A DNA stretch of 64,000 nt from Planctomycetota bacterium (GTDB lineage Bacteria; Planctomycetota; Phycisphaerae; UBA1845; UTPLA1). Every line of letters starts with the position of its first letter. Within the stretch, counting starts at the first letter, position 1. The translations under genes were made by a program, and so were the position numbers. Where the stretch lies: assembly GCA_003576905.1 (NCBI GenBank), contig QEVG01000017.1:1-64000 (forward strand). The letters are read 5' to 3'. A model generated the notes under the pieces. That model was not told the DNA's origin and ran no database searches. It worked only from the letters and a program-made list of their open reading frames with translations. Of this stretch, positions 1 through 64,000 are shown in pieces.

Positions 1-300
1 GTTGTTCAGGTTCCATTCAGCCTTCCTGCGCAAGAAACGCCGTTTTTCAGGATAAAAATAATTTGTGCATGCCCCCGTTCAGGTTTCTTATCCGGACCCG
101 CGCCAGGCTGCGCACGGTCGGCAGCGCCCGCCCTTCGTTCCATGTTACCGAGGCGGATTTCTTCGCTCCGCCCCCTCCCTCGCCGGACCAGGACTTTTCA
201 ATTATTATGTTCGCCCCCATCGAAGGGAATGCCACTGGATATCACCGGCCGGTCAGCGGCCCTCGCAGCCGGAAATCGCGCCTGAGAAAGAACGAAAACC
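1..300. other. Intergenic region upstream of typA, no gene seen
   Basis: Open frames overlap here on both strands, but none has a ribosome-binding site or a recognisable family pattern. An A/T-rich patch lies near 43-65 and another near 198-212; either could belong to a promoter for typA, but I do not see a convincing -35/-10 pair. Confidence 0.5.
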
Positions 301-2115
301 ATGCAGATTCGCAACCTTGCCATCATCGCCCACGTGGACCACGGAAAGACCTCGCTTGTCGATTGCCTCCTTCGCCAGAGCGGCATGTTTCGCGAAGGCA
401 CGATGACCGGCGAGCTGATCATGGACTCCAACCCCCAGGAGCGCGAACGCGGCATCACCATCTTCGCCAAGAACTGCGCCATTCGCTACAAGGATTACAA
501 GATCAACCTGATCGACACGCCCGGCCACGCCGACTTCGGCGGCGAGGTGGAGCGCGTGCTGAAAATGGCCGACGGCGTGCTTCTCGTCGTCGACGCCTTT
601 GAGGGGCCGATGCCGCAGACCCGCTTCGTGCTCAAGAAGGCGTTCGAGTATCACCTCAGGCCGATCCTGGTCATCAACAAGATCGACCGCCCGGACGCCC
701 GGCCGAAGGACGTCCTCGACGAGACGCACGAACTGTTCCTGGACCTGGGGGCCAACGAAGAGTGCCTCGACTGGCCGGTGATCTACTCCTCGGCCAAGAT
801 GGGCTTTGCCCGGCGTCATCTAATTGACACCAACAACGACATTGAGCCGCTCTTCGAGGAGATCATCCGCAGCGTCCCGGCGCCCTCGGGCGAGGTGGAG
901 AAGCCGGTGCAGATGCTCGTGGCCTCGCTCGACTACTCCGAGTACGTGGGCAAGATCGGCGTCGGACGCATCTTCAACGGCGTGCTGCGGAGCGGGCAGG
1001 AGATCATGCTCATCTCGCGCGACGGCCACCGCTGCCAGGAGAAGGTCGACACGATCTACACCTACGAAGGCCTGGGACGCAAGAAGACCGACGCCGCCGA
1101 GGCGGGCGACATCATCGCCGTCACCGGCCTGCCGGACGTCGGCATCGGCGACACCATTACGTGTCCGGAGGACCCGCACCCCCTGCCGATCATCCCGGTC
1201 GACGAGCCGACGCTGACAATGGTGTTCTCGGTGAATACGTCGCCATTCGCGGGCCGCGATGGGGAGTTCCTCACCACCCGGCACATCCGCGACCGGCTGA
1301 TGAAGGAGCTTCAGTCAAACGTGGCCCTTCGCGTGGAGGACATGCCGCAGAAGGACAGCTTTCGCGTGTCCGGGCGGGGCCTGCTGCACCTGGGCGTTCT
1401 CATCGAGACGATGCGCCGTGAAGGGTACGAGCTGATGGTGGGCAAGCCGAAGGTGATCTACCGCGAGATCGGCGGGAAGAAGTGCGAGCCCATCGAGTAC
1501 CTCGTGGTCGACGTGCCGACCAGCATGTCGGGCGCGGTGATTGAGCTGGCCGGCGGCCGCCGCGGCGAGATGCTCAAGATGGACACGAAGGAAACCATCT
1601 GCCACCTGGAGTTCACCATTCCGGCGCGCGGGCTGATCGGCCTGCGGACGCGCATGCTCAACGCGACGCGCGGCGAGGCGATCATGCACCACTCGTTCTA
1701 CGAGTACGAGCACCTGCGCGGGTCGATCCCCACGCGGCACGCCGGCGTGATGGTGGCCATCGAGTCCGGCCGCGTGACGGCCTATGCCCTGGAAAACCTG
1801 GCCGACCGCGGCGTGATGTTTGTCCGGCCGGGCGACGAAGTCTACAAGGGACAGGTCGTTGGGGAACACTGCAAGGACGACGACATTGATGTCAACGTCT
1901 GCCGCGAGAAGAAGTTGACCAACATCCGGGCCGCCTCGGCCGACAAGACCGTCGTGCTCAAGCCGGCGCGGGACTTGAGCCTGGAGGCGATGCTGGAGTA
2001 CATCGAGGACGACGAGTGGGTGGAAGTCACGCCGAAGATCTGCCGGATGCGCAAGCGCCTCCTGGATCCCATCGAACGAAAACGCGCCGTCCGCGCCGAG
2101 GCGAAGGCGGAATAA
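301..2115 (+). CDS. typA: GTP-binding protein TypA/BipA
   Basis: Translational GTPase of the EF-G/LepA superfamily that acts on the ribosome in stress and low-temperature adaptation and in 50S assembly. The 604-residue product has the usual family length. The G1 loop AHVDHGKT is at residues 10-17, the G3 motif DTPGH follows near 65-70, and the G4 motif NKID near 125. The C-terminal part carries the EF-G domain V-like region and the TypA-specific C-terminal domain. No strong Shine-Dalgarno sequence precedes the ATG (AGAAAG at a usable distance). It is monocistronic, convergent with the minus-strand LemA gene. Confidence 0.97.
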
Positions 2116-2188
2116 GCAGCCGGGCACAGCCGGCCCGCGCCGCCGGCCGCGCTCCGGTCCCGATCGCGATCGCGCGTGCAGTCGCCCG

Positions 2189-2860
2189 TCAGAACTTCAC
2201 TTTCGGGGCTTCCTTGGCCTCGGTGCCGGCCTCGAAGTAGTCGGCGGCCTTTGCGCCGGACCAGCTTGCGTACAGGGAGCCGGGGAAACCGCGAATGTAG
2301 CTGTTGAGCTGCTGCGCCGCCTCGTTGTACCGCTTTCGCATTTCGCCGATGCGGTTCTCGGTGCCCTCCAGTTCGACCTGAAGCGCGCGGAAGTTCTCGT
2401 TGGCCTTCAGCTCGGGGTAGCGCTCCTGAATGACAAGCAGCCGCGAGACGAAGCTGTCGAGCGCATTGTTGGCCTTGATCTTGTCCGCATTGGTGGCCGC
2501 GCCGGTGTAGGCCTTTCGGGCGTCCGCGATGCCCTGGAGAAGTTCCTTCTCGTGCGTGGCATAGCCCTTCACCGTTTCGACGATGTTCGGAATCAGGTCG
2601 AAGCGGCGCTTGAGCACGACCTCGACGTCGGCCCACGCCCGCTTGACGCCTTCCTCCAGCGTGATCGTCTTGCGGTAGCCGCCGTAGGCGCAGCCCCCGG
2701 CAAGAACGCCGCCGCCGATGACCAGAACCACAAGAAGAAGTAATGCCTTGCCAAGACCTTTCATGGTGCTACCTCCGCCCCCGCTGAGTGTTGCTCCGCA
2801 GGAGCCGCAATATTTCGCATTGCCCGAATTGCTTTGTCCGCATTTCTCACAGATTGCCAT
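2189..2860 (-). CDS. LemA family protein with N-terminal zinc ribbon
   Basis: A 223-residue membrane-anchored protein. The start at 2860 is chosen because GGAGG lies just upstream and the ATG is one base after the stop of the preceding gene. Residues 4-21 hold two CxxC pairs (Cys4/7 and Cys18/21), a rubredoxin-like zinc ribbon. One hydrophobic segment follows (about residues 35-55), then the LemA helical domain. LemA proteins have no settled biochemical role; they are usually encoded beside TPM-domain proteins, as here. The zinc ribbon on the N-terminus is an addition to the usual LemA. An internal Met at about residue 33 would give a classical LemA without the ribbon, but the ribbon reads as real protein and has the better start site. 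Confidence 0.9.
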   Translation of the reverse strand: MAICEKCGQSNSGNAKYCGSCGATLSGGGGSTMKGLGKALLLLVVLVIGGGVLAGGCAYGGYRKTITLEEGVKRAWADVEVVLKRRFDLIPNIVETVKGYATHEKELLQGIADARKAYTGAATNADKIKANNALDSFVSRLLVIQERYPELKANENFRALQVELEGTENRIGEMRKRYNEAAQQLNSYIRGFPGSLYASWSGAKAADYFEAGTEAKEAPKVKF

Positions 2861-2861
2861 G

Positions 2862-3773
2862 TCACCAACCTCCGCCGGCGCCGCCGCCGCCGAATGAGCC
2901 GCCGCCTCCGCCGCCAAACCCCCCGCCGAATCCGCCGCCGAAGCTGGACCCGCTGGACCAGCCGCCGCGCCCCGACCGCCGGCCGCCGCCGAGCATCTGG
3001 CTCAGCAGCATCGTCGTCAGCACGTCGCCCGTGCTCCACCCGCGACGGCCCCTGCGCCGCCCACGGCCGATGTTTCCAAGGACAATCGCGAACACGATCA
3101 GCGCGATGAATGTCAGCACGCCGCACGCCGACGCCGCGCCCTTGCCGGATCGACGAGACCGCGGGGCCTGCATGTTTACGCCGGATGTGCTGGAAAGTGC
3201 GACTCCCGCGTCTTTGGCCACGGTGCTCGCCAGCGCCGTTGTTCCGATCAGAATTCCCCCGGAGAAATCCCCTTTCCGGAAGTAGGGCACAAAGTACTTC
3301 TGGGCGATCGTGTCGCAGTAGAGGTCGGGAAGCGCCCCCTCAAGGCCCTCGCCCGTGACAATCCGCCATCGGCGATCGTTCACGGCGATGAGAACCAGGC
3401 AGCCATTGTCCTTCCGGGCGTCTCCAAGCTGCCAACGGTGCGAGGTCTCCATCGCGTATTCATAGTGATCTCGCCCGTTGGTGGTTTGGATGACCAGCAC
3501 CTTGAGCTGTGCGCCGGTCTTCTGCTCCAGTTCCAGCAAGATGCTGTTGAGCCGGTCCTTGTCGGACTTCGAGACGACGCCTACCTCGTCGATTACCCCG
3601 GTGCGCGGTGTCTCATCGGCCAGCGCGGGCGGTCCCATCGTCATCACGAAAAAAGCCACGGACGCGAAAACGCCCGCCAGCCGCGGAAACCGAATGGGCA
3701 GCCGCGAACGATCCGCTCGGGCGGCGGCCGCCGTGATTGCTCTTGGTTGGTGGAGACATCGAAAACCCGTCAT
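2862..3773 (-). CDS. TPM-domain (YgcG-type) membrane protein
   Basis: A 303-residue protein. The start at 3773 lies one base after the stop of the upstream gene (TGA-G-ATG), so the long in-frame extension beyond it is not needed. An N-terminal signal sequence (hydrophobic near 35-50, ending in an ALA-type site) leads to a TPM domain (about 55-200) with the typical GCLVLIA and WRIVTGEGLEG stretches. A transmembrane helix lies near 225-245, and the tail is very rich in Gly, Arg and Ser, ending in repeated GGG. TPM (formerly TPM_phosphatase) proteins are periplasmic domains; an assembly or repair role is known for the plant photosystem II homologue, and the bacterial role is unclear. It forms a tightly coupled trio with its neighbours. 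Confidence 0.9.
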   Translation of the reverse strand: MTGFRCLHQPRAITAAAARADRSRLPIRFPRLAGVFASVAFFVMTMGPPALADETPRTGVIDEVGVVSKSDKDRLNSILLELEQKTGAQLKVLVIQTTNGRDHYEYAMETSHRWQLGDARKDNGCLVLIAVNDRRWRIVTGEGLEGALPDLYCDTIAQKYFVPYFRKGDFSGGILIGTTALASTVAKDAGVALSSTSGVNMQAPRSRRSGKGAASACGVLTFIALIVFAIVLGNIGRGRRRGRRGWSTGDVLTTMLLSQMLGGGRRSGRGGWSSGSSFGGGFGGGFGGGGGGSFGGGGAGGGW

Positions 3774-3774
3774 C

Positions 3775-4554
3775 TCAGTGCGTACTTCCCTCCAAGCTCT
3801 TATTCGCGGCCGCAGCAAGCGCCTCTGCATCGTGGTACAGCGCGGTGAACTCCTCCCAGCTCCCCTGTGAATCGGGCCGGATGGCCTCTCGGATGCCGGG
3901 CAGACTGCGCCCGGCTCGCTCCTCGCACCTTTCGAGGGCCGCCGCGACGTGCTGGAAAGACTTGTGTCCCGCAAGCCAGAGCAAACCGCGAATCGTGCGC
4001 AAAAGGTGATGGCCGATATCGTGTTCGAGCTCGACGAGAAAGTCGGAACGCCCGGATGCGGCGAGGAGCCCGTGCCGCAGGCGAATGAGAATGCGCTTCA
4101 ACTCGCGTTCGCACTGCAGGCGCAGATGCTCCGGCTCAATTTCAAGCCCGGCGAAGTGATCGGCGCCGCACAGCGTGGTACGGAGTTGCTGAATCTCCAG
4201 CATCTCGAGGGGGAACGTGTCGAGTGATGATGTGATGTACTCGGGCGTCATGGTGAGCGGCGCGGCGATGCCAAGGCGTCCGAGATGCGGGCCGTGCTCG
4301 GCCAGCCGGCGCAGAAAGAGCATGTCCACCTTTTGCAGCACGACCACGGTCGTGGCCGACAGGCCTGACTCGGCAAAGCCGGGCTCCAGCACGGGGCCGA
4401 AGGCAGTAACGCCGAGCAGGTCACCGCCTGCCAGTCCTTCGAGGAGCGCGCAGAATTCGCTGAAGGGCCGTCGCATCGCCGGCGGCACGCCGATGGGTCC
4501 CGCGTGGGGAGATTCGGTCGCAGCAGGCACAGTGTATCCCGTTTTGGTGTTCAT
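3775..4554 (-). CDS. Hypothetical protein in the LemA/TPM operon
   Basis: A 259-residue soluble protein I do not recognise. It has a hydrophobic-strand/helix pattern in residues 35-90 that loosely recalls a degenerate nucleotidyltransferase fold, and a helical C-terminal half rich in His, Arg and Glu. No GS-x-DxD nucleotidyltransferase catalytic signature is visible, so the resemblance is weak. The start at 4554 has AAGGAA about ten bases upstream. It is the first gene of the minus-strand trio and ends one base before the TPM gene starts, implying translational coupling. It probably works with the LemA/TPM pair. Confidence 0.8.
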   Translation of the reverse strand: MNTKTGYTVPAATESPHAGPIGVPPAMRRPFSEFCALLEGLAGGDLLGVTAFGPVLEPGFAESGLSATTVVVLQKVDMLFLRRLAEHGPHLGRLGIAAPLTMTPEYITSSLDTFPLEMLEIQQLRTTLCGADHFAGLEIEPEHLRLQCERELKRILIRLRHGLLAASGRSDFLVELEHDIGHHLLRTIRGLLWLAGHKSFQHVAAALERCEERAGRSLPGIREAIRPDSQGSWEEFTALYHDAEALAAAANKSLEGSTH

Positions 4555-4698
4555 GAATCGTCGGTTCCTTCGCAGCGACGCCGCCGGTTTTCAGGTTCGA
4601 CGCGCCGCGAGCAAGGTAAGAATAGTAGATACCGGGCGGGCGGGCCATTACAGAATGCGGCATGATTTCTAACGAGGCGGGACGTATGATGCAGGGTC

Positions 4699-6078
4699 AT
4701 GGACCTCTTTTCCGCCAAGCGCCAGGCGGCGCTAAACCGCGTGCAGCCGCTGGCGGTGCGCATGCGCCCGCGGAGCCTCGACGAGTTCGCCGGACAGCGA
4801 CACTTCCTCGGTCCGGGCAAGCTGCTTCGCAGGCTTCTGGACGCAGACCGGTTGTCGAGCGCGATTTTCTACGGTCCGCCGGGCACGGGGAAAACGACGC
4901 TTGCGCAAATCATCGCGAACCATACCCGGGCGGCTTTCGAGGCGGTGAACGCGGCGGGGGTCGGCGTGAAAGAGGTGCGGGAGATCCTCCAGCGGGCGCG
5001 CGACCGGCTGGAGGAGGACGGGCGGCGCACGGTGCTCTTTCTCGATGAGATTCATCGGTTCAACCGCGCCCAGCAGGATGTGCTCCTGGGGGACGTCGAA
5101 AACGGAATTGTCATTCTGATCGGGGCGACGACGGAAAACCCCTTCTTCAGTGTAAACTCGCCGCTGGTCTCGCGAAGCCAGATCTTCCAGTTCGAGCCCC
5201 TTTCGGAAGAGGACATTGCGGAGCTTATGCGCCGGGCGCTAGCGGACACGGAGCGCGGGCTGGGTCGGTTTCATGCCACAATCGCCGAAGACGCGCTTTC
5301 CTTTCTGGCAACGACCAGCGACGGCGATGCTCGAAGGGCGCTGACCGCGCTGGAGGTCGCGGTGCTTTCACAGCTGGATTGCACCGAGCAGGTGGGGAAC
5401 ACAGGGTCGGCGGCCAAGGCCCCGATACAAATCACGCTCGAAGTGGCCCAGGATTCGATCCAGCGCAAGGCGATCGTCTACGACGGCTCGGGCGACGAGC
5501 ATTACGACGCGGCCAGCGCGCTGATAAAGTCCATGCGCGGTAGCGACCCGGACGCGGTCGTTTACTGGCTGGCACGCATGCTGGAGGCCGGCGAGGACCC
5601 GCGTTTCCTGGCGCGGCGGATCGCGATCTGCGCCGCGGAGGACGTGGGCAATGCCGATCCCATGGCTCTCGTCCTGGCCAATGCCGCGGCGCAGGTGACG
5701 ATGCTCGTCGGCCTGCCCGAGTGCCAGCTTCCGCTTGCCCAGGCGGCGATCTACATCGCCTGCGCGCCAAAGAGCAACGCAAGCGCGATGGCGATCTGGA
5801 CGGCGGGCAGCGACGTGAAGAACGGCCGCACGCTGCCCGTCCCGAGGCATCTTCGGGACACGCACTACCGGCAGGCCGGCCGCCTGGGCCACGGCGAGGG
5901 ATATCAATACGCCCATGACGCCCCGGACGGCATCGTCGCCCTGGACTATCTCGGCGTGGAGAAGACTTACTACGTCCCTACCGACCGAGGCCATGAGCGC
6001 GTCATGGCCGAGCACCTGGAGCGATTCAAGAAGCTGCGGGCGGGGGCGGGCGGCACCGCGAGCGACGCCACGCCTTGA
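4699..6078 (+). CDS. rarA: Replication-associated recombination protein A (RarA/MgsA)
   Basis: AAA+ ATPase related to the clamp-loader family that acts at stalled replication forks. The 459-residue product is typical in length. Walker A GPPGTGKTT is at residues 59-67, Walker B LFLDEIHRF near 113-121, sensor 1 GATTEN near 139, and the C-terminal tetramerisation domain carries the family pattern SALIKSMRGSDPDA and EDVGNADP. The start ATG at 4699 is preceded by a modest CAGGGT. Its stop codon lies inside the -35 element of the next promoter. Confidence 0.96.
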   Translation: MDLFSAKRQAALNRVQPLAVRMRPRSLDEFAGQRHFLGPGKLLRRLLDADRLSSAIFYGPPGTGKTTLAQIIANHTRAAFEAVNAAGVGVKEVREILQRARDRLEEDGRRTVLFLDEIHRFNRAQQDVLLGDVENGIVILIGATTENPFFSVNSPLVSRSQIFQFEPLSEEDIAELMRRALADTERGLGRFHATIAEDALSFLATTSDGDARRALTALEVAVLSQLDCTEQVGNTGSAAKAPIQITLEVAQDSIQRKAIVYDGSGDEHYDAASALIKSMRGSDPDAVVYWLARMLEAGEDPRFLARRIAICAAEDVGNADPMALVLANAAAQVTMLVGLPECQLPLAQAAIYIACAPKSNASAMAIWTAGSDVKNGRTLPVPRHLRDTHYRQAGRLGHGEGYQYAHDAPDGIVALDYLGVEKTYYVPTDRGHERVMAEHLERFKKLRAGAGGTASDATP

Positions 6079-6103
6079 CCCGCCCGGCACGCTCAGCTAT
6101 CAT
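6075..6103 (+). promoter_or_regulatory. Sigma70-type promoter for the cys/siroheme operon
   Basis: TTGACC (6075-6080) and TATCAT (6098-6103) each match the sigma70 hexamers at five of six positions and are separated by exactly 17 bases. The -35 overlaps the rarA stop codon. The predicted start is at 6110-6111, which is the first base of the ATG of the leader ORF. Confidence 0.75.
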
Positions 6104-6110
6104 GTTTTCC

Positions 6111-6236
6111 ATGAACGGCGGTACTTCGTTCCCAGGATCGTACATCACCGCGCGGCAATCCGCCGTGTTCGCGGAAATCTTTTGCTGCGCTTGTTGTCGC
6201 TGTTGTTGTCGAACCGGCCAAGGGGGAGCCACCTGA
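6111..6236 (+). CDS. Cysteine-rich leader peptide (41 residues), attenuator uORF
   Basis: ATG at 6111, TGA at 6234-6236. Cysteines fall at residues 25, 26, 28, 29, 31, 32 and 33, giving CCACCRCCC encoded at 6183-6209. Five of the seven are TGT, the codon usually disfavoured in GC-rich genomes. No Shine-Dalgarno sequence precedes it, but the promoter places transcription start at or next to the ATG, so translation is probably leaderless. An in-frame ATG at 6102 lies within the -10 element and is unlikely to be transcribed. The ORF sits directly ahead of cysH and a terminator hairpin. By analogy with trp/his leaders and the polycysteine uORFs of mycobacteria, the inferred job is to sense Cys-tRNA through ribosome stalling rather than to make a functional protein. 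Confidence 0.85.
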   Translation: MNGGTSFPGSYITARQSAVFAEIFCCACCRCCCRTGQGGAT

Positions 6237-6321
6237 CGGCAGCCGCGCAGCATGAATCCCGCAATGGCGGGATTTGAGATTGCATGAACGGCCCTCAGGT
6301 TGGTTCCTGAGGGCCTTTTTT
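6183..6321 (+). promoter_or_regulatory. Cysteine-responsive transcription attenuator (alternative RNA hairpins)
   Basis: Four pairing segments are visible. Segment 1 (TGCTGCGC, 6183-6190, in the Cys codons) is a perfect complement of GCGCAGCA at 6245-6252. Segment 2 (6231-6240, overlapping the leader stop codon) pairs with 6291-6300 in nine of ten positions and would form an antiterminator. Segment 3 (6290-6299) pairs perfectly with segment 4 (6306-6315) to form the terminator. A nested hairpin, AATCCCGC with GCGGGATT (6255-6274), lies between segments 2 and 3 and would bring them together. Inferred logic: a ribosome stalled on Cys codons frees segment 2 and allows read-through; a ribosome reaching the stop codon covers segment 2 and termination follows; with no translation, 1:2 pairing also favours termination. 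Confidence 0.8.
6290..6321 (+). terminator. Intrinsic terminator of the cys leader
   Basis: Ten-base perfect stem GGCCCTCAGG (6290-6299) and CCTGAGGGCC (6306-6315), six-base loop TTGGTT, then T6 (6316-6321) and ATT. It lies 22 bases ahead of the cysH start codon and is therefore a regulated terminator rather than the end of rarA alone. Confidence 0.92.
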
Positions 6322-6343
6322 ATTGGCGTGAAGGGGTCGTACC

Positions 6344-7057
6344 GTGGGACTGCCCGTGATTCAGGAAGCGCGGCCGCCGCGCATCGGCGAGGCCAGCCCG
6401 CCGCACGAGTTGATCGAGTGGAGTCTGCGCCATTTCGCGGGCCGGCGCTTGGAGATGAGCACTTCGTTCGGCATGGAAGGCTGCGCCCTGATCGATATGT
6501 ACGCGCGGCACGGCGTGCCGCTGACGGTGTTCTACCTCGATACGATGTTCTTCTTTCCCGAGACCCACCGGCTGCGCGAGCGCATGATTGAAAAATACCC
6601 CCACCTGACATTTGTCAATCGCGGGACCACCCTGACGCCGGAAGAGCAGGCCAGGCTGCACGGGCCCGAGCTCTGGAAGACGAACCCCGACCTGTGCTGC
6701 CGCATTCGCAAGGTGGACCCCATGAAAGACGCACTGGCCGGCGTGGACGTGTGGATCACGGCGCTGCGACGCAGCCAGTCGGAGACGCGGGCGAATATCC
6801 GCGTGCTCGAATGGGACTGGAAGTACCATGTACTCAAGTTCAGCCCGATCGCGGCATGGAGTCGCCGCGACGTGTGGAGCTACATTCAGGAGCGCGGCGT
6901 GCCGTACAACGAACTTCATGAAAAGGGCTATCCCACGGTCGGCTGCACACATTGTACGATCCCGGTGGAAAGCGTCGTGCTCGGTGACTATTCGCGCGAC
7001 GGGCGATGGGCGGGCAAGGGCAAGACGGAATGCGGACTGCACGGCGAAGGGATTTGA
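6344..7057 (+). CDS. cysH: Phosphoadenylyl-/adenylyl-sulfate reductase (iron-sulfur type)
   Basis: Reduces activated sulfate (APS or PAPS) to sulfite in assimilatory sulfate reduction. The 237-residue product carries the family signatures: TSFGMEG near 40-46, the paired cysteines CC at 118-119 and CxxC at 201/204 that ligate a [4Fe-4S] cluster, and the catalytic Cys230 in ECGLH near the C-terminus. The CC...CxxC set indicates the APS-preferring, cluster-containing branch. The GTG start at 6344 has AAGGGG seven bases upstream. It is the first structural gene after the attenuator. The sulfate-activating enzymes are not in the window. Confidence 0.95.
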   Translation: MGLPVIQEARPPRIGEASPPHELIEWSLRHFAGRRLEMSTSFGMEGCALIDMYARHGVPLTVFYLDTMFFFPETHRLRERMIEKYPHLTFVNRGTTLTPEEQARLHGPELWKTNPDLCCRIRKVDPMKDALAGVDVWITALRRSQSETRANIRVLEWDWKYHVLKFSPIAAWSRRDVWSYIQERGVPYNELHEKGYPTVGCTHCTIPVESVVLGDYSRDGRWAGKGKTECGLHGEGI

Positions 7058-7082
7058 CCAACCAGCGGGAGTGAAACGCGCC

Positions 7083-8816
7083 ATGTCTGACGAAGCGTCG
7101 AAGAAAGAATCCAAGGTCGAGGCCCAGAAGCGCGGCAGCCGTCATTTGCGCGGGACAATAAAGGAAGTCCTGGCCGGCCCGGCGACGCACTTCGATGACT
7201 CCGACGCGAACATTCTCAAGTTTCACGGTTCGTATCAGCAGGACGACCGCGACGAACGGCGCAGCCTTCGCGACACGGGAATGGAAAAGGCCTACCAGTT
7301 CATGGTGCGCGTGGCGATCCCCGGCGGGTCGATCACGGCGGATCAGTATCTCGCGCTGGACCGGCTGGCGGACTCGCACGGCAACGGCACGCTGAGGGTC
7401 ACGACGCGGCAGGGTTTCCAGTTTCACGGCGTTCTCAAGGGCGCACTCAAAGAGACCATCGCGTCCATTAATCATGCCCTTCTCACGACGATCTCGGCGT
7501 GCGGCGACGTTGAGCGCAACGTCATGGCTTGCCCGGCCCCGCTCGGTGACGAAGCTCACCGGGTACTTCAGGAGACGGCGCGCGAGATCGCGATCCAGCT
7601 TCGCCCCGCGAGCCGTGCATATTATGAAATCTGGCTGGACGAGGAGGAACTGGTCCACACGCAGGAGACCGAGCCTTTCTACGGCGAAACGTATCTGCCG
7701 CGGAAATTCAAGACCGGCATCGCGCTGGACACCGACAACTGCGTGGACATTTACTCGTACGATTGCGGGCTGATTGCGATCGTCGAAGGCGGGCGCGTCG
7801 CGGGCTTCAATGTCGTGGTCGGCGGGGGCATGGGCATGACGCACGGCAAGGCGGACACGATCGCGCGGCTGGCGTCGCCGCTGGGCTTCATCGAGCCGGG
7901 TCATGCCGTGGAGGCGGTGAAGGCGGTCGCGGCGATCTTTCGCGATCACGGCAACCGCGCCGACAGGCGGCACGCGCGGATCAAGTACCTGATCCATGAG
8001 TGGGGCATGGATCGGTTCACCGAGGAGTTTCAGCGCCGCGTGACTTTTCGGCTTTCACCGTGGCGGCCGTTGCCGCCGGCCGCGTATCACGATCATCTCG
8101 GCCGCCATGCGCAGGGAGACGGCAGATGGTTCTACGGCGTCTTTATCGAGAACGGGCGCATTGCCGACCGCGACGGCGCCCGAACCAAGGCCGCGCTGAA
8201 GGAAATCATCGAGACACATCGGCCGCGTGTGCGCCTGACACCAAGCCAGAACATCCTTCTCGCCGACCTGACCGAGCCGCAGATTGAGGCGGTCGTCGAG
8301 ACCCTGGGCCGTTACGGCGTGAAGCGCGTCGAGGAGCTCTCTGCCGCGCGGCGCTACGCGATGGCATGTCCGGCTCTGCCCACCTGCGGGCTGGCCATGT
8401 CCGAGAGCGAGCGACTCATGCCGAGCGTCGTGGATGCCTTCGAAGCAGAGCTGGCCGCGCTGGGCATGCGCGACGTGCCGCTGACCCTGCGGATGACCGG
8501 CTGCCCCAACGGATGTGCCCGGCCTTACACGGCGGATATCTCATTCGTCGGCCGTCGGCCGGACGTGTATCACGTCTTTGTCGGCGGGGGGCTCGGCGGC
8601 GACCGCGTGGCGGATCTGTTCGCGGAGGACATCGCGACCGATCAACTCGTGCCGACGCTGCGGCCGCTGCTGACGAAATGGGCGCGCGAGCGCCGCGGAG
8701 ATGAGAGCCTGAGCGACTATTACCAGCGTCTGATCGGGCATCCCCAGCGCCGGCAGTATGTCACCGGAAGCGAAACCGCGACGGCGCGCACGCTGTCGCT
8801 AACGGTGCTGCCATGA
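7083..8816 (+). CDS. cysI: Sulfite reductase hemoprotein (siroheme and [4Fe-4S])
   Basis: Six-electron reduction of sulfite to sulfide for cysteine synthesis. From the ATG at 7083 the product has 577 residues, the usual length for CysI/ferredoxin-sulfite reductase. The siroheme/[4Fe-4S] ligand motif is complete: Cys429 and Cys435 (Cx5C in CPALPTC) and Cys474 and Cys478 (Cx3C in CPNGC). A longer in-frame extension overlapping cysH is rejected because GGGAGTG precedes this ATG. The flavoprotein partner CysJ is not in the window, so the electron donor may be ferredoxin or a CysJ encoded elsewhere. Its need for siroheme explains the porphyrin genes that follow. Confidence 0.95.
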   Translation: MSDEASKKESKVEAQKRGSRHLRGTIKEVLAGPATHFDDSDANILKFHGSYQQDDRDERRSLRDTGMEKAYQFMVRVAIPGGSITADQYLALDRLADSHGNGTLRVTTRQGFQFHGVLKGALKETIASINHALLTTISACGDVERNVMACPAPLGDEAHRVLQETAREIAIQLRPASRAYYEIWLDEEELVHTQETEPFYGETYLPRKFKTGIALDTDNCVDIYSYDCGLIAIVEGGRVAGFNVVVGGGMGMTHGKADTIARLASPLGFIEPGHAVEAVKAVAAIFRDHGNRADRRHARIKYLIHEWGMDRFTEEFQRRVTFRLSPWRPLPPAAYHDHLGRHAQGDGRWFYGVFIENGRIADRDGARTKAALKEIIETHRPRVRLTPSQNILLADLTEPQIEAVVETLGRYGVKRVEELSAARRYAMACPALPTCGLAMSESERLMPSVVDAFEAELAALGMRDVPLTLRMTGCPNGCARPYTADISFVGRRPDVYHVFVGGGLGGDRVADLFAEDIATDQLVPTLRPLLTKWARERRGDESLSDYYQRLIGHPQRRQYVTGSETATARTLSLTVLP

Positions 8817-9931
8817 TCGACCGGCTGCATTACTTCGGCGCGACGCACCGCACGGCGGCCATTGCCGTGCGCGAGAAGCTCGCCCGCGGCCCGGAACGGC
8901 TGCCCCGGATCCTTGCGGCGCTGCGCGGAGCGGCCGGCGAAGCTCTGGTCCTGAATACGTGCGGGCGCTTCGAGGTTTACCTGGCAGCGCCCGATGCGGC
9001 GCTCGTCAACAATCCGGCCGCGCGGGCGGCGATTCTGAATCTGCCGGAGGCAACCGCGCGGCTGCACCTGCAAACCCTGAGCGGACGCGAGGCGGTGCGG
9101 CATGCCCTTCGCGTGGCAGCAGGACTGGATTCGCGCCTTCTCGGAGAAGATCAGATCCTGGCGCAGGTGCGGTCGGCGTTTTCGCTCGCCCGGCGCGAGA
9201 AGGCCTGCGGCCCCCTGCTGTCGGCGCTTTTTCAGGCGGCGATACACACGGGGCGGCGGGTGCGGTCCGAAACGCGCCTCGGACACTACAGCAGATCGTA
9301 CGCAGCGCTCGCGGCCGTCGCGGCCGTGGATCGACTCGAACGCCTGGATGGGAGCAGCGCCTTTCCGGACGTAATTGTCCTCGGCACCGGCATCCTGGCC
9401 CGAGACGTGTCCGAGGAAATTCGCCGGAGGTCGAACGCCGGACTGCTTGTCGTCGGCCGACACATGGACCGCGTGCGGGCCCTGGCGGCGTCATTTCGAG
9501 GCGAGCCGCACAGACTGAATGAGTTGCCGGCGCTTCTGCGGCGCGCGGGCGTGCTTGTCGCCTGTGCGACGACGGAGGCGCCTCTTGTCACGCGAAACAT
9601 GATTCCGACATCAGGGGGTCGGTTGCTCATCGATCTGGGCATGCCGCGAAACATCGAGCAGGCGGCGGGTGAACTGCCCGGCGTGACACTCATCCATCTG
9701 GACATGCTGCGGGACGGATCGGCCGTCGAGCGAGAGGCGATCGAGGAGGCAGAGCAGCTGGTCGCCGAGGAACTCACCCGTTATCAGCGCTGGCTGGCGG
9801 GCCGGGCACTTGCGCCGCGGATTGTTCACATTCTGGACCACGCCGAAACCGCGCCGGGAGGCGCTTCGCCGGAGCTCCGCCGCGCCCTGCACAATCGGAT
9901 CATGCGTCTGAAGGAGGAGGCCGCGGCGTGA
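8813..9931 (+). CDS. hemA: Glutamyl-tRNA reductase
   Basis: First committed enzyme of the C5 pathway to 5-aminolevulinate; it reduces glutamyl-tRNA(Glu) to glutamate-1-semialdehyde with NADPH. The 372-residue product is somewhat shorter than the common 410-450. The catalytic Cys50 lies in LNTCGRFE; the substrate-domain pattern GREAVRHALRVAAGLDSRLLGEDQI and the Rossmann domain (about 170-290) follow. The start overlaps the cysI stop in an ATGA junction, so the two are translationally coupled. Confidence 0.95.
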   Translation: MIDRLHYFGATHRTAAIAVREKLARGPERLPRILAALRGAAGEALVLNTCGRFEVYLAAPDAALVNNPAARAAILNLPEATARLHLQTLSGREAVRHALRVAAGLDSRLLGEDQILAQVRSAFSLARREKACGPLLSALFQAAIHTGRRVRSETRLGHYSRSYAALAAVAAVDRLERLDGSSAFPDVIVLGTGILARDVSEEIRRRSNAGLLVVGRHMDRVRALAASFRGEPHRLNELPALLRRAGVLVACATTEAPLVTRNMIPTSGGRLLIDLGMPRNIEQAAGELPGVTLIHLDMLRDGSAVEREAIEEAEQLVAEELTRYQRWLAGRALAPRIVHILDHAETAPGGASPELRRALHNRIMRLKEEAAA

Positions 9932-11637
9932 GTCGAGCGGCGCTCATCCTCGCCGCGCACGGAAGCCGCCACGAGCCCGCGGCGAATGAGCTGCTCCGCG
10001 CGTGGGCGGCGACGCTGGCCGCGCGGGGCGGATTCGATGACGTGTGGGCGGCGTTTCATCAGGGCGAGCCGACCTTCGCCGAAGCGCTGGATCAGACCGA
10101 CGCCGTTGACATCGTGGTCGTGCCCGTGATGACGAGCGAGGGGTATTACTGCGACGAGTACCTTCCGGCAGAACTGGCGAAGAACCGGCGGTACGGATCG
10201 GTGCGCGTGCGCGTGACGCCGCCCGTAGGCGTCCATGCGAAGGTGCCGGAGCTGGTGGAGACGCGCGGGCTGGAGCTTGCGGCGCGGTTCGAGCTGGACC
10301 CAGGAGTCTGCGGCGTGGCACTCATCGGACATGGAACGCGGCGCAGCGCCGGCAGCCGCGTGGCGACGGCCCGGCTGGCGGAGGCCCTCCGAAAGCGAGG
10401 TCGATTTGCCGAAGTCGCCGCGTTCTATCTCGATGAGCCGCCGACCGTTGAGGAAGTACCGATTCACCTGACACGGGCGAACATTCTGGTGCTGCCGTTT
10501 CTCATCAGCGGCGGACCGCACGCGGTGCGGGATGTTCCCTCGCGCCTGGGGCTCGCCACGCCCGTGACAGGCGCTCTTCCCCTCGACGGGAAGGCGCACG
10601 GCTGCCGCATGATCTGTGACGCGCCGTTTGGCACGGACCCCCGCGTGCTGGAAATCATCGCGGACCTCGCGAAGACCGCCCGATCCGATACCGCGTCGCC
10701 GCAGTCGAACGGATCAACCCGATTTCGGCCCGGTCCCGCGGCGCCGCTGAGGCTGCGGCTCGGCACGCGCGGCAGCCGGCTGGCGCGGTGGCAGGCGGAT
10801 CACGTCGCCGCGCGGTTGCGCGCGCTCGGAGTCCGCCTGGAGATCGTTGAGATTTCCACCGCGGGAGACCGGCTTGGCGATGTTGCGATCGCCGATCTGC
10901 CGGGCGACGCCCCCTTCACGGATGACATCGATGCGGCACTCGCGCGCGGAGAAATCGATCTCGCCGTTCACAGCCTGAAGGACTTACCGGTGCGGGCGGC
11001 GCTTGCGGTTGCGGCCGTCCTGAAGCGCGGCGAGGTGAGCGAGTCGCTCGTGGCGCGCGCCGACCTGCGCCTTGCTGAGCTTCCGCCCGGCGCGACCGTG
11101 GGCACGAGCAGCCCGCGGCGCGTGGCGCAACTGCTCGCGCTTCGACCGGACCTTGTGCCCGTGACGATCCGCGGAGCGGTGGATGACCGGGTGCGCCAGG
11201 TTCGCGCGGAGCGATTTGACGCGGCGATCCTGGCGACGGCCGGCTTGTCGCGCCTGGGGCTCCTCTGCGAGGCCGGCGAGCAAATGCCGCTGGATCTGTT
11301 CCTGCCCGCGCCGGGGCAAGGGGCGATGGCTGTACAGTGCCGCTCGGATGACGCCGCGACCTTGGAAATGTGTCGATCGCTTGAGGACGCGGAGTCGCGG
11401 CGGGCGGTCACGGCTGAACTCGAGTTCCTGCGGCCGTTCGAGTTTGACAGGACCTACGTCGCCGCCGCATACGCCATAGCGAGCGCATTGGACGCGTCGC
11501 CATCGAGCGTTCTGCTTCGGGCCCGGCTGCTTTCGCTCGATGGGCAGCAGGTTTGCGACGTATCGGTGTCGGGAAACGATCCGACGGCCGTGGCGCGGCG
11601 GGCCATTGACGAGGCGACTGCCCGGCTAGGCCTGTAG
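9928..11637 (+). CDS. Fused sirohydrochlorin chelatase (CbiX/SirB-like) and hydroxymethylbilane synthase (HemC)
   Basis: A 569-residue two-domain protein. Residues 1 to about 255 form a CbiX-type chelatase with an internal duplication: the metal-binding His motif appears as AAHGSR near residue 11 and again as GHGTRR near 134. From about 272 onward it is porphobilinogen deaminase, with LGTRGSRLA, VHSLKDLP (catalytic Asp352), GTSSPRR and PAPGQGAMAVQ all present. The loop that normally carries the dipyrromethane-binding Cys (LEGGC) instead reads LRPFEFDRTY, with Arg508 in the place of Cys. The fusion suits a siroheme pathway, since the two domains act early and last. It overlaps hemA by four bases. 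Confidence 0.92.
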   Translation: MSRAALILAAHGSRHEPAANELLRAWAATLAARGGFDDVWAAFHQGEPTFAEALDQTDAVDIVVVPVMTSEGYYCDEYLPAELAKNRRYGSVRVRVTPPVGVHAKVPELVETRGLELAARFELDPGVCGVALIGHGTRRSAGSRVATARLAEALRKRGRFAEVAAFYLDEPPTVEEVPIHLTRANILVLPFLISGGPHAVRDVPSRLGLATPVTGALPLDGKAHGCRMICDAPFGTDPRVLEIIADLAKTARSDTASPQSNGSTRFRPGPAAPLRLRLGTRGSRLARWQADHVAARLRALGVRLEIVEISTAGDRLGDVAIADLPGDAPFTDDIDAALARGEIDLAVHSLKDLPVRAALAVAAVLKRGEVSESLVARADLRLAELPPGATVGTSSPRRVAQLLALRPDLVPVTIRGAVDDRVRQVRAERFDAAILATAGLSRLGLLCEAGEQMPLDLFLPAPGQGAMAVQCRSDDAATLEMCRSLEDAESRRAVTAELEFLRPFEFDRTYVAAAYAIASALDASPSSVLLRARLLSLDGQQVCDVSVSGNDPTAVARRAIDEATARLGL

Positions 11638-11648
11638 GAAACGGTGCG

Positions 11649-13193
11649 GTGATGAACACAACAGGCGGCAGAGTGTATCTTGTCGGCGCGGGACCGGGGG
11701 ATCCGGGACTGGTTACCGTACGCGCGCTTGAGCTTCTGCGCGCGGCCGACGTGGTGATTCACGATCGGCTGATTCCGCATGAACTGCTGGACGAAGTGCG
11801 CGCCGAGGCGATCGTGATCGACGCGGGCAAGGCGCCGGGCATGCACATGCGGACACAAGTCGAAATAAACGCCCTGCTCGTGGCACATGCCTCGACGGGC
11901 CGCAATGTTGTTCGCCTCAAGGGGGGCGATCCTTTCGTTTTTGGGAGGGGATACGAAGAATGGCTCGCGTGCCAGGCGGCCGGCATACATTGTGAGGTCG
12001 TGCCCGGCGTCAGCAGCGCGATTGCCGGACCGGCCGCCGCAGGCGTCCCCGTGACGCACCGCGGCGCGGCCCGGAACTTTGCCGTTGTCACGGCGCGAAC
12101 CGGCGCATCGGACGAGCCGACCGCGCTGGACTACGCGGCCTTGGCGCGGTTGGACACGCTCGTCGTGCTGATGGGCCGGGCAGCTCTGCGGGAGGTCACG
12201 ACGGAACTGATTCGCGCCGGTCGAGACGCCGGAACGCCTGCGGCATGCGTGCAGAACGCCACGACAACGGCGCAGCGCGTCGTTGCGGCGGACCTGGGCG
12301 GCATCGCCGAACGCGCGGATGCGGCGGAACTGGAAGCGCCCATGGTGCTCATTGTCGGAGAGGTGGCCGCATTCGCGACGGGGCTGCCGGACGGCGGTGA
12401 TGAGCCGGCGAACCGCTCGGCCGGGGGCCGGCGACCGCTGCACCGCCGCCGCGTCGTCGTAACGGGCTCGGCCCGTCTGAATCGCACGCTCGGGCGTCAG
12501 CTTCGCGCTGCCGGAGCGAGCGTTCTGGAGTGCGGACTGGTTTCGATTCGATATGGCGTGACGGCGGCGGATCGGGCGGTGCTTGCCCGGGAGATGGAAA
12601 GGCTTGACTGGCTGGTGATTGCATCGGCGCACGCGGTGCGTGGCTTTGGCATCGCGATGCGCAGCGCTGCCATTGACCTACGCCAGCTGGCAGGGGTGGG
12701 CATCGCCGCAGTGGGCGTTGGCACTGCGGAGGCCCTCGCGCAACTGGGACTTCGCGCGAATCTGATCCCGAACACGCAAAGCGCCGCGGGTCTGGTGGCC
12801 GAGTTGGCAAGGAGGGTAAGGGGCAGTCGCATTCTCCTGCCGTGCGGCGACCTGTCTCGACCGGAGCTGCGGGATGGACTCGCGGCCGCCGGCGCACACG
12901 TGTCACGCATCGTCGTCTATCGAAACGAGGCTGCGGCAGTGAACGACGCGGTGGCCGGGACGCTGCGCGAGGGATTTGACGCTGTCGTATTTGCAAGCCC
13001 GTCGGCCATCGCACGTTTCGGCGCGTTGGGTATTGACGTGGGCGCCGCGGTCGTGGCCTGCATCGGCCCGACGACCGCGCGGACGGCGGCCGCCTTGAGC
13101 CTTGCGGCGGACGTCACGGCGACGGAACACTCGGCCGCAGGCATCGTTCGCGCCCTGATTGAGTACTTTTCCAACATCGAGGTGCACACATGA
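11649..13193 (+). CDS. Fused uroporphyrinogen-III C-methyltransferase and uroporphyrinogen-III synthase (CobA-HemD)
   Basis: A 514-residue bifunctional enzyme. Residues 1 to about 245 are SUMT, with VYLVGAGPGDPGLVT, the GGDPFVFGRG motif and the PGVSSA loop; this domain makes precorrin-2 from uroporphyrinogen III using SAM. Residues about 260-514 are HemD, which closes and inverts ring D of hydroxymethylbilane; HemD is poorly conserved but the two alternating alpha/beta lobes and the FASPSAIARF stretch near the end are typical. The same fusion is known in other bacteria. AGGAAA precedes the GTG at 11649 by seven bases; the ATG at 11652 is an equally possible start. Confidence 0.92.
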   Translation: MMNTTGGRVYLVGAGPGDPGLVTVRALELLRAADVVIHDRLIPHELLDEVRAEAIVIDAGKAPGMHMRTQVEINALLVAHASTGRNVVRLKGGDPFVFGRGYEEWLACQAAGIHCEVVPGVSSAIAGPAAAGVPVTHRGAARNFAVVTARTGASDEPTALDYAALARLDTLVVLMGRAALREVTTELIRAGRDAGTPAACVQNATTTAQRVVAADLGGIAERADAAELEAPMVLIVGEVAAFATGLPDGGDEPANRSAGGRRPLHRRRVVVTGSARLNRTLGRQLRAAGASVLECGLVSIRYGVTAADRAVLAREMERLDWLVIASAHAVRGFGIAMRSAAIDLRQLAGVGIAAVGVGTAEALAQLGLRANLIPNTQSAAGLVAELARRVRGSRILLPCGDLSRPELRDGLAAAGAHVSRIVVYRNEAAAVNDAVAGTLREGFDAVVFASPSAIARFGALGIDVGAAVVACIGPTTARTAAALSLAADVTATEHSAAGIVRALIEYFSNIEVHT

Positions 13194-14170
13194 CACCATA
13201 CTCGTTCAAGAGATTCCGCCGGCTGCGCGGAAGGCCCGCCCTCCGGCGGATGGTTCAGGAAACGACGCTTTCGATGACCGACCTGGTGTATCCGCTGTTT
13301 GTCGCACAGGATGCCCGCGACGCCGGGCCTGTAAAATCGATGCCCGGCGTGGCGCGCCACGCGCTGGACGGGCTGGAGCGCGAAATCGAGCAGATCGCCG
13401 CGCGGCGGATACCCGCGGTCTTGCTGTTCGGGATTCCCGCCCGGAAAGACGATCAGGGCAGCGGCGCCTGGGACCCGGACGGCATCGTGCCGGCCGCGGT
13501 GCGGCGCATCAAGGCGGCGCGCCCGGACATGGCGGTGATCGCCGACGTTTGTCTGTGTGAATACACGGCGCATGGGCACTGCGGCATCATCCGCGACGAC
13601 CGCGTGGACAACGACGCGACGCTGCCGCTTCTGGCGAGGGCGGCCGTCGCTTATGCAAGGGCAGGCGCCGACGTCGTCGCACCCAGCTCGATGATGGACG
13701 GACAAGTTGCCACTCTCCGCGCTGCACTGGACGACGCCGGGCACTACGACACGGCGATACTCGCATATGCGGTCAAGTATGCGTCGGCCCTGTATGGTCC
13801 GTTTCGCGATGCGGCGGCCTGCGCGCCGAAGTTCGGAGACCGGCGAAGCCACCAGATGGACCCTGCAAACATTCGCGAGGCGCTGGCCGAGGCGGCGGCG
13901 GACGCGGCCGAAGGCGCAGACATGCTCATGGTCAAGCCGGCGGGGGCCTATCTGGATGTGATCGCCCGGGTCCGGGAGCATGTGCCGCAGGCGCCGCTCG
14001 TGGCCTACCAGGTAAGCGGAGAATACAGCATGATCAAGGCCGCAGCAGCGAACGGATGGATCGACGAGCGCCGCGTCGTGCTGGAGACCCTTACGGCGAT
14101 ACGCCGCGCCGGCGCGGACGTCGTCATCAGCTATTTCGCGAAGGATGTCGCCGACTACCTGGTTGAGTGA
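13190..14170 (+). CDS. hemB: Delta-aminolevulinic acid dehydratase (porphobilinogen synthase)
   Basis: Condenses two 5-aminolevulinate molecules to porphobilinogen. The 326-residue product contains both active-site lysines, Lys196 (AVKYAS) and Lys249 (MVKPAGAYLD), and the zinc-type cysteine triad Cys121, Cys123 and Cys131 in CLCEYTAHGHC, so it belongs to the zinc-dependent class. The start overlaps the previous stop in an ATGA junction. Confidence 0.97.
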   Translation: MTPYSFKRFRRLRGRPALRRMVQETTLSMTDLVYPLFVAQDARDAGPVKSMPGVARHALDGLEREIEQIAARRIPAVLLFGIPARKDDQGSGAWDPDGIVPAAVRRIKAARPDMAVIADVCLCEYTAHGHCGIIRDDRVDNDATLPLLARAAVAYARAGADVVAPSSMMDGQVATLRAALDDAGHYDTAILAYAVKYASALYGPFRDAAACAPKFGDRRSHQMDPANIREALAEAAADAAEGADMLMVKPAGAYLDVIARVREHVPQAPLVAYQVSGEYSMIKAAAANGWIDERRVVLETLTAIRRAGADVVISYFAKDVADYLVE

Positions 14171-14181
14171 AACGAGGAATC

Positions 14182-15456
14182 ATGACCCGCGGCGACGAAT
14201 TGTTTCACCGGGCACTCCGGCTCTTTCCCGGCGGCGTCAATTCGCCCGTGCGGGCCTTCAAGAGCGTCGGCGGCACCCCGCGAATCATCGATCGAGCGCG
14301 GGGCTGCCGGCTTACCGACGTCGATGGGCGCAACTATATCGACTACATCGGCTCCTGGGGACCGATGATCGCGGGGCATGCCCATCCTGACGTGATCCGT
14401 GCGATACTCAGATGCGTGCAGCACGGCACGAGTTTCGGCACGCCTTCACCGCCGGAGATTGAGCTGGCGGAGGAGATCATCGCCCGGATGCCCGGCATTG
14501 AGAAAATCCGCTTCGTCAACTCCGGGACCGAAGCGGTGATGAGCGCGATCCGCCTTGCACGGGCGGCGACGGGGCGGACGCATGTCGTCAAGTTTGAGGG
14601 CTGTTACCACGGCCATGCCGATTTGATGCTGGTGAAGGCGGGATCAGGTGTGGCCACGCTGGCTCTACCCGATTCTCCGGGGGTCACGCGCGGCAGTGCC
14701 CAGACAACCCTGGTCGCGCCGTACAACGACCTCGCCGCGGTCGAGCGACTGTTTGAGAGGCATGGCAGTGAAATCGCCGCGGTCATCATTGAACCGATCG
14801 CAGGCAACATGGGTGTTGTCCCCGCGGACGAGGATTTCCTTCACGCGCTCCGCTCGCTCACTGCCGAGCGCGGGGCACTCCTTATCTTTGACGAAGTCAT
14901 GACCGGTTTTCGGGTTACGCCGGGCGGGGCGCAGGCGTTCTACGGAGTCTCGCCGGATCTGACCACGCTTGGGAAAATCATCGGCGGCGGGATGCCGGTG
15001 GGAGCGTACGGCGGGCGGACGGATCTCATGGACCTGGTTGCTCCCGCGGGAAGCGTCTATCAGGCCGGAACGCTTTCGGGAAACCCGCTGGCCATGAGCG
15101 CGGGACTGGCGACGCTTCGCCTTCTCGACGACGCCGCGTACGTGGGGTTGAAGATGGGATCGGCGAGGCTGCAACACGGGCTTGAAACGCTGCTGAAACG
15201 CAAGGGCGGGCCGGGCGTGGTCCAGCGGGCCGGCTCCATGCTCTCCCTCTTTTTCATTGACCGGCCGGTTCGAAACTTCACCGATGCCCGGGCGGCGGAT
15301 CATGCGAAATTCGCGGCGTTCTTTCACGGCATGCTGGAGCGGGGTGTGCACCTGCCGCCCAGCGGGTACGAAGCATGGTTCGTCAGCATGGCACACGACG
15401 ATGCGGCAATTGACGAAACGCTCGACGCGGCGGCTGATGCCCTTGCACGCCTGTAG
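14182..15456 (+). CDS. hemL: Glutamate-1-semialdehyde 2,1-aminomutase
   Basis: PLP enzyme that makes 5-aminolevulinate from the HemA product. Taking the ATG at 14182 (GAGGA just upstream) the product has 424 residues and begins like other family members, with LFPGGVNSPVRAF at about 14-26; a GTG at 14167 overlapping the hemB stop is the alternative. The PLP lysine is Lys265 in LGKIIGGG, its canonical position. It closes the set of genes from cysH. No clear terminator follows. Confidence 0.95.
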   Translation: MTRGDELFHRALRLFPGGVNSPVRAFKSVGGTPRIIDRARGCRLTDVDGRNYIDYIGSWGPMIAGHAHPDVIRAILRCVQHGTSFGTPSPPEIELAEEIIARMPGIEKIRFVNSGTEAVMSAIRLARAATGRTHVVKFEGCYHGHADLMLVKAGSGVATLALPDSPGVTRGSAQTTLVAPYNDLAAVERLFERHGSEIAAVIIEPIAGNMGVVPADEDFLHALRSLTAERGALLIFDEVMTGFRVTPGGAQAFYGVSPDLTTLGKIIGGGMPVGAYGGRTDLMDLVAPAGSVYQAGTLSGNPLAMSAGLATLRLLDDAAYVGLKMGSARLQHGLETLLKRKGGPGVVQRAGSMLSLFFIDRPVRNFTDARAADHAKFAAFFHGMLERGVHLPPSGYEAWFVSMAHDDAAIDETLDAAADALARL

Positions 15457-15483
15457 CAGCACTGATGGTTATGATGTCGGGCG

Positions 15484-16248
15484 ATGCACCTGAACCTGCC
15501 CTGCCCATTCTGCAAAAAATCCTTTGCGCCGGATGCGCCGCCGGTCAACGATGAGATTACCTGTCCACAGTGCCGACGGCGTTTCAGTATCCATCGTGAC
15601 GGTGCAATCACCGCTCCCCCCGCGACTTCGACGGCGTATCTGCCGGACACCCGGCGCCTCCGCTTCACATTCTCCTGTTCACGGTGCAGCAGCGTCCTCG
15701 AGGCGACCGACGACCTGTGCGGTAGGCCGGGCCGATGCCCGACCTGCGGTGGTGTCTTTCGTGTCCCGCCGATCGATCCGCAGACCGGCCTTGCGGCCGG
15801 ACGGGCCCTCGTGGAAGACGACGGCCAGCTTCCGACCCCGATGCACGCATACGCCACCGCGGGTGCTCGGGCGCCGAAGATCATCACGCGCCCGGACGGC
15901 CAGCAGGTGATCGTATGTCCCCGGTGCGGGCGCGCGGGCGCGGTCGATGCGAATCTCTGCGGCGCGTGCGGCATGCCGTTCACGATGGAAGGCGCGGAGG
16001 TGATCATCCAAACGGGCGGCGGACCGGAAGCCAACACACTGGCATCGGCTGCGCTCACCGTCGGAGTGCTGTCGATTCCGACGTTTTGCGTGCCGGTCCT
16101 GGGTGTCGTCGCGGTTGTGCTGGGGTTCCTGGCGATCCGGCGGGCGGAGACCTATGGTCCGGGCGCGCCGGGCCGACGGATGGCGCTGGTCGGGGTCATC
16201 TGCGGCCTGCTGTCCGTTGCGCTGTGCATCGTGCGGTACTCGATCTAA
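15484..16248 (+). CDS. Membrane protein with several zinc ribbons and a DUF4190-like tail
   Basis: A 254-residue protein of unknown function. Four CxxC pairs are spread over about residues 7-30, 65-88 and 144-161, suggesting at least three small zinc-binding knuckles. Two hydrophobic helices near 180-210 and 225-248 form a DUF4190-like C-terminal module (LGFLAIRRAE pattern between them). It starts 27 bases after hemL on the same strand; co-transcription is possible but a functional link with porphyrin synthesis is not evident. Confidence 0.8.
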   Translation: MHLNLPCPFCKKSFAPDAPPVNDEITCPQCRRRFSIHRDGAITAPPATSTAYLPDTRRLRFTFSCSRCSSVLEATDDLCGRPGRCPTCGGVFRVPPIDPQTGLAAGRALVEDDGQLPTPMHAYATAGARAPKIITRPDGQQVIVCPRCGRAGAVDANLCGACGMPFTMEGAEVIIQTGGGPEANTLASAALTVGVLSIPTFCVPVLGVVAVVLGFLAIRRAETYGPGAPGRRMALVGVICGLLSVALCIVRYSI

Positions 16249-16459
16249 ATGCGGTGTCGGCCCGTGACTGGTCGAGTGATCCGGCCATGGCGGAGCCAAC
16301 CGCGCCGCCGCCGTGCGGCGGAGGCCCTCGCCGAGCATCTTCTGCGTCACTGGGTACCTTCGGAGTCTCCTACATGGGCCGCATCGTTGCAACCTGCCGC
16401 ACCGTGCCGCGTATGATAGCCTCGGCGGCGACCGATCGACCCGCGTGAAAGGGATGAAA

Positions 16460-17536
16460 ATGGCGACTTCGCGGAATCTCGACTTGCTGGCGCTTCTGCA
16501 AGGCATGGCCGCCGCGCAGGCCTCCGATCTGCATCTTGTGCCGGGTCATCCGCCGATGTACCGCGTTCACGGCGAACTGAAGCCCGCGGCGGAGTGCGCC
16601 ATTCCGTCCGGGAGCGTTCTTTCGCTTCTGGAATCCGTCGCGCCGGAAGAAACCAGGCAGAGCCCCGGCGCCCGCACGGACGTCGACTTCGCGCTCGCCC
16701 CGCCCGGTCGGGAACATCCCCTGCGGTTTCGCGTCAACGTGTTTTCCGCACGGGGCGACCACGGCGCATGCTTCCGCGCAATTCCCGAGCACATTCCATC
16801 GCTCGGAGAGCTGGGCTTCCCAGCCGAGCTCGCCGAGCGCGTGACCGCGTACAAGAGCGGGCTTGTGCTGCTGACCGGCATTACCGGCAGCGGCAAGACG
16901 ACGAGCCTGGCGGCGCTGATCCAGATCATCAACAGCCGCGGCGGCTGCCGGATCATTACGGTCGAAGAGCCGATCGAATATGTCTATCCGATCTGCGCGG
17001 CCAGCGTCGTGACGCAGCGGGAAGTGGGCCGCGACGTGGCGAGTTTTTACGACGGCCTGCGCTTCGGACTGCGCCAGGACCCGGACGTAATCCTGGTCGG
17101 GGAGATTCGCGACCGTGAGACGGCGCAGCTCGCGCTCAGTGCCGCCGAGACCGGGCACCTGATCTTTGCAACGCTGCACACGGCCGACGCGAAAGGGGCC
17201 GTCACGCGACTGGTCGATCTTTTTCCTCCCGAGCAGCACGACGACATCCGCACGCAGTTATCGCTGAGCTTGCGCTGCGTCATTGCCCAGCACCTGCTGC
17301 CGGCGACGGAGGGCGGACGGCGCGTTCTTGCGACGGAGGTCATGACCGCGAATTTTCCGGTGCGCAGTGCGATACGTATGGGCAAGATCGAATCGCTGGA
17401 CTCGGCGATGCAGAGCGGACGCAAGGATGGAATGTGGAGCCTCGACGCGGACCTGCGCCGGCTGATGATGGAGGGCCGCATTTCGATCGAAACCGCGCGG
17501 GACTACGCCAAGGATCCCAGCGAGTTTGGAAAGTAG
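16460..17536 (+). CDS. PilT-like twitching motility / type II secretion ATPase
   Basis: A 358-residue ATPase of the PilT/GspE superfamily, expected to form a hexameric ring at the base of a type IV pilus. Walker A GITGSGKTTS, the Asp box ITVEEPIEYVY, Walker B DPDVILVGEIRD and the His box FATLHTADA are all intact. The usual PilT C-terminal signature AIRNLIRE is altered to AIRMGKIES. AAAGGG six bases upstream favours the ATG at 16460 over the one at 16454. No pilin or other pilus gene is nearby, so it is an orphan here. A possible promoter (TTGCAA, 19 bases, TATGAT) lies at 16387-16417. Confidence 0.88.
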   Translation: MATSRNLDLLALLQGMAAAQASDLHLVPGHPPMYRVHGELKPAAECAIPSGSVLSLLESVAPEETRQSPGARTDVDFALAPPGREHPLRFRVNVFSARGDHGACFRAIPEHIPSLGELGFPAELAERVTAYKSGLVLLTGITGSGKTTSLAALIQIINSRGGCRIITVEEPIEYVYPICAASVVTQREVGRDVASFYDGLRFGLRQDPDVILVGEIRDRETAQLALSAAETGHLIFATLHTADAKGAVTRLVDLFPPEQHDDIRTQLSLSLRCVIAQHLLPATEGGRRVLATEVMTANFPVRSAIRMGKIESLDSAMQSGRKDGMWSLDADLRRLMMEGRISIETARDYAKDPSEFGK

Positions 17537-17617
17537 CGTCGCCGGGAAAGCCGGCGCAGCCGCAGATCGGCGGCCAATCCTCTGTTGCAAGCAGGCACGA
17601 GGCCGAAGGACGTCGGG

Positions 17618-18385
17618 ATGGGCATGGGATTCACGATAGAACCGGCCGATACGCAGGAGATTCAGCCGCTGCGCGAACAGTATCGGCGAGAAATGGACTG
17701 CCAGATCATTCACGACTCGCTTCATGCCCGGCCGGGCTGGACGGCTTCATTCCTGATCAAATCCGCCAGCCGCGCGATCGGCTACGGCTCGGTCGCGAAG
17801 GGCGGACCGTGGTCGGAAATGCCCGCGGTGTTTGAGTTCTTTCTGCGGCCCGATTTCCGGCTCGAAGCGTTCGAGATTTTTCGCGCGTTTCTGGACGAGT
17901 GTCGCGCGACGCGGATGGAGGTGCAGAGCAACGATCAGCTGATCACCGTCATGCTGCACACATTCGCCCGTGACATCACCAGCGAAAAGATCCTGTTTCG
18001 CGACCACCAGACAACCACGCTCGTGCGGCCAGGGGCCGCTGTTCGTAAGACGGAGCCGGGAGATATCGGGATGTTCGAATCGCTCGGGTTCGATGCGCGG
18101 GCGGATTGGGTTCTCGATTTCGACGGACGTCTCGCCGGGGCCGGCGGCGTCCTCTATCACTATAACCCACCGTACGGCGACGTGTTCATGGCGATTGCCG
18201 AGTCCTTTCGCCGGCGCGGACTCGGATCGCTGCTCGTACAGGAACTCAAACGCGTATGCCGCGAGGGCGGCCACGTTCCTGCGGCGCGCTGCCGAACTGA
18301 CAATATCGCCTCACGCCGAACTCTTCAGCGTGCCGGGTTTGTGCCCTGCGGTCACATCCTGACGGGCAGGCTCTGCCCGGCGTGA
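17618..18385 (+). CDS. GNAT family N-acetyltransferase
   Basis: A 255-residue acyl-CoA transferase. The C-terminal half carries the GNAT core: a strand ending in GAGGVLYHYNPPYGDVFMAI, the acetyl-CoA loop ESFRRRGLGSLL (RRxGxGxL), and the final NIASRRTLQRAGF motif. The N-terminal half looks like a second, degenerate GNAT lobe. The substrate cannot be predicted. GAAGGA seven bases before the ATG at 17618 supports this start over a TTG further upstream. It converges on the kinase gene. Confidence 0.88.
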   Translation: MGMGFTIEPADTQEIQPLREQYRREMDCQIIHDSLHARPGWTASFLIKSASRAIGYGSVAKGGPWSEMPAVFEFFLRPDFRLEAFEIFRAFLDECRATRMEVQSNDQLITVMLHTFARDITSEKILFRDHQTTTLVRPGAAVRKTEPGDIGMFESLGFDARADWVLDFDGRLAGAGGVLYHYNPPYGDVFMAIAESFRRRGLGSLLVQELKRVCREGGHVPAARCRTDNIASRRTLQRAGFVPCGHILTGRLCPA

Positions 18386-18413
18386 AATCCCACATTGGCA
18401 GTTCTCAGGACTC

Positions 18414-21185
18414 TTACTCGCGCGGGGTCACGGGATTTTTGCTGAGAAACTCGAACGCCTCCTTATCATGCCCCGCGTCCGGCTGCGCCTCGTGCCATCG
18501 CTGGTAGAGCTCCGTGATGCGGTCGTGCAGGTCCTTGCAGGCCGGATGGCATGCGCCAATCGCAGCAACGAGGTGCTCATGACTGGCAAGAAGGAGCGAC
18601 TCGGCTTCGTCAAATTGGCCGGTATCCGCCAGGCAGGCGCCCAGATTGCCTTCAGCCCAGTTGGTGAGAATCGGGTCGGCGGTCTGCGATGCGCGCAGTT
18701 CGGCCGCCGCGCGGCGCGACAGCGGCAGCGCCTCGTCCAGCCGCCCCATCCTCCTGAGCACGTCGGCCATCAGAGTACGGACCATGGATGTTTCCACGGC
18801 GGAATCGCCAAATCGCTCAATACGCAATGCCAATGTCTGATTCGCGACATCGAGAGCCGCTGCCAGTTCATTCTTCTCATTCAGCGTGTGGATCAGCTCG
18901 TACATCGATTCGAGCGTGCGGGGATCCGACGCGCCGAACTCCTCGCGGCACAGCGACAGGTGCCGACGGGCCAGTGCTTCCGCCTCGTCCATTTCGCGGT
19001 TCCATCGCAGCCGCCGCGCCAGCGCCCCGAGCACGCCGATCGTGACCGGACTGCGCTCCCCGGTCGCGCGGATCTGCCGCTCGAGGTGATCGCGTGTGGC
19101 GGCAATGGACTCGGCGAACTTGCACCGAAGTTCGAGGAGCTGGCAGAGCGATCCGACGAATTCGAGCGTACGGGCGTGGTCCGGCCCGAAAACGCGTGTG
19201 CCCCGCTCAACAATGTCGCGGTACAGCGGTTCGACGGCTTCAAGCTCTTCCGGCGTTCGCGCAAGTGTGGCCACATGACTGGCGAATATGATCGTCTGGG
19301 CAAAATCGGGCCCGCGGGTGCGGAGCGACGTGGCATAAACGTGCTCAAGCAGCTTTCGCGCTTCGATCATGTTGCCCTTGTGGATGGACAGAATGCCAAG
19401 ACTTGCGATCGTCCCCAGCGTCTCATCGTGCTCTGCCCCCAGTGTTCGCGTCCTGCCGGCGATCGTCTCTCGAAACAGAGCTTCCGCGGACTTGAGGTCT
19501 CCCATCAGGGTTGTGAGCACCGCGACATAATTGAGCGTCGTCAGGGAGTCGGCGTCGTCAGGGCCGAATTGCCGCCGCTGGATTTCGAGAATGCCCCGGA
19601 GTTCCGTCATCGCGGATTCGAGATGTCCGTCCTCGCCGGCTGTTTCCGCCAGCGCGAACCGGATTCGCAATGCCTGCCGCGATTCAGCGCCGTATTCTTC
19701 GGTTGCCTGCGCCAAGGCGCGCCGGTAGTGCGTCTCGGCGTCACGAGACAACGTCAGCGAACGATAGCCGTTGCCGATTGCCTCTTCCAGCGCAGCCGCT
19801 ATGCGCGGTTGGCTCTTGAATGCGGTATCAATCCGATCCGACGCACGCCGAAGAAGGTCAACGACCCGTGCGTCCGGCCCCGCGACGGCCGGATCAACGG
19901 ATTCGAAGATCGACGTCATGAACCGGCTGATCTCGTCGCTGACGGCAGCCTCGGCGCGGGCGTCCTTTTCGGCCTCACGTGCCCGGATGGACTGCCAGAC
20001 CGTCGCCGCCAGTCCAAGGCACAGCGCGATGAAGATCCCCGCCGCACCTCCGACGATTGCACGGTTGCGACGGGCGAACTTTCGCATCTGATACAGCGAG
20101 CCCGGCGGGCGGGCGGTAATCGGCTGATCGGTGAGATACCGCTCAATGTCATCGGCAAGCGCGCTGACGCTCTGGTAGCGGCGCTCCGGCGACTTCTCGA
20201 GCGCTTTCAGGACGATGGTATCGAGATCGCCGCGAAGGGCGCGCGACAGGTTGTCGCCCGGAGGCGCCGCGGCGCTGGGGCGGCGAGGAGGCGATTCGCA
20301 AATCGAGCGTACCGCCGTCACAGCGGAGGTCCGTGGCACGTCATACGGCAGCGTATGGGTCAGCAACTCAAAGAGAATGACGCCCAGCGAGTAGACGTCG
20401 CTTCGCAGATCGACCTCGTCCGCCGCGCCGCGCGCCTGTTCGGGGCTCATGTAAGCAAGCGTCCCGACGAGCCGACCGGTCTCCAACGCGATGGACACGC
20501 CGGTCGCGTCAGCGTCGGTGATGCGAGCGAGGCCGAAATCGAGAATCTTCGGCCTTTCGTCCACGTCAATCAGGATGTTGCCCGGTTTGAGATCGCGGTG
20601 TATCACCCCGTGCTGGTGGGCATATGCGACCGCCGCGCAAACTTCCAGGAACAACCGCAGCGTGGCGCGCAAGTCGGGCGACTTCTCCCGAACGAACACG
20701 CCAAGCGACTCGCCCGCGACGTATTCCATCGCATAGTAGGGCCCCTGCTCTGCCGCGCCCGACTCGTGTATCGCCGTGATGCCGGGGTGCCGAAGCCGGG
20801 CCAGCGCGCGGATCTCCCTTTGAAAGAGCCGATGACGGTCGTCGCCGGGCAGATGCTGATCGCGGAGGACCTTCAGTGCCACGCGGCGTTCGGGCTGGTG
20901 TTGCCGGGCCTCATACACCACGCCCATTCCGCCGCGGCCGATCTCGCGAAGGATTTCGAAGTTACCGATCCGGCATGGCATGGAGGGAGCCGGAGCGACG
21001 CTCGATCGCCATGTTCCCGCGTCGCTCCTGAGTTCGGTGAACAGCGACAGATTCTCCGAAATCTCGCCGAGGCGGCCACGGCATTCTGCGCAGCCGGCGA
21101 TATGCTCGCGCATCACCCGCGGAGAGCCTGCGGGGTCGGCCGCCAGCTGCTCGAGTTGTTCCAGTTCAGGACATTCCGCAGGCAC
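18414..21185 (-). CDS. Membrane-anchored Ser/Thr protein kinase with zinc-finger head and TPR sensor tail
   Basis: A 923-residue protein. Residues 28-36 (HIAGCAECR) form a short anti-sigma-like HxxxCxxC zinc motif. The kinase domain spans about 74-335, with glycine loop GRGGMGVVYEA, VALKVL lysine, catalytic HRDLKPGNIL, DFGLA and GTLAYMSPEQA, all intact. A transmembrane helix near 375-395 is followed by a long extracytoplasmic region of tetratricopeptide repeats (about 430-900). The GTG start lies one base after the stop of the ECF sigma gene, so the two are coupled. In Planctomycetota such pairs are thought to let the kinase activate its cognate ECF sigma factor by phosphorylation. Confidence 0.94.
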   Translation of the reverse strand: MPAECPELEQLEQLAADPAGSPRVMREHIAGCAECRGRLGEISENLSLFTELRSDAGTWRSSVAPAPSMPCRIGNFEILREIGRGGMGVVYEARQHQPERRVALKVLRDQHLPGDDRHRLFQREIRALARLRHPGITAIHESGAAEQGPYYAMEYVAGESLGVFVREKSPDLRATLRLFLEVCAAVAYAHQHGVIHRDLKPGNILIDVDERPKILDFGLARITDADATGVSIALETGRLVGTLAYMSPEQARGAADEVDLRSDVYSLGVILFELLTHTLPYDVPRTSAVTAVRSICESPPRRPSAAAPPGDNLSRALRGDLDTIVLKALEKSPERRYQSVSALADDIERYLTDQPITARPPGSLYQMRKFARRNRAIVGGAAGIFIALCLGLAATVWQSIRAREAEKDARAEAAVSDEISRFMTSIFESVDPAVAGPDARVVDLLRRASDRIDTAFKSQPRIAAALEEAIGNGYRSLTLSRDAETHYRRALAQATEEYGAESRQALRIRFALAETAGEDGHLESAMTELRGILEIQRRQFGPDDADSLTTLNYVAVLTTLMGDLKSAEALFRETIAGRTRTLGAEHDETLGTIASLGILSIHKGNMIEARKLLEHVYATSLRTRGPDFAQTIIFASHVATLARTPEELEAVEPLYRDIVERGTRVFGPDHARTLEFVGSLCQLLELRCKFAESIAATRDHLERQIRATGERSPVTIGVLGALARRLRWNREMDEAEALARRHLSLCREEFGASDPRTLESMYELIHTLNEKNELAAALDVANQTLALRIERFGDSAVETSMVRTLMADVLRRMGRLDEALPLSRRAAAELRASQTADPILTNWAEGNLGACLADTGQFDEAESLLLASHEHLVAAIGACHPACKDLHDRITELYQRWHEAQPDAGHDKEAFEFLSKNPVTPRE

Positions 21186-21186
21186 G

Positions 21187-21780
21187 CTAAGAATCCTCTT
21201 CGAAGGCAGCGCGAAGCTCGCGCAGCCGCGTGCCGACCCGGTGCTTGGCGATGAACACCGCGTTCCGAGTCATGCCGAGTTGCTGGGCCACGGCGACGGG
21301 CTGCATTTGCTCAAGCACGACAAGCCGAAACGCTTCAAACGTCTGGGCGGACACTTCGCGCCGGACCTGCTCGAGGCCCTGGCGGAGTACGGCCTCGCGC
21401 CATTCCTGGTCCCATTTGTCCTGCACGGCGGTCTTATCCGGCAGCGCTGACCAGAAGGTGGTACCGTCACCCGCTATTCCGACTTGTGCCTCTCGGGCCG
21501 CGATCTTTCTCCGAGCCAGAAGAATCTTGTTGTGGGCGATGCCGAACAGGTATTGGCTGAGCCGTCCCCGGCCGCGGTCGTAAGCGTCTTTCCGGTACGA
21601 CTCGAGGAACGCCATCAGGGTTTCCTGCGCTACATCCTCCGCGTCGGAGGCCGGCAGGCCCAGTTTGAGGCTGAAACGGGCGATTGGTGCACGAAACCGC
21701 TCCAGGAAGTCACTCCATGCCGAGTGATCCTGAGCGTTTTTTAGCCGATCGAGGATGGTCGTCGTGGTCAGCCATTCCAT
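21187..21780 (-). CDS. ECF subfamily RNA polymerase sigma factor
   Basis: A 197-residue sigma70-family protein. Region 2 (about 25-95) contains DAEDVAQETLMAFLESY and the SQYLFGIAHNKILLARRK -10 recognition stretch; region 4 (about 135-190) has the helix-turn-helix ending MTRNAVFIAKHRVGTRLRELR. No anti-sigma factor is adjacent; the kinase encoded next, one base downstream, is the likely partner. Confidence 0.93.
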   Translation of the reverse strand: MEWLTTTTILDRLKNAQDHSAWSDFLERFRAPIARFSLKLGLPASDAEDVAQETLMAFLESYRKDAYDRGRGRLSQYLFGIAHNKILLARRKIAAREAQVGIAGDGTTFWSALPDKTAVQDKWDQEWREAVLRQGLEQVRREVSAQTFEAFRLVVLEQMQPVAVAQQLGMTRNAVFIAKHRVGTRLRELRAAFEEDS

Positions 21781-21977
21781 TCAGGGGAACCCCGTGGCAA
21801 CCATGATACCCCACCCAGGAATTTTTCGGCGAACCGTGAAAGATAGGCCCGGCAGGCGAAAAGACTCCTTCAAGAGGACCGCTTTAGGCTGGTGTTATGG
21901 GGCATCGAGCAGGCGGTCGGACGTTACTCGGGCGATTTGTGACGCGGCCACGCCGCGAATGTGCGGGAGGAACTAGG

Positions 21978-22859
21978 ATGCGATTTCGATTCGATCAATT
22001 CGTTCTGGTTTGCGGGATATTCGCGGTCGTCGGCAACTCAGCCTCAGGACAGTCTTTGAATTCGAGGCTATCTCAGCTCACCTACACCTACGTTTACGGT
22101 GCGGGCGGCGACACCCACGTCGGGAACGATCTCATCGAGGACAATTTACTGGTCGAGAGCGACATTGAGCATACGGATTTTTCCGGCAGCACGGCCGGAG
22201 TTCTGCCCGGCGACCCGGAGCGCCCCTACACCGCCGGCGTTTCCATCGATCTTGATCACGAATACACGATCGTCGGGCCGTATTCGTCATTCCGATCGAT
22301 CATCGCCAGCGGAACCACGGATCTGACTTCGTCAGTCTCCGGATTCGGCTCCGCGACCACGAACTCGTCGAGCCCGGGCAACCACCTTATTTTCTATTTC
22401 ACTGTCGATCACCCGGTTGAGTATGACCTTTCCGGCGCGGTCGCCTCGACCGAACCAAGCTTTGCGACCGCTGTGGCGTTGCAACGCTTTGATGGATTCG
22501 CCTGGCAGTACGTCTTCTACTCGGCGTTCCTGCCTGGCAGCCAAGGAGTCTTCGATGCTTCCGGCGTGCTAAGCCCGGGCGAGTACAGGATTCTGGGGTC
22601 CATCGGGCAGAATACGTTCGCAAGTGAATCCCATTCGGCTAGCTACAACTACACGCTGACCCTCACCACAGAGGGCGACATGAACTGCGACGGGCGCGTG
22701 GATGGCCTTGACGTGCAGGGGTTCGTCCTCGCGCTGCTGGACGGCGCAGCGTACGACGCCGCGTACCCCGAGTGCAGCGCGCTCAATGGTGACATGAACG
22801 ACAACGGCTCGGTCACTCTCGACGACATACCGGCATTTGTGACGACATTGTTGCCGTAG
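21978..22859 (+). CDS. Exported protein with C-terminal dockerin-like (EF-hand) module
   Basis: A 293-residue protein. The start at 21978 follows GGAGGAACTAGG and gives a clean signal peptide (about residues 1-26, ending ASGQ). The middle is a beta-rich domain of unknown function. The last 60 residues carry two Ca-binding GDMNxDG-type loops (GDMNCDGRVD and GDMNDNGSVT), the dockerin-like tail common on planctomycete exported proteins. No cohesin partner is evident in the window. Confidence 0.85.
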   Translation: MRFRFDQFVLVCGIFAVVGNSASGQSLNSRLSQLTYTYVYGAGGDTHVGNDLIEDNLLVESDIEHTDFSGSTAGVLPGDPERPYTAGVSIDLDHEYTIVGPYSSFRSIIASGTTDLTSSVSGFGSATTNSSSPGNHLIFYFTVDHPVEYDLSGAVASTEPSFATAVALQRFDGFAWQYVFYSAFLPGSQGVFDASGVLSPGEYRILGSIGQNTFASESHSASYNYTLTLTTEGDMNCDGRVDGLDVQGFVLALLDGAAYDAAYPECSALNGDMNDNGSVTLDDIPAFVTTLLP

Positions 22860-22971
22860 TGCCCTTCGTGCCCGTCGCTCGTTCGGGAGGAGGCGCTACG
22901 GCCCTGAGGGTCACGACCTCCGGGGCGTCTCTGCCGAGCGTCCACGCTGCAAAAGGCGTACGGCGCGGCCG

Positions 22972-25900
22972 TTACCCGGCGGATGTAAGCTGTCGGGTCG
23001 TGAACGGGGCGATGTCCGCGACCGTGGCCTGACCGTCGCCGTCGAGGTCGGCGACAAACCGGCTGCGCAAATCGGCCTCCTCCGGCTGAACGAGGACATC
23101 TACGAACGCCTGGATGTCCGCCGCGTTGTAGAGTCCGTCGGCGTTCATATCGCCCGCGTCGGCAGGGACCGGCGGCTGCGCCTCGGGTGTGGCGACAAAG
23201 CCGCGATAACACGCCAGCCAGTCCTGGTAATCGATCAGCGTGATCTGCGCGTCGGCGTCGTAGTCGAAGCAAGGCTCAAACGCGGCCTCCGCGGAGTCCG
23301 ACCCAAAGGCGAGCAGAAACGCCGAGAAGTCCGCCCCGTCCACGTCGCGGTCGAGATCCGCATCGCCGCACACGTCGCAGTCGTCCGGCGTGTTGTTGGC
23401 GTTGCAGTCGTTACCCGCCAACTCGTCGGCGTCGTTTACGCCATTGCCGTTGCAGTCGCAGACGACGGGGCCGGTCTCGCAGTCGTCGGGCGTGCCATTG
23501 GTGTTGCAATCCGTCTCGCATTCATCACCCACAAAATCGTTGTCGCAGTCCTCCTGGCCGTCATTGGCCGTAAAGGGGCAGTTGTCAATGCAGTCGTTGT
23601 GGCTGTCGCCGTCCGAGTCCTCGTCGTCGGGCACGCCGCAGCCGCAGATGCCGGGCTCGGTCTTCAGCGGGTCGTCGGGACAGTTGTCACAGAAATCACC
23701 GGTGCCATCGCCGTCGGAGTCCTGCTGCGCGGGATTGGCGCGATCGGGGCAATTGTCGCAGGCGTCGCCGACACCGTCCGCGTCGCGATCGAGTTGGTCC
23801 GCGTCGGGAATAAGCGGACAGATGTCGCACCCGTCAATAAGACGGTCACCGTCGGTGTCCGTGTCGCAGGCGTCGTACTCGCCGTTCGAGTCGCAGTCGA
23901 GGAACGGGACTTCGCACCCGTCGGGCGTGCCGTTCGAGTTGCAATCAGTGTCGCAGGCGTTCGGCGTACCGTCCGCGTCGCAATCGAGGGCATCATCGTG
24001 GCCTTCGCAGGCGTCGCAGGCGTTGCCGAACCCGTCGAAGTCGGTGTCAACCTGGATCGGGTTCGGGACGGCCGGACAGTTGTCCGTGAGATCGAAGATG
24101 CCGTCGCCGTCAGTATCATCTTCGACAAAGAGTTCGTAGGTCTGAGCCTCCGATGTAGATTCTGGAAGAAAAATGTTCCCGCTCCCGCCGAATGCGACAA
24201 GACGGCTCCGCGATTCATCGTAGGCCATGGCCGTATTGGGAAGCGGGCCGGGTCCCGTTTCGACCAGCTTTGTCCAGACTGCGCCGTTCCAGGTCCAAGT
24301 TTCCGAATCGCCATTATTGTCGCCGACCGCTCCGAACAGAGCCACGCGTTGATGGGCGGCGTCGTAGGCCATTGCCGATCGATCGTAAACTCGCGGAGTC
24401 ACCGCGTCTGTCAGAAGCCAGTCGCCGTCCTTCCAGACCCATGTTGTCCTGCCCGCGATCAGGACGATTTCGCCTCGCGCCCGGTCGAAGGCCATCGAAA
24501 CGATGCCGCTTGCCGGGGGGCGTTCCCCTGAATGAACCATCCACACCGTACCATTCCAGATGAACGTGTCATTTGTGAGATTGAAGCCGTTCCAGCCACC
24601 GAACATCACGGTCTGTCGTTGAACGCTGTCATAGGCCATGGCGGAGTACATGCGTGGGCCCGGCCCGCTCCCGTCGACCACCCGCCTCCAGTTCAGGCCA
24701 TTCCAGACCCATGTGTCAGCGAAAAGCTGCAATTCAGGATTCTGGCCGCCATACAGCACGATCTCCCTGCGATGCTCGTCCGAGGCCATTGCATGACCGA
24801 ATCGGACGGCCGGGCCGGGGGTGTTGATGCCCTCCCACACCGAGCCGTTCCAGAACCAGAGTCCTGCGTAATGGGTTGCACTAACTACTGTTCCCCAACC
24901 ACCGACTACCAGCAGCTTGCTTCGGTTGTAGTCATACGCCATCTCGTGAGCCGACATAGGACCTGGTGAACTGAATGAGACAAACGACCACTCTCCCGCC
25001 CCGGTCAGCTCCCACGTTTCCCCCAGCGAATGGAAAGTATCAGAGCCGCCGAACAATACGACGCTTCCCCGGTGCTCCGCGCAGGCCAGGGCGTGCTGTT
25101 GGCGCTCCGATGGGCCCAGATCCTGAAGCCGTGTCCATGTTGAGCCGTTCCACTCCCATGTATCGCCGCGCCAGAATCCGTCGTAGCCGCCGAAGAGGAC
25201 GACCGTCCCGCGGACAACGTGATAGGCCATGGCGTGTCCGGATCGAGGAACCGGGCCGGTCGATGCGGCGAGTTGCCACGTGCCGCCGTCCCACACCCAC
25301 GTTTCCGCGCTCGTAGGAGAAAATCCGTACTTTCCGCCAAAAAGAACGGTCTGGCCGCGCGCCTGGTCAAATGCCATGGCGTGGGCATCCCTCGGCGAGG
25401 GTCCAGTCGTCGCGCGAAGAATCCACGCGTTGCCGTCCCATTCCCAGGTTTCGTTACTCCAAACGTCGGCCCTGCCGCCGAAGAGAACGATCCTCTGTCG
25501 CGCCGAGTCGTAAGCCATCGCGTGTCCCATGCGCGGCGAGGGCCCGCTCACGCTGCGCTGGATCCACGTCGCGCCGGTCCACTCCCAGGTATCGGCCAGC
25601 AAAGTTCCGTCGCGGACGCCCCCGAACAGCACGACGCGCCCACGCCCCGCGTCATACGCCATGGCATGACCCTCGCGCCTGCCCGGCCCGGCAACCGAGC
25701 GCAATTCCCAGGCCCCCTCGCCCATTTCCCACGTCTCCGATAACCCGCCCTCCGAGTCTCCCCCGAACAGCACGAGCTTCTGTCGGGCGGAGTCATACGC
25801 CATCGCCCGGTAAGGACCGGGCACGAGCAGACGCTGACGCCGCCACTCAACAAGCTGGCCGTAGGTGGTCGCGTTGAGTGCAAAAAACGCGGCTGAGAAA

Positions 25901-25995
25901 GCTCCGAAGGCGGCGAAGGGAGTGACCAAAAGTGAACTTCGCAACGGACGACGTTTTGTTATGTGGGAATGAATGGAGATTGCAGCATTGGCCAT
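22972..25995 (-). CDS. Large exported Kelch-repeat / thrombospondin type 3 / dockerin-like protein
   Basis: About 1,007 residues from the Met at 25995 (a signal-like hydrophobic stretch follows at about 25-45). Roughly a dozen Kelch-type repeats of 50-60 residues fill the first 600 residues; each has a GHAMAYD...VLFGG core and a TWEWNG strand, expected to form beta-propellers. Next come Asp-rich thrombospondin type 3 repeats (DxDxDGxxDxxDNCP) that bind calcium, then dockerin-like GDMNADG and LDGDGQ loops at the end. Extracellular or envelope location is likely; a ligand cannot be inferred. Convergent with the smaller dockerin-like protein at 21978. Confidence 0.88.
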   Translation of the reverse strand: MANAAISIHSHITKRRPLRSSLLVTPFAAFGAFSAAFFALNATTYGQLVEWRRQRLLVPGPYRAMAYDSARQKLVLFGGDSEGGLSETWEMGEGAWELRSVAGPGRREGHAMAYDAGRGRVVLFGGVRDGTLLADTWEWTGATWIQRSVSGPSPRMGHAMAYDSARQRIVLFGGRADVWSNETWEWDGNAWILRATTGPSPRDAHAMAFDQARGQTVLFGGKYGFSPTSAETWVWDGGTWQLAASTGPVPRSGHAMAYHVVRGTVVLFGGYDGFWRGDTWEWNGSTWTRLQDLGPSERQQHALACAEHRGSVVLFGGSDTFHSLGETWELTGAGEWSFVSFSSPGPMSAHEMAYDYNRSKLLVVGGWGTVVSATHYAGLWFWNGSVWEGINTPGPAVRFGHAMASDEHRREIVLYGGQNPELQLFADTWVWNGLNWRRVVDGSGPGPRMYSAMAYDSVQRQTVMFGGWNGFNLTNDTFIWNGTVWMVHSGERPPASGIVSMAFDRARGEIVLIAGRTTWVWKDGDWLLTDAVTPRVYDRSAMAYDAAHQRVALFGAVGDNNGDSETWTWNGAVWTKLVETGPGPLPNTAMAYDESRSRLVAFGGSGNIFLPESTSEAQTYELFVEDDTDGDGIFDLTDNCPAVPNPIQVDTDFDGFGNACDACEGHDDALDCDADGTPNACDTDCNSNGTPDGCEVPFLDCDSNGEYDACDTDTDGDRLIDGCDICPLIPDADQLDRDADGVGDACDNCPDRANPAQQDSDGDGTGDFCDNCPDDPLKTEPGICGCGVPDDEDSDGDSHNDCIDNCPFTANDGQEDCDNDFVGDECETDCNTNGTPDDCETGPVVCDCNGNGVNDADELAGNDCNANNTPDDCDVCGDADLDRDVDGADFSAFLLAFGSDSAEAAFEPCFDYDADAQITLIDYQDWLACYRGFVATPEAQPPVPADAGDMNADGLYNAADIQAFVDVLVQPEEADLRSRFVADLDGDGQATVADIAPFTTRQLTSAG

Positions 25996-26817
25996 ATTGG
26001 AATCACCCGAAAGGGCCTTGCGGCTCGGGATGGGGCCAATGCACCAAACGTCAATCGCGCGATCGCTTTGGCCCAAAAGCGAGGGTCGAAGGTCTGACTG
26101 GACAAATCATAGCGCAGCGCCGGCTGCCGTGCGACCTGAGGGCTGGAAAACGCATTGGGTGAACTACCCCCTCAAATTAACCGGGCAGGCCGAGAGACCG
26201 TCGATTCGCACGCATCCGGTCGCTAATTCTTAGAAACAAGGAGCTTACGCAAGAAACGCCCCAGCAGATGTTGGCTAATCCAATGGCTTCGGCTCGTTGA
26301 CAGGCCTTTCCCGGATGGTATCATTGTCCCTTCGCCTCGGGCTAAGCCCGGGCGATTGCCCCTCCCCCATGAGGCTGGTCGATGGCGCCGAAAGGCGGTG
26401 GCGACCTGAGGGCATCCGGCACGCGGCCGAGTGCTTTCGCTTCGGGGATGGGCCCATTCGCAGCCGCGTCCAATCAGGCCCAATGGGGCCGCTCTCAAGG
26501 GAATCGACGGGTGGCTTTGCCCGGCGGGTTCCTGGCTGCTGTGGAAATCGACAATTGAGTATGAATCGCCCTGATGGCGGTGCGCTGTGATTTTTTTCGC
26601 GCGCCTGCCGAGGCGCCCACGGGCTTGTGTCTGCGCTCGTAGATCGTGACGTGCCGGCAGCGGGGCCGACCCAGTGTGCGAAATCAGGATGATGCCCGCG
26701 ATGGGTGCGGTCGCTAGCACCATACGCCAGGGGTGGCGCTACGGCGGCGGCCAGGGCGAGTGTGAATTGATTTTTCGCGTGAATTCGGCCCGACGCGCGA
26801 CACAATGTGTTACCCAC
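25996..26817. other. Long intergenic region, no gene supported
   Basis: About 820 bases between the Kelch gene and tRNA-Gln. Overlapping open frames on the minus strand (26223-26841) show no family resemblance, no ribosome-binding site and atypical composition. A T7 run at about 26587 is not preceded by a convincing hairpin. I see no structured RNA signature (RNase P, tmRNA and SRP RNA motifs were looked for). The region could be gene remnants plus promoters. Confidence 0.5.
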
Positions 26818-26888
26818 TACCCGGTAGTGTAACGGTAGCACAACAGGTTTTGGTCCTGTTGGTCGAGGTTCGAATCCTCGCCGGGTAA
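26818..26888 (+). tRNA. tRNA-Gln (anticodon TTG)
   Basis: Full cloverleaf: acceptor TACCCGG (26818-26824) with CCGGGTA (26881-26887) and discriminator A; D-arm GTGT...GCAC; anticodon stem ACAGG/CCTGT around loop TTTTGGT, anticodon TTG; T-stem CGAGG/CCTCG with loop TTCGAAT. The 3' CCA is not encoded. It lies 44 bases before the glmU-like gene. Confidence 0.97.
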
Positions 26889-26932
26889 TTCAACGGGCGG
26901 AGCGATCAAGGAGCCCTGAGGGACGGATATCC

Positions 26933-28021
26933 GTGGACGATATGATTCAGACATCCGGCACGGGACGCAGCTTGGCGGCGATCATTCTGGCCGCGGGCCG
27001 ATCCACGCGCATGATGACCGAACTCCCCAAGGTGATGCACGAGGTCGGCGGGCGTCCCATGCTGGCCCACGTCATCGATGCGTGCCGCGAGGCGGGCATC
27101 GACCGGTTTTATCTCGTCGTCGGATTCGCCAAGGAGGCGATCATCTCGGCGTTTTCGCAGGAGCCGGGCGTTCACTTCGTCGAGCAGCGCGAGCAGAAGG
27201 GCACGGGCCACGCCGTGCAGATGTGCAAGGAGGCGCTTGCGGGCTTTACCGGAGACTGCGTGGTGATCGCCGGCGACATGCCGCTGATCCGCTCCGAGAC
27301 ACTCAGAAACCTCATAACGGCGCACCGCGCCGCATCGGCCGCGGCCTCCCTGGCGACGACGGCCCTGGCCGACCCGACCGGCTACGGCCGGATCATCCGC
27401 GACGCGAAAGGCGATTTCACCGGCATCGTCGAGCACCGCGACTGCACTCCGGAACAGCTCTCGATCACCGAGGTCAACCCCAGCTACTACTGCTTTGACG
27501 CTGTCGCCATGTTCGAGGCGATGGATCAAATCAAGCCGAACAACGCCAAGGGCGAGTACTACATCACCGACGCGCTGACCATCCTCCGCGCCGCAGGCAG
27601 AAAGGTCCTCGCCGCGGCAAAGGTCCCGGCCGAGGACGCGACGGGCATCAACTCCCGGGCCGAGCTGGCGATGGTCAACAAGATGATGCAGGCACGCGTC
27701 TGCAATCACTGGATGGCCAGCGGCGTGACCCTCATCGACCCCGACAACACCTGGATCGACGGCCGGGCGACGATCGGCGCTGAAACGGTGATTCTCCCGT
27801 TCTGTTACATCGAGGCCCACGCGAAAATCGGAACAAATTGCCGCATCGGTCCTTTTGCCCACGTGGCCGCCGGCGCCGTCGTGGCCGACGGCGCGACGAT
27901 CGGCCCGGGCCTGTTCGCGGCCTTTGATGCCACGGGTTCGACACGTCCGGCGGCCCATCCCGCCGGGAAGAAGACGGTTCAGGTCGTGCGACGACCGCCG
28001 GCTCAGTCAGGTTGCTCGTAG
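26933..28021 (+). CDS. glmU: GlmU-like UDP-N-acetylglucosamine pyrophosphorylase with shortened C-terminal domain
   Basis: A 362-residue protein. Residues 14-240 are the nucleotidyltransferase domain: LAAIILAAGRSTRM with the LPKVMHEVGGRPM motif, EQREQKGTGHAV, GDMPLI and NPSYYCFD are present, so UTP + GlcNAc-1-P to UDP-GlcNAc is the likely reaction. The following left-handed beta-helix (about 255-330) is cut short: bacterial GlmU has about 455 residues, and the acetyltransferase catalytic region is absent here. Either GlcNAc-1-P acetylation is done by another protein or this gene makes a pyrophosphorylase only. The GTG at 26933 has GAGGGA nine bases upstream; an ATG at 26942 is the alternative. 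Confidence 0.88.
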   Translation: MDDMIQTSGTGRSLAAIILAAGRSTRMMTELPKVMHEVGGRPMLAHVIDACREAGIDRFYLVVGFAKEAIISAFSQEPGVHFVEQREQKGTGHAVQMCKEALAGFTGDCVVIAGDMPLIRSETLRNLITAHRAASAAASLATTALADPTGYGRIIRDAKGDFTGIVEHRDCTPEQLSITEVNPSYYCFDAVAMFEAMDQIKPNNAKGEYYITDALTILRAAGRKVLAAAKVPAEDATGINSRAELAMVNKMMQARVCNHWMASGVTLIDPDNTWIDGRATIGAETVILPFCYIEAHAKIGTNCRIGPFAHVAAGAVVADGATIGPGLFAAFDATGSTRPAAHPAGKKTVQVVRRPPAQSGCS

Positions 28022-28034
28022 GGAGACGAGGGTC

Positions 28035-28997
28035 ATGACGCAGACGAACATGGAATTGAAGGTCTTTTCCGGTCGCGGGAATCCCGCCCTGACCGAGGGG
28101 ATCTGCAACTACCTGGAGATTCGTCCCGGCCGGGCGCACGCGGAGACGTTCCCCGACGGCGAACTGTTCGTGAAGCTGCACGACGATGTCCGCGGACGCG
28201 ACGTTTTCGTCGTTCAGCCGACCTGCCGCCCCGTGAATGAGAATCTGGTCGAGCTGCTCGTATTCATGGATTGCCTGCGCCGGGCGAGTGCCCGGCGGAT
28301 CACGGCGGTGCTACCCTATTTCGGATACGCCCGGCAGGACCGAAAGGACGAGGGGCGCGTGCCGATCACGGCGAAACTGGTGAGCAACTTGATTCGCGAG
28401 GCAGGCGCCGACCGCGTGCTGACGATGGACCTCCACGCGGCGCAGATCCAGGGGTTTTTTGACATCCCCGTGGATCATCTTCAGGCCGAGCCTGCGTTCA
28501 CGAGGCACTTCAGGAACTTGAACTTCAAAAACGTGACGTTCGTGAGCCCGGACGTCGGCAACGTCAAGCGGGCGCGGATGTACGCCGAGAAGATGGGCTG
28601 CGACCTCGCGGTAATCGACAAGCGGCGCACAAGCGGCAGCACGGCCGTGGTGCACAACATCATCGGAGAAGTCGAGGGCAAGGACGTCGTCATGATTGAC
28701 GACATGATCGCGACAGCGGGCACGGTTTGCGAGGCGGCGCGCATCTGCATCGAACGCGGCGCTCGCAGCGTTCGCGGAGCCGCGACGCACCCCGTTTTCG
28801 CGGGTCCCGCCCTTGAACGGCTTTCGACCGCTCCCTTCGCGGAGATCGCGGTGGCGGACACGATTCCGCTTTCGAACGAGGTACGAAAACACCTGCCGAA
28901 TCTGACGGTATTGTCCACGGCGGACATCTTCGGCGAGGCGATTGCTCGAATACATCAGCATCGATCAGTCAGCAGTTTGTTCAGTCATAACAACTGA
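28035..28997 (+). CDS. prs: Ribose-phosphate pyrophosphokinase
   Basis: Makes PRPP from ribose-5-phosphate and ATP for nucleotide, His and Trp synthesis. The 320-residue product (ATG at 28035, GAGGG upstream) has the family signatures: FPDGE, YFGYARQDRK, the metal-binding DLHAAQIQGFF, and the PRPP loop VVMIDDMIATAGT. It follows the glmU-like gene at 13 bases, a conserved glmU-prs-rplY-pth gene order. Confidence 0.97.
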   Translation: MTQTNMELKVFSGRGNPALTEGICNYLEIRPGRAHAETFPDGELFVKLHDDVRGRDVFVVQPTCRPVNENLVELLVFMDCLRRASARRITAVLPYFGYARQDRKDEGRVPITAKLVSNLIREAGADRVLTMDLHAAQIQGFFDIPVDHLQAEPAFTRHFRNLNFKNVTFVSPDVGNVKRARMYAEKMGCDLAVIDKRRTSGSTAVVHNIIGEVEGKDVVMIDDMIATAGTVCEAARICIERGARSVRGAATHPVFAGPALERLSTAPFAEIAVADTIPLSNEVRKHLPNLTVLSTADIFGEAIARIHQHRSVSSLFSHNN

Positions 28998-29008
28998 GGT
29001 GATTCACC

Positions 29009-29665
29009 ATGCAGAACATACCCACACTCAAGGCGGAACCCCGTAAGGTCGCAGGCGGCCGGGCCGCGGCGCGGCTTCGCAAAGCGGGTAAGCTCCCGGC
29101 AATTGTCTACGGCCACAAGCAGGAACCCGAGCCGGTGACGCTCGATTACCACGCGGTGGAGCTTGAGCTCAAGGGCGGCGCGCACCTGGTGACCTTGGAT
29201 ATCGGCGGGCGATCGCAGCCGTGTCTCTTCAAGGATGCGCAGTACGATCACCTCGGCGCGACCCTGCTGCACATGGACCTGACCCGCGTCGACCTGAACG
29301 AGCGCGTGAAGGTGCGCGTCCCTCTCGAGCTGCGCGGGACACCCAAGGGCGTGGGCGAGGGCGGCGTCCTCCGCCAGGAACTGATGGAACTCGAAGTCGA
29401 GTGCCTTGTCACGAGCATTCCGGACGTCATCCGCGAAAACGTATCCGAACTTCCGCTGAACGCCGTGCTCCATGTAAAGGAGCTGCACCTCGACAGCGGC
29501 ATCACCGCGATCACCGATGGCGACACCGTGGTCGCGACGGTCCGCGTGCCGGCCGTTCACGAGGAAATCCCCGCGGCCGCGCCGGCCGAGGGAGCCGCAG
29601 AGCCGGAAGTCATTGCCAAGGGCAAGGTGGAGACCGAGGGAGAGGGCGAGGCCGAGAAGAAGTAG
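29009..29665 (+). CDS. rplY: 50S ribosomal protein L25 (long CTC type)
   Basis: 5S rRNA-binding protein. The 218-residue product is the two-domain CTC form: N-terminal L25 domain (about 1-95, with the GxxAAARLRKxGxxPAIVYGH pattern) and a C-terminal beta domain, with an acidic Glu/Ala-rich tail. A near-ideal ribosome-binding site GAGGTGAT lies six bases before the ATG, expected for an abundant protein. Confidence 0.95.
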   Translation: MQNIPTLKAEPRKVAGGRAAARLRKAGKLPAIVYGHKQEPEPVTLDYHAVELELKGGAHLVTLDIGGRSQPCLFKDAQYDHLGATLLHMDLTRVDLNERVKVRVPLELRGTPKGVGEGGVLRQELMELEVECLVTSIPDVIRENVSELPLNAVLHVKELHLDSGITAITDGDTVVATVRVPAVHEEIPAAAPAEGAAEPEVIAKGKVETEGEGEAEKK

Positions 29666-29710
29666 CAGGGCGCCCCCTGTCCGGTCGGCGGCTTGAAGGC
29701 GGACGATGGA

Positions 29711-30322
29711 ATGAAGCTCATCGTCGGACTTGGCAACCCGGGTCGGCAGTATGTCGACACGCGGCATAACATCGGCTTCCGCGTGGCGGAGCTGCTCGGC
29801 GAGAGGTGGCAGCTCGGTTCGTGGCGGGAAAAGTTCTCCGGCCTCGTGTCGGACGGCCAGGCGATGGGCGAGCGGGTCTGCCTGCTTCGGCCTATGACCT
29901 ACATGAACCTGAGCGGCAAGAGCGTGGTCGCGGCCGCACAGTTCTTTCAGGTCACGCCGGCCGACCTCCTCGTCGTCTCCGACGACGTGGACCTTCCGCT
30001 CGGACGCCTCCGCATGCGGGCAAGCGGCTCGGCGGGAGGGCAGAAGGGGCTGGACGACGTGCTCCGTTGCCTCGGGACGCAGGAGATTGCCCGGCTACGG
30101 TTCGGCGTCGGCCGACCCGCACGCGGCAACGTGGCCGATTATGTCCTCTCCCCCTTCGGGGCGGATGAGCGGCCGATTGTCGAGGATACGCTGCCACGGG
30201 CTGTCGCGGCCGTGGAGCTTTGGATAACGCGAGGGATTCACTTCGCGATGAACGAGACGAACCGCGACCCCGAGGAACCGGACCGCCGGAACAAGGAACA
30301 AAAAAAGGAAGAGAGTCAATAG
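29711..30322 (+). CDS. pth: Peptidyl-tRNA hydrolase
   Basis: Releases peptides from peptidyl-tRNA that has dropped off ribosomes. Starting at the ATG at 29711 the 203-residue product begins [11 protein letters not shown]. Catalytic His19 (TRHNIGF), the conserved Asn of MTYMNLSG and the Asp of DDVDLPLG are present. The last 20 residues are a charged extension rich in Glu, Lys and Arg beyond the normal family end. Confidence 0.96.
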
Positions 30323-30405
30323 GTCGAAAGGGTAATGTCAGTCGCCGCCGTCAGGCATTCATCGAGCAAGCGAGCGGTGCGGCGCGAAGCAAGGAGTAAT
30401 GAGTT

Positions 30406-30864
30406 GTGAAGACGTACGAAGCAATGTTCTTGTTGGACCCGTCCCTCGGGGCGGACTGGTCCGCGGCCGAAGTCGAGGTCAAACGCATTCTGGACCGTGC
30501 CGAAGCAAAGGTGCTGGGCCTGAAGAAGTGGGACGAACGAAAGCTGGCGTACCCGATCAAGCGCAACAAGCGCGGTGTCTATGTCCTCGTGTTCTTCGAG
30601 GCCGCGCCGGAAAAGATCGGCCCGCTCGAGCGCGACGTTCACCTCTCTGAGAAGATTCTCCGGGTGCTGGTGCTGCGCCGAGAGCGGCTCACTCCCGAGG
30701 AGATCCAGAAGGCCCTGACGGCCGCCCCGCCGCCCAAGACGCCCTCGCGCGGCGACGAATGGGGCCCCGCGCCCGAGGGCCGCAGCCGGCCCGGCGCCAG
30801 TGAGTTTCGAGAGCCGGTGCCTGTGGGCGCCCTGGACGAGGTCGAGACCGCCGGCGACGAGTGA
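30406..30864 (+). CDS. rpsF: 30S ribosomal protein S6
   Basis: Component of the small-subunit platform, binding with S18. GTG start with AAGGAG nine bases upstream. The first 95 residues are the ferredoxin-like S6 fold (YEAMFLLDP start, KLAYPIKRNKRGVYVL centre). The remaining 55 residues form a Pro/Gly/Glu-rich extension typical of some lineages. First gene of the rpsF-ssb-rpsR-rplI cluster. Confidence 0.95.
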   Translation: MKTYEAMFLLDPSLGADWSAAEVEVKRILDRAEAKVLGLKKWDERKLAYPIKRNKRGVYVLVFFEAAPEKIGPLERDVHLSEKILRVLVLRRERLTPEEIQKALTAAPPPKTPSRGDEWGPAPEGRSRPGASEFREPVPVGALDEVETAGDE

Positions 30865-30931
30865 TCCCGCAGCCCAGACCGGTTTCGGGACGGCTCCCCG
30901 CGCCGCATGACAGCCACGGAAAGGAAGCGAC

Positions 30932-31411
30932 ATGGCCAGCTTTAACAAGGTAATCCTCGCGGGCAACCTGACGCGCGACCCGCAGCTCTCGTATCTGCCG
31001 AGTAACACGCCGGTCGTCGAGTTCGGCCTTGCCATGAACCGAAAGTGGAAGGCCCAGAACGGGGAAATGCGCGAGGAGGTCTGTTTCGTCGACATCCGGG
31101 CCTATGGGCGCCAGGCCGAGACGCTGAATCAATACATGAACAAGGGCAAACCCCTTCTCGTTGAGGGGCACCTGCGATACGACACCTGGGAGGGGAAGGA
31201 CGGCCAGAAGCGAAGCAAGCTGTACGTCGTCGTCGACAACTTCCAGTTCATCGGCGCACCGTCGGGCGAGGGAAATCGCGGCCCGCGGCCGCCGGCGCGA
31301 CCGGCTGCGCCGGCCCGTGCCGGTGCGGCAACAGGCGCCGCCGGCGGCTACGACGAGATGCCGCCGATCGAAGATGCGCCCGAGGGCGGCGGCGAGGACA
31401 TTCCGTTTTGA
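30932..31411 (+). CDS. ssb: Single-stranded DNA-binding protein
   Basis: 159 residues: OB-fold (about 1-108, FNKVILAGNLTRDPQL start), a Gly/Pro/Ala-rich linker, and the acidic tip ending EDIPF that recruits replication and repair partners. AAGGAAG precedes the ATG. Its place between rpsF and rpsR is the conserved bacterial order. Confidence 0.97.
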   Translation: MASFNKVILAGNLTRDPQLSYLPSNTPVVEFGLAMNRKWKAQNGEMREEVCFVDIRAYGRQAETLNQYMNKGKPLLVEGHLRYDTWEGKDGQKRSKLYVVVDNFQFIGAPSGEGNRGPRPPARPAAPARAGAATGAAGGYDEMPPIEDAPEGGGEDIPF

Positions 31412-31488
31412 GGTATCACGCAAAAGGCGAAATCGATTTCATGCGATAATGACCGGACCGGTCAGATGTGACGAAAGGACCGATTGAG

Positions 31489-31749
31489 ATGGCATTCAAA
31501 CCCAAGGGACCGAAGGACGACAAAAAGCAGAAGCGCAACCGCGTGCGCGAGCCCTCGAAGTGCCGCTTCTGCCGCGAGAAGGTAACGGAGATCGACTACA
31601 AGGACCTGGCCACGCTTCAGAAGCTGGTCTCGGGCCAGGGCAAGCACTTCTCCCGCAAGCGAAGCGGGAACTGCGCCGCCCACCAGCGTTCGAGCTGCAA
31701 GGCCATCAAGCATGCCCGCTTCATCGGGCTCATGCCTTTTGCCGGATAA
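31489..31749 (+). CDS. rpsR: 30S ribosomal protein S18
   Basis: 86 residues from the ATG at 31489 (AAAGGA upstream). Carries CRFC near residue 26 and further cysteines (NCAAHQRSSC), so it is of the zinc-binding C+ type. The conserved KxxxRFIGLMPF end is present. Binds 16S rRNA together with S6. Confidence 0.95.
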   Translation: MAFKPKGPKDDKKQKRNRVREPSKCRFCREKVTEIDYKDLATLQKLVSGQGKHFSRKRSGNCAAHQRSSCKAIKHARFIGLMPFAG

Positions 31750-31763
31750 GGAGCGACGGACCC

Positions 31764-32318
31764 ATGAAGCTTTTATTGCGAAAAGACATTCACAAGCTCG
31801 GACTCTGCGGCGACATTGTCGAAGTGTCGGAGGGCTACGCGCGGAATTACCTCCTTCCGCATCACCTGGCCCTGACGCCGACAAAGGCGAACCTCAAGGC
31901 GATCGAGGAGGACAAGAAGATCGCCGCGGCCGAGCGGGCGAAGCTGCGTGAGATCCTGCTCCAGACGGCGCAGCGCCTCACCGGCGTCGAAGTGACGATC
32001 AGTTCGGCCTGCACGCCGGACGGCCGCCTCTACGGCTCGGTCGGGCCGCGCGAGATCGCCCACGCCCTCATGCAGGAGGGGCACAGCGTCCACGCCGACC
32101 AGGTCAAGATGTCGCACAACATCAAGGAAGTCGGCTCACAGGAGGTGCCGATCGTCCTGGCCGACGACATCCGCGTCGCCATCAAGGTGTGGGTCGTCGC
32201 GGAGAAGGTGCCCGGCGAAGCGGATGAAACCGAACGTGAAACGGAGGTCACGAATGCCGCCGACAGCGCCAACGCCGCCGCGGGAAGCACGGCCGACGCC
32301 GGGAGCACGGCCCACTGA
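31764..32318 (+). CDS. rplI: 50S ribosomal protein L9
   Basis: 184 residues with the N-terminal 23S-binding domain (MKLLLRKDIHKLGLCGDIVEVSEGYARNYL pattern), long connecting helix and C-terminal domain, then a low-complexity Glu/Ala/Asn/Ser tail. AAGGAG lies ten bases before the ATG. The end of the gene overlaps the start of dnaB by 65 bases in another frame, so the tail sequence is constrained by the dnaB start signals. Confidence 0.95.
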   Translation: MKLLLRKDIHKLGLCGDIVEVSEGYARNYLLPHHLALTPTKANLKAIEEDKKIAAAERAKLREILLQTAQRLTGVEVTISSACTPDGRLYGSVGPREIAHALMQEGHSVHADQVKMSHNIKEVGSQEVPIVLADDIRVAIKVWVVAEKVPGEADETERETEVTNAADSANAAAGSTADAGSTAH

Positions 32319-33786
32319 TCCGGTCGCGTCCGGGCGGCTTCCGCCGCAGGATCTCGAGGCGGAGGCGAGCCTTCTGGGTTCGCTCCTCCTCGACAAGGAC
32401 GCCATCGGCCTGGTCGTTCGGATTATTCCGAAGGAAGAGGCCGCGCGGTTTTACCGCGCCGATCACCGGCTGCTCTACGAGACCCTCGTCGATCTGTGGG
32501 ATCGCAACAAGCCCATCGACATCATCGTCGTCATGGACGAATTGCGCCGGCGCAATCTCCTCGATGACATCGGCGGACAGGACTATCTTGTCGATCTCGT
32601 GCGGTCGGTGCCCTCATCGGCGAACGCGGAGTACTACGCGCGGATCGTCCGAGACAAGGGCCTGCTTCGCGACGTGATCCAGTGCACAAGCCAGATCATG
32701 CAGTCCGCGTACGACGCCGGCGAGGATGCGACGGTCATTCTCGACCAGGCCGAGAAACAGTTCTTCGCCGTCACCGAACAGCGCATCAGCAACCAGGCCG
32801 AATCGCTCCACGAATTCCTCGACGTGACGCTGCGCCAGATCGAGTCGCTTCAGGAAGGCGCGCTGACCGGCGTGCCGTCGGGCTTCACCGAACTCGACAA
32901 CATGCTCGGCGGCATGCAGTACGGCGACATGATCGTAATCGCGGCCCGGCCCAGCATGGGAAAGACGGCCTTGGGCCTGTCGATCCTCGAATACGTGGGC
33001 ATCGTCGAGAATCTCCCTTGCGCCTTCTTCTCGATGGAAATGGGCAAGCTCCAGATCGCCCAGCGCCTGATCTGCTCCCACGCCCAGGTCGACCTGCACA
33101 AGCTCCGGCATGGCCGCCTCTCCGAGCAGGAAAAGACCAAGCTCAAGCTCGTCTGCGGCAACATGCGCAATTACAAGATTTTCATCGACGACACGCCGGG
33201 CATGAGCGTCATGGAGCTGCGCGCCAAGGCCCGCCGCCTCAAGATGCTCCACGACATCAGGGTCATCTTCGTCGACTACCTCCAGCTCATGTTTGACAAG
33301 GCCTCGAAGGAAAGCCGCCAGCAGGAAATTTCCGCGATCAGCCGCGGCCTGAAGGCCCTGGCGCGGGAGCTGAACATTCCCGTCGTCGCGCTGGCGCAGC
33401 TCAACCGCCAGGTGGAAGGACGCGAGGGCAACCGCCCGCGCATGAGCGACCTTCGCGAAAGCGGAGCCATCGAACAGGACGCCGACGTGGTCATCCTGCT
33501 GCACCGCGAGGAGTACTACCTCACCAAGAAAAAGGCCCTGACGCCCGAGGGCGCCGAACTGCTCAACAAGATCAAGGGCAAGGCCGAACTGATTGTCGCC
33601 AAGCAGCGAAACGGCCCCACCGGCGACGTGGAACTGCACTTCAACCCTCAGTTCACCCGCTTCGACAACGCCGCCCCCGCGTACATGCACGACGACGATT
33701 TCGACGCCGGGCGATTCTCGCCCCCGGAGCCGGAGATCGGTCCGGACATCGACCTTCCCGGTGGGGACGACGAAGCGCCGTTCTGA
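32254..33786 (+). CDS. dnaB: Replicative DNA helicase DnaB
   Basis: Hexameric 5'-3' helicase of the replication fork. From the ATG at 32254 (GGAGGT five bases upstream) the product has 510 residues. The N-terminal helical domain begins LPPQDLEAEASLLGSLLLD; the RecA-like motor has Walker A ARPSMGKTAL, Walker B VIFVDYLQLM, and the LNRQVEGREGNRPRMSDLRESGAIEQDAD arginine-finger region. It begins inside rplI, so expression is coupled to the ribosomal cluster. No intein is present. Confidence 0.97.
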   Translation: MPPTAPTPPREARPTPGARPTDPVASGRLPPQDLEAEASLLGSLLLDKDAIGLVVRIIPKEEAARFYRADHRLLYETLVDLWDRNKPIDIIVVMDELRRRNLLDDIGGQDYLVDLVRSVPSSANAEYYARIVRDKGLLRDVIQCTSQIMQSAYDAGEDATVILDQAEKQFFAVTEQRISNQAESLHEFLDVTLRQIESLQEGALTGVPSGFTELDNMLGGMQYGDMIVIAARPSMGKTALGLSILEYVGIVENLPCAFFSMEMGKLQIAQRLICSHAQVDLHKLRHGRLSEQEKTKLKLVCGNMRNYKIFIDDTPGMSVMELRAKARRLKMLHDIRVIFVDYLQLMFDKASKESRQQEISAISRGLKALARELNIPVVALAQLNRQVEGREGNRPRMSDLRESGAIEQDADVVILLHREEYYLTKKKALTPEGAELLNKIKGKAELIVAKQRNGPTGDVELHFNPQFTRFDNAAPAYMHDDDFDAGRFSPPEPEIGPDIDLPGGDDEAPF

Positions 33787-33834
33787 CTTCCCACGCCGCG
33801 CGAGGTATTACCGTTCAACGCCGTACCGAGGCGT

Positions 33835-33880
33835 AAAAATGCATACACGCCGCATGGCACACAGGGGCCACGCGGCGTGT
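33835..33880 (-). terminator. Hairpin with T-run on the minus strand, downstream of the small hydrophobic gene
   Basis: Perfect nine-base inverted repeat ACACGCCGC (33845-33853) and GCGGCGTGT (33872-33880). On the minus strand it is followed after five bases by T5 (33839-33835), suggesting a terminator for the 53-residue gene; it may also end dnaB transcripts on the plus strand, where no T-run follows. Confidence 0.5.
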
Positions 33881-33918
33881 TCAGGTGATTCAACAGGTCG
33901 TGCGAATGTCGGACGCCG

Positions 33919-34080
33919 TCAGACCGTGCAGCCCAGAATCGGCTGAAGGACCGAATTGAAGAACCCGGCAACCGACGGGATCGGGCTTCCAAAGAAGGTG
34001 TTCAGCGGCCACCACATGGCGTTAACGACCCCCTGAAGAAAGTTTACGCCGGGAGCAAAAAGCGTACAAAGCGTGAGCAT
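33919..34080 (-). CDS. Small hydrophobic protein (53 residues), unknown
   Basis: ATG at 34080 with a perfect GGAGGT eight bases upstream on the minus strand; stop TGA at 33919. The product is hydrophobic throughout (many Phe, Leu, Val, Pro), with a central WW pair and a C-terminal Cys near the end (GCTV). It has no charged residues at all, so it is likely membrane-embedded. A hairpin with a T-run lies 39 bases after the stop. I recognise no family; function unknown. Confidence 0.65.
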   Translation of the reverse strand: MLTLCTLFAPGVNFLQGVVNAMWWPLNTFFGSPIPSVAGFFNSVLQPILGCTV

Positions 34081-34345
34081 TATCCGGTACCTCCAAACGC
34101 ATCTGATGCAGGGGCACGAGTCCGTGCAGCCGAGCCCGCGCTCGGTCGACCCTGCACCGTACAGACCGTGGCCATACCTATTCCTGTATTTCGGCATTCC
34201 AGGCCGCTTTCCATTACTGCCCCGACGCATTGCCGAATGCGCGCCAGTTCGTCAGAATGAGTGGATGCTTAGCGCCCCCCGCAACGAGTGTGTTTATCTC
34301 TCTCCACGGCAATGAGTTAGATCCGTTCACCCGGAGGATGCAGTC

Positions 34346-35344
34346 ATGAAGCTGCTGGTAACCGGTGGCGCAGGGTATGTCGGCAGTCACGCCGTTCGTG
34401 CGCTCACGCAGGCCGGCCACGAAGTCTGCGTTTTGGACAATCTTTCCGCCGGACATGCCGCCGCTGTTTCACCGCAGGCACGGCTCATCGTCGGCGACCT
34501 GGAAGACCCAGTCCTATTGGACGGTGTTTTTCGCCTGGGCCGTTTCGATGCCGTCATGCACTTCGCCGCTTTCATCGAAGTGGGCGAGTCCGTCGTCAGC
34601 CCGCTCAAGTTCTACAACAACAACGTGGGCAATACCGTGCGCCTGCTCACGGCGATGGAACGGCACGCGGTGCGGCGGCTCGTGTTTTCGTCAACGTGCG
34701 CGGTGTACGGCACGCCAGAAAAGATGCCGATGACCGAGGACACGCCGCGCAATCCGCAAAGTCCCTATGCCAGAGCCAAGCTGACGGTCGAGTGGGTCCT
34801 GGCCGACTCGGCCGCGGCCTGGGGCCTCGGCGCCGTCGCCCTGAGATATTTCAACGCGGCCGGCGCTGCTGCCGACGGCGCCATCGGCGAGGACCACGAC
34901 CCCGAAACGCACCTGATTCCCAACGTGCTCAAGGTCGCGCTCGGCCAACGCGAATGTGTCAACATTTTCGGCACGGACTACCCGACACCCGACGGCACCT
35001 GCGTGCGCGACTACGTACACGTCGATGATCTGGCCGAGGCGCACCTTTCGGCAATCGACACTGTCGAGCCCGGCGCATTTCGCGCCTACAACGCCGGGAC
35101 CGGCGCCGGCGCCTCGGTGCGCGAAGTGGTCGCCGCCGCCCGGCAGGTAACCGGCCACCCGATACCGGTCGTCGTATCTCCGCGTCGCGCGGGCGATGTC
35201 CCCGTGTTGTGCGCCGACGCCACGCGGATTCGCGCGCAACTGGGCTGGCGGCCGCGCCACGTTGACCTGAAGGGAATCATCGCCAGTGCGTGGAAGTGGC
35301 ACAAAACCCATCCGCGCGGATTCGACGACCGCCCGAGGGAATAG
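34346..35344 (+). CDS. galE: UDP-glucose 4-epimerase
   Basis: 332-residue extended short-chain dehydrogenase. NAD-binding GGAGYVGSH at 7-15; the catalytic pair is the Ser/Thr of FSSTCAVYG and the YARAK motif; FNAAGA and the HVDDLAEAH stretch are the usual GalE signatures. Interconverts UDP-glucose and UDP-galactose for surface polysaccharides. GGAGG lies eight bases before the ATG. Confidence 0.95.
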   Translation: MKLLVTGGAGYVGSHAVRALTQAGHEVCVLDNLSAGHAAAVSPQARLIVGDLEDPVLLDGVFRLGRFDAVMHFAAFIEVGESVVSPLKFYNNNVGNTVRLLTAMERHAVRRLVFSSTCAVYGTPEKMPMTEDTPRNPQSPYARAKLTVEWVLADSAAAWGLGAVALRYFNAAGAAADGAIGEDHDPETHLIPNVLKVALGQRECVNIFGTDYPTPDGTCVRDYVHVDDLAEAHLSAIDTVEPGAFRAYNAGTGAGASVREVVAAARQVTGHPIPVVVSPRRAGDVPVLCADATRIRAQLGWRPRHVDLKGIIASAWKWHKTHPRGFDDRPRE

Positions 35345-35407
35345 CCCGTCTTGCACCGGCCGGACGGATGGGCCATGCTGATTTCAAGACCGCACGCGGA
35401 GGAAAGA

Positions 35408-36688
35408 ATGTCGGATTCAGGCAGATCCTGGGGCAAAGATCCGCACCGGCTCGTGAGCCTGAACGAAGCCTGGCAGGCGGTCTGGCGCGCGGTGACATCG
35501 CAGGCGACGCGCGAATTGCCGCCGATCGGTGTGGAGCAGGTTCCGCTCGAACACGCCCTGGGCCGCGTCCTGGCCGCGCCGGTTCACGCGGATGACGATT
35601 ACCCCGCGTTCGACAAGGCAATGATGGACGGGTTCGCCGTGCGAAGCGCCGACGCGAAGTCTGCCGGCGCCGCGCTCCGTGTTGCCGGATTCGTGCCCGC
35701 CGGCGATGTGTACCAGGGCCGCATCGACGCGGGCGAGGCGGTGCGCATCAACACCGGTGCGCCGTTGCCGGACGGCGCCGATGCCGTCGTAAAGATCGAA
35801 GACTGCGTCGTTGAAAACGATTTCGTAACGATTCGCACGGCGGTTCACGAAGGCCAGTCCGTCGCGCCGCGCGGCAGTCACCGCCGACGGGGCGACACGG
35901 TCCTCACGCCGCCCGTTCGGCTGGGGCCCGCGCAAATCGCCGCCGCCGCCACGGCAGGCTCGGCCCTGCTCACGGTCGCACGGCCTGTCGGCGCGGCGGT
36001 CGTCTCCACGGGCGACGAACTCGTGACGCCCGGCGAGCCGAAGCTCCCGGGCCGCATATACGACAGCAACGGCCCGATGTTGACGGCCCTGCTTCGCCAG
36101 TTTGGCGCCGAGCCGCGCAATCTCGGCTTCGGGCGGGACACGGCCGCGTCGCTCACCGCCCTGTTTGAGCAGGCGCTGGCACATCCCGTCGTCCTCGCGG
36201 TCGGCGGCATGTCGATGGGTACACTCGACCTCGTCCCGCAGACGCTCTCGTCGCTCGGCGTGACGTGGTATTTTCACGGCGTTGAGATGCGGCCGGGAAA
36301 GCCCGTGGCCTACGGGCTGGGTCCCAACGGACAGCACGTCTTCGGCCTGCCGGGCAATCCGGTCAGCGCGTTTGTGTGCAGCTGGCTTTTTGCGCGAATG
36401 GCCGTCCGCGCCCTTCAGGGCTATGAGGCGCGGCCCCCGGCGCGACTCTCCGTGACGCTCGCGCGCGACATCAAGGCGCATCGCGATTCGCGGCCTGCGT
36501 TCCTGCCGGCGCGTCTCCGGAGCGAGGAAGATCGCGGACTTCTTGCCGAGCCGTGTCACTGGGGCGGGTCGGGCGACCCGTTCGGGCTTGCAGAGGCCGA
36601 CGCCCTGCTCTGCCTGCCGCATCCGGACGAGCCGACCGCGGCGGGCGCGCGTGTCGACGTCATCTGCCTCGCGCCGACGTGCGACTGA
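35408..36688 (+). CDS. moeA: Molybdopterin molybdenumtransferase
   Basis: 426 residues from the ATG at 35408 (GGAGG five bases upstream). Inserts molybdate into adenylylated molybdopterin. Characteristic segments: DKAMMDGFAVR, INTGAPLPDGADAVV, STGDEL, YDSNGPML, and the MPT-binding VGGMSMGTLD. The C-terminal domain IV is present. No other moco gene is in the window. It follows galE by 63 bases. Confidence 0.95.
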   Translation: MSDSGRSWGKDPHRLVSLNEAWQAVWRAVTSQATRELPPIGVEQVPLEHALGRVLAAPVHADDDYPAFDKAMMDGFAVRSADAKSAGAALRVAGFVPAGDVYQGRIDAGEAVRINTGAPLPDGADAVVKIEDCVVENDFVTIRTAVHEGQSVAPRGSHRRRGDTVLTPPVRLGPAQIAAAATAGSALLTVARPVGAAVVSTGDELVTPGEPKLPGRIYDSNGPMLTALLRQFGAEPRNLGFGRDTAASLTALFEQALAHPVVLAVGGMSMGTLDLVPQTLSSLGVTWYFHGVEMRPGKPVAYGLGPNGQHVFGLPGNPVSAFVCSWLFARMAVRALQGYEARPPARLSVTLARDIKAHRDSRPAFLPARLRSEEDRGLLAEPCHWGGSGDPFGLAEADALLCLPHPDEPTAAGARVDVICLAPTCD

Positions 36689-36727
36689 CCGCGCAGCGCC
36701 GAAGGTTGCCGCGGTAGCGTGTCGCGT

Positions 36728-37303
36728 CTACTGGCCGTTGACGGTGTGGCACTCGAAACAGACGCGCGGGTTGGTCTTGTATTTCTGTGGATGGGTCGGC
36801 GGCAGAGGATAAATCGAGTCTTCGCCGATGTGACACATGCCGCAGGCGTCGACCGACTGGACGTGCGCGCTTTCGCGGTTGGCCGACATGATGTACCGAG
36901 ACAACGCCAACTCAGCCTTGCCGTCGAAGACGCCGCCGTCCTGATCGACCATTCCGTCGGTGGCGTTGTAGTCAGTCGACCCATGCATCTTGACGCTGCC
37001 GGACGGCGAGTATTCGCCCACCGTGTAGAACTGCACCGGGAATTGAACCTGGGGGCCGCCATCGCTCGGACGGAAGAGCACGCGCCAGTCGCCGCAGCCG
37101 CAGCTTGCCAGCAGGAAATCTCCCATCTCGACATCCGGCGCGTTGGCCAGGCGATACGTACCGAAATAGGGTTCGGTGTCGGCGAGACCGCCGAGTACGA
37201 CGGTCATGTCATCCGTGGGCGGCGTGATGACGAAACTCGGAAAGATGTTGCACCCGACAACGATTCCCACCAGCGATAGCCAGAGAATCTGACGCAGTCG
37301 CAC
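36728..37303 (-). CDS. Diheme c-type cytochrome lipoprotein
   Basis: 191 residues. GTG start at 37303 with GGAGG eight bases upstream. A short hydrophobic stretch ending VVGC (about residues 7-18) is a lipoprotein signal. Two heme-binding CxxCH motifs, CGMCH and CFECH, occur in the last 50 residues and are about 45 apart. The middle is beta-rich and unknown. Probably an envelope electron carrier. A perfect -10 TATAAT lies on the minus strand at 37384-37379 without a clear -35. Convergent with moeA. Confidence 0.82.
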   Translation of the reverse strand: MRLRQILWLSLVGIVVGCNIFPSFVITPPTDDMTVVLGGLADTEPYFGTYRLANAPDVEMGDFLLASCGCGDWRVLFRPSDGGPQVQFPVQFYTVGEYSPSGSVKMHGSTDYNATDGMVDQDGGVFDGKAELALSRYIMSANRESAHVQSVDACGMCHIGEDSIYPLPPTHPQKYKTNPRVCFECHTVNGQ

Positions 37304-37663
37304 TTCCTGTTCCTCCTGTCGAGGAGTCCCCTCGTACCGATCCGGCCCGCGCAAAGCGGGACTTTCAGACGTTTCACCATTATATCCACGGCCCGCGCCG
37401 AGTGGAAGAATTTGACGGTTATCGGCGGTGACACGCTCCGGCGGCGGGAAGTCCGGCTTGGCACGACCGTTAACTCTCGACCGCGATTGGGGCTAGAATT
37501 GCGGGTCCATACAGCCGGGAAGTCGGAAGACCCGGCGGCGGTCACTCGAAACATCCACCCGCCGGCATGAAGATATTGGGACCGGGGCCGCGGCCGAATC
37601 GTTCACCGATCGCCGGGGTCTGCGGCTCTCAGTCGCGCCCGGAAGCGGCGATAAAAGGTAGCC
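37304..37663. other. Divergent promoter region, no gene
   Basis: Lies between the minus-strand cytochrome and the plus-strand membrane protein. Minus strand: TATAAT at 37384-37379, and a small hairpin CCCGC/GCGGG near 37347-37360 in the leader. Plus strand: TTAACT (37470-37475), 18 bases, TAGAAT (37494-37499), a plausible promoter for 37664. Confidence 0.45.
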
Positions 37664-38128
37664 ATGAAGCCGAGTTTCCTTCTTCTATCCATTACAAACC
37701 TGGCGTTGATGAGTGTGACTGCCGTGTTCGGCCTGTTGGTGCAGGGCGCCGCCGGATTCGAGCGGCACTTTCTGCTGGGCATCCTGACCGCGATGTTCAC
37801 CTGCTTCGTTCACATTGTCGCGTTCATGTACTTCGTCGTTCAGGAAAAGATCATCCGTCAGGCCTGCCTTTCGGACGGACTGGATGTCGCCTTCCACGTA
37901 CAGGCCGTGGCGATGAAATCACGGGCACTGCGGCTGTCCATGGTCGGAATCTGCACGGTCCTGCTGGCCGCGATGATCGGCGCGGCCATCGGCATCCTGG
38001 TGCCTGCCGAGGTGCACCTGCTCGCGGCATTCTGCGCGATCCTGGTCAACGCGTTTCTCGTCGTCTTTCAGTACGCGCTGATCGACGAATTCGGCCGCGT
38101 GTCGCAGCGGGCCTTTCCGGAGGGTTGA
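37664..38128 (+). CDS. Four-helix membrane protein, unknown
   Basis: 154 residues with four predicted transmembrane helices (about 5-27, 36-60, 87-110, 115-138), short loops and a charged C-terminus. I do not recognise the family. AAAGG precedes the ATG. It ends five bases before the TPR/peptidase gene, suggesting one operon. Confidence 0.82.
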   Translation: MKPSFLLLSITNLALMSVTAVFGLLVQGAAGFERHFLLGILTAMFTCFVHIVAFMYFVVQEKIIRQACLSDGLDVAFHVQAVAMKSRALRLSMVGICTVLLAAMIGAAIGILVPAEVHLLAAFCAILVNAFLVVFQYALIDEFGRVSQRAFPEG

Positions 38129-38132
38129 AGTC

Positions 38133-41030
38133 GTGCGGCGACACATGAGCGATCACCTCCGCGTGTGCACGCTGGTCCTCCTGACCGGTTACATCACGCA
38201 TGCGCCGGCCCGCGCGGAGCCCGGCCAGTCGCCCCCCGCCCCCTCGCAGCCGGCAAAGCCCCTGCCCATTTCACTGCGCAATGCCCGTTCACTGACCCTG
38301 GCCGGCGACTTCGCTTCTGCGATCCGCATGTACGAGGAACTCGCCAGGCAGCCGGCCCATGCGCTGCGCGCTGCGATCGGCCGATCCGACGTGGACCTGC
38401 TCACCGGCGACTACACGGCGGGCATCGCGCGCCTTGAGGCGGTTGAGTCGATCGGCGCCGAAAGTTCCGCCTGGCATGGAGCCCTCGCCGCCCTCTTTGC
38501 CGAAATCGGCCGCTACGACGACGCCATCCGGCACAACAGGAAGGCGATCGAACTCGACGAAACGGAGTTGCGGGCGCGCTGGCAGCTCGGACAGGTCCTC
38601 GAGACGCTCGGCCGCATCGACGATGCGATCGCCGCCTACGCGCATTTCGACGAACGCATGACGGGCGAGAGCCTTCCCGACCGGCCCGATGAGCTGACCT
38701 GGCTGGGCCTGGGGTTCTATCGGTTCTCAACGCTTTCCCGGCATCGCGACATTGTCCGCCGAACGCGTCACGTGCTGACCGAGGTCCTTCAGGAAGCATT
38801 TGATTTTGTCGACGCCGACTACTGGCCCGCCCGGCTCGCCGCCGCGGAGTTGCTACTCGACAAGCACAATCTCGACGAAGCCGCGCGCGATTTTGACCAC
38901 ATCCTGGAGCAGTGCCCGGCCGCGGCGCGGGCGGAGACGGGCCTGGGGCGAATCGCGCTTGAACGCTGGGACTTCGAGACCTGCGAGTCGCGCGCCGGCG
39001 CAGCGCTCAAGGCCAACCCCAACTGCGTGCCGGCCCATGTCCTTCTCGGTGATCTGCGCATGACCGAGCGGCGCTACGAGGACGCGCGGGCGGCGGCCGA
39101 GGCGGCGCTTCAGATCAACTCGAACAGCCTCGAAGCGCTTGGCCTTCTCGCCGCGGCCCAGACCCGGCTGGGAGACCTCGCAGCGGCGAAAGGGACGATC
39201 GACCGGGCGGAAAAGCTGAACCCGCGTCCCGCGGCCGTGTATCACGCGCTGGGGACCTGGCAGTCGGCGGGCCGGCAGTACGCGCAGGCCGAGGCGGCCT
39301 TCAAGAGGGCGATCGAGTTCGCGCCGTGGTGGGCGGCCCCGCGCACGGCACTGGGACAGGTCTACATGGACGAAGGCGATGAGGAGCTTGCCCGGCGGAC
39401 GCTGGAGGCGTCCTTCGCCCTCGACAGCTTTGACGCCCACACGCACAACGTCCTGGAGCTGCTGGACGTGCTCGACCGGTTCGACCGCCTCGAGACGGAG
39501 CACTTCATCGTCAAGTTCGACAAGAAATCCGACGCGGTGATCGCCCCTTACTTGTCGGCGGCGCTGGAGGGTTTTTACGATGAAGTGTGCAAGGCCTACG
39601 GCACTTTTCCGGAGAAAAAGTCCATAATTGAAATCTTTCCCGACCACATGGGATTTTCGGTCCGCGTGACGGGCCGGCCCTTCATTGCGACGGTTGGGGC
39701 GTGCAGCGGCCGGGTGATCGCCATGGTCGCGCCGCGGGGACTGGCTCCTTTCGGAAAGTTCAACTGGGCCACGACCCTCCGGCACGAATTCACGCACACC
39801 GTGACCCTCGCCGCCACAGAAAACCGAATACCGCACTGGATGACCGAGGGGCTTTCCGTTCTTCAGGAACCCGCGCCGCGGCCCTGGAACATCAAGCAGC
39901 TCCTGTGCCTGGCCCTGCGGCAGAATCGCCTCTTCACGCTCAAGTCCATCGACTGGGGCTTCATGCGTCCGCGCCGCGCGGACGACCGGACGCTCGCCTA
40001 CATGCAGAGCGAGTGGATGTTCGAATACCTGATCGAACGGCACGGAGACAAGGTCATCCCTGCCTTTCTCAAGGCCTTTCGCGACGGCCTGACCCAGCGC
40101 GATGCCTTTCGGGCGGTAATCCGGATTACGCCCGAGGAATTCGACGCGGAGTTTCGCCAGTGGGCCGAGCAACAGGTCGCCGCCTGGGGAATGCCCACGA
40201 CACCGCTGCGCGCCAAGGAGGACATTCGCCGCGAACTGGAGGAAGACCGCGACAATCCGGTGCTGTGGGGAGAGTTCGCAGAGGCCGAACTCCTGGACGG
40301 CGAATGGGACGCCGCCGAGCAGGCCGCGAAACGCGCCCTCGAAAAAGATCGCAGGGAACGCCGGGCGCTCGAAGTCATCTGTCACATCCGCATCGGACGC
40401 ATGCTGCGCGAAAAGGACGAAGACATCCGGCGCCGCTACGTGGACGAAGCCGACCCGGACCTGCGCACCCTGGCACGCGTGGATCCGGAGAATCCCGTCG
40501 CCCAGAAATACATCGGGTTCGTTGAACAGGCCTGGGGGCAATACGACGAAGCCGTCAAGCGCTTCAAGGCCTATCAGAAAAGGTTTCCCGAGGACCCGGA
40601 CACGTATCGCCGCATCGCCGGAATCATGCTCCATCTCGGAAAGACCGACGCCGCCCTGTCAGAACTGGAGCAGTTGTTCAGGCTCGTGGACGACGAACCC
40701 GCCCTGGCACGGCAGGTAGCCGACATCCACATGCAGCGAGCGAACGCCGCCGAGGCCGCCACCTGGTATCGCCGCGCGATGGAAATCGACCCGTACGATC
40801 CTGAAACCCATGCCGGACTGGCCGAGGCGCTCCTCGAAACCCGGGATCTGGCCGGGGCTGAACGCGAGTTCCGCGCCCTATGCAAGCTATGGCCGGAGCG
40901 CGCGGCCGGCTATGACGGTCTGCACCGGGTGTATGAGGCCCTGGGCGATCGGAAGCAGTCCGAGACCTACCGGAAAAAGGCCGCCGAAGCCAACGGCAAA
41001 GGCGCCCAGCCCGGCGCTGACGTGGACTAG
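38133..41030 (+). CDS. Exported TPR protein with zinc-metallopeptidase (HEFTH) domain
   Basis: 965 residues. The GTG start at 38133 has GGAGGG eight bases upstream; a signal peptide covers about residues 1-32. Tetratricopeptide repeats fill about 45-460. A peptidase domain follows (about 465-710): His551-Glu-Phe-Thr-His555 is an HExxH zinc site, and HWMTEGLSV twenty residues on supplies the third ligand or Glu, as in gluzincin-type peptidase MA families. More TPRs run from about 720 to the end. Likely periplasmic protein processing or assembly; substrate unknown. Confidence 0.87.
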   Translation: MRRHMSDHLRVCTLVLLTGYITHAPARAEPGQSPPAPSQPAKPLPISLRNARSLTLAGDFASAIRMYEELARQPAHALRAAIGRSDVDLLTGDYTAGIARLEAVESIGAESSAWHGALAALFAEIGRYDDAIRHNRKAIELDETELRARWQLGQVLETLGRIDDAIAAYAHFDERMTGESLPDRPDELTWLGLGFYRFSTLSRHRDIVRRTRHVLTEVLQEAFDFVDADYWPARLAAAELLLDKHNLDEAARDFDHILEQCPAAARAETGLGRIALERWDFETCESRAGAALKANPNCVPAHVLLGDLRMTERRYEDARAAAEAALQINSNSLEALGLLAAAQTRLGDLAAAKGTIDRAEKLNPRPAAVYHALGTWQSAGRQYAQAEAAFKRAIEFAPWWAAPRTALGQVYMDEGDEELARRTLEASFALDSFDAHTHNVLELLDVLDRFDRLETEHFIVKFDKKSDAVIAPYLSAALEGFYDEVCKAYGTFPEKKSIIEIFPDHMGFSVRVTGRPFIATVGACSGRVIAMVAPRGLAPFGKFNWATTLRHEFTHTVTLAATENRIPHWMTEGLSVLQEPAPRPWNIKQLLCLALRQNRLFTLKSIDWGFMRPRRADDRTLAYMQSEWMFEYLIERHGDKVIPAFLKAFRDGLTQRDAFRAVIRITPEEFDAEFRQWAEQQVAAWGMPTTPLRAKEDIRRELEEDRDNPVLWGEFAEAELLDGEWDAAEQAAKRALEKDRRERRALEVICHIRIGRMLREKDEDIRRRYVDEADPDLRTLARVDPENPVAQKYIGFVEQAWGQYDEAVKRFKAYQKRFPEDPDTYRRIAGIMLHLGKTDAALSELEQLFRLVDDEPALARQVADIHMQRANAAEAATWYRRAMEIDPYDPETHAGLAEALLETRDLAGAEREFRALCKLWPERAAGYDGLHRVYEALGDRKQSETYRKKAAEANGKGAQPGADVD

Positions 41031-41198
41031 GCATGCCACACGCCGTGCGTCGTCCGTTTCGCTGCGCGCGAAAGTTTTGAATGCATCGACCCGGTCCGTT
41101 CACGAACATGCCTGTTGCGTATACACTGTGAGGCCCGCGAGCGGACCGAACGGGATGCCCCGTCGGCCTGGGGCGCATCGTCTTCGGGTGCCGGAAAC

Positions 41199-41489
41199 AT
41201 GGAAATACGCGAGCTTCAGCGACTGATCGAGGAGATGTATTCGGCCAAGGACCGCCGTCGCGGCTCGGAGGGTACGTTTCTCTGGCTCATGGAAGAGGTC
41301 GGCGAACTGGCCGCTTCCATCCGCGAGGGCACGCGCGAGGAGAAAGAAGGCGAGTTCGCCGACGTTCTTGCGTGGCTGGTCACGCTGGCAAACGTCGAAG
41401 GCATCGACCTTGAGAAGGCGCTGCGCAAATATACAGAGGGCTGCCCCGGCTGCGGCGAAATGGTCTGTCACTGCAACGAAAAGCCCTGA
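41199..41489 (+). CDS. MazG-like nucleotide pyrophosphohydrolase with C-terminal Cys cluster
   Basis: 96 residues. Matches the MazG helical core: FLWLMEEVGELAASIR (the ExxE metal pair) and the EFADVLAWLVTLAN (ExxD) half. These hydrolyse non-canonical or stress nucleoside triphosphates. A CPGCG...CHC tail adds four cysteines and may bind zinc. The ATG at 41199 is 85 bases before the next gene on the same strand. Confidence 0.88.
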   Translation: MEIRELQRLIEEMYSAKDRRRGSEGTFLWLMEEVGELAASIREGTREEKEGEFADVLAWLVTLANVEGIDLEKALRKYTEGCPGCGEMVCHCNEKP

Positions 41490-41574
41490 CGCCGTCATGG
41501 ACCGGCGAAGGGCCGTGCACGCGAGCCGAACGCCGTCCGGGGAAATATCGTTGGAACCAAGGACCCCGCGGGGG

Positions 41575-43986
41575 ATGAAATCCTTGACCATCTCGGGCTG
41601 CAAAGTGCTCACGATTCGGAAGGTCGCCCTGGCGACGGTGATGCTCCTCGCCGCCGCGCCGCCCGCAAGCGCGCAGATCGAGGGCCGCATTGCGCGCATC
41701 GGTCTCTTCGCCGGCGGCGAGCCGCTGGTCCGATCGGGCTGCTGGTCGTTCGTCGAAGTCGAACTGCGCCACCGCGGGGTCGCTGCGTTTGGGGGAATCC
41801 TGCGGACCGAGCAGCGTGACCGCGACGGCGACGTGGTCGTTTCCACGCTGCCCGTGGCCCTCGAACCGGGCGGCGAATGGCGGCCGTATCAACTCTATTT
41901 TGTTCCCTACGACGTGTCGGGGGGCGAGAATCTCCGCGTGACGCTCTACGACGAAGAGGGCGAGTTGGTTCGGATGGTGGCCGATACGGGAGACGAAGTA
42001 TCCGAGCTCATCGCCCCGCAGGTCATGGAGCTTCGCTCCGAGGATCTGCTTATCGTCGATCTCACCTCGCCCGGAAAACTGCCGCACCTGGCCATGCTCG
42101 ACATGTACCGGCGCGGCGAGGTCGAAAGCACGAACCGGCGCCGAATCCGGGCCATGGCCCCGCGCGAGCTTCCCGCGCGATGGCAGGGGCTCGAAGCGGT
42201 GGACGTCATCGTCTGGGATGATGCCGATCCTTCGACACTCTCGCCCCAGCAGATTCAGGCTCTGGTCGACTGGGTTCGCTCCGGTGGACGCCTGCTGATC
42301 ACCGCCGGTCGCAACTGGCGCATGATCGCCGAATCACCCCTCGCCGACGCCCTGCCCGTGCGCCTTACCGGCGCCGAAGAACGGCGCGAAGCCCAGGAGT
42401 TTCTCGACCTGATCGAGAACGAGTCCTATGCCGGGCGGCTCGACCGCGCCTACACCCGCCGCCCGATCATGCGATGCCTGATGACGCCCTTGCCCGAGAG
42501 CGTGCCGCTGCCCGCCACGTGTCCCAATCCGCAGATTTGCCATCGCCGCTTCCTCGGGAGCGGCGTACTGACCGTGCTCGGCGCGTCGCTCAAGCAGCTC
42601 CTCCCCGTGCCGAAGCGCTTTGCCGATGCCGCGGCCCCGGAGGACGAGCCCGGTGAGGAAAAGGAGAGAAGCGACCCGTTCATCACCGTGGCGTGTGAAC
42701 GCGTGATCGCCCGGCGGCTCTTGGCGCTTCCCCCCGTCATCAGGGAGGAGGGCGGCGCGCTGCGGCAATACGCCGACCTCTTTCAGACCGTGCGCGGCTC
42801 GATCGCTTTCGAAAGCGTGGGGACCAAGTTCTTGATCTTCGCCATTCTGTTCGCCGCCGCGTACACGATCACCGCAACGATCGGCAGCTATGTCTATCTC
42901 AAGCGCCGGGCGTGGCTGCACCACTGCTGGACCGCCTTCGGCGTCATCAGCATCGCCGGAAGCATCATCGGCACCGGCATGGTCGGTCTGCTTCGCGGTA
43001 TCACGCGGAGCGTCTGGCAGACGAGCGTCATCGACGCGCAGGCCGGCAGCGACGAAGCCGCCGGAGACTGCCTCTTCGGAGTCAAGACGCCCAATCACAC
43101 CCGGCTCGACATCGCCCTCCCCGTGGGCGACGCACTTCCCGACGGCGAACGACTGCTCGGCCCGATCCGCGCGATGCCCGGTTCTCAAGGTCTCGACATG
43201 CAGGATTCCAGATTCGCCGCCTCATCCAGCTACGAATCTCTGCTTGCCGGGCAGCGGCTGGCCGACGTGCCGGTACGTGCGACACTCAAGGAGTTCCAGG
43301 GCGCGTGGCACGGGAGACTGTCGGGCCGCATTGAAGGCAGACTTGTCCTGCGCCGCCCGTCGGACGCAGAAAGCCCGCTTCGCTACGAGTTCGGACCCGG
43401 CAGCGTCCTGCGCAACGGCCTCGGCACCGACCTGAAGGACTGTTACCTGCTCCTCACCCAGGAAGAGGTCGCGGGCGAGCGCGCCGTGCTGGCCAACTGT
43501 TTCTTCCTCGGAGACCTTCCGGCCTCGGGGGCCGATTCCGAACTGTCCGACGCGCAGTTGCGCCGCCGTCTGCTTTTTCAGAAGCCTGCGGACGACGCTT
43601 CCGGCGATCCGCCCAAACCCATCGCGACGCTGCCGCTCCTCTCCAAGGCGCTCGAAAACTGGGTCGGGCGACTTCAGACGATCCTGCCCATGGCCGGGGC
43701 GCTTCAGACCGGCCGGGTGCGGCTCAGTTCCGGCGAGGACTACCCGGCGGTGCTGATGCTCAGCATGTTCGACATGATTCGCGAAGACACGAGCCGAAGC
43801 ATGACCTTTCGCCGCGGGAGCGGCCGGCGGCTGGCCTGCACGGCGCGCCTGACGCGGGGAACCGCGCTCTTGATCGGCCGATCAGAAGACCCGCCCCCCG
43901 CCCTGCTTGAAATCAACGGTAAACCGCAGGAGCCGGATCGATCGAATACAATCTACCGGATCCTGATCCCGGTCGAAGGACTGTAA
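41575..43986 (+). CDS. Large membrane protein of the ABC export operon, unknown
   Basis: 803 residues. The ATG at 41575 gives a signal peptide (about 1-34, ending ASAQ). Residues about 35-350 include a glutamine-amidotransferase-like fold typical of GldG/DUF4159-type proteins (VDVIVWDDADPSTLSPQQIQALVDWVRSGG). Two transmembrane helices lie near 480-505 and 515-545, followed by a long beta-rich region. It sits directly ahead of an ABC ATPase and its permease, so it likely belongs to an export or envelope-remodelling machine. Confidence 0.8.
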   Translation: MKSLTISGCKVLTIRKVALATVMLLAAAPPASAQIEGRIARIGLFAGGEPLVRSGCWSFVEVELRHRGVAAFGGILRTEQRDRDGDVVVSTLPVALEPGGEWRPYQLYFVPYDVSGGENLRVTLYDEEGELVRMVADTGDEVSELIAPQVMELRSEDLLIVDLTSPGKLPHLAMLDMYRRGEVESTNRRRIRAMAPRELPARWQGLEAVDVIVWDDADPSTLSPQQIQALVDWVRSGGRLLITAGRNWRMIAESPLADALPVRLTGAEERREAQEFLDLIENESYAGRLDRAYTRRPIMRCLMTPLPESVPLPATCPNPQICHRRFLGSGVLTVLGASLKQLLPVPKRFADAAAPEDEPGEEKERSDPFITVACERVIARRLLALPPVIREEGGALRQYADLFQTVRGSIAFESVGTKFLIFAILFAAAYTITATIGSYVYLKRRAWLHHCWTAFGVISIAGSIIGTGMVGLLRGITRSVWQTSVIDAQAGSDEAAGDCLFGVKTPNHTRLDIALPVGDALPDGERLLGPIRAMPGSQGLDMQDSRFAASSSYESLLAGQRLADVPVRATLKEFQGAWHGRLSGRIEGRLVLRRPSDAESPLRYEFGPGSVLRNGLGTDLKDCYLLLTQEEVAGERAVLANCFFLGDLPASGADSELSDAQLRRRLLFQKPADDASGDPPKPIATLPLLSKALENWVGRLQTILPMAGALQTGRVRLSSGEDYPAVLMLSMFDMIREDTSRSMTFRRGSGRRLACTARLTRGTALLIGRSEDPPPALLEINGKPQEPDRSNTIYRILIPVEGL

Positions 43987-44005
43987 TCGCGGAGAACGGC
44001 GCAGC

Positions 44006-44935
44006 GTGATCATCCAGACCATCAACCTGACCAAGAGATACGGCAAGCTTGTCGCGCTGAACGGCCTGCACCTCAACATCGAGGAGGGCGAGTGCTTCGG
44101 TTACATCGGTCCGAACGGGGCGGGCAAGACGACGACCATCCGCATACTTGCGACGCTGCTCCAGCCCACCTGGGGCGAGGCCCGCGTCTGCGGACACACC
44201 GTCGGCTACGAATCGCGCCTGATCCGTCCGCTGATCGGTTACGTGCCCGATTTTTTCGGCGCCTATGAAGACATGGTGGTCCAGGAGTACCTCGAGTTCT
44301 TCGCCGCCGCCTACAACATTCACGGCGACCAGCGCAAGCGCATCGTCGGCGACGTCCTGGAACTGACCGATCTTTCCTACAAGCGGGACGCCCTCGTGGA
44401 CAGTCTCTCCCGCGGCATGAAACAGCGCCTTTCGGTCGCCCGTGTCCTTCTTCACGATCCGCGCGTGCTTTTCCTCGACGAACCCGCCAGCGGCCTGGAC
44501 CCCCGGGCGCGAATCGAAATGCGCGAGCTCCTCAAGGAGCTTCGGCGCATGGGCAAGACCATCATCATAAGCTCGCACATTCTCCACGAGCTCGCGGAGT
44601 TGTGCACGACTGTCGGGATCATCGAGCGGGGCGAACTTTTCTTTCACGGCTCGATCGAGGAAATCGTCCGCAGGACGAAGGTCGGAGCGCGCGTGGAAGT
44701 CCGCGTGCCGTCCGGGCAGGAACAGGCCGCCAAAATCCTCCAGCGGCTGGATCCGGTCCAGCAGGTCGAGGCCGATGACGGGCGCCTGCTCGTGTCGCTC
44801 AAGGGCGAGATGAATGACTTTTCGTTCATCGCCCGGGCCCTGATCGAAGCGCAAATCCCGATCCGCGAGATTCGCGAGGAACAGGTCAACCTCGAAACCG
44901 CGTTCATGCGGTTCACGAAGGGAATCGTACAATGA
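44006..44935 (+). CDS. ABC transporter ATP-binding protein (ABC-2 exporter type)
   Basis: 309 residues. Walker A GPNGAGKTT near 36-44, signature SLSRGMKQRLS near 133-143, Walker B RVLFLDEPASGLDP near 152-165, switch His in SSHILHE. A C-terminal extension of about 90 residues is typical of DrrA/CcmA-like exporters. GTG start with GGAG eleven bases upstream. Overlaps the next gene by four bases and pairs with the permease at 46078. Confidence 0.95.
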   Translation: MIIQTINLTKRYGKLVALNGLHLNIEEGECFGYIGPNGAGKTTTIRILATLLQPTWGEARVCGHTVGYESRLIRPLIGYVPDFFGAYEDMVVQEYLEFFAAAYNIHGDQRKRIVGDVLELTDLSYKRDALVDSLSRGMKQRLSVARVLLHDPRVLFLDEPASGLDPRARIEMRELLKELRRMGKTIIISSHILHELAELCTTVGIIERGELFFHGSIEEIVRRTKVGARVEVRVPSGQEQAAKILQRLDPVQQVEADDGRLLVSLKGEMNDFSFIARALIEAQIPIREIREEQVNLETAFMRFTKGIVQ

Positions 44936-46053
44936 TGCCACAGGCCCGACATTCCGCGCTCGCCCGGCGGCGCCCCGCGCTCCCGCTGGTCCATGCGGTC
45001 ATCCTGGTCCTCCTCGCCGCGCCGCTGACCGCCCAGGAGACGTCCGAGCACCTGGCGCCGCCGCCGGAGGACGATCCCGCGAGTCGCTACATGAAGCCGA
45101 CCACGCTCGGGCTTCGGCTGACGCCCGAGATCGCCGGCGCCATGAGCAGGAAAATCGTGGAGAACATGAGCCGCGAGTACGAACTCAGCCCCGATCAGGC
45201 CGCGTCCATCGAAAACATCTTTCAGCAGCGGCTCATGCGCTTTGCCCACGAGAACGAAAAGACCGGGCAGCGGATGATCGAGTTCATGATGGCGACGATG
45301 ATCGAGAACGACGGCCGTTTTCCCAGGGACAAGGCCCAGGAGTTCGCGAAGATGGCCAAGCCGATGCTGCCCAACCTCAAGCAGCTTGTTTCCGACATCG
45401 GCGCCGACGTCGGAAAGGAAATGTCGATGAGCCAGCGCCTCCGGTTCACCGGCGACATGACCAAGGCCGCCGCCGGAATCACGATCTTCGAGACGCGCAT
45501 GAAGCGCTGGGAGGAGGGCACCGTCGGGGAAAACGCAAATCCCTTCTGGGACCCCTCCGAGAAGGATCCCTCCGCGGTTCAGACCGACTCCGGCGAAGAC
45601 CCGAACGAACACCCCGATCTCAAGCGCGCCCGGCTGGAAGTGGAGCGGTGGTCCCTATGGGAAGTGAACATCGACGGCGAATGGCCCGAGTACGTCAAGC
45701 GCGCCGGCGAATACTACGAATTCGACGAAAAGCAAAAGACCGCCGCCGAGGCCATCCTCAAGCAGTGCCAGGAACGCGCCGGCGCGATCAAGTCGCCCGA
45801 GTGGACCGATCGCGTCAAGAAAAACCGCATCGCCCGGCGGCTTACCCGCCGCTCGCGCGACGAGATTCGCGAGGGCCCCGTGGCCTTCGCCCTCGATCAG
45901 GAGTATGAGAGACTGCGCCGGCCCCTTCAGGAACTGGACGCGGAGTTCAAGCGGCGCATCGACGAGTTGCCCGACGCCCGGCAGCGCGCCGCCGCCAAAG
46001 ATGCCGCTCGGCAGATGCTCTCCGACCGGGGCATGCAGGAACCGCCGATCTGA
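44932..46053 (+). CDS. Exported helical protein of the ABC operon, unknown
   Basis: 373 residues. Hydrophobic signal near 18-35, then an almost wholly helical, charged protein rich in Glu, Lys, Arg and Met with coiled-coil character near 240-360. No family recognised. The ATGATG start overlaps the ATPase stop, so it is translated with the transporter and is likely a periplasmic accessory. Confidence 0.8.
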   Translation: MMPQARHSALARRRPALPLVHAVILVLLAAPLTAQETSEHLAPPPEDDPASRYMKPTTLGLRLTPEIAGAMSRKIVENMSREYELSPDQAASIENIFQQRLMRFAHENEKTGQRMIEFMMATMIENDGRFPRDKAQEFAKMAKPMLPNLKQLVSDIGADVGKEMSMSQRLRFTGDMTKAAAGITIFETRMKRWEEGTVGENANPFWDPSEKDPSAVQTDSGEDPNEHPDLKRARLEVERWSLWEVNIDGEWPEYVKRAGEYYEFDEKQKTAAEAILKQCQERAGAIKSPEWTDRVKKNRIARRLTRRSRDEIREGPVAFALDQEYERLRRPLQELDAEFKRRIDELPDARQRAAAKDAARQMLSDRGMQEPPI

Positions 46054-46077
46054 CGGCACAGGGACCCCTTACGGAAC

Positions 46078-47904
46078 ATGGCTTCGCTCGTTCGCGATCT
46101 CGGTCACTGGTTCTGGCGGCTCGCCCCGGCCAACCCGATCCTCGTGCGCGTCGTTCATGCCGCCGGGCGGCGCATCCGCCACCTGTGGATGCGCACCGCC
46201 TACCTCGGCATCCTGGCGGCCATCGTCATCATCGGCGTGCTGATCATGCAGAGCGGCGAGTCATCGCTCGCCGACCTCGCAAAGAACGCCACGCAGGTGT
46301 TCAACATCGTCGCCCAGGTGCAGCTCCTGATGGTGTGCATCCTCGCTCCCCTGTTCACTGCCGCCGCCATCACCCAGGAAAAGGACTCGCAAACCTACAA
46401 CATCCTTCTTTCCACGCCGCTCACCAACGGGCAGATCGTCTTCGGCTCGCTCCTGTCGCGGCTCTATTTCGTCTTCATGCTGCTCGTCGCCGGGATTCCG
46501 CTCTTCTGTATCATGATGGTCTACGGCGGCGTCACCGGTGAGGAAATCATCCTTTCCATCTCGCTCGCCGGCGCAACCGCCCTGCTCACCGGCTCGATGG
46601 CCATCAGCATCAGTGTCATCAAGATCGGCACCGGCCGGACCATTTTCACTTTTTACCTCGCCATCGCGCTCTACCTGATCGTCGTCTACGCCATGAGCAA
46701 CCTGTCGGCGCTCATTCCGCCCGAGGCCCAGCCCGCCCCCACCACTGGTGCGCGGATAAGCTGGCTCGCCGCGTTCCATCCGTTCCTCGCCCTCGCCGTG
46801 GTCCTCGGCAAGACGCTCGCCCCGCCCGAGGGTGCCGTTGCGCATTACGGATTCCCCGGCCGTTACCTTCTGGCCTTTCCCCAGTACAGCTACCTGGTCA
46901 TCACCGTGGTCACGTCGCTGATTCTCGTGTCGCTCAGCCTTTTCTTCGTCCGCCGCGGCGCGAAGGAAGGCGAGATCACGATATGGTCGCGCCTCTTCGA
47001 AAAGCTCGGTCTGTCACGCAAACGCGGCGAGCAGACCCGAAGCCCACGCCACGTCTGGCATAACCCCGTCAGTTGGCGCGAGTCCGTCACCGGCGCGGCC
47101 GCCGGCGGAGGATTCCTTGCGCGGTACGCCGTTCTCGGCGCCGGCCTGGCCGTTGCCATCACCCTTTTGATCCTCTACGGCTTCGGTTCTCTCACACTTT
47201 CCGAAACCCGCGCCTGGCTCTTCGGCATTGCCGCCGTCGAAGTGGGAATCGCTCTCTTCATCGCCACCGCGACCGCCGCGACGAGCATGACCCGCGAAAA
47301 GGAATCCAACACGCTCGAACTGCTCCTCAGCACGCCCCTGACCAGCAAACAGATCATCACCGGCAAGATCTGGGGCCTCGTCTGGGCCGCCGGGCCGATG
47401 CTGCTCGTCCCCTGGCTTACGGTCGCCCTGTTCGTCCTAGCCGGAATGCTCGGTTCCGGCGGGCGGATCGTTCCGCCCGAGACGCTGATTACGCTCCCGA
47501 TCCTCCTCGTCGCCTTCACCGCGTCGTGCTGCATGATCGGGCTTCAGGCCTCGATCAAGAGCAAGAAGACGCTCGCCGCGGTCTTTTCCAGCATGGGCGT
47601 GGTGATTTTCTTCGTGGTGATCACGAGCAGTTGCGTCTTTGCCATCCGCAGTGGCGACAGCCCGCAGTTCTCCGCCGCCACCTGGCCCATGACCCCGATC
47701 ACGGCCTTGTGGGTGCTCGTCGACCCGGAGACCGGCCTGGTGGACCAGGGCGTCACCATCGTCCCCGAGGTCATGAAACAGTGCCGGCTGATTGTCTTTA
47801 TCGCGGCGATCTGCTCGGCGGCCATTTACGGCCTGATCGGCCTGGGCGTTCTGCGCAGCATGGTGCGGAACTTTGACATGATTATTCGGAAGCAGAGTGC
47901 GTAG
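46078..47904 (+). CDS. ABC-2 family permease, duplicated two-half protein
   Basis: 608 residues with about twelve transmembrane helices in two homologous halves. Each half contains the ABC-2 hallmark: ITQEKDSQTYNILLSTPLTNGQIVFG (about 100-125) and the matching MTREKESNTLELLLSTPLTSKQIITG (about 405-430). This suggests a gene fusion of two permease subunits. It is the membrane partner of the ATPase at 44006. Confidence 0.92.
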   Translation: MASLVRDLGHWFWRLAPANPILVRVVHAAGRRIRHLWMRTAYLGILAAIVIIGVLIMQSGESSLADLAKNATQVFNIVAQVQLLMVCILAPLFTAAAITQEKDSQTYNILLSTPLTNGQIVFGSLLSRLYFVFMLLVAGIPLFCIMMVYGGVTGEEIILSISLAGATALLTGSMAISISVIKIGTGRTIFTFYLAIALYLIVVYAMSNLSALIPPEAQPAPTTGARISWLAAFHPFLALAVVLGKTLAPPEGAVAHYGFPGRYLLAFPQYSYLVITVVTSLILVSLSLFFVRRGAKEGEITIWSRLFEKLGLSRKRGEQTRSPRHVWHNPVSWRESVTGAAAGGGFLARYAVLGAGLAVAITLLILYGFGSLTLSETRAWLFGIAAVEVGIALFIATATAATSMTREKESNTLELLLSTPLTSKQIITGKIWGLVWAAGPMLLVPWLTVALFVLAGMLGSGGRIVPPETLITLPILLVAFTASCCMIGLQASIKSKKTLAAVFSSMGVVIFFVVITSSCVFAIRSGDSPQFSAATWPMTPITALWVLVDPETGLVDQGVTIVPEVMKQCRLIVFIAAICSAAIYGLIGLGVLRSMVRNFDMIIRKQSA

Positions 47905-47952
47905 CCAACGGCGAACTTGCGCAAGCGTCAATCGTTTTGAGCGCGACGACAA

Positions 47953-48285
47953 CTACAGTGTCTTGTGTCCACCGCCGGACAATTGCAGGCCGACGATCCC
48001 CGCGATAATCAGCCCGATTGATATCACCTTCGCCGCCGTGGCAGGCTCCTTGAAGTACATTACCCCGGCCACCGCAATGAGCACTGCCCCGGAACCGGCC
48101 CAGATGGCGTACGCCACCCCGATCTCCATCTTTTTCGTCGCCAGCGCCAGGAACACGACGCTGAGCAGGTAGCTGACAATCAGCACGGCCGTCGGCCGGG
48201 GCCGGGTCAGCCCCGCCGAAAGCTTCATCGCAATGGCCCACGCCACTTCGAAAACAATGGCCAGCAACAGATAGAAGGAGGTCAC
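47953..48285 (-). CDS. Small multidrug resistance (SMR) family transporter
   Basis: 110 residues with four transmembrane helices. The key membrane Glu is at residue 13 (VFEVAWAIAMK), matching Glu14 of EmrE, which supports the GTG start at 48285 even though only a weak AGG precedes it; upstream in-frame ATGs would add a non-typical N-terminus. GVAYAIWAGSGA is the family signature of helix 3. Proton-coupled export of cations such as quaternary amines or guanidinium. Confidence 0.9.
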   Translation of the reverse strand: MTSFYLLLAIVFEVAWAIAMKLSAGLTRPRPTAVLIVSYLLSVVFLALATKKMEIGVAYAIWAGSGAVLIAVAGVMYFKEPATAAKVISIGLIIAGIVGLQLSGGGHKTL

Positions 48286-48419
48286 GCCAATGAGCCTGTC
48301 ACCGCTCGGCAACCGCGTGAAGCCGAGGTTCATGTGTGATTGTCTGAGTTCCCGATGATTCGTTCCGAGGACCGCCAATAACCTGCGTGCCCGGGATCAG
48401 AGGCAAAGTTCCCGTGGAC

Positions 48420-49577
48420 TTAACGCGAATGAGGAGACATGCCCATTCGGCGGAGCCAGCGAAAATGCGACACGATCCCGGCGATGAATGTCTCGTGGGC
48501 CCTGTACTTCAGCTTAAAGTCGCGGCACGTCTCTTCCACGACTCGGGCCAGCGCCGGGTAATGCACGTGACATATCTGCGGGAAAAGATGGTGTTCGATC
48601 TGGAAGTTAAGCCCGCCGATAAGCCAGGCCAGTACGCGATTGCGCGGGGCGAAGTCGACCGTCGTTTCGACCTGGTGCTCGGCCCAGCTGGATTCAATCC
48701 GACCTGTCTCCGGGTCCGCCTGGGGAAATTCGGCCTCCTCGACGCAGTGGGCCATCTGAAATACAACGCTCAGCGAGATTCCCAGCACCAAAGACATGAT
48801 CCCGTACAGGGCCAGTACCCACCACCAAGGATAAAAAAACAGCGGGATCACAAAGGCCAGCGAAAAGAAAAACGCCTTGCCGGCGATGAAAGTAACGAGG
48901 TCCCAGCCCTTCGGCCGCGGAAACCGGTGCCCGGCGATCCGCCCCACGATCACGTCACGAAAGTCGTCATACACCTGCCATTTGACGGGGAGGAACCCGT
49001 AAAGAATCCACAAATAATAGTGCTGCACACGATGGAACTTCAATCGCTTCTGCTGGGGCGACAGGCGGCCCAGGATACCGATGTTTATGTCATCGTCGTG
49101 GCCCGAGACGTTGGTGTAGCTGTGGTGAATGGTGTTGTGCTTGCGGGCCCAGACGTAGGAGCTGCCGCCGAGCAGATCGAGCGTGATGGACGCAAGCTTG
49201 TTGATCCACCGCTGATTTGAATAGGCGCCGTGGTTGCCGTCGTGCTGAACAGTAAAGGCCGCCGTCGCGACGGAAAGCCCGAGCAGAAGGGCCAGCGGCG
49301 CCGCGAGCCACCAGGTGCCCGCGGCGAGGATCAGCAGGGTGTACATCACCGCGCACCACGAGAGGACGATCGCCGACTTGGCGTACATCTGGGGACAGTC
49401 GCGGGGCGTGCGGCCGGTCGTGGCGAAATACGCATCGACGCGCTCGCGAAGGGCCCGGCGAAAGCCGTCGGGAGAGTGGAACTTAAGGGGCGGTACTGCG
49501 GCATCTTCGATAAACCGGGGAGCCGCCTTGCGGGGCTCAGTTTCTGATTGCGATGTGATGATCACTCGTTGCCTCAT
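48420..49577 (-). CDS. Fatty acid desaturase (membrane-bound, front-end type)
   Basis: 385 residues. All three histidine boxes are present: HDGNH (112-116), HNTIHH (147-152) and QIEHH near 325, the Gln first box typical of front-end/acyl-lipid desaturases. Four to five hydrophobic helices. No fused cytochrome b5. Introduces double bonds into membrane acyl chains with a di-iron centre and O2. The ATG at 49577 stands one base after the T-run of an intrinsic terminator, so expression must read through it or initiate at the very end of it. Confidence 0.93.
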   Translation of the reverse strand: MRQRVIITSQSETEPRKAAPRFIEDAAVPPLKFHSPDGFRRALRERVDAYFATTGRTPRDCPQMYAKSAIVLSWCAVMYTLLILAAGTWWLAAPLALLLGLSVATAAFTVQHDGNHGAYSNQRWINKLASITLDLLGGSSYVWARKHNTIHHSYTNVSGHDDDINIGILGRLSPQQKRLKFHRVQHYYLWILYGFLPVKWQVYDDFRDVIVGRIAGHRFPRPKGWDLVTFIAGKAFFFSLAFVIPLFFYPWWWVLALYGIMSLVLGISLSVVFQMAHCVEEAEFPQADPETGRIESSWAEHQVETTVDFAPRNRVLAWLIGGLNFQIEHHLFPQICHVHYPALARVVEETCRDFKLKYRAHETFIAGIVSHFRWLRRMGMSPHSR

Positions 49578-49578
49578 G

Positions 49579-49625
49579 AAAAAAACCGACGCGGCTCAAC
49601 ACCCGAGGGCGTCGAGCCGCGTCGG
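49579..49625 (-). terminator. Strong intrinsic terminator directly before the desaturase start
   Basis: Perfect twelve-base stem (49614-49625 with 49586-49597), 16-base loop and T7 (49585-49579) on the minus strand. It ends two bases before the desaturase ATG. Together with the promoter at 49718-49745 it bounds an RNA of about 130 bases. Confidence 0.9.
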
Positions 49626-49717
49626 CTTGCTTGTTGACTGGCCACCACGTTACCGCGAGGTGCCCCTTCGTCCGTCATCCAACGCTCAAGGGCTCAAGTA
49701 CGGATGGACGCAACGGA

Positions 49718-49745
49718 ATTATAGCGGCAGCCATCGACATGACAA
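49718..49745 (-). promoter_or_regulatory. Sigma70-type promoter ahead of the desaturase leader
   Basis: On the minus strand, TTGTCA (49745-49740), 16 bases, perfect TATAAT (49723-49718). Predicted start near 49711. Five of six and six of six matches to consensus. Confidence 0.7.
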
Positions 49746-49839
49746 GCGACCCGGAAAACGGGTGGAATCCGATCGTCAATTCCGAATAGTGCCAATGTAT
49801 TGGCATCGTTTCACGCAGCGAGACGCTTCAACGAGCAGA

Positions 49840-49874
49840 AACGGGCGGCCCGCAGTTCCTGCGTTCCGCCCGTT
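49840..49874 (-). terminator. Hairpin after the Xer recombinase gene
   Basis: Nine-base perfect inverted repeat AACGGGCGG/CCGCCCGTT (49840-49848 and 49866-49874) 49 bases after the recombinase stop, followed on the minus strand by a short TTTCT. A plausible but weak terminator. Confidence 0.5.
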
Positions 49875-49922
49875 CTGATGGTTCTCGCAATCACTGTACC
49901 GGTGTCGGCCCGACCCGGAGGT

Positions 49923-50945
49923 TTACGCCCTTGGGTGGCTGTTGTCGTAGTCCTTCTTCAACTGCGTCGTGGTCACGTGGGTGTAGACCTGCGTCGTGCT
50001 GATGGACTGGTGGCCGAGCAGCTCCTGCACGCTACGAAGGTCGGCGCCGTTGTTGAGCATGTGGGTCGCGAACGTATGGCGGATCGTATGGGGGCTGATC
50101 GACGGATCGAGCCCGCACATGATGAGATATTTGTCCAGCTTGCGGCGGACGCTTCGTGTGCTGAGGCGCTGTCCGTGCTTGTTGACGAAGAGCGGCTGCT
50201 GATCGAAGGTCGCGTTTCGCGGGTCGCGGATGCGCATTTCGAGATACTTCTTGATCGCGACGATTGCCGTCGGGCCGATCGGCGAGACGCGCTCCTTGCG
50301 GCCCTTGCCGCGAATCCGGAGGCACTCGCCCGTGGCGTCCACGTCGGCGATGTTCAGGGCGACCAGCTCGCTGACCCGTACGCCGGTCGAATACAGCGTC
50401 TCCAGCATCGCCCGGTCGCGGGCGCCGAGGAGCGTCGAATCGTCCGGCGTCGAAAGCAGCTTCTGAATCTGTTCGACCTCGAGGAATTTCGGCAGGCGCT
50501 TCTCCTGCTTCGGCGTCCGGATCGAGGCGACGGGATTCTGCGAAATATATCCGCGCCGCAGGCAGAACTTGTAGAAGCTCCGCAGCGTCGCGAGCTTCCG
50601 CGCCGCCGTGGCCTTCGAGTATTCCCGCTCATGCAGAAACGCGAGGAACGAGCGAATCTGCTCGGCCGATACGCTCAGAAGCTTCTCGCGCAGCACCTGG
50701 TTGTCGGCCGGAGACTGCGTCGCCGCCGGGGCCGTCGCAACCGCCGTGCCGGTTCCGCCGTAGCCGCCGCCCGACTTGCCCTTCACCGGAACCGACGCCG
50801 CGGCCGCCGCTTCGGGGCCGCCGACGAGGAACTGGCTGAACTGGAACAGGTCGGCGGCGTAGCACTTGCCCGTATGCGGTGAAAAGTGGCGCTCGAACCG
50901 CAGGTAGTTCAGAAAGTCTGTTACGAGAGGATGTTCTTGGCTCAT
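49923..50945 (-). CDS. xerC: Tyrosine recombinase XerC/XerD-like
   Basis: 340 residues. N-terminal SAM-like DNA-binding domain (about 1-150) interrupted by a low-complexity Ala/Gly/Lys segment at about 43-82, which ordinary Xer proteins lack. The catalytic domain has the Arg of STGVRVSEL, the HTIRHTFATH box (His-x-x-Arg), the LGHQS His and the Tyr of QVYTHV. Resolves chromosome dimers at dif. No integron or mobile-element context. A GCCGATAA motif lies about 20 bases before the start. Confidence 0.93.
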   Translation of the reverse strand: MSQEHPLVTDFLNYLRFERHFSPHTGKCYAADLFQFSQFLVGGPEAAAAASVPVKGKSGGGYGGTGTAVATAPAATQSPADNQVLREKLLSVSAEQIRSFLAFLHEREYSKATAARKLATLRSFYKFCLRRGYISQNPVASIRTPKQEKRLPKFLEVEQIQKLLSTPDDSTLLGARDRAMLETLYSTGVRVSELVALNIADVDATGECLRIRGKGRKERVSPIGPTAIVAIKKYLEMRIRDPRNATFDQQPLFVNKHGQRLSTRSVRRKLDKYLIMCGLDPSISPHTIRHTFATHMLNNGADLRSVQELLGHQSISTTQVYTHVTTTQLKKDYDNSHPRA

Positions 50946-51120
50946 GATCGCGGAACTCGTTATCGGCGACGTTACTTCCTAGTTTCTCTGCAACCTGGCT
51001 CAGCCACGCTCCCGGGCCTGCCCACCGGATTACAGCCGCATCGGCGACACGGTCCGGGTCTTGCGGACCGTTTCGCCGCCGCCGGCCCTTTGGCCGTCGG
51101 CGACATCCCTATCGGGCGTT

Positions 51121-51330
51121 TCATGACCGGAGTTCATCTAGTTCCATTTCCAATCTGCGTCCCATCTGGTAGCTCAGCACGGCCGCGTCAAACCAGTCGA
51201 AATCGCAGTTGTTATCGCTCGCAAGGCTCGCAAATGACGCGATCACGTCGGCCTCGTTGCCGGGGCGATAGCGGAACAGGTACCTGTGACCGCCCTTGAC
51301 CAGCGAAAGCTGTCTGACCGGTTCGTTCAT
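51121..51330 (-). CDS. Small conserved-looking hypothetical protein (69 residues)
   Basis: Soluble mixed alpha/beta protein with one transmembrane-free fold; central FDWFDAAVLSYQMG stretch. Its ATG overlaps the stop of the preceding lipoprotein gene (ATGA), so it is co-translated with it. Function unknown. The coupling and codon use make it a credible gene. Confidence 0.7.
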   Translation of the reverse strand: MNEPVRQLSLVKGGHRYLFRYRPGNEADVIASFASLASDNNCDFDWFDAAVLSYQMGRRLEMELDELRS

Positions 51331-52088
51331 GAGGGGTTCTCCGTTTGGCCGACGTCCGCCGCCACCGACTCGGTGCCCGGATACTGCGCGAGCAGCCGGT
51401 TCAGTGCGTCGTGCCAGCAGAATCGGATGAAAAGCGTCTGTACTTTTAGGTATTGTCGCCAGCCCATCAGCAGCTCTTCGTCGCGCGCCGCGGCATATTG
51501 CTTGATCAAATCCGCCACGTACTCGTGATTGCCGTTGTAGGTCGCCTGCGCCTGGCTGACCGGGGCCGTCGCCGACGTGAATTCAATCGGCGCCATCATG
51601 CGCGACGTCGACACCTGCCTGACCGACCGCGGATCGACGCCCGGCGTCAGGTAGAGTTGCACCGCGACACCCAGAATCGGGGTGTAGGCCTCGAACTCCG
51701 TTACGCCGGCCACGATGATGCCGTCCGCGCCGACCGCGTCCGCAACGCGAACGGCGTGCTCCGGCGACTCAATCTGGGTCTTGCCCTGGGCTGTCAGAAC
51801 GGCCACCACCCGGCTCACCGGCAGTACGGTGGCACCGTTGACGAACGTCAATTCCGATGCGAGCAGGTCGGCCGCCTTGACCGGATCGAGGCTGAATTCG
51901 CCGCTGAAGTTGAGAATCGGCGCAACCGCGAAGACCATCGGCTCCGGCAGCGCCGTCTGCATGCGCACCTCTTCCTCCGTATGTGCGCATCCGGGAAGCG
52001 CCGCCGCGCAAAGCGCCGCGACGCGTAGCGCGAGGGTGTTCGCTCTTGCTCCCGATCGCGTCATCATTCCGTCCCGTCGTCGCCTCAT
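51327..52088 (-). CDS. Lipoprotein, unknown function
   Basis: 253 residues. N-terminal Arg-rich segment, hydrophobic stretch and lipobox ALPGC (Cys near 34). The remainder resembles outer-membrane-associated proteins that bind a nucleotide-like fold (ADLLASELTFVNGATVLPVSR and GADGIIVAGVTEFE), somewhat like CsgG/LpoB-type domains, but I cannot name the family firmly. AGGACGGG precedes the ATG. Ends in an ATGA overlap with the small gene. Confidence 0.78.
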   Translation of the reverse strand: MRRRRDGMMTRSGARANTLALRVAALCAAALPGCAHTEEEVRMQTALPEPMVFAVAPILNFSGEFSLDPVKAADLLASELTFVNGATVLPVSRVVAVLTAQGKTQIESPEHAVRVADAVGADGIIVAGVTEFEAYTPILGVAVQLYLTPGVDPRSVRQVSTSRMMAPIEFTSATAPVSQAQATYNGNHEYVADLIKQYAAARDEELLMGWRQYLKVQTLFIRFCWHDALNRLLAQYPGTESVAADVGQTENPS

Positions 52089-52096
52089 GACCCGTC

Positions 52097-53236
52097 CTAT
52101 TCCACCCGCTCGTTCAGCTGCGCCGCCCGGCGATTGCGCAGGGGAGGCGGCAGGTCATCCACCACCGGAGGACGAAACGGCTTGAGGCTCCAGATCGTCT
52201 GGCCGTCGCCGTTTCGCGCCGTGAAGTACAGCCGCCCGTCCTTGGCCCAGTGGGGTGAACCGTGTTCCGCGCGGCCGTCGGTCAGCCGCGTCAGCCCCTC
52301 GCCGGTGGCATCGACCATGCCGATGTCCGCGCGAACAATATCGCTCGACGCGGATGCCGTCTTGTCGCCCTCCGAGCCTGTCATCTGAATCCACGCGAAC
52401 GCAATCTGCTCGCCGTCCGGCGACCAGGAGGGAGAAATGAACGCGGCATCCGGGCTGCTCGCGACCTCGGTCGGCAGCAGCGCCTCTTTCTCATCTACGT
52501 GCAGCGTCCAGATCGACGACCACCGGTTCCCCCGGCCCGGCGGTCGCTGATAAGCGATCAGGTCTCCGCTCGGCGACCAGGCGGGAAAAAGCCCCTCGCC
52601 GATTACTTCGTGAACACCCGGCTCATGAACCTCGGCGATCCAGATCTCCCCTCGGTTTTCCGCGACGTTCATCCGACAATAGGCGATCCGCTGGCCATCG
52701 GGCGACCAACTGGGATGATATTCCGGCAATGGATCGTCCGTGATCCGCCGGGCATTGCGCCCGTCGGCATCCATTACCCAGATATCCCACTGACCGTCTC
52801 GATCGGTGCAATAGGCAATGTATTGTCCGTTCGCCGAAAACGCCGGCATCGCCTCGTTGGCGTCTCCGTCGGTAAGCTGTGTAACGGTCGTCCCATCGAT
52901 GGGCTTGGTGAACAGGTGGCTGTTCTTCGAGAAGCGTGTGGACGCAAAGAGAAGGGTCTCGCCGGTGGGATCGACGGTCGGATCGAGGTCCGCGCCTTCC
53001 CCCGCCGTGGTGTGTTCGCGAAGCCCCGTCGCAACCCGCGCCTCGAAGGCGAGATCGTCCGTCACCTGTCCCTCGCCGAAAAGCGGTGGGCGCTCGTCCG
53101 AATCCGATGACTCGGAGGCGTGCAGATCCGCGGCGGACGCTCCCGGCTCCGTGTGCGCGGCGCAGGAAGTGGAAAAAAGGATCATCGCGGCCACAAGGAC
53201 GATCCGGGAATCGGTGATTCGAAGCGAACCGAGCAT
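52097..53236 (-). CDS. TolB-like beta-propeller (PD40 repeat) lipoprotein
   Basis: 379 residues from the Met at 53236 (GGGAG upstream). Signal and lipobox end in TSC near 27. About five PD40/WD40-like repeats follow, with the YHPSWSPDGQRIAY and FPAWSPSGDLIAY cores that define TolB C-terminal propellers. Probably an envelope protein-interaction domain. Ends eight bases before the next lipoprotein gene, so an operon of 52097-53236, 51327-52088 and 51121-51330 is likely. Confidence 0.88.
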   Translation of the reverse strand: MLGSLRITDSRIVLVAAMILFSTSCAAHTEPGASAADLHASESSDSDERPPLFGEGQVTDDLAFEARVATGLREHTTAGEGADLDPTVDPTGETLLFASTRFSKNSHLFTKPIDGTTVTQLTDGDANEAMPAFSANGQYIAYCTDRDGQWDIWVMDADGRNARRITDDPLPEYHPSWSPDGQRIAYCRMNVAENRGEIWIAEVHEPGVHEVIGEGLFPAWSPSGDLIAYQRPPGRGNRWSSIWTLHVDEKEALLPTEVASSPDAAFISPSWSPDGEQIAFAWIQMTGSEGDKTASASSDIVRADIGMVDATGEGLTRLTDGRAEHGSPHWAKDGRLYFTARNGDGQTIWSLKPFRPPVVDDLPPPLRNRRAAQLNERVE

Positions 53237-53640
53237 GCACGCTCCCGAAAAAAGCGGCGAAGGGCAACCCGACTTCGGAGATAGACCGCGTCGAGGCTTG
53301 GCAGTGGACTTATCGGCTCCGATATCGCCTCGATGAAGCAGGTTCCCGGCCTTTCCCAACGGCCGTGTTGTCCGATAAATCGCCGAGAATCTATCGACCC
53401 ACCCCAAAAGCCGACTTGAGGATTCGGCCGGATCGCTACGGGGCGCAACTAACGGCAGCTGCGAATCTTGCGCGAAAGGCGAACACAATCGAACGGCGCA
53501 GTTGCCGCCGGCGCACGCGCAGTTTCTGCCGCCGCGCGGGCGGTGCCACAGGTCTTGCATTCAGCCGTGTGCCTTGGCGCGCCGCGGCGCCAGTTCATGA
53601 GAAGAGGGGAATGATCCACACCCGCGCAGAAACCGCGGTG
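53237..53640. other. Intergenic region, promoter of the PD40 lipoprotein
   Basis: No gene seen; open frames here extend from neighbours without support. A perfect GCCGATAA (minus strand, near 53313-53320), a flagellar sigma28-like -10, lies about 78 bases before the PD40 start, but no TAAA -35 sits at the right distance. Confidence 0.4.
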
Positions 53641-54681
53641 TCACTCCGAAGCGCCGGCCCGCAGGCTGTTTTGAATGGTCTCTCGAAGCGTGGCAGCGTC
53701 GGCGTTGGACGCGTCCTCCTCGAGAACCTTTTTCAGCCGGTCGAGCGCATCCTGCGCGCCGCCCAGTTCCCATTCCAGCCGGGCGACGAAGACCTGCGCC
53801 GAAAAGTGCCGGGGATCCTTGTTAATGGCCTCCAGCCCGTATTCCCGGGCGGTCAGCAGCTTGATCCGGCGCTCGGCATTGGCCTGCTCGCGCATCGACT
53901 GCGAGAGGAGCTGAAAGATATTGGCGTCATCCGGATTCGCGGCCCGCTGGGCCTGGTAAACGTCGATCTTGAGGTCGTAGGACTCGCGAAGCTGCACATT
54001 CACCTCGGGCTTGAACGGGTCCGTCCGCAGCAGTCCGGTCACCAGAGCCGTTGCCTTGTCGGCCGCCTTGAGGGCCGTGGGATAATCCTGCGTGGCCTTG
54101 TACATCGTGCCCAGTTTAAGCTGAATGCCGGGATCGTTCGGCGCGAGTGCCGCCGCTTCGTCAGCGACCTTCAGCGCGTCCTTGGTCCGATCGAGCGCGA
54201 ACAGCGCGCTGGCCAGCTCGATCGCGATCTCCGCCTTGACCGGCTTTCCGTTTTCCTCGGCCGGGGCGTAATCCTTGGCCCGCTCCAGCGGGCGGATCGC
54301 CTGCCGGTGCATGCGCGACATAATGTATACCCGCCCGACGGCGTTGAACCCGCGATACTCGTTGCCCACGTCCTTGCTGCTGTTGAACGCCTCCAGCTTT
54401 GGCAGCGCCTCCAATGGCTGATTCATCTCGATTAGCAGCAGCCCGTGCAGCAGGTTCAGCCGTGGCATGTCCGGCTTCATCCGCCGTACGCGGTTGAACA
54501 TCTGCCCGGCCTCTTCCACGTTTCCGGATTCCAGCTTCTTGATCGCGTCATCCACCATCTGTTCCGGTGTCACGACCTGACCAGGGTCCGTCACCTGGGC
54601 ATGGCTCGGCGCCGGAATCCAGAGCGCAGCCAGTAAGGCCACGCGACAGGCCCATCGAATCGGCTTCTCACGTGACGACAT
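53641..54681 (-). CDS. Exported TPR protein
   Basis: 346 residues from the Met at 54681, which gives a signal peptide ending SHAQ near residue 29. TPR-type helical repeats run through the rest (VEEAGQMFNRVRRMKPDMPRLNLL and ALFALDRTKDALKVADEAAALAPNDP patterns). An alternative ATG at 54750 has GGAGG six bases upstream and would add a 23-residue N-terminal extension with its own hydrophobic stretch; I prefer the shorter form but am not sure. Confidence 0.82.
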   Translation of the reverse strand: MSSREKPIRWACRVALLAALWIPAPSHAQVTDPGQVVTPEQMVDDAIKKLESGNVEEAGQMFNRVRRMKPDMPRLNLLHGLLLIEMNQPLEALPKLEAFNSSKDVGNEYRGFNAVGRVYIMSRMHRQAIRPLERAKDYAPAEENGKPVKAEIAIELASALFALDRTKDALKVADEAAALAPNDPGIQLKLGTMYKATQDYPTALKAADKATALVTGLLRTDPFKPEVNVQLRESYDLKIDVYQAQRAANPDDANIFQLLSQSMREQANAERRIKLLTAREYGLEAINKDPRHFSAQVFVARLEWELGGAQDALDRLKKVLEEDASNADAATLRETIQNSLRAGASE

Positions 54682-54928
54682 CGAACGGCTCTTCGATGCG
54701 GCACATCGAAGTATGGAACAGATGTTCAATGCAAACAGGCTGGACTGCATGGCAGGCCTCCGATCCGACAACGGCGATCGCGCGGGGACTCCTCCAGTTA
54801 ACTCGTACGCCGCCGGAGGATCCCGGGTTCAGGGCAGGATGACGCGCCCATCGCTGCAAAGTCATTATCGACGGCAGGATGTGAATACGCCAGACATCGG
54901 GGGCGACCTAAGATCGGCCCACTCCCGC

Positions 54929-55381
54929 TTAGCACTCCACGCTGAGCGGCACACGCTCGCTGGAGGAATCGGCGGCCGCCGGGGCGGCCTCGACCGCTGG
55001 AACCTCCCGCCGGACTTTCTCCATGAGGAGCCGCCACGTTTCCCGCTGATGATGCAATATCTGAAGGGCCTCGTCGATGATGGCCGGGTCATGCCGGGTG
55101 TTGGCTTCCACCAGCCGCCAGTAAATGAATTCGTAAAGCCGCGATAGCTGGTCGCAAATCTCGGGATTCACCTCGGAACGAAGGCCGATCTTCATCTGCG
55201 AAAGAATGCGCTGGGCCTTCAGGAGCTTTTCGCATGCGTTCTCGAAGTCGCGGGCGACAAGGTGCTCCTTGCCCTGCTGGGCGAAGCGGATCGCGCCGTC
55301 GTAGAGCATGAGCTGAAGCTGCTCGGGCGTCGCGGTCATGACCGCGTTCTTGAGGTATTCGTTGGATGCGGTGTTCGTCAT
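54929..55381 (-). CDS. fliS: Flagellar export chaperone FliS
   Basis: 150 residues; binds flagellin in the cytoplasm and prevents early polymerisation. Recognised by the N-terminal NEYLKNAVMTATPEQLQLMLYDGAIRF segment and the helical bundle that follows; the C-terminal 25 residues are Ala/Pro-rich. It follows fliD by 142 bases on the same strand, the usual fliD-fliS order. Confidence 0.95.
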   Translation of the reverse strand: MTNTASNEYLKNAVMTATPEQLQLMLYDGAIRFAQQGKEHLVARDFENACEKLLKAQRILSQMKIGLRSEVNPEICDQLSRLYEFIYWRLVEANTRHDPAIIDEALQILHHQRETWRLLMEKVRREVPAVEAAPAAADSSSERVPLSVEC

Positions 55382-55523
55382 GTTCCGAAGCGGCGAGTCG
55401 GGAATACTGTCTCCGCATCAGGAATCGGACCGTCCGCCCGGAATATTCACTTTCCGCCGCGGGATTCGCGCCACGAAGCGCAGTTTCCGCCGATCGGCGG
55501 GCGGTTTTGAACTCCGGAGGGTG

Positions 55524-58500
55524 TCATCGGATTGTCAGGAGCGACAAGCCGGACAGGGCGGACTGTTGCGACTGGAGCGAGGCGATGATGCCCTCGGTGG
55601 CCTGGAACTGCGCGAGAAGCCGCTCGCGGCGGCGCTCGAGCAGCAGTTCCATCTGCTCGATCCGGTCCCGGATCAGTTCTTCCGAGTTTTCGATCGCCTG
55701 TTCCTGGAGGGCGATCGTGCCGTTGTTCGAATCGGTCAGCGATTTCAGCTCGTCCTGCAACACCTTCCCGAAGCCCGATTGGACCGTCGTGAAGAAGGCC
55801 TCGACCGCGGCCGGGTCGCTTTCCAGAAGGTTGCGCAGTTTCTGTTCATCGAGGCTCAGCGACGCGTTCGTCCCGATTTTCACGCCCACCTGGGATAGCT
55901 GCCGCAGGGAGCCGGCCTCCGGGAATACGCGCGAAAGCAATCCGGTCAGGCGCTCGCGGACCCGGCGTGACGTGGAGTCGCCGTTGAGTATGCCGCGCTG
56001 CTCGGTCTCGCTGTCGAAGCTGCTCAGCGTGTCGATCGTGGTGAAGACGCTGTTCAGCGCAGACACCAGCGACGAGAGGTCCTCGACGACGGCGTCGGCG
56101 TCGCGGGTTACATCCACCGTCACGGGTTGATCGCTGATGCCGACCAGATCGAGCCGCACGCCGCTGACGGCGTTGGAAATCGAGTTGGTCGAACTTCGGA
56201 GGATGACCGGCGCAGCCGCACCGGCATCGCCAAAGACCACCGTCGCGTCGGACGCCTGCGACAGCGTTTCAAAGGACAATCCCGACGCGCCGGTGTCGAT
56301 CGCCAATTCGCCGACCCGGCCGGACTGAGTTGAGGTCAGGCTGAGCCGATACGGCAGCGAGGCCGAGCCGCTGTTGATCACGGCCGCGGTAACTGCCGCT
56401 CCCGACGCCCGGATTTTTTCAACGATTTTGTTCAGCGTGTCACCCGCCGCAATCTGGATGCGGGCCTCAAACGAACCGTCGATGAAGTTCTGTCCTTCGG
56501 CCGCCTCCTGGAGGATTCGGAGCGATTTCGCCGTCGTTCCACCGCCCTCCTCGCCGATTTTCAAGCGCCCGCCCCCCGCCGCGGTGTCCTCGATTAGCAG
56601 GCCGTCGCCCGTGTCGTTGATGCGCGCGACGACTCCGATGCCGCGGGAGTTGATCTCGTTGAGGACGTCCTGAAGCGTTTCTTCATTTCCCTGTGTCAGA
56701 TCGACGACCGCGCTTGCGCCCGAGCTGTCGGTAATGCGGAACCGCCCGCGCGGCACGCCGCGTCCGTTGTTAAGGTCCGCAAGGCGCGTGGCCGTCGAGA
56801 TGTACTGCTTCTGAAGATTGCCGCTCGAGACGCCGTCCGCCGGGCTGTCGATCGCGATGCCGAGCTTCTCGGCAAGATTGCCGGACAGGTCGCTGATGAC
56901 AAGAGAGCCGGACCCGCCCGATTCGTCGCGAATCGTAATCCCAAGCCCGTTGGCCGACACCTCGGCGGAAACGCCCAGCCCGGAGGCATTGATGGCCTCC
57001 AACACTTCGGCGAGCGAGTGCGCGACGGACAGGTTCAGTGTCGCCGACGATCCGGCGCGGTTAATGATCCGGATCTCGCCCGCCTCGACCCCCGTCCCGC
57101 CGCGGAGCGACGAGAGAAACACCGTGTCAAGCCCGGCCAGCAGGCGGCGCGAAGTAAGCGTGTTGCCGACCGCGACGCCCGTGATTCCAAGATCATCGGC
57201 GGCATGGGACCCGTTGAGCGCCGTCACCGTCAGGCTGCCCGCGCCCGCCGTGTGGTCGATCAGCGAAAGGCCAAGCCCGTCAGAGGAAATCTCAGCGGAG
57301 AGTTTTCCGCCATTGTTCGAATGCGCATTGATGATGCGCCGGACATCTCCCACTGTCTCTACAAAAAAGATAGTCGCGCCCGTGATCGTATTGCCCGACG
57401 CGGCGACCGTTAGCCCAAGCGCCGCCGCCGTCGTGCCCCCCGCGACCTCCTCGATCTTCAACCTGTTCTCGTTGTTCGATCCGCTCGCAGGCGTCGAACT
57501 GTCCGTGATCAGCAGCTTCGAGCCGTTGAATGTCACCGCGACGTTCAGGCCCGCACCCTGGACTGCCGTTCGCACGTCGCCGACCGACTGGGCGTCGGAC
57601 AGGTCCACCTCCGCCGACTGGCCCGCGCGATTGGTGATCTTGATCTTTCCGGCCGGCACGCCGGTACCCCGATTGAGCACCGACAGCGGTGTCCCGTCCG
57701 TCAGCCGCCCGGAGAGGTCGAAGTCCATCGACGTACCGTCGGCCAGGACGATCTGAAAATCATTGGCCCCGCGCAGCGAGCGAACGCCGTTGCCGTCGTT
57801 CAGCGTGCCGAGCCGCGTGCCGTCGGAGATGGCCACGAGATTCTCACCGGCCAGCACGCCGGTCGTGCTGGAGCCGAGGATTCCGAGGTCGGCCGCGGCG
57901 CGCCCTGAGCCGACCTCGGCCACGCTGAGCGACCCGGTCGAAAGGCCCGTCGCATCCGCCAGCACAAGCCGATCGCCTTCGACCCGCGCGGTGACCTGGG
58001 CGGTCGTCTGGCCGTTGATGAGCCGGACAACGTCGCGAACGGTAGACGCGGTGGTCACGTCGATTTCGGCCGAACCCCCGGCGCGATCGGTGATGCGCAC
58101 CCGGCCACGGCGCACACCCTGTCCCCCGTTCAATAGGTCGAGCGACGTCGAGCGATTGACCAGTGCGGCTTCCGTCTCAATGGTCAGGGTCCCTGCGCCA
58201 ACCGGTGTGCTATCGGCCGATGCGAAACCGGCGGAGATGAGCTGGTGAGTGGTCGCAAGGCTTCGAACCGAAAACGTGTACGTGCCGACGGCGGCGCCCG
58301 CGCCGGCCGTCGCCACGATGGACGATTCATTGCTGCTCGTCGCGCCCGAGCGCCGGAAGAACTCGGCGTTGGCCAGGCGCGTCGCGATGTTCTGCACGGC
58401 AAGGAGCTGCGAGGTGACCTGGAGATAGGCCGTGCGCCGGCTCCCCAGATTCTGGAGCCGCGTCGAAAGCTGATCGATCGGACGCCGCTGCACGGCAATG

Positions 58501-58568
58501 AGCGAGTCAACCAACTCCTGGATCGGGATGCCGGAAATCAGGCCGACGCCGGTGGATATCGTGGACAT
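55524..58568 (-). CDS. fliD: Flagellar filament capping protein FliD, enlarged by hook-IN repeats
   Basis: 1,014 residues, about twice an ordinary FliD. ATG at 58568, AAGGA upstream. The N-terminal domain (about 1-110, ISGIPIQELVDSLIAVQRRPIDQL) and the C-terminal D0/coiled-coil (last 150 residues) are normal. Between them lie five flagellin hook-IN-type repeats of about 75-110 residues, each with an RITxRAGxSAxxDL start and a LGIxG-type end. This would give a larger, more elaborate cap surface. It caps the filament and lets flagellin fold. Confidence 0.93.
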   Translation of the reverse strand: MSTISTGVGLISGIPIQELVDSLIAVQRRPIDQLSTRLQNLGSRRTAYLQVTSQLLAVQNIATRLANAEFFRRSGATSSNESSIVATAGAGAAVGTYTFSVRSLATTHQLISAGFASADSTPVGAGTLTIETEAALVNRSTSLDLLNGGQGVRRGRVRITDRAGGSAEIDVTTASTVRDVVRLINGQTTAQVTARVEGDRLVLADATGLSTGSLSVAEVGSGRAAADLGILGSSTTGVLAGENLVAISDGTRLGTLNDGNGVRSLRGANDFQIVLADGTSMDFDLSGRLTDGTPLSVLNRGTGVPAGKIKITNRAGQSAEVDLSDAQSVGDVRTAVQGAGLNVAVTFNGSKLLITDSSTPASGSNNENRLKIEEVAGGTTAAALGLTVAASGNTITGATIFFVETVGDVRRIINAHSNNGGKLSAEISSDGLGLSLIDHTAGAGSLTVTALNGSHAADDLGITGVAVGNTLTSRRLLAGLDTVFLSSLRGGTGVEAGEIRIINRAGSSATLNLSVAHSLAEVLEAINASGLGVSAEVSANGLGITIRDESGGSGSLVISDLSGNLAEKLGIAIDSPADGVSSGNLQKQYISTATRLADLNNGRGVPRGRFRITDSSGASAVVDLTQGNEETLQDVLNEINSRGIGVVARINDTGDGLLIEDTAAGGGRLKIGEEGGGTTAKSLRILQEAAEGQNFIDGSFEARIQIAAGDTLNKIVEKIRASGAAVTAAVINSGSASLPYRLSLTSTQSGRVGELAIDTGASGLSFETLSQASDATVVFGDAGAAAPVILRSSTNSISNAVSGVRLDLVGISDQPVTVDVTRDADAVVEDLSSLVSALNSVFTTIDTLSSFDSETEQRGILNGDSTSRRVRERLTGLLSRVFPEAGSLRQLSQVGVKIGTNASLSLDEQKLRNLLESDPAAVEAFFTTVQSGFGKVLQDELKSLTDSNNGTIALQEQAIENSEELIRDRIEQMELLLERRRERLLAQFQATEGIIASLQSQQSALSGLSLLTIR

Positions 58569-58689
58569 AACTTCCTTCAAAGCGACCGGACGCTCCAGCG
58601 CCGGACAACTCTCATGAGAAAATCGCCGGGCGGAACCGGGCTGCCCGGCCGAGCGCCCCGGCCTCATTCACGGGGGAATTGCACGAAAC

Positions 58690-58881
58690 TCAGTGCGCGC
58701 CATCGGCCGGGCGTTGGGCCTGCCCCGCCTGCGGTAGAAGGTTTCCGGCCGCGGCGCCGTGTCCGACGGCGGCCGACTCATCAAGCTCGATGGCGCGGAA
58801 GCGTTTTCGTCCGTTTACGTAACAGGTGAGAATGCACCCTCGTTTCAAGCACGTTTGACGCGTCAGGACTCGAGAGGACAT
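58690..58881 (-). CDS. Possible small protein (63 residues) between fliD and flagellin
   Basis: ATG at 58881 with GAGGAG about eight bases upstream on the minus strand. The first half is a Cys/Arg-rich segment (TRQTCLKRGCILTCYVNGRKR), the second Ala/Gly-rich. A longer in-frame start at 58986 is possible. No family recognised; it is not CsrA despite its position. It lies after the flagellin terminator, so would need its own promoter or read-through. Confidence 0.35.
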   Translation of the reverse strand: MSSRVLTRQTCLKRGCILTCYVNGRKRFRAIELDESAAVGHGAAAGNLLPQAGQAQRPADGAH

Positions 58882-59024
58882 GGGCTCTCTCCTCGTCGGC
58901 GATGACCGCGGCCCTGCCGGGCCGTCGAACGGACGGTCGGCTAATGGTTTATCGGTAGGATCGCTCGGCGGCTTGGATGGCTGCATGGCGTCTTTCTGAA
59001 AAAGGCAGCGCGGAAATGCGCTCC

Positions 59025-59067
59025 AAAAACCGAGGCGAGGAAGCCCTTGCGGACCGCCTCGCCTCGG
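59025..59067 (-). terminator. Intrinsic terminator of the flagellin gene
   Basis: Perfect eleven-base stem CCGAGGCGAGG/CCTCGCCTCGG (59030-59040 and 59057-59067) with T5 on the minus strand (59029-59025), 41 bases after the flagellin stop. Confidence 0.92.
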
Positions 59068-59108
59068 TGAGGAATCTTCAAGTCGCATCAGTCGCCGCGA
59101 TTCGGCAA

Positions 59109-60587
59109 TTATCGCAGCAGCGAGAGCACATTCTGCGGGAGCTGGTTGGCAAGCCCCAGGATCTGCGTGGTGCTCTGCACGAGGATCTGGGCCCGCGTCA
59201 GGTTGGCCACCTCGACCGCGTAGTCGGTGTCGCGAATCGTCGATTCGGACGCCTGGACGTTTTCGAGCGCGACCCGGACGCTGTTCAGGTTGGTCTCGAC
59301 CTGGTTCGCCTGGAACCCGCCGAGCCGCCCCGAGAGGGTCGCGATCTGCTCGATGGCCGACTGCACGATCGCCGCCGCGGTCGGATGATTGTTCGAATCC
59401 GTGATCCGTGTATCGCCGCCCGAGCCGAGCGAGTTCAGGAAGCCGTTCGAAGAATCGCCCAGGTTCGACGTCGTGATAGACGGAATGCCGATGGACAGCA
59501 GGCCGTCGCTGTTGACCTGCGGCCCGATCTGGAAGTTCGCCCCGCCCCCGGTGATCCGGAACGTGCTCGATGAGAGCGTCGTCCCGAAGTCCGTGGACAG
59601 ATCGGCGACGAGGTCGAGTCCGCTCGTGCGGATTCGCGCGATAAGACCCTTGACGTTGGCCGACTGGCCGTTGATGAGGACGCCGGCGTCGCGGCCGCGG
59701 TCTTCGTTGTCGCCCTGGTCGCCCGGGTTGACGCCGAACGTGCCGGTGATCGCGCGGACGCTGACGAATTCATCGCTGCCATAGCCGGTCGAGCTGAACT
59801 GGAGGCCGGTGGACGAGCCGCCGGTCGCGGTCACGACCGACGCCGAAACGCCCGTAAGCGTGCTGAAGCTCGTGATGGTCGCGGCAATGGCGGAAACCGT
59901 CGTACCGCCGTCGAAGGTGAAGATATTGGTGCCGAGCCGGCCGCGGACCTCAAGGGTCACGCTGTTGCCGCTGGCCAGCGTCGTGTCGGTGCCGGCAGCC
60001 GAAAGACCGCTCGCGCCGCCCTGGTCGATGCTCAGCAGCGCCGTCTGGGCCGACTGGGTCACCTGGACGGTGACGGGCAGCGAGGCGTTCGACGGGATTC
60101 TCGCCCCGAAGATCTGAAGCCGCTGGAGCTGGTCGCTGTTCTGACCGCTGATCGTGTAGGCCAGCTCGCCGTTCAGCAGCTTCTTGCCGTTGAACTGCGT
60201 CGAGTTGGCCACGCGATTGATGCTCTCCAGCAGCGAATCAATCTGAAGCTGGTTGGCCTGGACTTCGTCGTCCGACAGCGCGCCGCTGTTGGTCGAGCTG
60301 TTGACGAGGGCCTTGACCTCGAGCAGCAGCTTCGACACCTCGCCCAGGGCCGCGTCCGCCGTCGAGATGACGTTGATCGCGCGGGTCGAGTTGTCGATCG
60401 CCGCCTGCAATCCGCGAATCTCGGATCGCAGCGACTCCGACGCGATCAGTCCCGCCGGGTCATCCGCGCCGCGATTGATGCGGAAGCCCGAGCTCAGGCG
60501 CTCCAGCCGCGTGCTGAGGTCGGCCTGGTTCTGCGTGAGCTGGCTGATCGCCTGTAAGGCAGAAACGTTTGTGTTGATGCGACTCAT
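59109..60587 (-). CDS. fliC: Flagellin
   Basis: 492 residues, the filament subunit. GGGAGG lies upstream of the ATG at 60587. The N-terminal D0/D1 (INTNVSALQAISQLTQNQADLSTRLERLSSGFRINRGADDPAG) and C-terminal D1/D0 (QSAIEQIATLSGRLGGFQANQVET to QILGLANQLPQNVLSLL) are canonical; the Ser/Thr/Gly-rich middle (about 150-400) is the exposed part. The gene is flanked by a sigma28-like promoter and its own terminator, so it can be transcribed alone. Confidence 0.97.
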   Translation of the reverse strand: MSRINTNVSALQAISQLTQNQADLSTRLERLSSGFRINRGADDPAGLIASESLRSEIRGLQAAIDNSTRAINVISTADAALGEVSKLLLEVKALVNSSTNSGALSDDEVQANQLQIDSLLESINRVANSTQFNGKKLLNGELAYTISGQNSDQLQRLQIFGARIPSNASLPVTVQVTQSAQTALLSIDQGGASGLSAAGTDTTLASGNSVTLEVRGRLGTNIFTFDGGTTVSAIAATITSFSTLTGVSASVVTATGGSSTGLQFSSTGYGSDEFVSVRAITGTFGVNPGDQGDNEDRGRDAGVLINGQSANVKGLIARIRTSGLDLVADLSTDFGTTLSSSTFRITGGGANFQIGPQVNSDGLLSIGIPSITTSNLGDSSNGFLNSLGSGGDTRITDSNNHPTAAAIVQSAIEQIATLSGRLGGFQANQVETNLNSVRVALENVQASESTIRDTDYAVEVANLTRAQILVQSTTQILGLANQLPQNVLSLLR

Positions 60588-60908
60588 GGGTTCCTCCCTG
60601 AACATCACCGGCCGTGTTCGGCTCGGCGATCGGCATGCAGCCGTGCATGCCGGATACGCTTGCGGAAACCGGGCCTTCTTCCGTGAGCGGCCGTGTCCGC
60701 AATACAACCGACCGTGCTATCGGGCCCCCACGGGTCCGACTTTCGTAATGTGGCAAATATTTTCGCGGCGTCCGGCGTTCACCGGACGACTTTCTCGGGA
60801 CACCGGCAAGAGTGCGAAAGCCCCGCGAATCTCGGAATGTGGGAAGCGTATTATCGGATGCCCGCACGGAAAGCGGCGGTTCGTGCCGATCGCACCCCGC
60901 GCGCGGGC
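60588..60908. other. Flagellin upstream region, no gene
   Basis: Holds the flagellin promoter (below) and a long leader with the inverted repeat GCATGC-type and GGCCGTGT pieces near 60640-60700. I see no gene. Confidence 0.5.
60717..60744 (-). promoter_or_regulatory. Sigma28 (FliA)-like promoter of flagellin
   Basis: On the minus strand, GAAAGTCG (60744-60737), 12 bases, CCCGATAG (60724-60717), close to the enterobacterial sigma28 consensus TAAAGTTT, N11, GCCGATAA. The start would be near 60710, giving a leader of about 120 bases. Confidence 0.45.
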
Positions 60909-61871
60909 TCACGAACGTCGAAGGGTGAGCGGCGGAGGCGGATCGGAATCGCGCCCGGCGCCGGGATGGGCCAGTTGGGCCGCCAGCGCCGCGCCGGGCG
61001 TCACGTGACTTGAAAGAGCGGCAAAATCAAGGTCGAGCTGGGCGTTCATCGCGGCCGCGGCATTCTCGCGCGCCACGTCGTCATCCGCGGCATCCCGTGC
61101 GCCCGGCACGGCGGAAAGGGCGGACAACTGCCGGCGTTCCATCACAATCTGCCCGGCCACATGCTGGAGAATCGCCGAGGCATCTTCAATCGAGGCGACG
61201 AGCAGAGAGAATCGTCCACCTGTCACCAGCGATGCGAGGCTTCGCCCGGCGTCGGGGCCGAGGTCCTCGGGCCGCATCGAGCGAATCGACGCCCGCCGCG
61301 GCGGACCACCGGTAGCCGAGGGCAGTTCAATCCTGAAATATCCGTCGAACAGGCGTCGCCCGCCGATTTCGGAGATGTCAACGATTCGGCACACATCGCG
61401 CACCGCGCGGTCCATCAGCGCCTGGATCTCGCAGATTTCGCGGGGCGATCGCCGGCGCGGACGCGGACCCGCGCCGATGCGATCGAGCACGTCCATGACC
61501 AGCGCGTGTATTCCGGCCAGCGCCGCCGAAGCTCTTTGAACCGCGTCCGCTGGATCGATCGGCGGTTCCGTGGCCGCCCCCGACGGATCCTCGGGCCGAC
61601 GCGCGGATTCCCCGTGGCCGCCCTCGTCGCGCACCAGCCGCAGATGGCCGGAGGCCGGACCAGCCGCATCAGCCGGCCGCTCGGAAGGGCGAGGAGGGCG
61701 GCGCAGGGCACTCGGCCGGGCCGCGAGCAGACTGTGAATCACGGGTTTCTTGTTCAAGCCGCTTGATTCCTGGCAATAACGGCGCGGGTTCAACACCTGT
61801 GGAATTACGCACGCGCCGAGGCGCAAGTTCGGCCGCATCCGAGGCGGTCGACAGCCGGTCCGGTCTCCCAT
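60909..61871 (-). CDS. Flagellin-like protein, divergent
   Basis: 320 residues at most; the true start is uncertain (ATG at 61871, or a TTG at 61757 with AGGA upstream). Residues about 145-175 read SPREICEIQALMDRAVRDVCRIVDISEIGGRRLFDG, matching the flagellin D1 helix EIQALVDQAVRDIxRIANxTxFNGxxLLDG. Segments at 110-130 and 245-275 are also helical like D1. The canonical D0 ends are missing and the N-terminus is Arg/Pro-rich. Could be a minor filament, hook-filament junction or degenerate paralogue. Follows the glycosyltransferase gene closely. Confidence 0.65.
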   Translation of the reverse strand: MGDRTGCRPPRMRPNLRLGACVIPQVLNPRRYCQESSGLNKKPVIHSLLAARPSALRRPPRPSERPADAAGPASGHLRLVRDEGGHGESARRPEDPSGAATEPPIDPADAVQRASAALAGIHALVMDVLDRIGAGPRPRRRSPREICEIQALMDRAVRDVCRIVDISEIGGRRLFDGYFRIELPSATGGPPRRASIRSMRPEDLGPDAGRSLASLVTGGRFSLLVASIEDASAILQHVAGQIVMERRQLSALSAVPGARDAADDDVARENAAAAMNAQLDLDFAALSSHVTPGAALAAQLAHPGAGRDSDPPPPLTLRRS

Positions 61872-61892
61872 CGACCTGATGCAGCCGGGGTC

Positions 61893-63179
61893 TTAGCAAA
61901 TTGCGGGTGAAAGCCCGTCGGCGAGCGACGGCTGCGGAGCCGGAAGCACGATCCCGGACGACGCGTGGAGAAGCGGCGTAGTGCCACCCTCACTGCACGC
62001 CGACCACGGCGCGGCCGACACCACGGGGACGCGCGGGCATAATCGTGAGAAATCATGCGAAAGGTCTTCGGCCACGCCCGGCGAGAGGGAGCCGACCACG
62101 ACGCCGTCGACCCGGTCCGGATCGAAGGCATCGACGTGCCGCAGGGCAAGCCCGCGCCACGCTGAAGCTTCGACGGCGGTGTCATACACGGCGTCGATCG
62201 GGATGTTAACGCGCCCCACGACGTCGATCAACTGTTCACACCCCTTGCCGCGATGAAAAATCGCCGCCCGGCCGATGCGCAGCTTATCGGCCCACGCGGC
62301 GAGCACTTCCTGCGCGACATCCAGCCCGAACAGGGCGGCGAATGCCGCCGGAGTCAGCGGCGCGCGCCGCGATGGTGCCTTGGCGAGGGCACGCCGCCCC
62401 TCGATGACTCCCTCCACGTATCCGCGAAGGGCGTTCTCCCTCAGCCCCACCCGCCGGTAGCGCTCCCGCGTCTGGTCCAGCAGTTCCTGCCGGAGGTCGT
62501 CCGGCGCGTAGCGGTTCCATAGCCGCATGTTGTTTCGCACCAGCAGGCGAAGCATTCGGTTGTTGTCTCGGTTGCGAGTGACACGCCGATGCCACACGAC
62601 CAGTTCCCCGTGCGGCTCGATTCGCCGGCCCGCCGCCAGAAGCCGGCACGCCAGGTCGTATTCCTCCACGTAATAATCAAAGTCGATCGGCAGGCCCCCC
62701 GCCGCGACGTACGCGTCGCGTCGAATCACGCCCCCGCAGTTGAAGAACACACCCGGCACGCCGCCTGCGTCGTGCCGATGCGGCGGATCGGCCAGCCGCA
62801 CCCTGCACGCGACTGCACCGAGATCAGGCCGCGCCGAGAACAGACGCGTCGCCGCGTCCACCGCGCCGGATTCCGGCCAACTGTCATCATCCAGCATGAA
62901 GATCAGTCCGCCGCGCGCCGCCATCACCCCCACATTCCGAGCCGCGCAACCGAGATTCCGCCCGAGCCAGATCCAGCGCACGCCGGGGAACTTCTCCTCC
63001 AGGTTTGCCGTCCCATCCGTGGAGCCGTTGTCCACGACGATGATTTCAATGCCGCGGTCGGGCAGCGCCGTCACTCGGCGCAGCGTCTCTTCCAGAATCG
63101 AGGCGCGATTCCGCGTAGGCAGGACAAGGCTGCACGCGACCGCCCCGCCGCCTTCAGGCCGGAATGTGTTCATGGGCAT
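61893..63179 (-). CDS. Glycosyltransferase family 2 protein with C-terminal extension
   Basis: 428 residues. GT-A fold in residues 14-230: SLVLPTRNRASILEETL start, IIVVDNGSTDGT, the FMLDDDSWPE DxD metal site and the EEYDLACRLLAAGRRI catalytic/acceptor region. The last 200 residues include a Rossmann-like stretch (GRAAIFHRGKGCEQLIDVVG) of unknown role. Close to flagellin genes, so flagellin or surface glycan glycosylation is a reasonable inference. Its start overlaps the sugar-kinase-like gene by 26 bases. Confidence 0.88.
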   Translation of the reverse strand: MPMNTFRPEGGGAVACSLVLPTRNRASILEETLRRVTALPDRGIEIIVVDNGSTDGTANLEEKFPGVRWIWLGRNLGCAARNVGVMAARGGLIFMLDDDSWPESGAVDAATRLFSARPDLGAVACRVRLADPPHRHDAGGVPGVFFNCGGVIRRDAYVAAGGLPIDFDYYVEEYDLACRLLAAGRRIEPHGELVVWHRRVTRNRDNNRMLRLLVRNNMRLWNRYAPDDLRQELLDQTRERYRRVGLRENALRGYVEGVIEGRRALAKAPSRRAPLTPAAFAALFGLDVAQEVLAAWADKLRIGRAAIFHRGKGCEQLIDVVGRVNIPIDAVYDTAVEASAWRGLALRHVDAFDPDRVDGVVVGSLSPGVAEDLSHDFSRLCPRVPVVSAAPWSACSEGGTTPLLHASSGIVLPAPQPSLADGLSPAIC

Positions 63180-64000
63180 AGCTCACGGGAGCGAAGGGGG
63201 CGCCGTCCGCTACCGGCGCCACCGGCATTGATCCGTGCGCGATCGGCGACAGTTCGGGACGCCCGATCAGTTCGCGATGAAGTTCCTCCGCGGACACAGG
63301 CAGACAGCCAAGCCGCTGAATCTGCACCGATGCCGCCAGCTGGCACAGGTACGCCGTCTGCATCAGCGTGGCCCCCGCGCCGACGGCGAGCGACGCCGTC
63401 GCCAGCATCGACTCAGAACAACCGAGCCGATCGATCACGCGATCCGCCAGCGCCGGCAGAAACTCGGAAAGCAGCCGGTCGCGCCAGGCCTCGCTCGAGC
63501 GATCGTGCGAAGGCCGGTCAAATGTAACCACGCCGCGCTTGCCGACCGTCACCAGCAGCCGGGTGGCCTGGGCCTGTTCCAGAAGCCGGTACGCCAGCGC
63601 CGAAAGCCCGCCCGACGGGTCGCTGAGCATCGAACGAAGCCGCCGCTCCGACACCAAAAGGAGATCGAGATCGCGAAAATGCGGCGGGCCTCCCTGCGGC
63701 TCGGCCGTTCCGGCGCAGAGCGTCGCCACGCGCTCGCGCAGAGCCGGTCCGACCTGCTGCATCAGCGCCGGCGTGATCGCTCCGTACCCGGCGTCATAAA
63801 GGATGGCACTCTCGGCCCCGGCGGCCTCGGCAAGAAGCAGCTCCGCGGCGCGCCGCTGCCCCACCGAATCGATCGGCGCAGGCCCGCCGCGATCGACGCG
63901 AAACATCTTGTGCTCGTCGACGAGATAGCGCGTGCGGACCGGAAACGCGCTTCGCCGCGCAGCCGAAAGCACGCGCACTCCGCGCTGCCGGAGCGCCGCC
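63154..64000 (-). CDS. PfkB family sugar kinase-like protein (HldE/RfaE1-like), 5' end outside window
   Basis: Partial: at least 281 residues, open to the window edge. The TRYLVDEHKMFRVDR stretch and the overall ribokinase-like pattern (YDAGYGAIT, LLVTVGKRGVVTFD) fit heptose-7-phosphate or ADP-heptose pathway kinases. The usual GAGD catalytic loop is replaced by GCSE (DRLGCSESMLA), so the general-base Asp is Glu. The reading frame is otherwise intact. Probably supplies or modifies an activated sugar for the neighbouring glycosyltransferase, or is a non-catalytic homologue. Confidence 0.75.
   Translation of the reverse strand, partial: AALRQRGVRVLSAARRSAFPVRTRYLVDEHKMFRVDRGGPAPIDSVGQRRAAELLLAEAAGAESAILYDAGYGAITPALMQQVGPALRERVATLCAGTAEPQGGPPHFRDLDLLLVSERRLRSMLSDPSGGLSALAYRLLEQAQATRLLVTVGKRGVVTFDRPSHDRSSEAWRDRLLSEFLPALADRVIDRLGCSESMLATASLAVGAGATLMQTAYLCQLAASVQIQRLGCLPVSAEELHRELIGRPELSPIAHGSMPVAPVADGAPFAPVSYAHEHIPA

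Follow-up and report, generated by a model that had tools for sequence, protein, structure and literature searches.

Regulation of sulfate assimilation has, to our knowledge, been little studied in Planctomycetota, Gemmatimonadota and Acidobacteriota, and the locus described here raises the question of how such a bacterium might tie it to the supply of cysteine. In the stretch of DNA that we analyzed (64 kb, hereafter the window), rarA ends at 6078 and cysH starts at 6344, with a promoter, a leader ORF and an intrinsic terminator in between (Table 1). Ribosome-mediated attenuation is a classical mode of control, as in trp, and an original prediction had read this interval as an attenuator before cysH, built from Cys codons in a leader peptide and an intrinsic terminator. 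Our analysis upholds that core claim. On the basis of conservation, covariation between antiterminator and terminator, spacing between Cys codons and antiterminator arm, and placement of the start codon, we propose that the interval encodes a ribosome-mediated transcription attenuator that would sense charged Cys-tRNA ahead of the cysH operon, a reading drawn from sequence and folding models to which we assign a probability of roughly 0.88.

The 41-residue ORF with seven Cys in nine codons that had been placed between rarA and cysH is indeed there, as confirmed by checking its coordinates on the sequence and its neighbors with Pfam and NCBIfam; rarA, upstream of the leader, is identified by Pfam MgsA_C and AAA_assoc_2. 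The peptide reads MNGGTSFPGSYITARQSAVFAEIFCCACCRCCCRTGQGGAT (41 aa), with Cys at seven of nine codons within the run, against a maximum of four per nine codons elsewhere in the 64-kb window (outside 6100-6240), on the plus and minus strands alike. The leader RNA folds with a z score of -3.09, none of 200 shuffles being equally stable. Cys is encoded by TGT at 181 of 269 codons in the leaders and at 14 of 71 in ten window ORFs, a comparison in which codon choice and RNA structure are confounded. Downstream, gene identities obtained with Pfam and NCBIfam agree with the sulfate-assimilation and siroheme operon originally described. Its products would provide sulfide for cysteine together with the siroheme needed for it, which fits control by cysteine.

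In the mechanism that we propose, transcription would begin at or adjoining the ATG at 6111, and a ribosome would load on the 5′ end of the nascent RNA. When Cys-tRNA is scarce, this ribosome would stall in the Cys run and leave the arm 6224-6240 free to pair with 6291-6308; the terminator would then be blocked, and RNA polymerase would read through into cysH, the sulfite reductase gene and the siroheme genes. When Cys-tRNA is ample, the ribosome would reach the UGA and cover the arm, so that the terminator (6290-6321) would form and transcription would end. In untranslated RNA, the Cys codons might pair with the stop region, which could perhaps favor the terminator. We infer the stalling, the termination and the response to cysteine, as we do the tuning to Cys-tRNA that had been claimed for the element.

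Table 1. Coordinates of the proposed attenuator and of the operon behind it, in window positions
Feature	Position	Strand	Details and basis
Sigma-70-like promoter TTGACC-17-TATCAT	6075..6103	+	10/12 matches; 1 found vs 0.1 expected in shuffles; overlaps the end of rarA
Leader ORF, probably leaderless	6111..6236	+	ATG 6111, TGA 6234-6236; 41 aa; sequence, start placement
Cys run CCACCRCCC, proposed sensing codons	6183..6209	+	Sequence; Cys cluster before 42/44 close-type cysH
Possible protector, untranslated RNA	6192..6252	+	6192-6211:6234-6252; predicted fold; weak comparative support
Antiterminator 5′ arm, leader stop codon inside	6224..6240	+	16 pairs with 6291-6308; swap test; pair counts
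Antiterminator 3′ arm	6291..6308	+	Runs from terminator 5′ arm through loop into 3′ arm; swap test; pair counts
Intrinsic terminator	6290..6321	+	10-bp stem 6290-6299:6306-6315, T6 6316-6321; 97.5% of cells paired, 28 relatives
cysH, (phospho)adenylylsulfate reductase	6344..7057	+	Pfam, NCBIfam
Assimilatory sulfite reductase	7083..8816	+	Pfam, NCBIfam
hemA, glutamyl-tRNA reductase	8813..9931	+	Pfam, NCBIfam; single copy found in genome
CbiX-HemC fusion	9928..11637	+	Pfam, NCBIfam
CobA-HemD fusion (uroporphyrinogen-III methyltransferase and synthase)	11649..13193	+	Pfam, NCBIfam
hemB, porphobilinogen synthase	13190..14170	+	Pfam, NCBIfam; single copy found in genome
hemL, glutamate-1-semialdehyde aminomutase	14167..15456	+	Pfam, NCBIfam

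Conservation was assessed in 101 genomes, the bacterium's own and 100 relatives. cysH matches at E ≤ 0.001 were present in 55 of them, 44 of a close type (56-100% identity) and 11 of a distant type (26-39%). The search upstream of cysH homologs that the original prediction had proposed was successful, since 42 of the 44 close-type loci have a leader, defined as at least four Cys in 12 codons, followed by a terminator-like hairpin 26-53 nt past its stop codon. Locus L024 has a version of the leader with three Cys and, as read by eye, a tail and terminator of the usual kind. Another locus, L043 in genome G063, is cut within cysH by a contig end, and the end of another contig of the same genome carries a matching leader. 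The hairpin of L044 scores low and would be a weak terminator, and the leader of L007 is 369 nt away from cysH. A covariance model of the leader (R1) gave 38 whole-model matches in the 101 genomes (E ≤ 1e-7), 37 at cysH loci and one at the G063 contig end. A draw of 392 genomes from the phylum gave no match below 4e-8 other than the window's own; there were many weak matches, to the terminator part only, and in the loci fetched with them we saw no further Cys leader with a convincing terminator. The model is sequence-specific and therefore a poor guide to other operons or distant loci.

How a ribosome would enter the leader is suggested by a sigma-70-like promoter at 6075-6103, which was absent from the original prediction. 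Its position implies that transcription would start at about 6110, at or adjoining the ATG of the leader at 6111. Promoters scoring at least 8/12 are found in 39 of the 42 loci, and in 34 of these 39 an in-frame ATG, open to the Cys run, lies 5-12 nt past the -10 box. Within that interval, 38 ATGs are in the Cys frame, against one in the two other frames combined. By promoter placement, the leader ORF is probably leaderless, or nearly so.

The perfect stem 6290-6299:6306-6315 followed by T6 that had been described as a terminator is present as such, with 10 of 10 pairs. The pairing claimed between 6231-6240 and 6291-6300 also holds, at nine of ten positions, but the helix is actually longer: 6224-6230 adds seven pairs with 6302-6308, giving a 16-bp duplex (6224-6240:6291-6308) with one bulge and one mismatch. 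The leader UGA is within the 5′ arm of this duplex, and a ribosome that has reached it would mask the arm. In the window, 14 nt separate the end of the last Cys codon from the arm, and in 31 of the 42 loci the last Cys codon is 8-17 nt ahead of it; the rest have an extra Cys codon downstream or a predicted arm elsewhere, the geometry being unusual in L004, L041, L042 and L044.

Covariation supports these pairings. Across the 42 loci, the duplex between leader tail and 5′ part of the terminator is more stable in cognate than in swapped combinations (-23.8 versus -19.1 kcal/mol, sd 0.48), an advantage equaled in 0 of 20,000 permutations (n = 42). The same is true with one locus per genus, the only version of the permutation tests that allows for relatedness (-23.4 versus -19.7 kcal/mol, n = 28; 0 of 20,000). 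Seven control segment pairs (the Cys run against the linker or the terminator, the linker against the tail or the terminator, and the upstream segment against the Cys run, the tail or the terminator) showed no cognate advantage in this swap test. Pair counts, made on an alignment of the 28 of 42 loci that align well, gave 75.9% of cells paired for the antiterminator, with a score of 0.271 compared with 0.065-0.120 when slid, and a score of 0.409 compared with 0.065-0.193 for the terminator. Eight antiterminator pairs changed on both sides, no more than in shuffles (223 of 500 reached that number), whereas cells with two-sided changes, cells paired and score all exceeded the shuffles (0 of 500 each).

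Of the three helices for which the original prediction had suggested a covariation test, the antiterminator and the terminator passed, but the one involving the Cys codons did not. The pairing claimed between 6183-6190 and 6245-6252 is perfect in the window (8 of 8), with a probability of 0.35 in the free RNA, but it is not conserved: 41.3% of cells are paired, and its score of 0.050 falls within the slid controls (0.024-0.100). The minimum free energy fold of the window's free RNA instead pairs Cys codons at 6192-6211 with 6234-6252 and would thereby make the antiterminator arm inaccessible. Swap tests of this possible protector gave 52 and 2145 of 20,000 for two choices of segments, after some ten pairings had been tried. 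Since the named helix is unconserved and the other register finds weak comparative support, the data argue little for a strict four-segment attenuator; what stands of that claim, through covariation, is its antiterminator and terminator part.

Folding models of the window are consistent with the two exclusive structures: the antiterminator has a probability of 0.94 with a ribosome mid-run, and the terminator 1.0 with a ribosome at the stop codon and 0.99 in free RNA. For the 42 loci, the terminator exceeds 0.5 in all 42 with a ribosome at the stop codon and in 36 as free RNA. With a mid-run stall, the equilibrium model puts the antiterminator above 0.5 in 18 and the terminator in 23, and with shuffled linkers the antiterminator does so in about 1% of 840 cases. 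When the 3′ arm of the terminator is still incomplete, a stalled ribosome favors the antiterminator in 41 of 42 loci, but also in about 61% of 840 shuffles, which makes this model weak evidence; with the ribosome at the stop codon, the antiterminator is still favored in 5 of 42.

A covarying terminator bears directly on the strongest alternative, namely that the leader controls translation of cysH, as mycobacterial polycysteine uORFs do, and that the hairpin is incidental. Those uORFs are described as translation attenuators, leaderless ones before cysteine genes acting translationally in Mycobacterium smegmatis, in PMC13236596 (citing Canestrari 2020), yet the relatives have a terminator 3′ of the leader that covaries with the leader tail, and we consider translational attenuation unlikely here. 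The predicted fold of 6111-6325, a segment that stops short of cysH, showed no pairing with the cysH start. A shade less probable still is that the ORF yields a functional Cys-rich peptide, for metal or thiol binding or as an arrest peptide, with some other mode of regulation; a link to copper is reported for Cys-rich uORFs (PMC9426467). Outside the Cys cluster, however, the peptides diverge strongly from one genus to the next, Cys number and spacing vary as well, and it is the RNA pairing that is kept. S-boxes and T-boxes serve methionine and cysteine genes in other phyla, which counts in favor of an RNA element already described, such as a T-box or riboswitch, as the sensor, with the ORF incidental. 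Both elements are named in PMC1262725, but no Rfam family reached its gathering score in our locus, the only match in 5950-6450 (E up to 1) being to a CRISPR-repeat model, with 17.1 bits where the cut-off is 39, and such a sensor is highly improbable. Equally improbable is that the terminator merely ends rarA transcripts, which would meet it too given that the promoter lies at the rarA end, and that the Cys run is due to chance, because Cys clusters occur at -300 to -60 of cysH in 39 of 42 close-type loci with enough flank but in 1 of 9 distant-type loci and 72 of 1050 shuffles, and because the pairing is cognate.

A wider scan (70 loci) found mostly Planctomycetota, many of them Phycisphaerae, but also Pirellulaceae, Gemmatimonadales and Acidobacteria; at least one other operon gene lies 3′ of cysH in 66 of the 70, and three of the remaining four have less than 200 nt downstream. 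The Gemmatimonadales leader, missed at a threshold of at least four Cys in 12 codons and detected at three in eight, is shorter and has CCC near its end in all seven loci with enough flank, five of them with a detected terminator, and an ATG placed for leaderless translation in all eight loci inspected for it. Among 249 Gemmatimonadota genomes drawn, CysH matched at E ≤ 1e-50 in nine, of which six have leader and terminator, one lacks flank and two have neither. An acidobacterial draw (247 genomes, the phylum of record of L093) had matches in 25 genomes (26 loci): a Cys cluster is followed by a terminator in 10, L203 has a cluster without a detected terminator, and the rest are without such a leader. 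Leaderless starts were seen in 5 of the 10 acidobacterial loci, which have poor promoter matches, and in all six additional loci, most of them from Planctomycetota, that the wider scan supplied.

Five of the acidobacterial loci (L215, L217, L218, L220 and L222) form their own CysH branch and use different letters, with the terminator arm CCCACTGCC or similar, and in them too the tail of the leader pairs with that arm. In these leaders the arm lies 12-44 nt, and its end 12-21 nt, ahead of the end of the stop codon, which would put it partly or wholly out of reach of a ribosome at the stop, and the simple masking picture does not fit. The swap test over 24 loci of these groups favored cognate pairs (-24.1 versus -19.5; 0 of 20,000), as it did within Acidobacteriota (39 of 20,000, n = 9); within Gemmatimonadota (4947 of 20,000, n = 6) it is uninformative, probably because the sequences are alike. 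Pirellulaceae have a small Cys cluster and terminator in 6 of 17 loci; these were left out of the count, as cognate pairing was no better (4331 of 20,000, n = 6) and none of the six had a leaderless start. In a CysH tree, of which only branch positions were used and in which L093 and L101 appear a second time as L200 and L201, the sequences from Gemmatimonadota and from the L093 group fall among CysH of the window's type, so that transfer of operon and leader, or mislabeled assemblies, are possible.

Among the closest known counterparts is the uORFC-8-2 motif of Rhodobacterales, found before cysS and predicted, in PMC8632094, to be a ribosome-mediated attenuator responding to Cys-tRNA, with conserved Cys codons in a uORF and an intrinsic terminator. 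It belongs to another bacterial class, and its two Cys codons stand in tandem near positions 14-15, inside the first stem, whereas the leader in the window has long Cys clusters, precedes a cysH operon and is probably leaderless. The polycysteine leaders that precede cys genes in mycobacteria share with it a Cys cluster before cysteine or sulfur genes and, by promoter placement, a leaderless ORF (PMC4633059 describes theirs as leaderless), but PMC1262725 describes them as without a conserved terminator hairpin, unlike the conserved, covarying terminator and antiterminator found here. As in Sinorhizobium meliloti trpL (PMC7298713), the ORF would open at the first codon of the transcript, with two exclusive structures and transcription termination, trpL having Trp codons, a 14-aa peptide and another pathway. 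The two-structure model for Mycobacterium tuberculosis ilvB1, in which about 26 nt are masked by a ribosome positioned at the stop codon and the antiterminator is thereby blocked, is similar too, although it relies on branched-chain amino-acid codons in another pathway (PMC13236596). The claim of novelty made originally is hence only partly sustained: the literature we covered on leader peptides or attenuation in Planctomycetes and Acidobacteria and on siroheme attenuation, with subscription papers mostly outside its scope, holds no description of the element, and passages of PMC2965389 on Acidobacteria show no Cys leader, but the combination of Cys codons with an intrinsic terminator had already been predicted before cysS (PMC8632094). 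The logic of attenuation being known, the cysH leader appears to be a new and widespread instance of it.

The operon looks like a siroheme line and would lie behind the attenuator as a whole if it is without an internal promoter. No match to uroporphyrinogen decarboxylase (HemE) or ferrochelatase was found in the genome (assembly 97% complete), and together with the single hemA and hemB this suggests that cysteine may set the supply of siroheme. A broader proposal, to which we give somewhat less than even odds, is that Cys-codon attenuators with intrinsic terminators, leaderless in the loci of Planctomycetota and Gemmatimonadota, are a main regulator of sulfate assimilation in Planctomycetota (Phycisphaerae), Gemmatimonadota and Acidobacteriota; that they arose at least twice, as the unrelated antiterminator and terminator letters and separate CysH branch of one acidobacterial group would indicate; and that charging of Cys-tRNA sets the whole tetrapyrrole supply where hemA and hemB sit just in this operon and the heme branch is unfound. 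The locus joins two features known apart, leaderless polycysteine uORFs and Cys-codon attenuators with an intrinsic terminator. If our reading is true, it would be an RNA-encoded cysteine sensor that can be read from sequence, with a searchable pairing rule, and an entire cofactor pathway would be gated by how far a single tRNA is charged.

The cysteine codons of the leaders are mostly TGT, which accounts for 181 of the 269 found in the window's own Cys run and 41 related leaders; among the 71 cysteine codons of ten other ORFs in the window, 14 are TGT. This excess may reflect either a choice of slow codons or a constraint on the RNA. The predicted hairpin in the window (see table) might, for its part, promote pausing of RNA polymerase.

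Coordinates of the features discussed
Feature	Position	Remarks
Cys run of the leader	6183-6209	
Hairpin (predicted fold)	6255-6274	8 bp, 4-nt loop; between leader stop and terminator
Part of the operon from hemA to hemL, with hemB	8813-15456	
Leaders of L215, L217, L218, L220 and L222	about -233 to -70 relative to cysH	acidobacterial

Leader architecture varies among the cysH loci. In two relatives (L041 in genome G016 and L042 in G015), the usual spacing is broken because a second Cys group lies at or near the leader stop codon (TCCCC* and GCCW*). In Pirellulaceae (L106, L108, L109, L110, L122 and L123), small ORFs with a Cys cluster, followed by terminators, precede cysH, with neither a convincing antiterminator pairing nor a leaderless start at these six loci; these ORFs may represent a degenerate or a different version of the leader. 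The five acidobacterial leaders listed in the table display consecutive Cys, up to seven; since their antiterminator and terminator letters are unrelated and their CysH proteins form a separate branch, they are perhaps of independent origin. Separately, the CysH and leader of L068, a record titled Alphaproteobacteria, cluster with Phycisphaerae rows, and this assembly is thus probably mislabelled.

As for the output of the operon, searching the window's whole genome revealed a single match each for hemA and hemB, both within the operon, and none for uroporphyrinogen decarboxylase or ferrochelatase. Consequently, the operon may serve siroheme alone.
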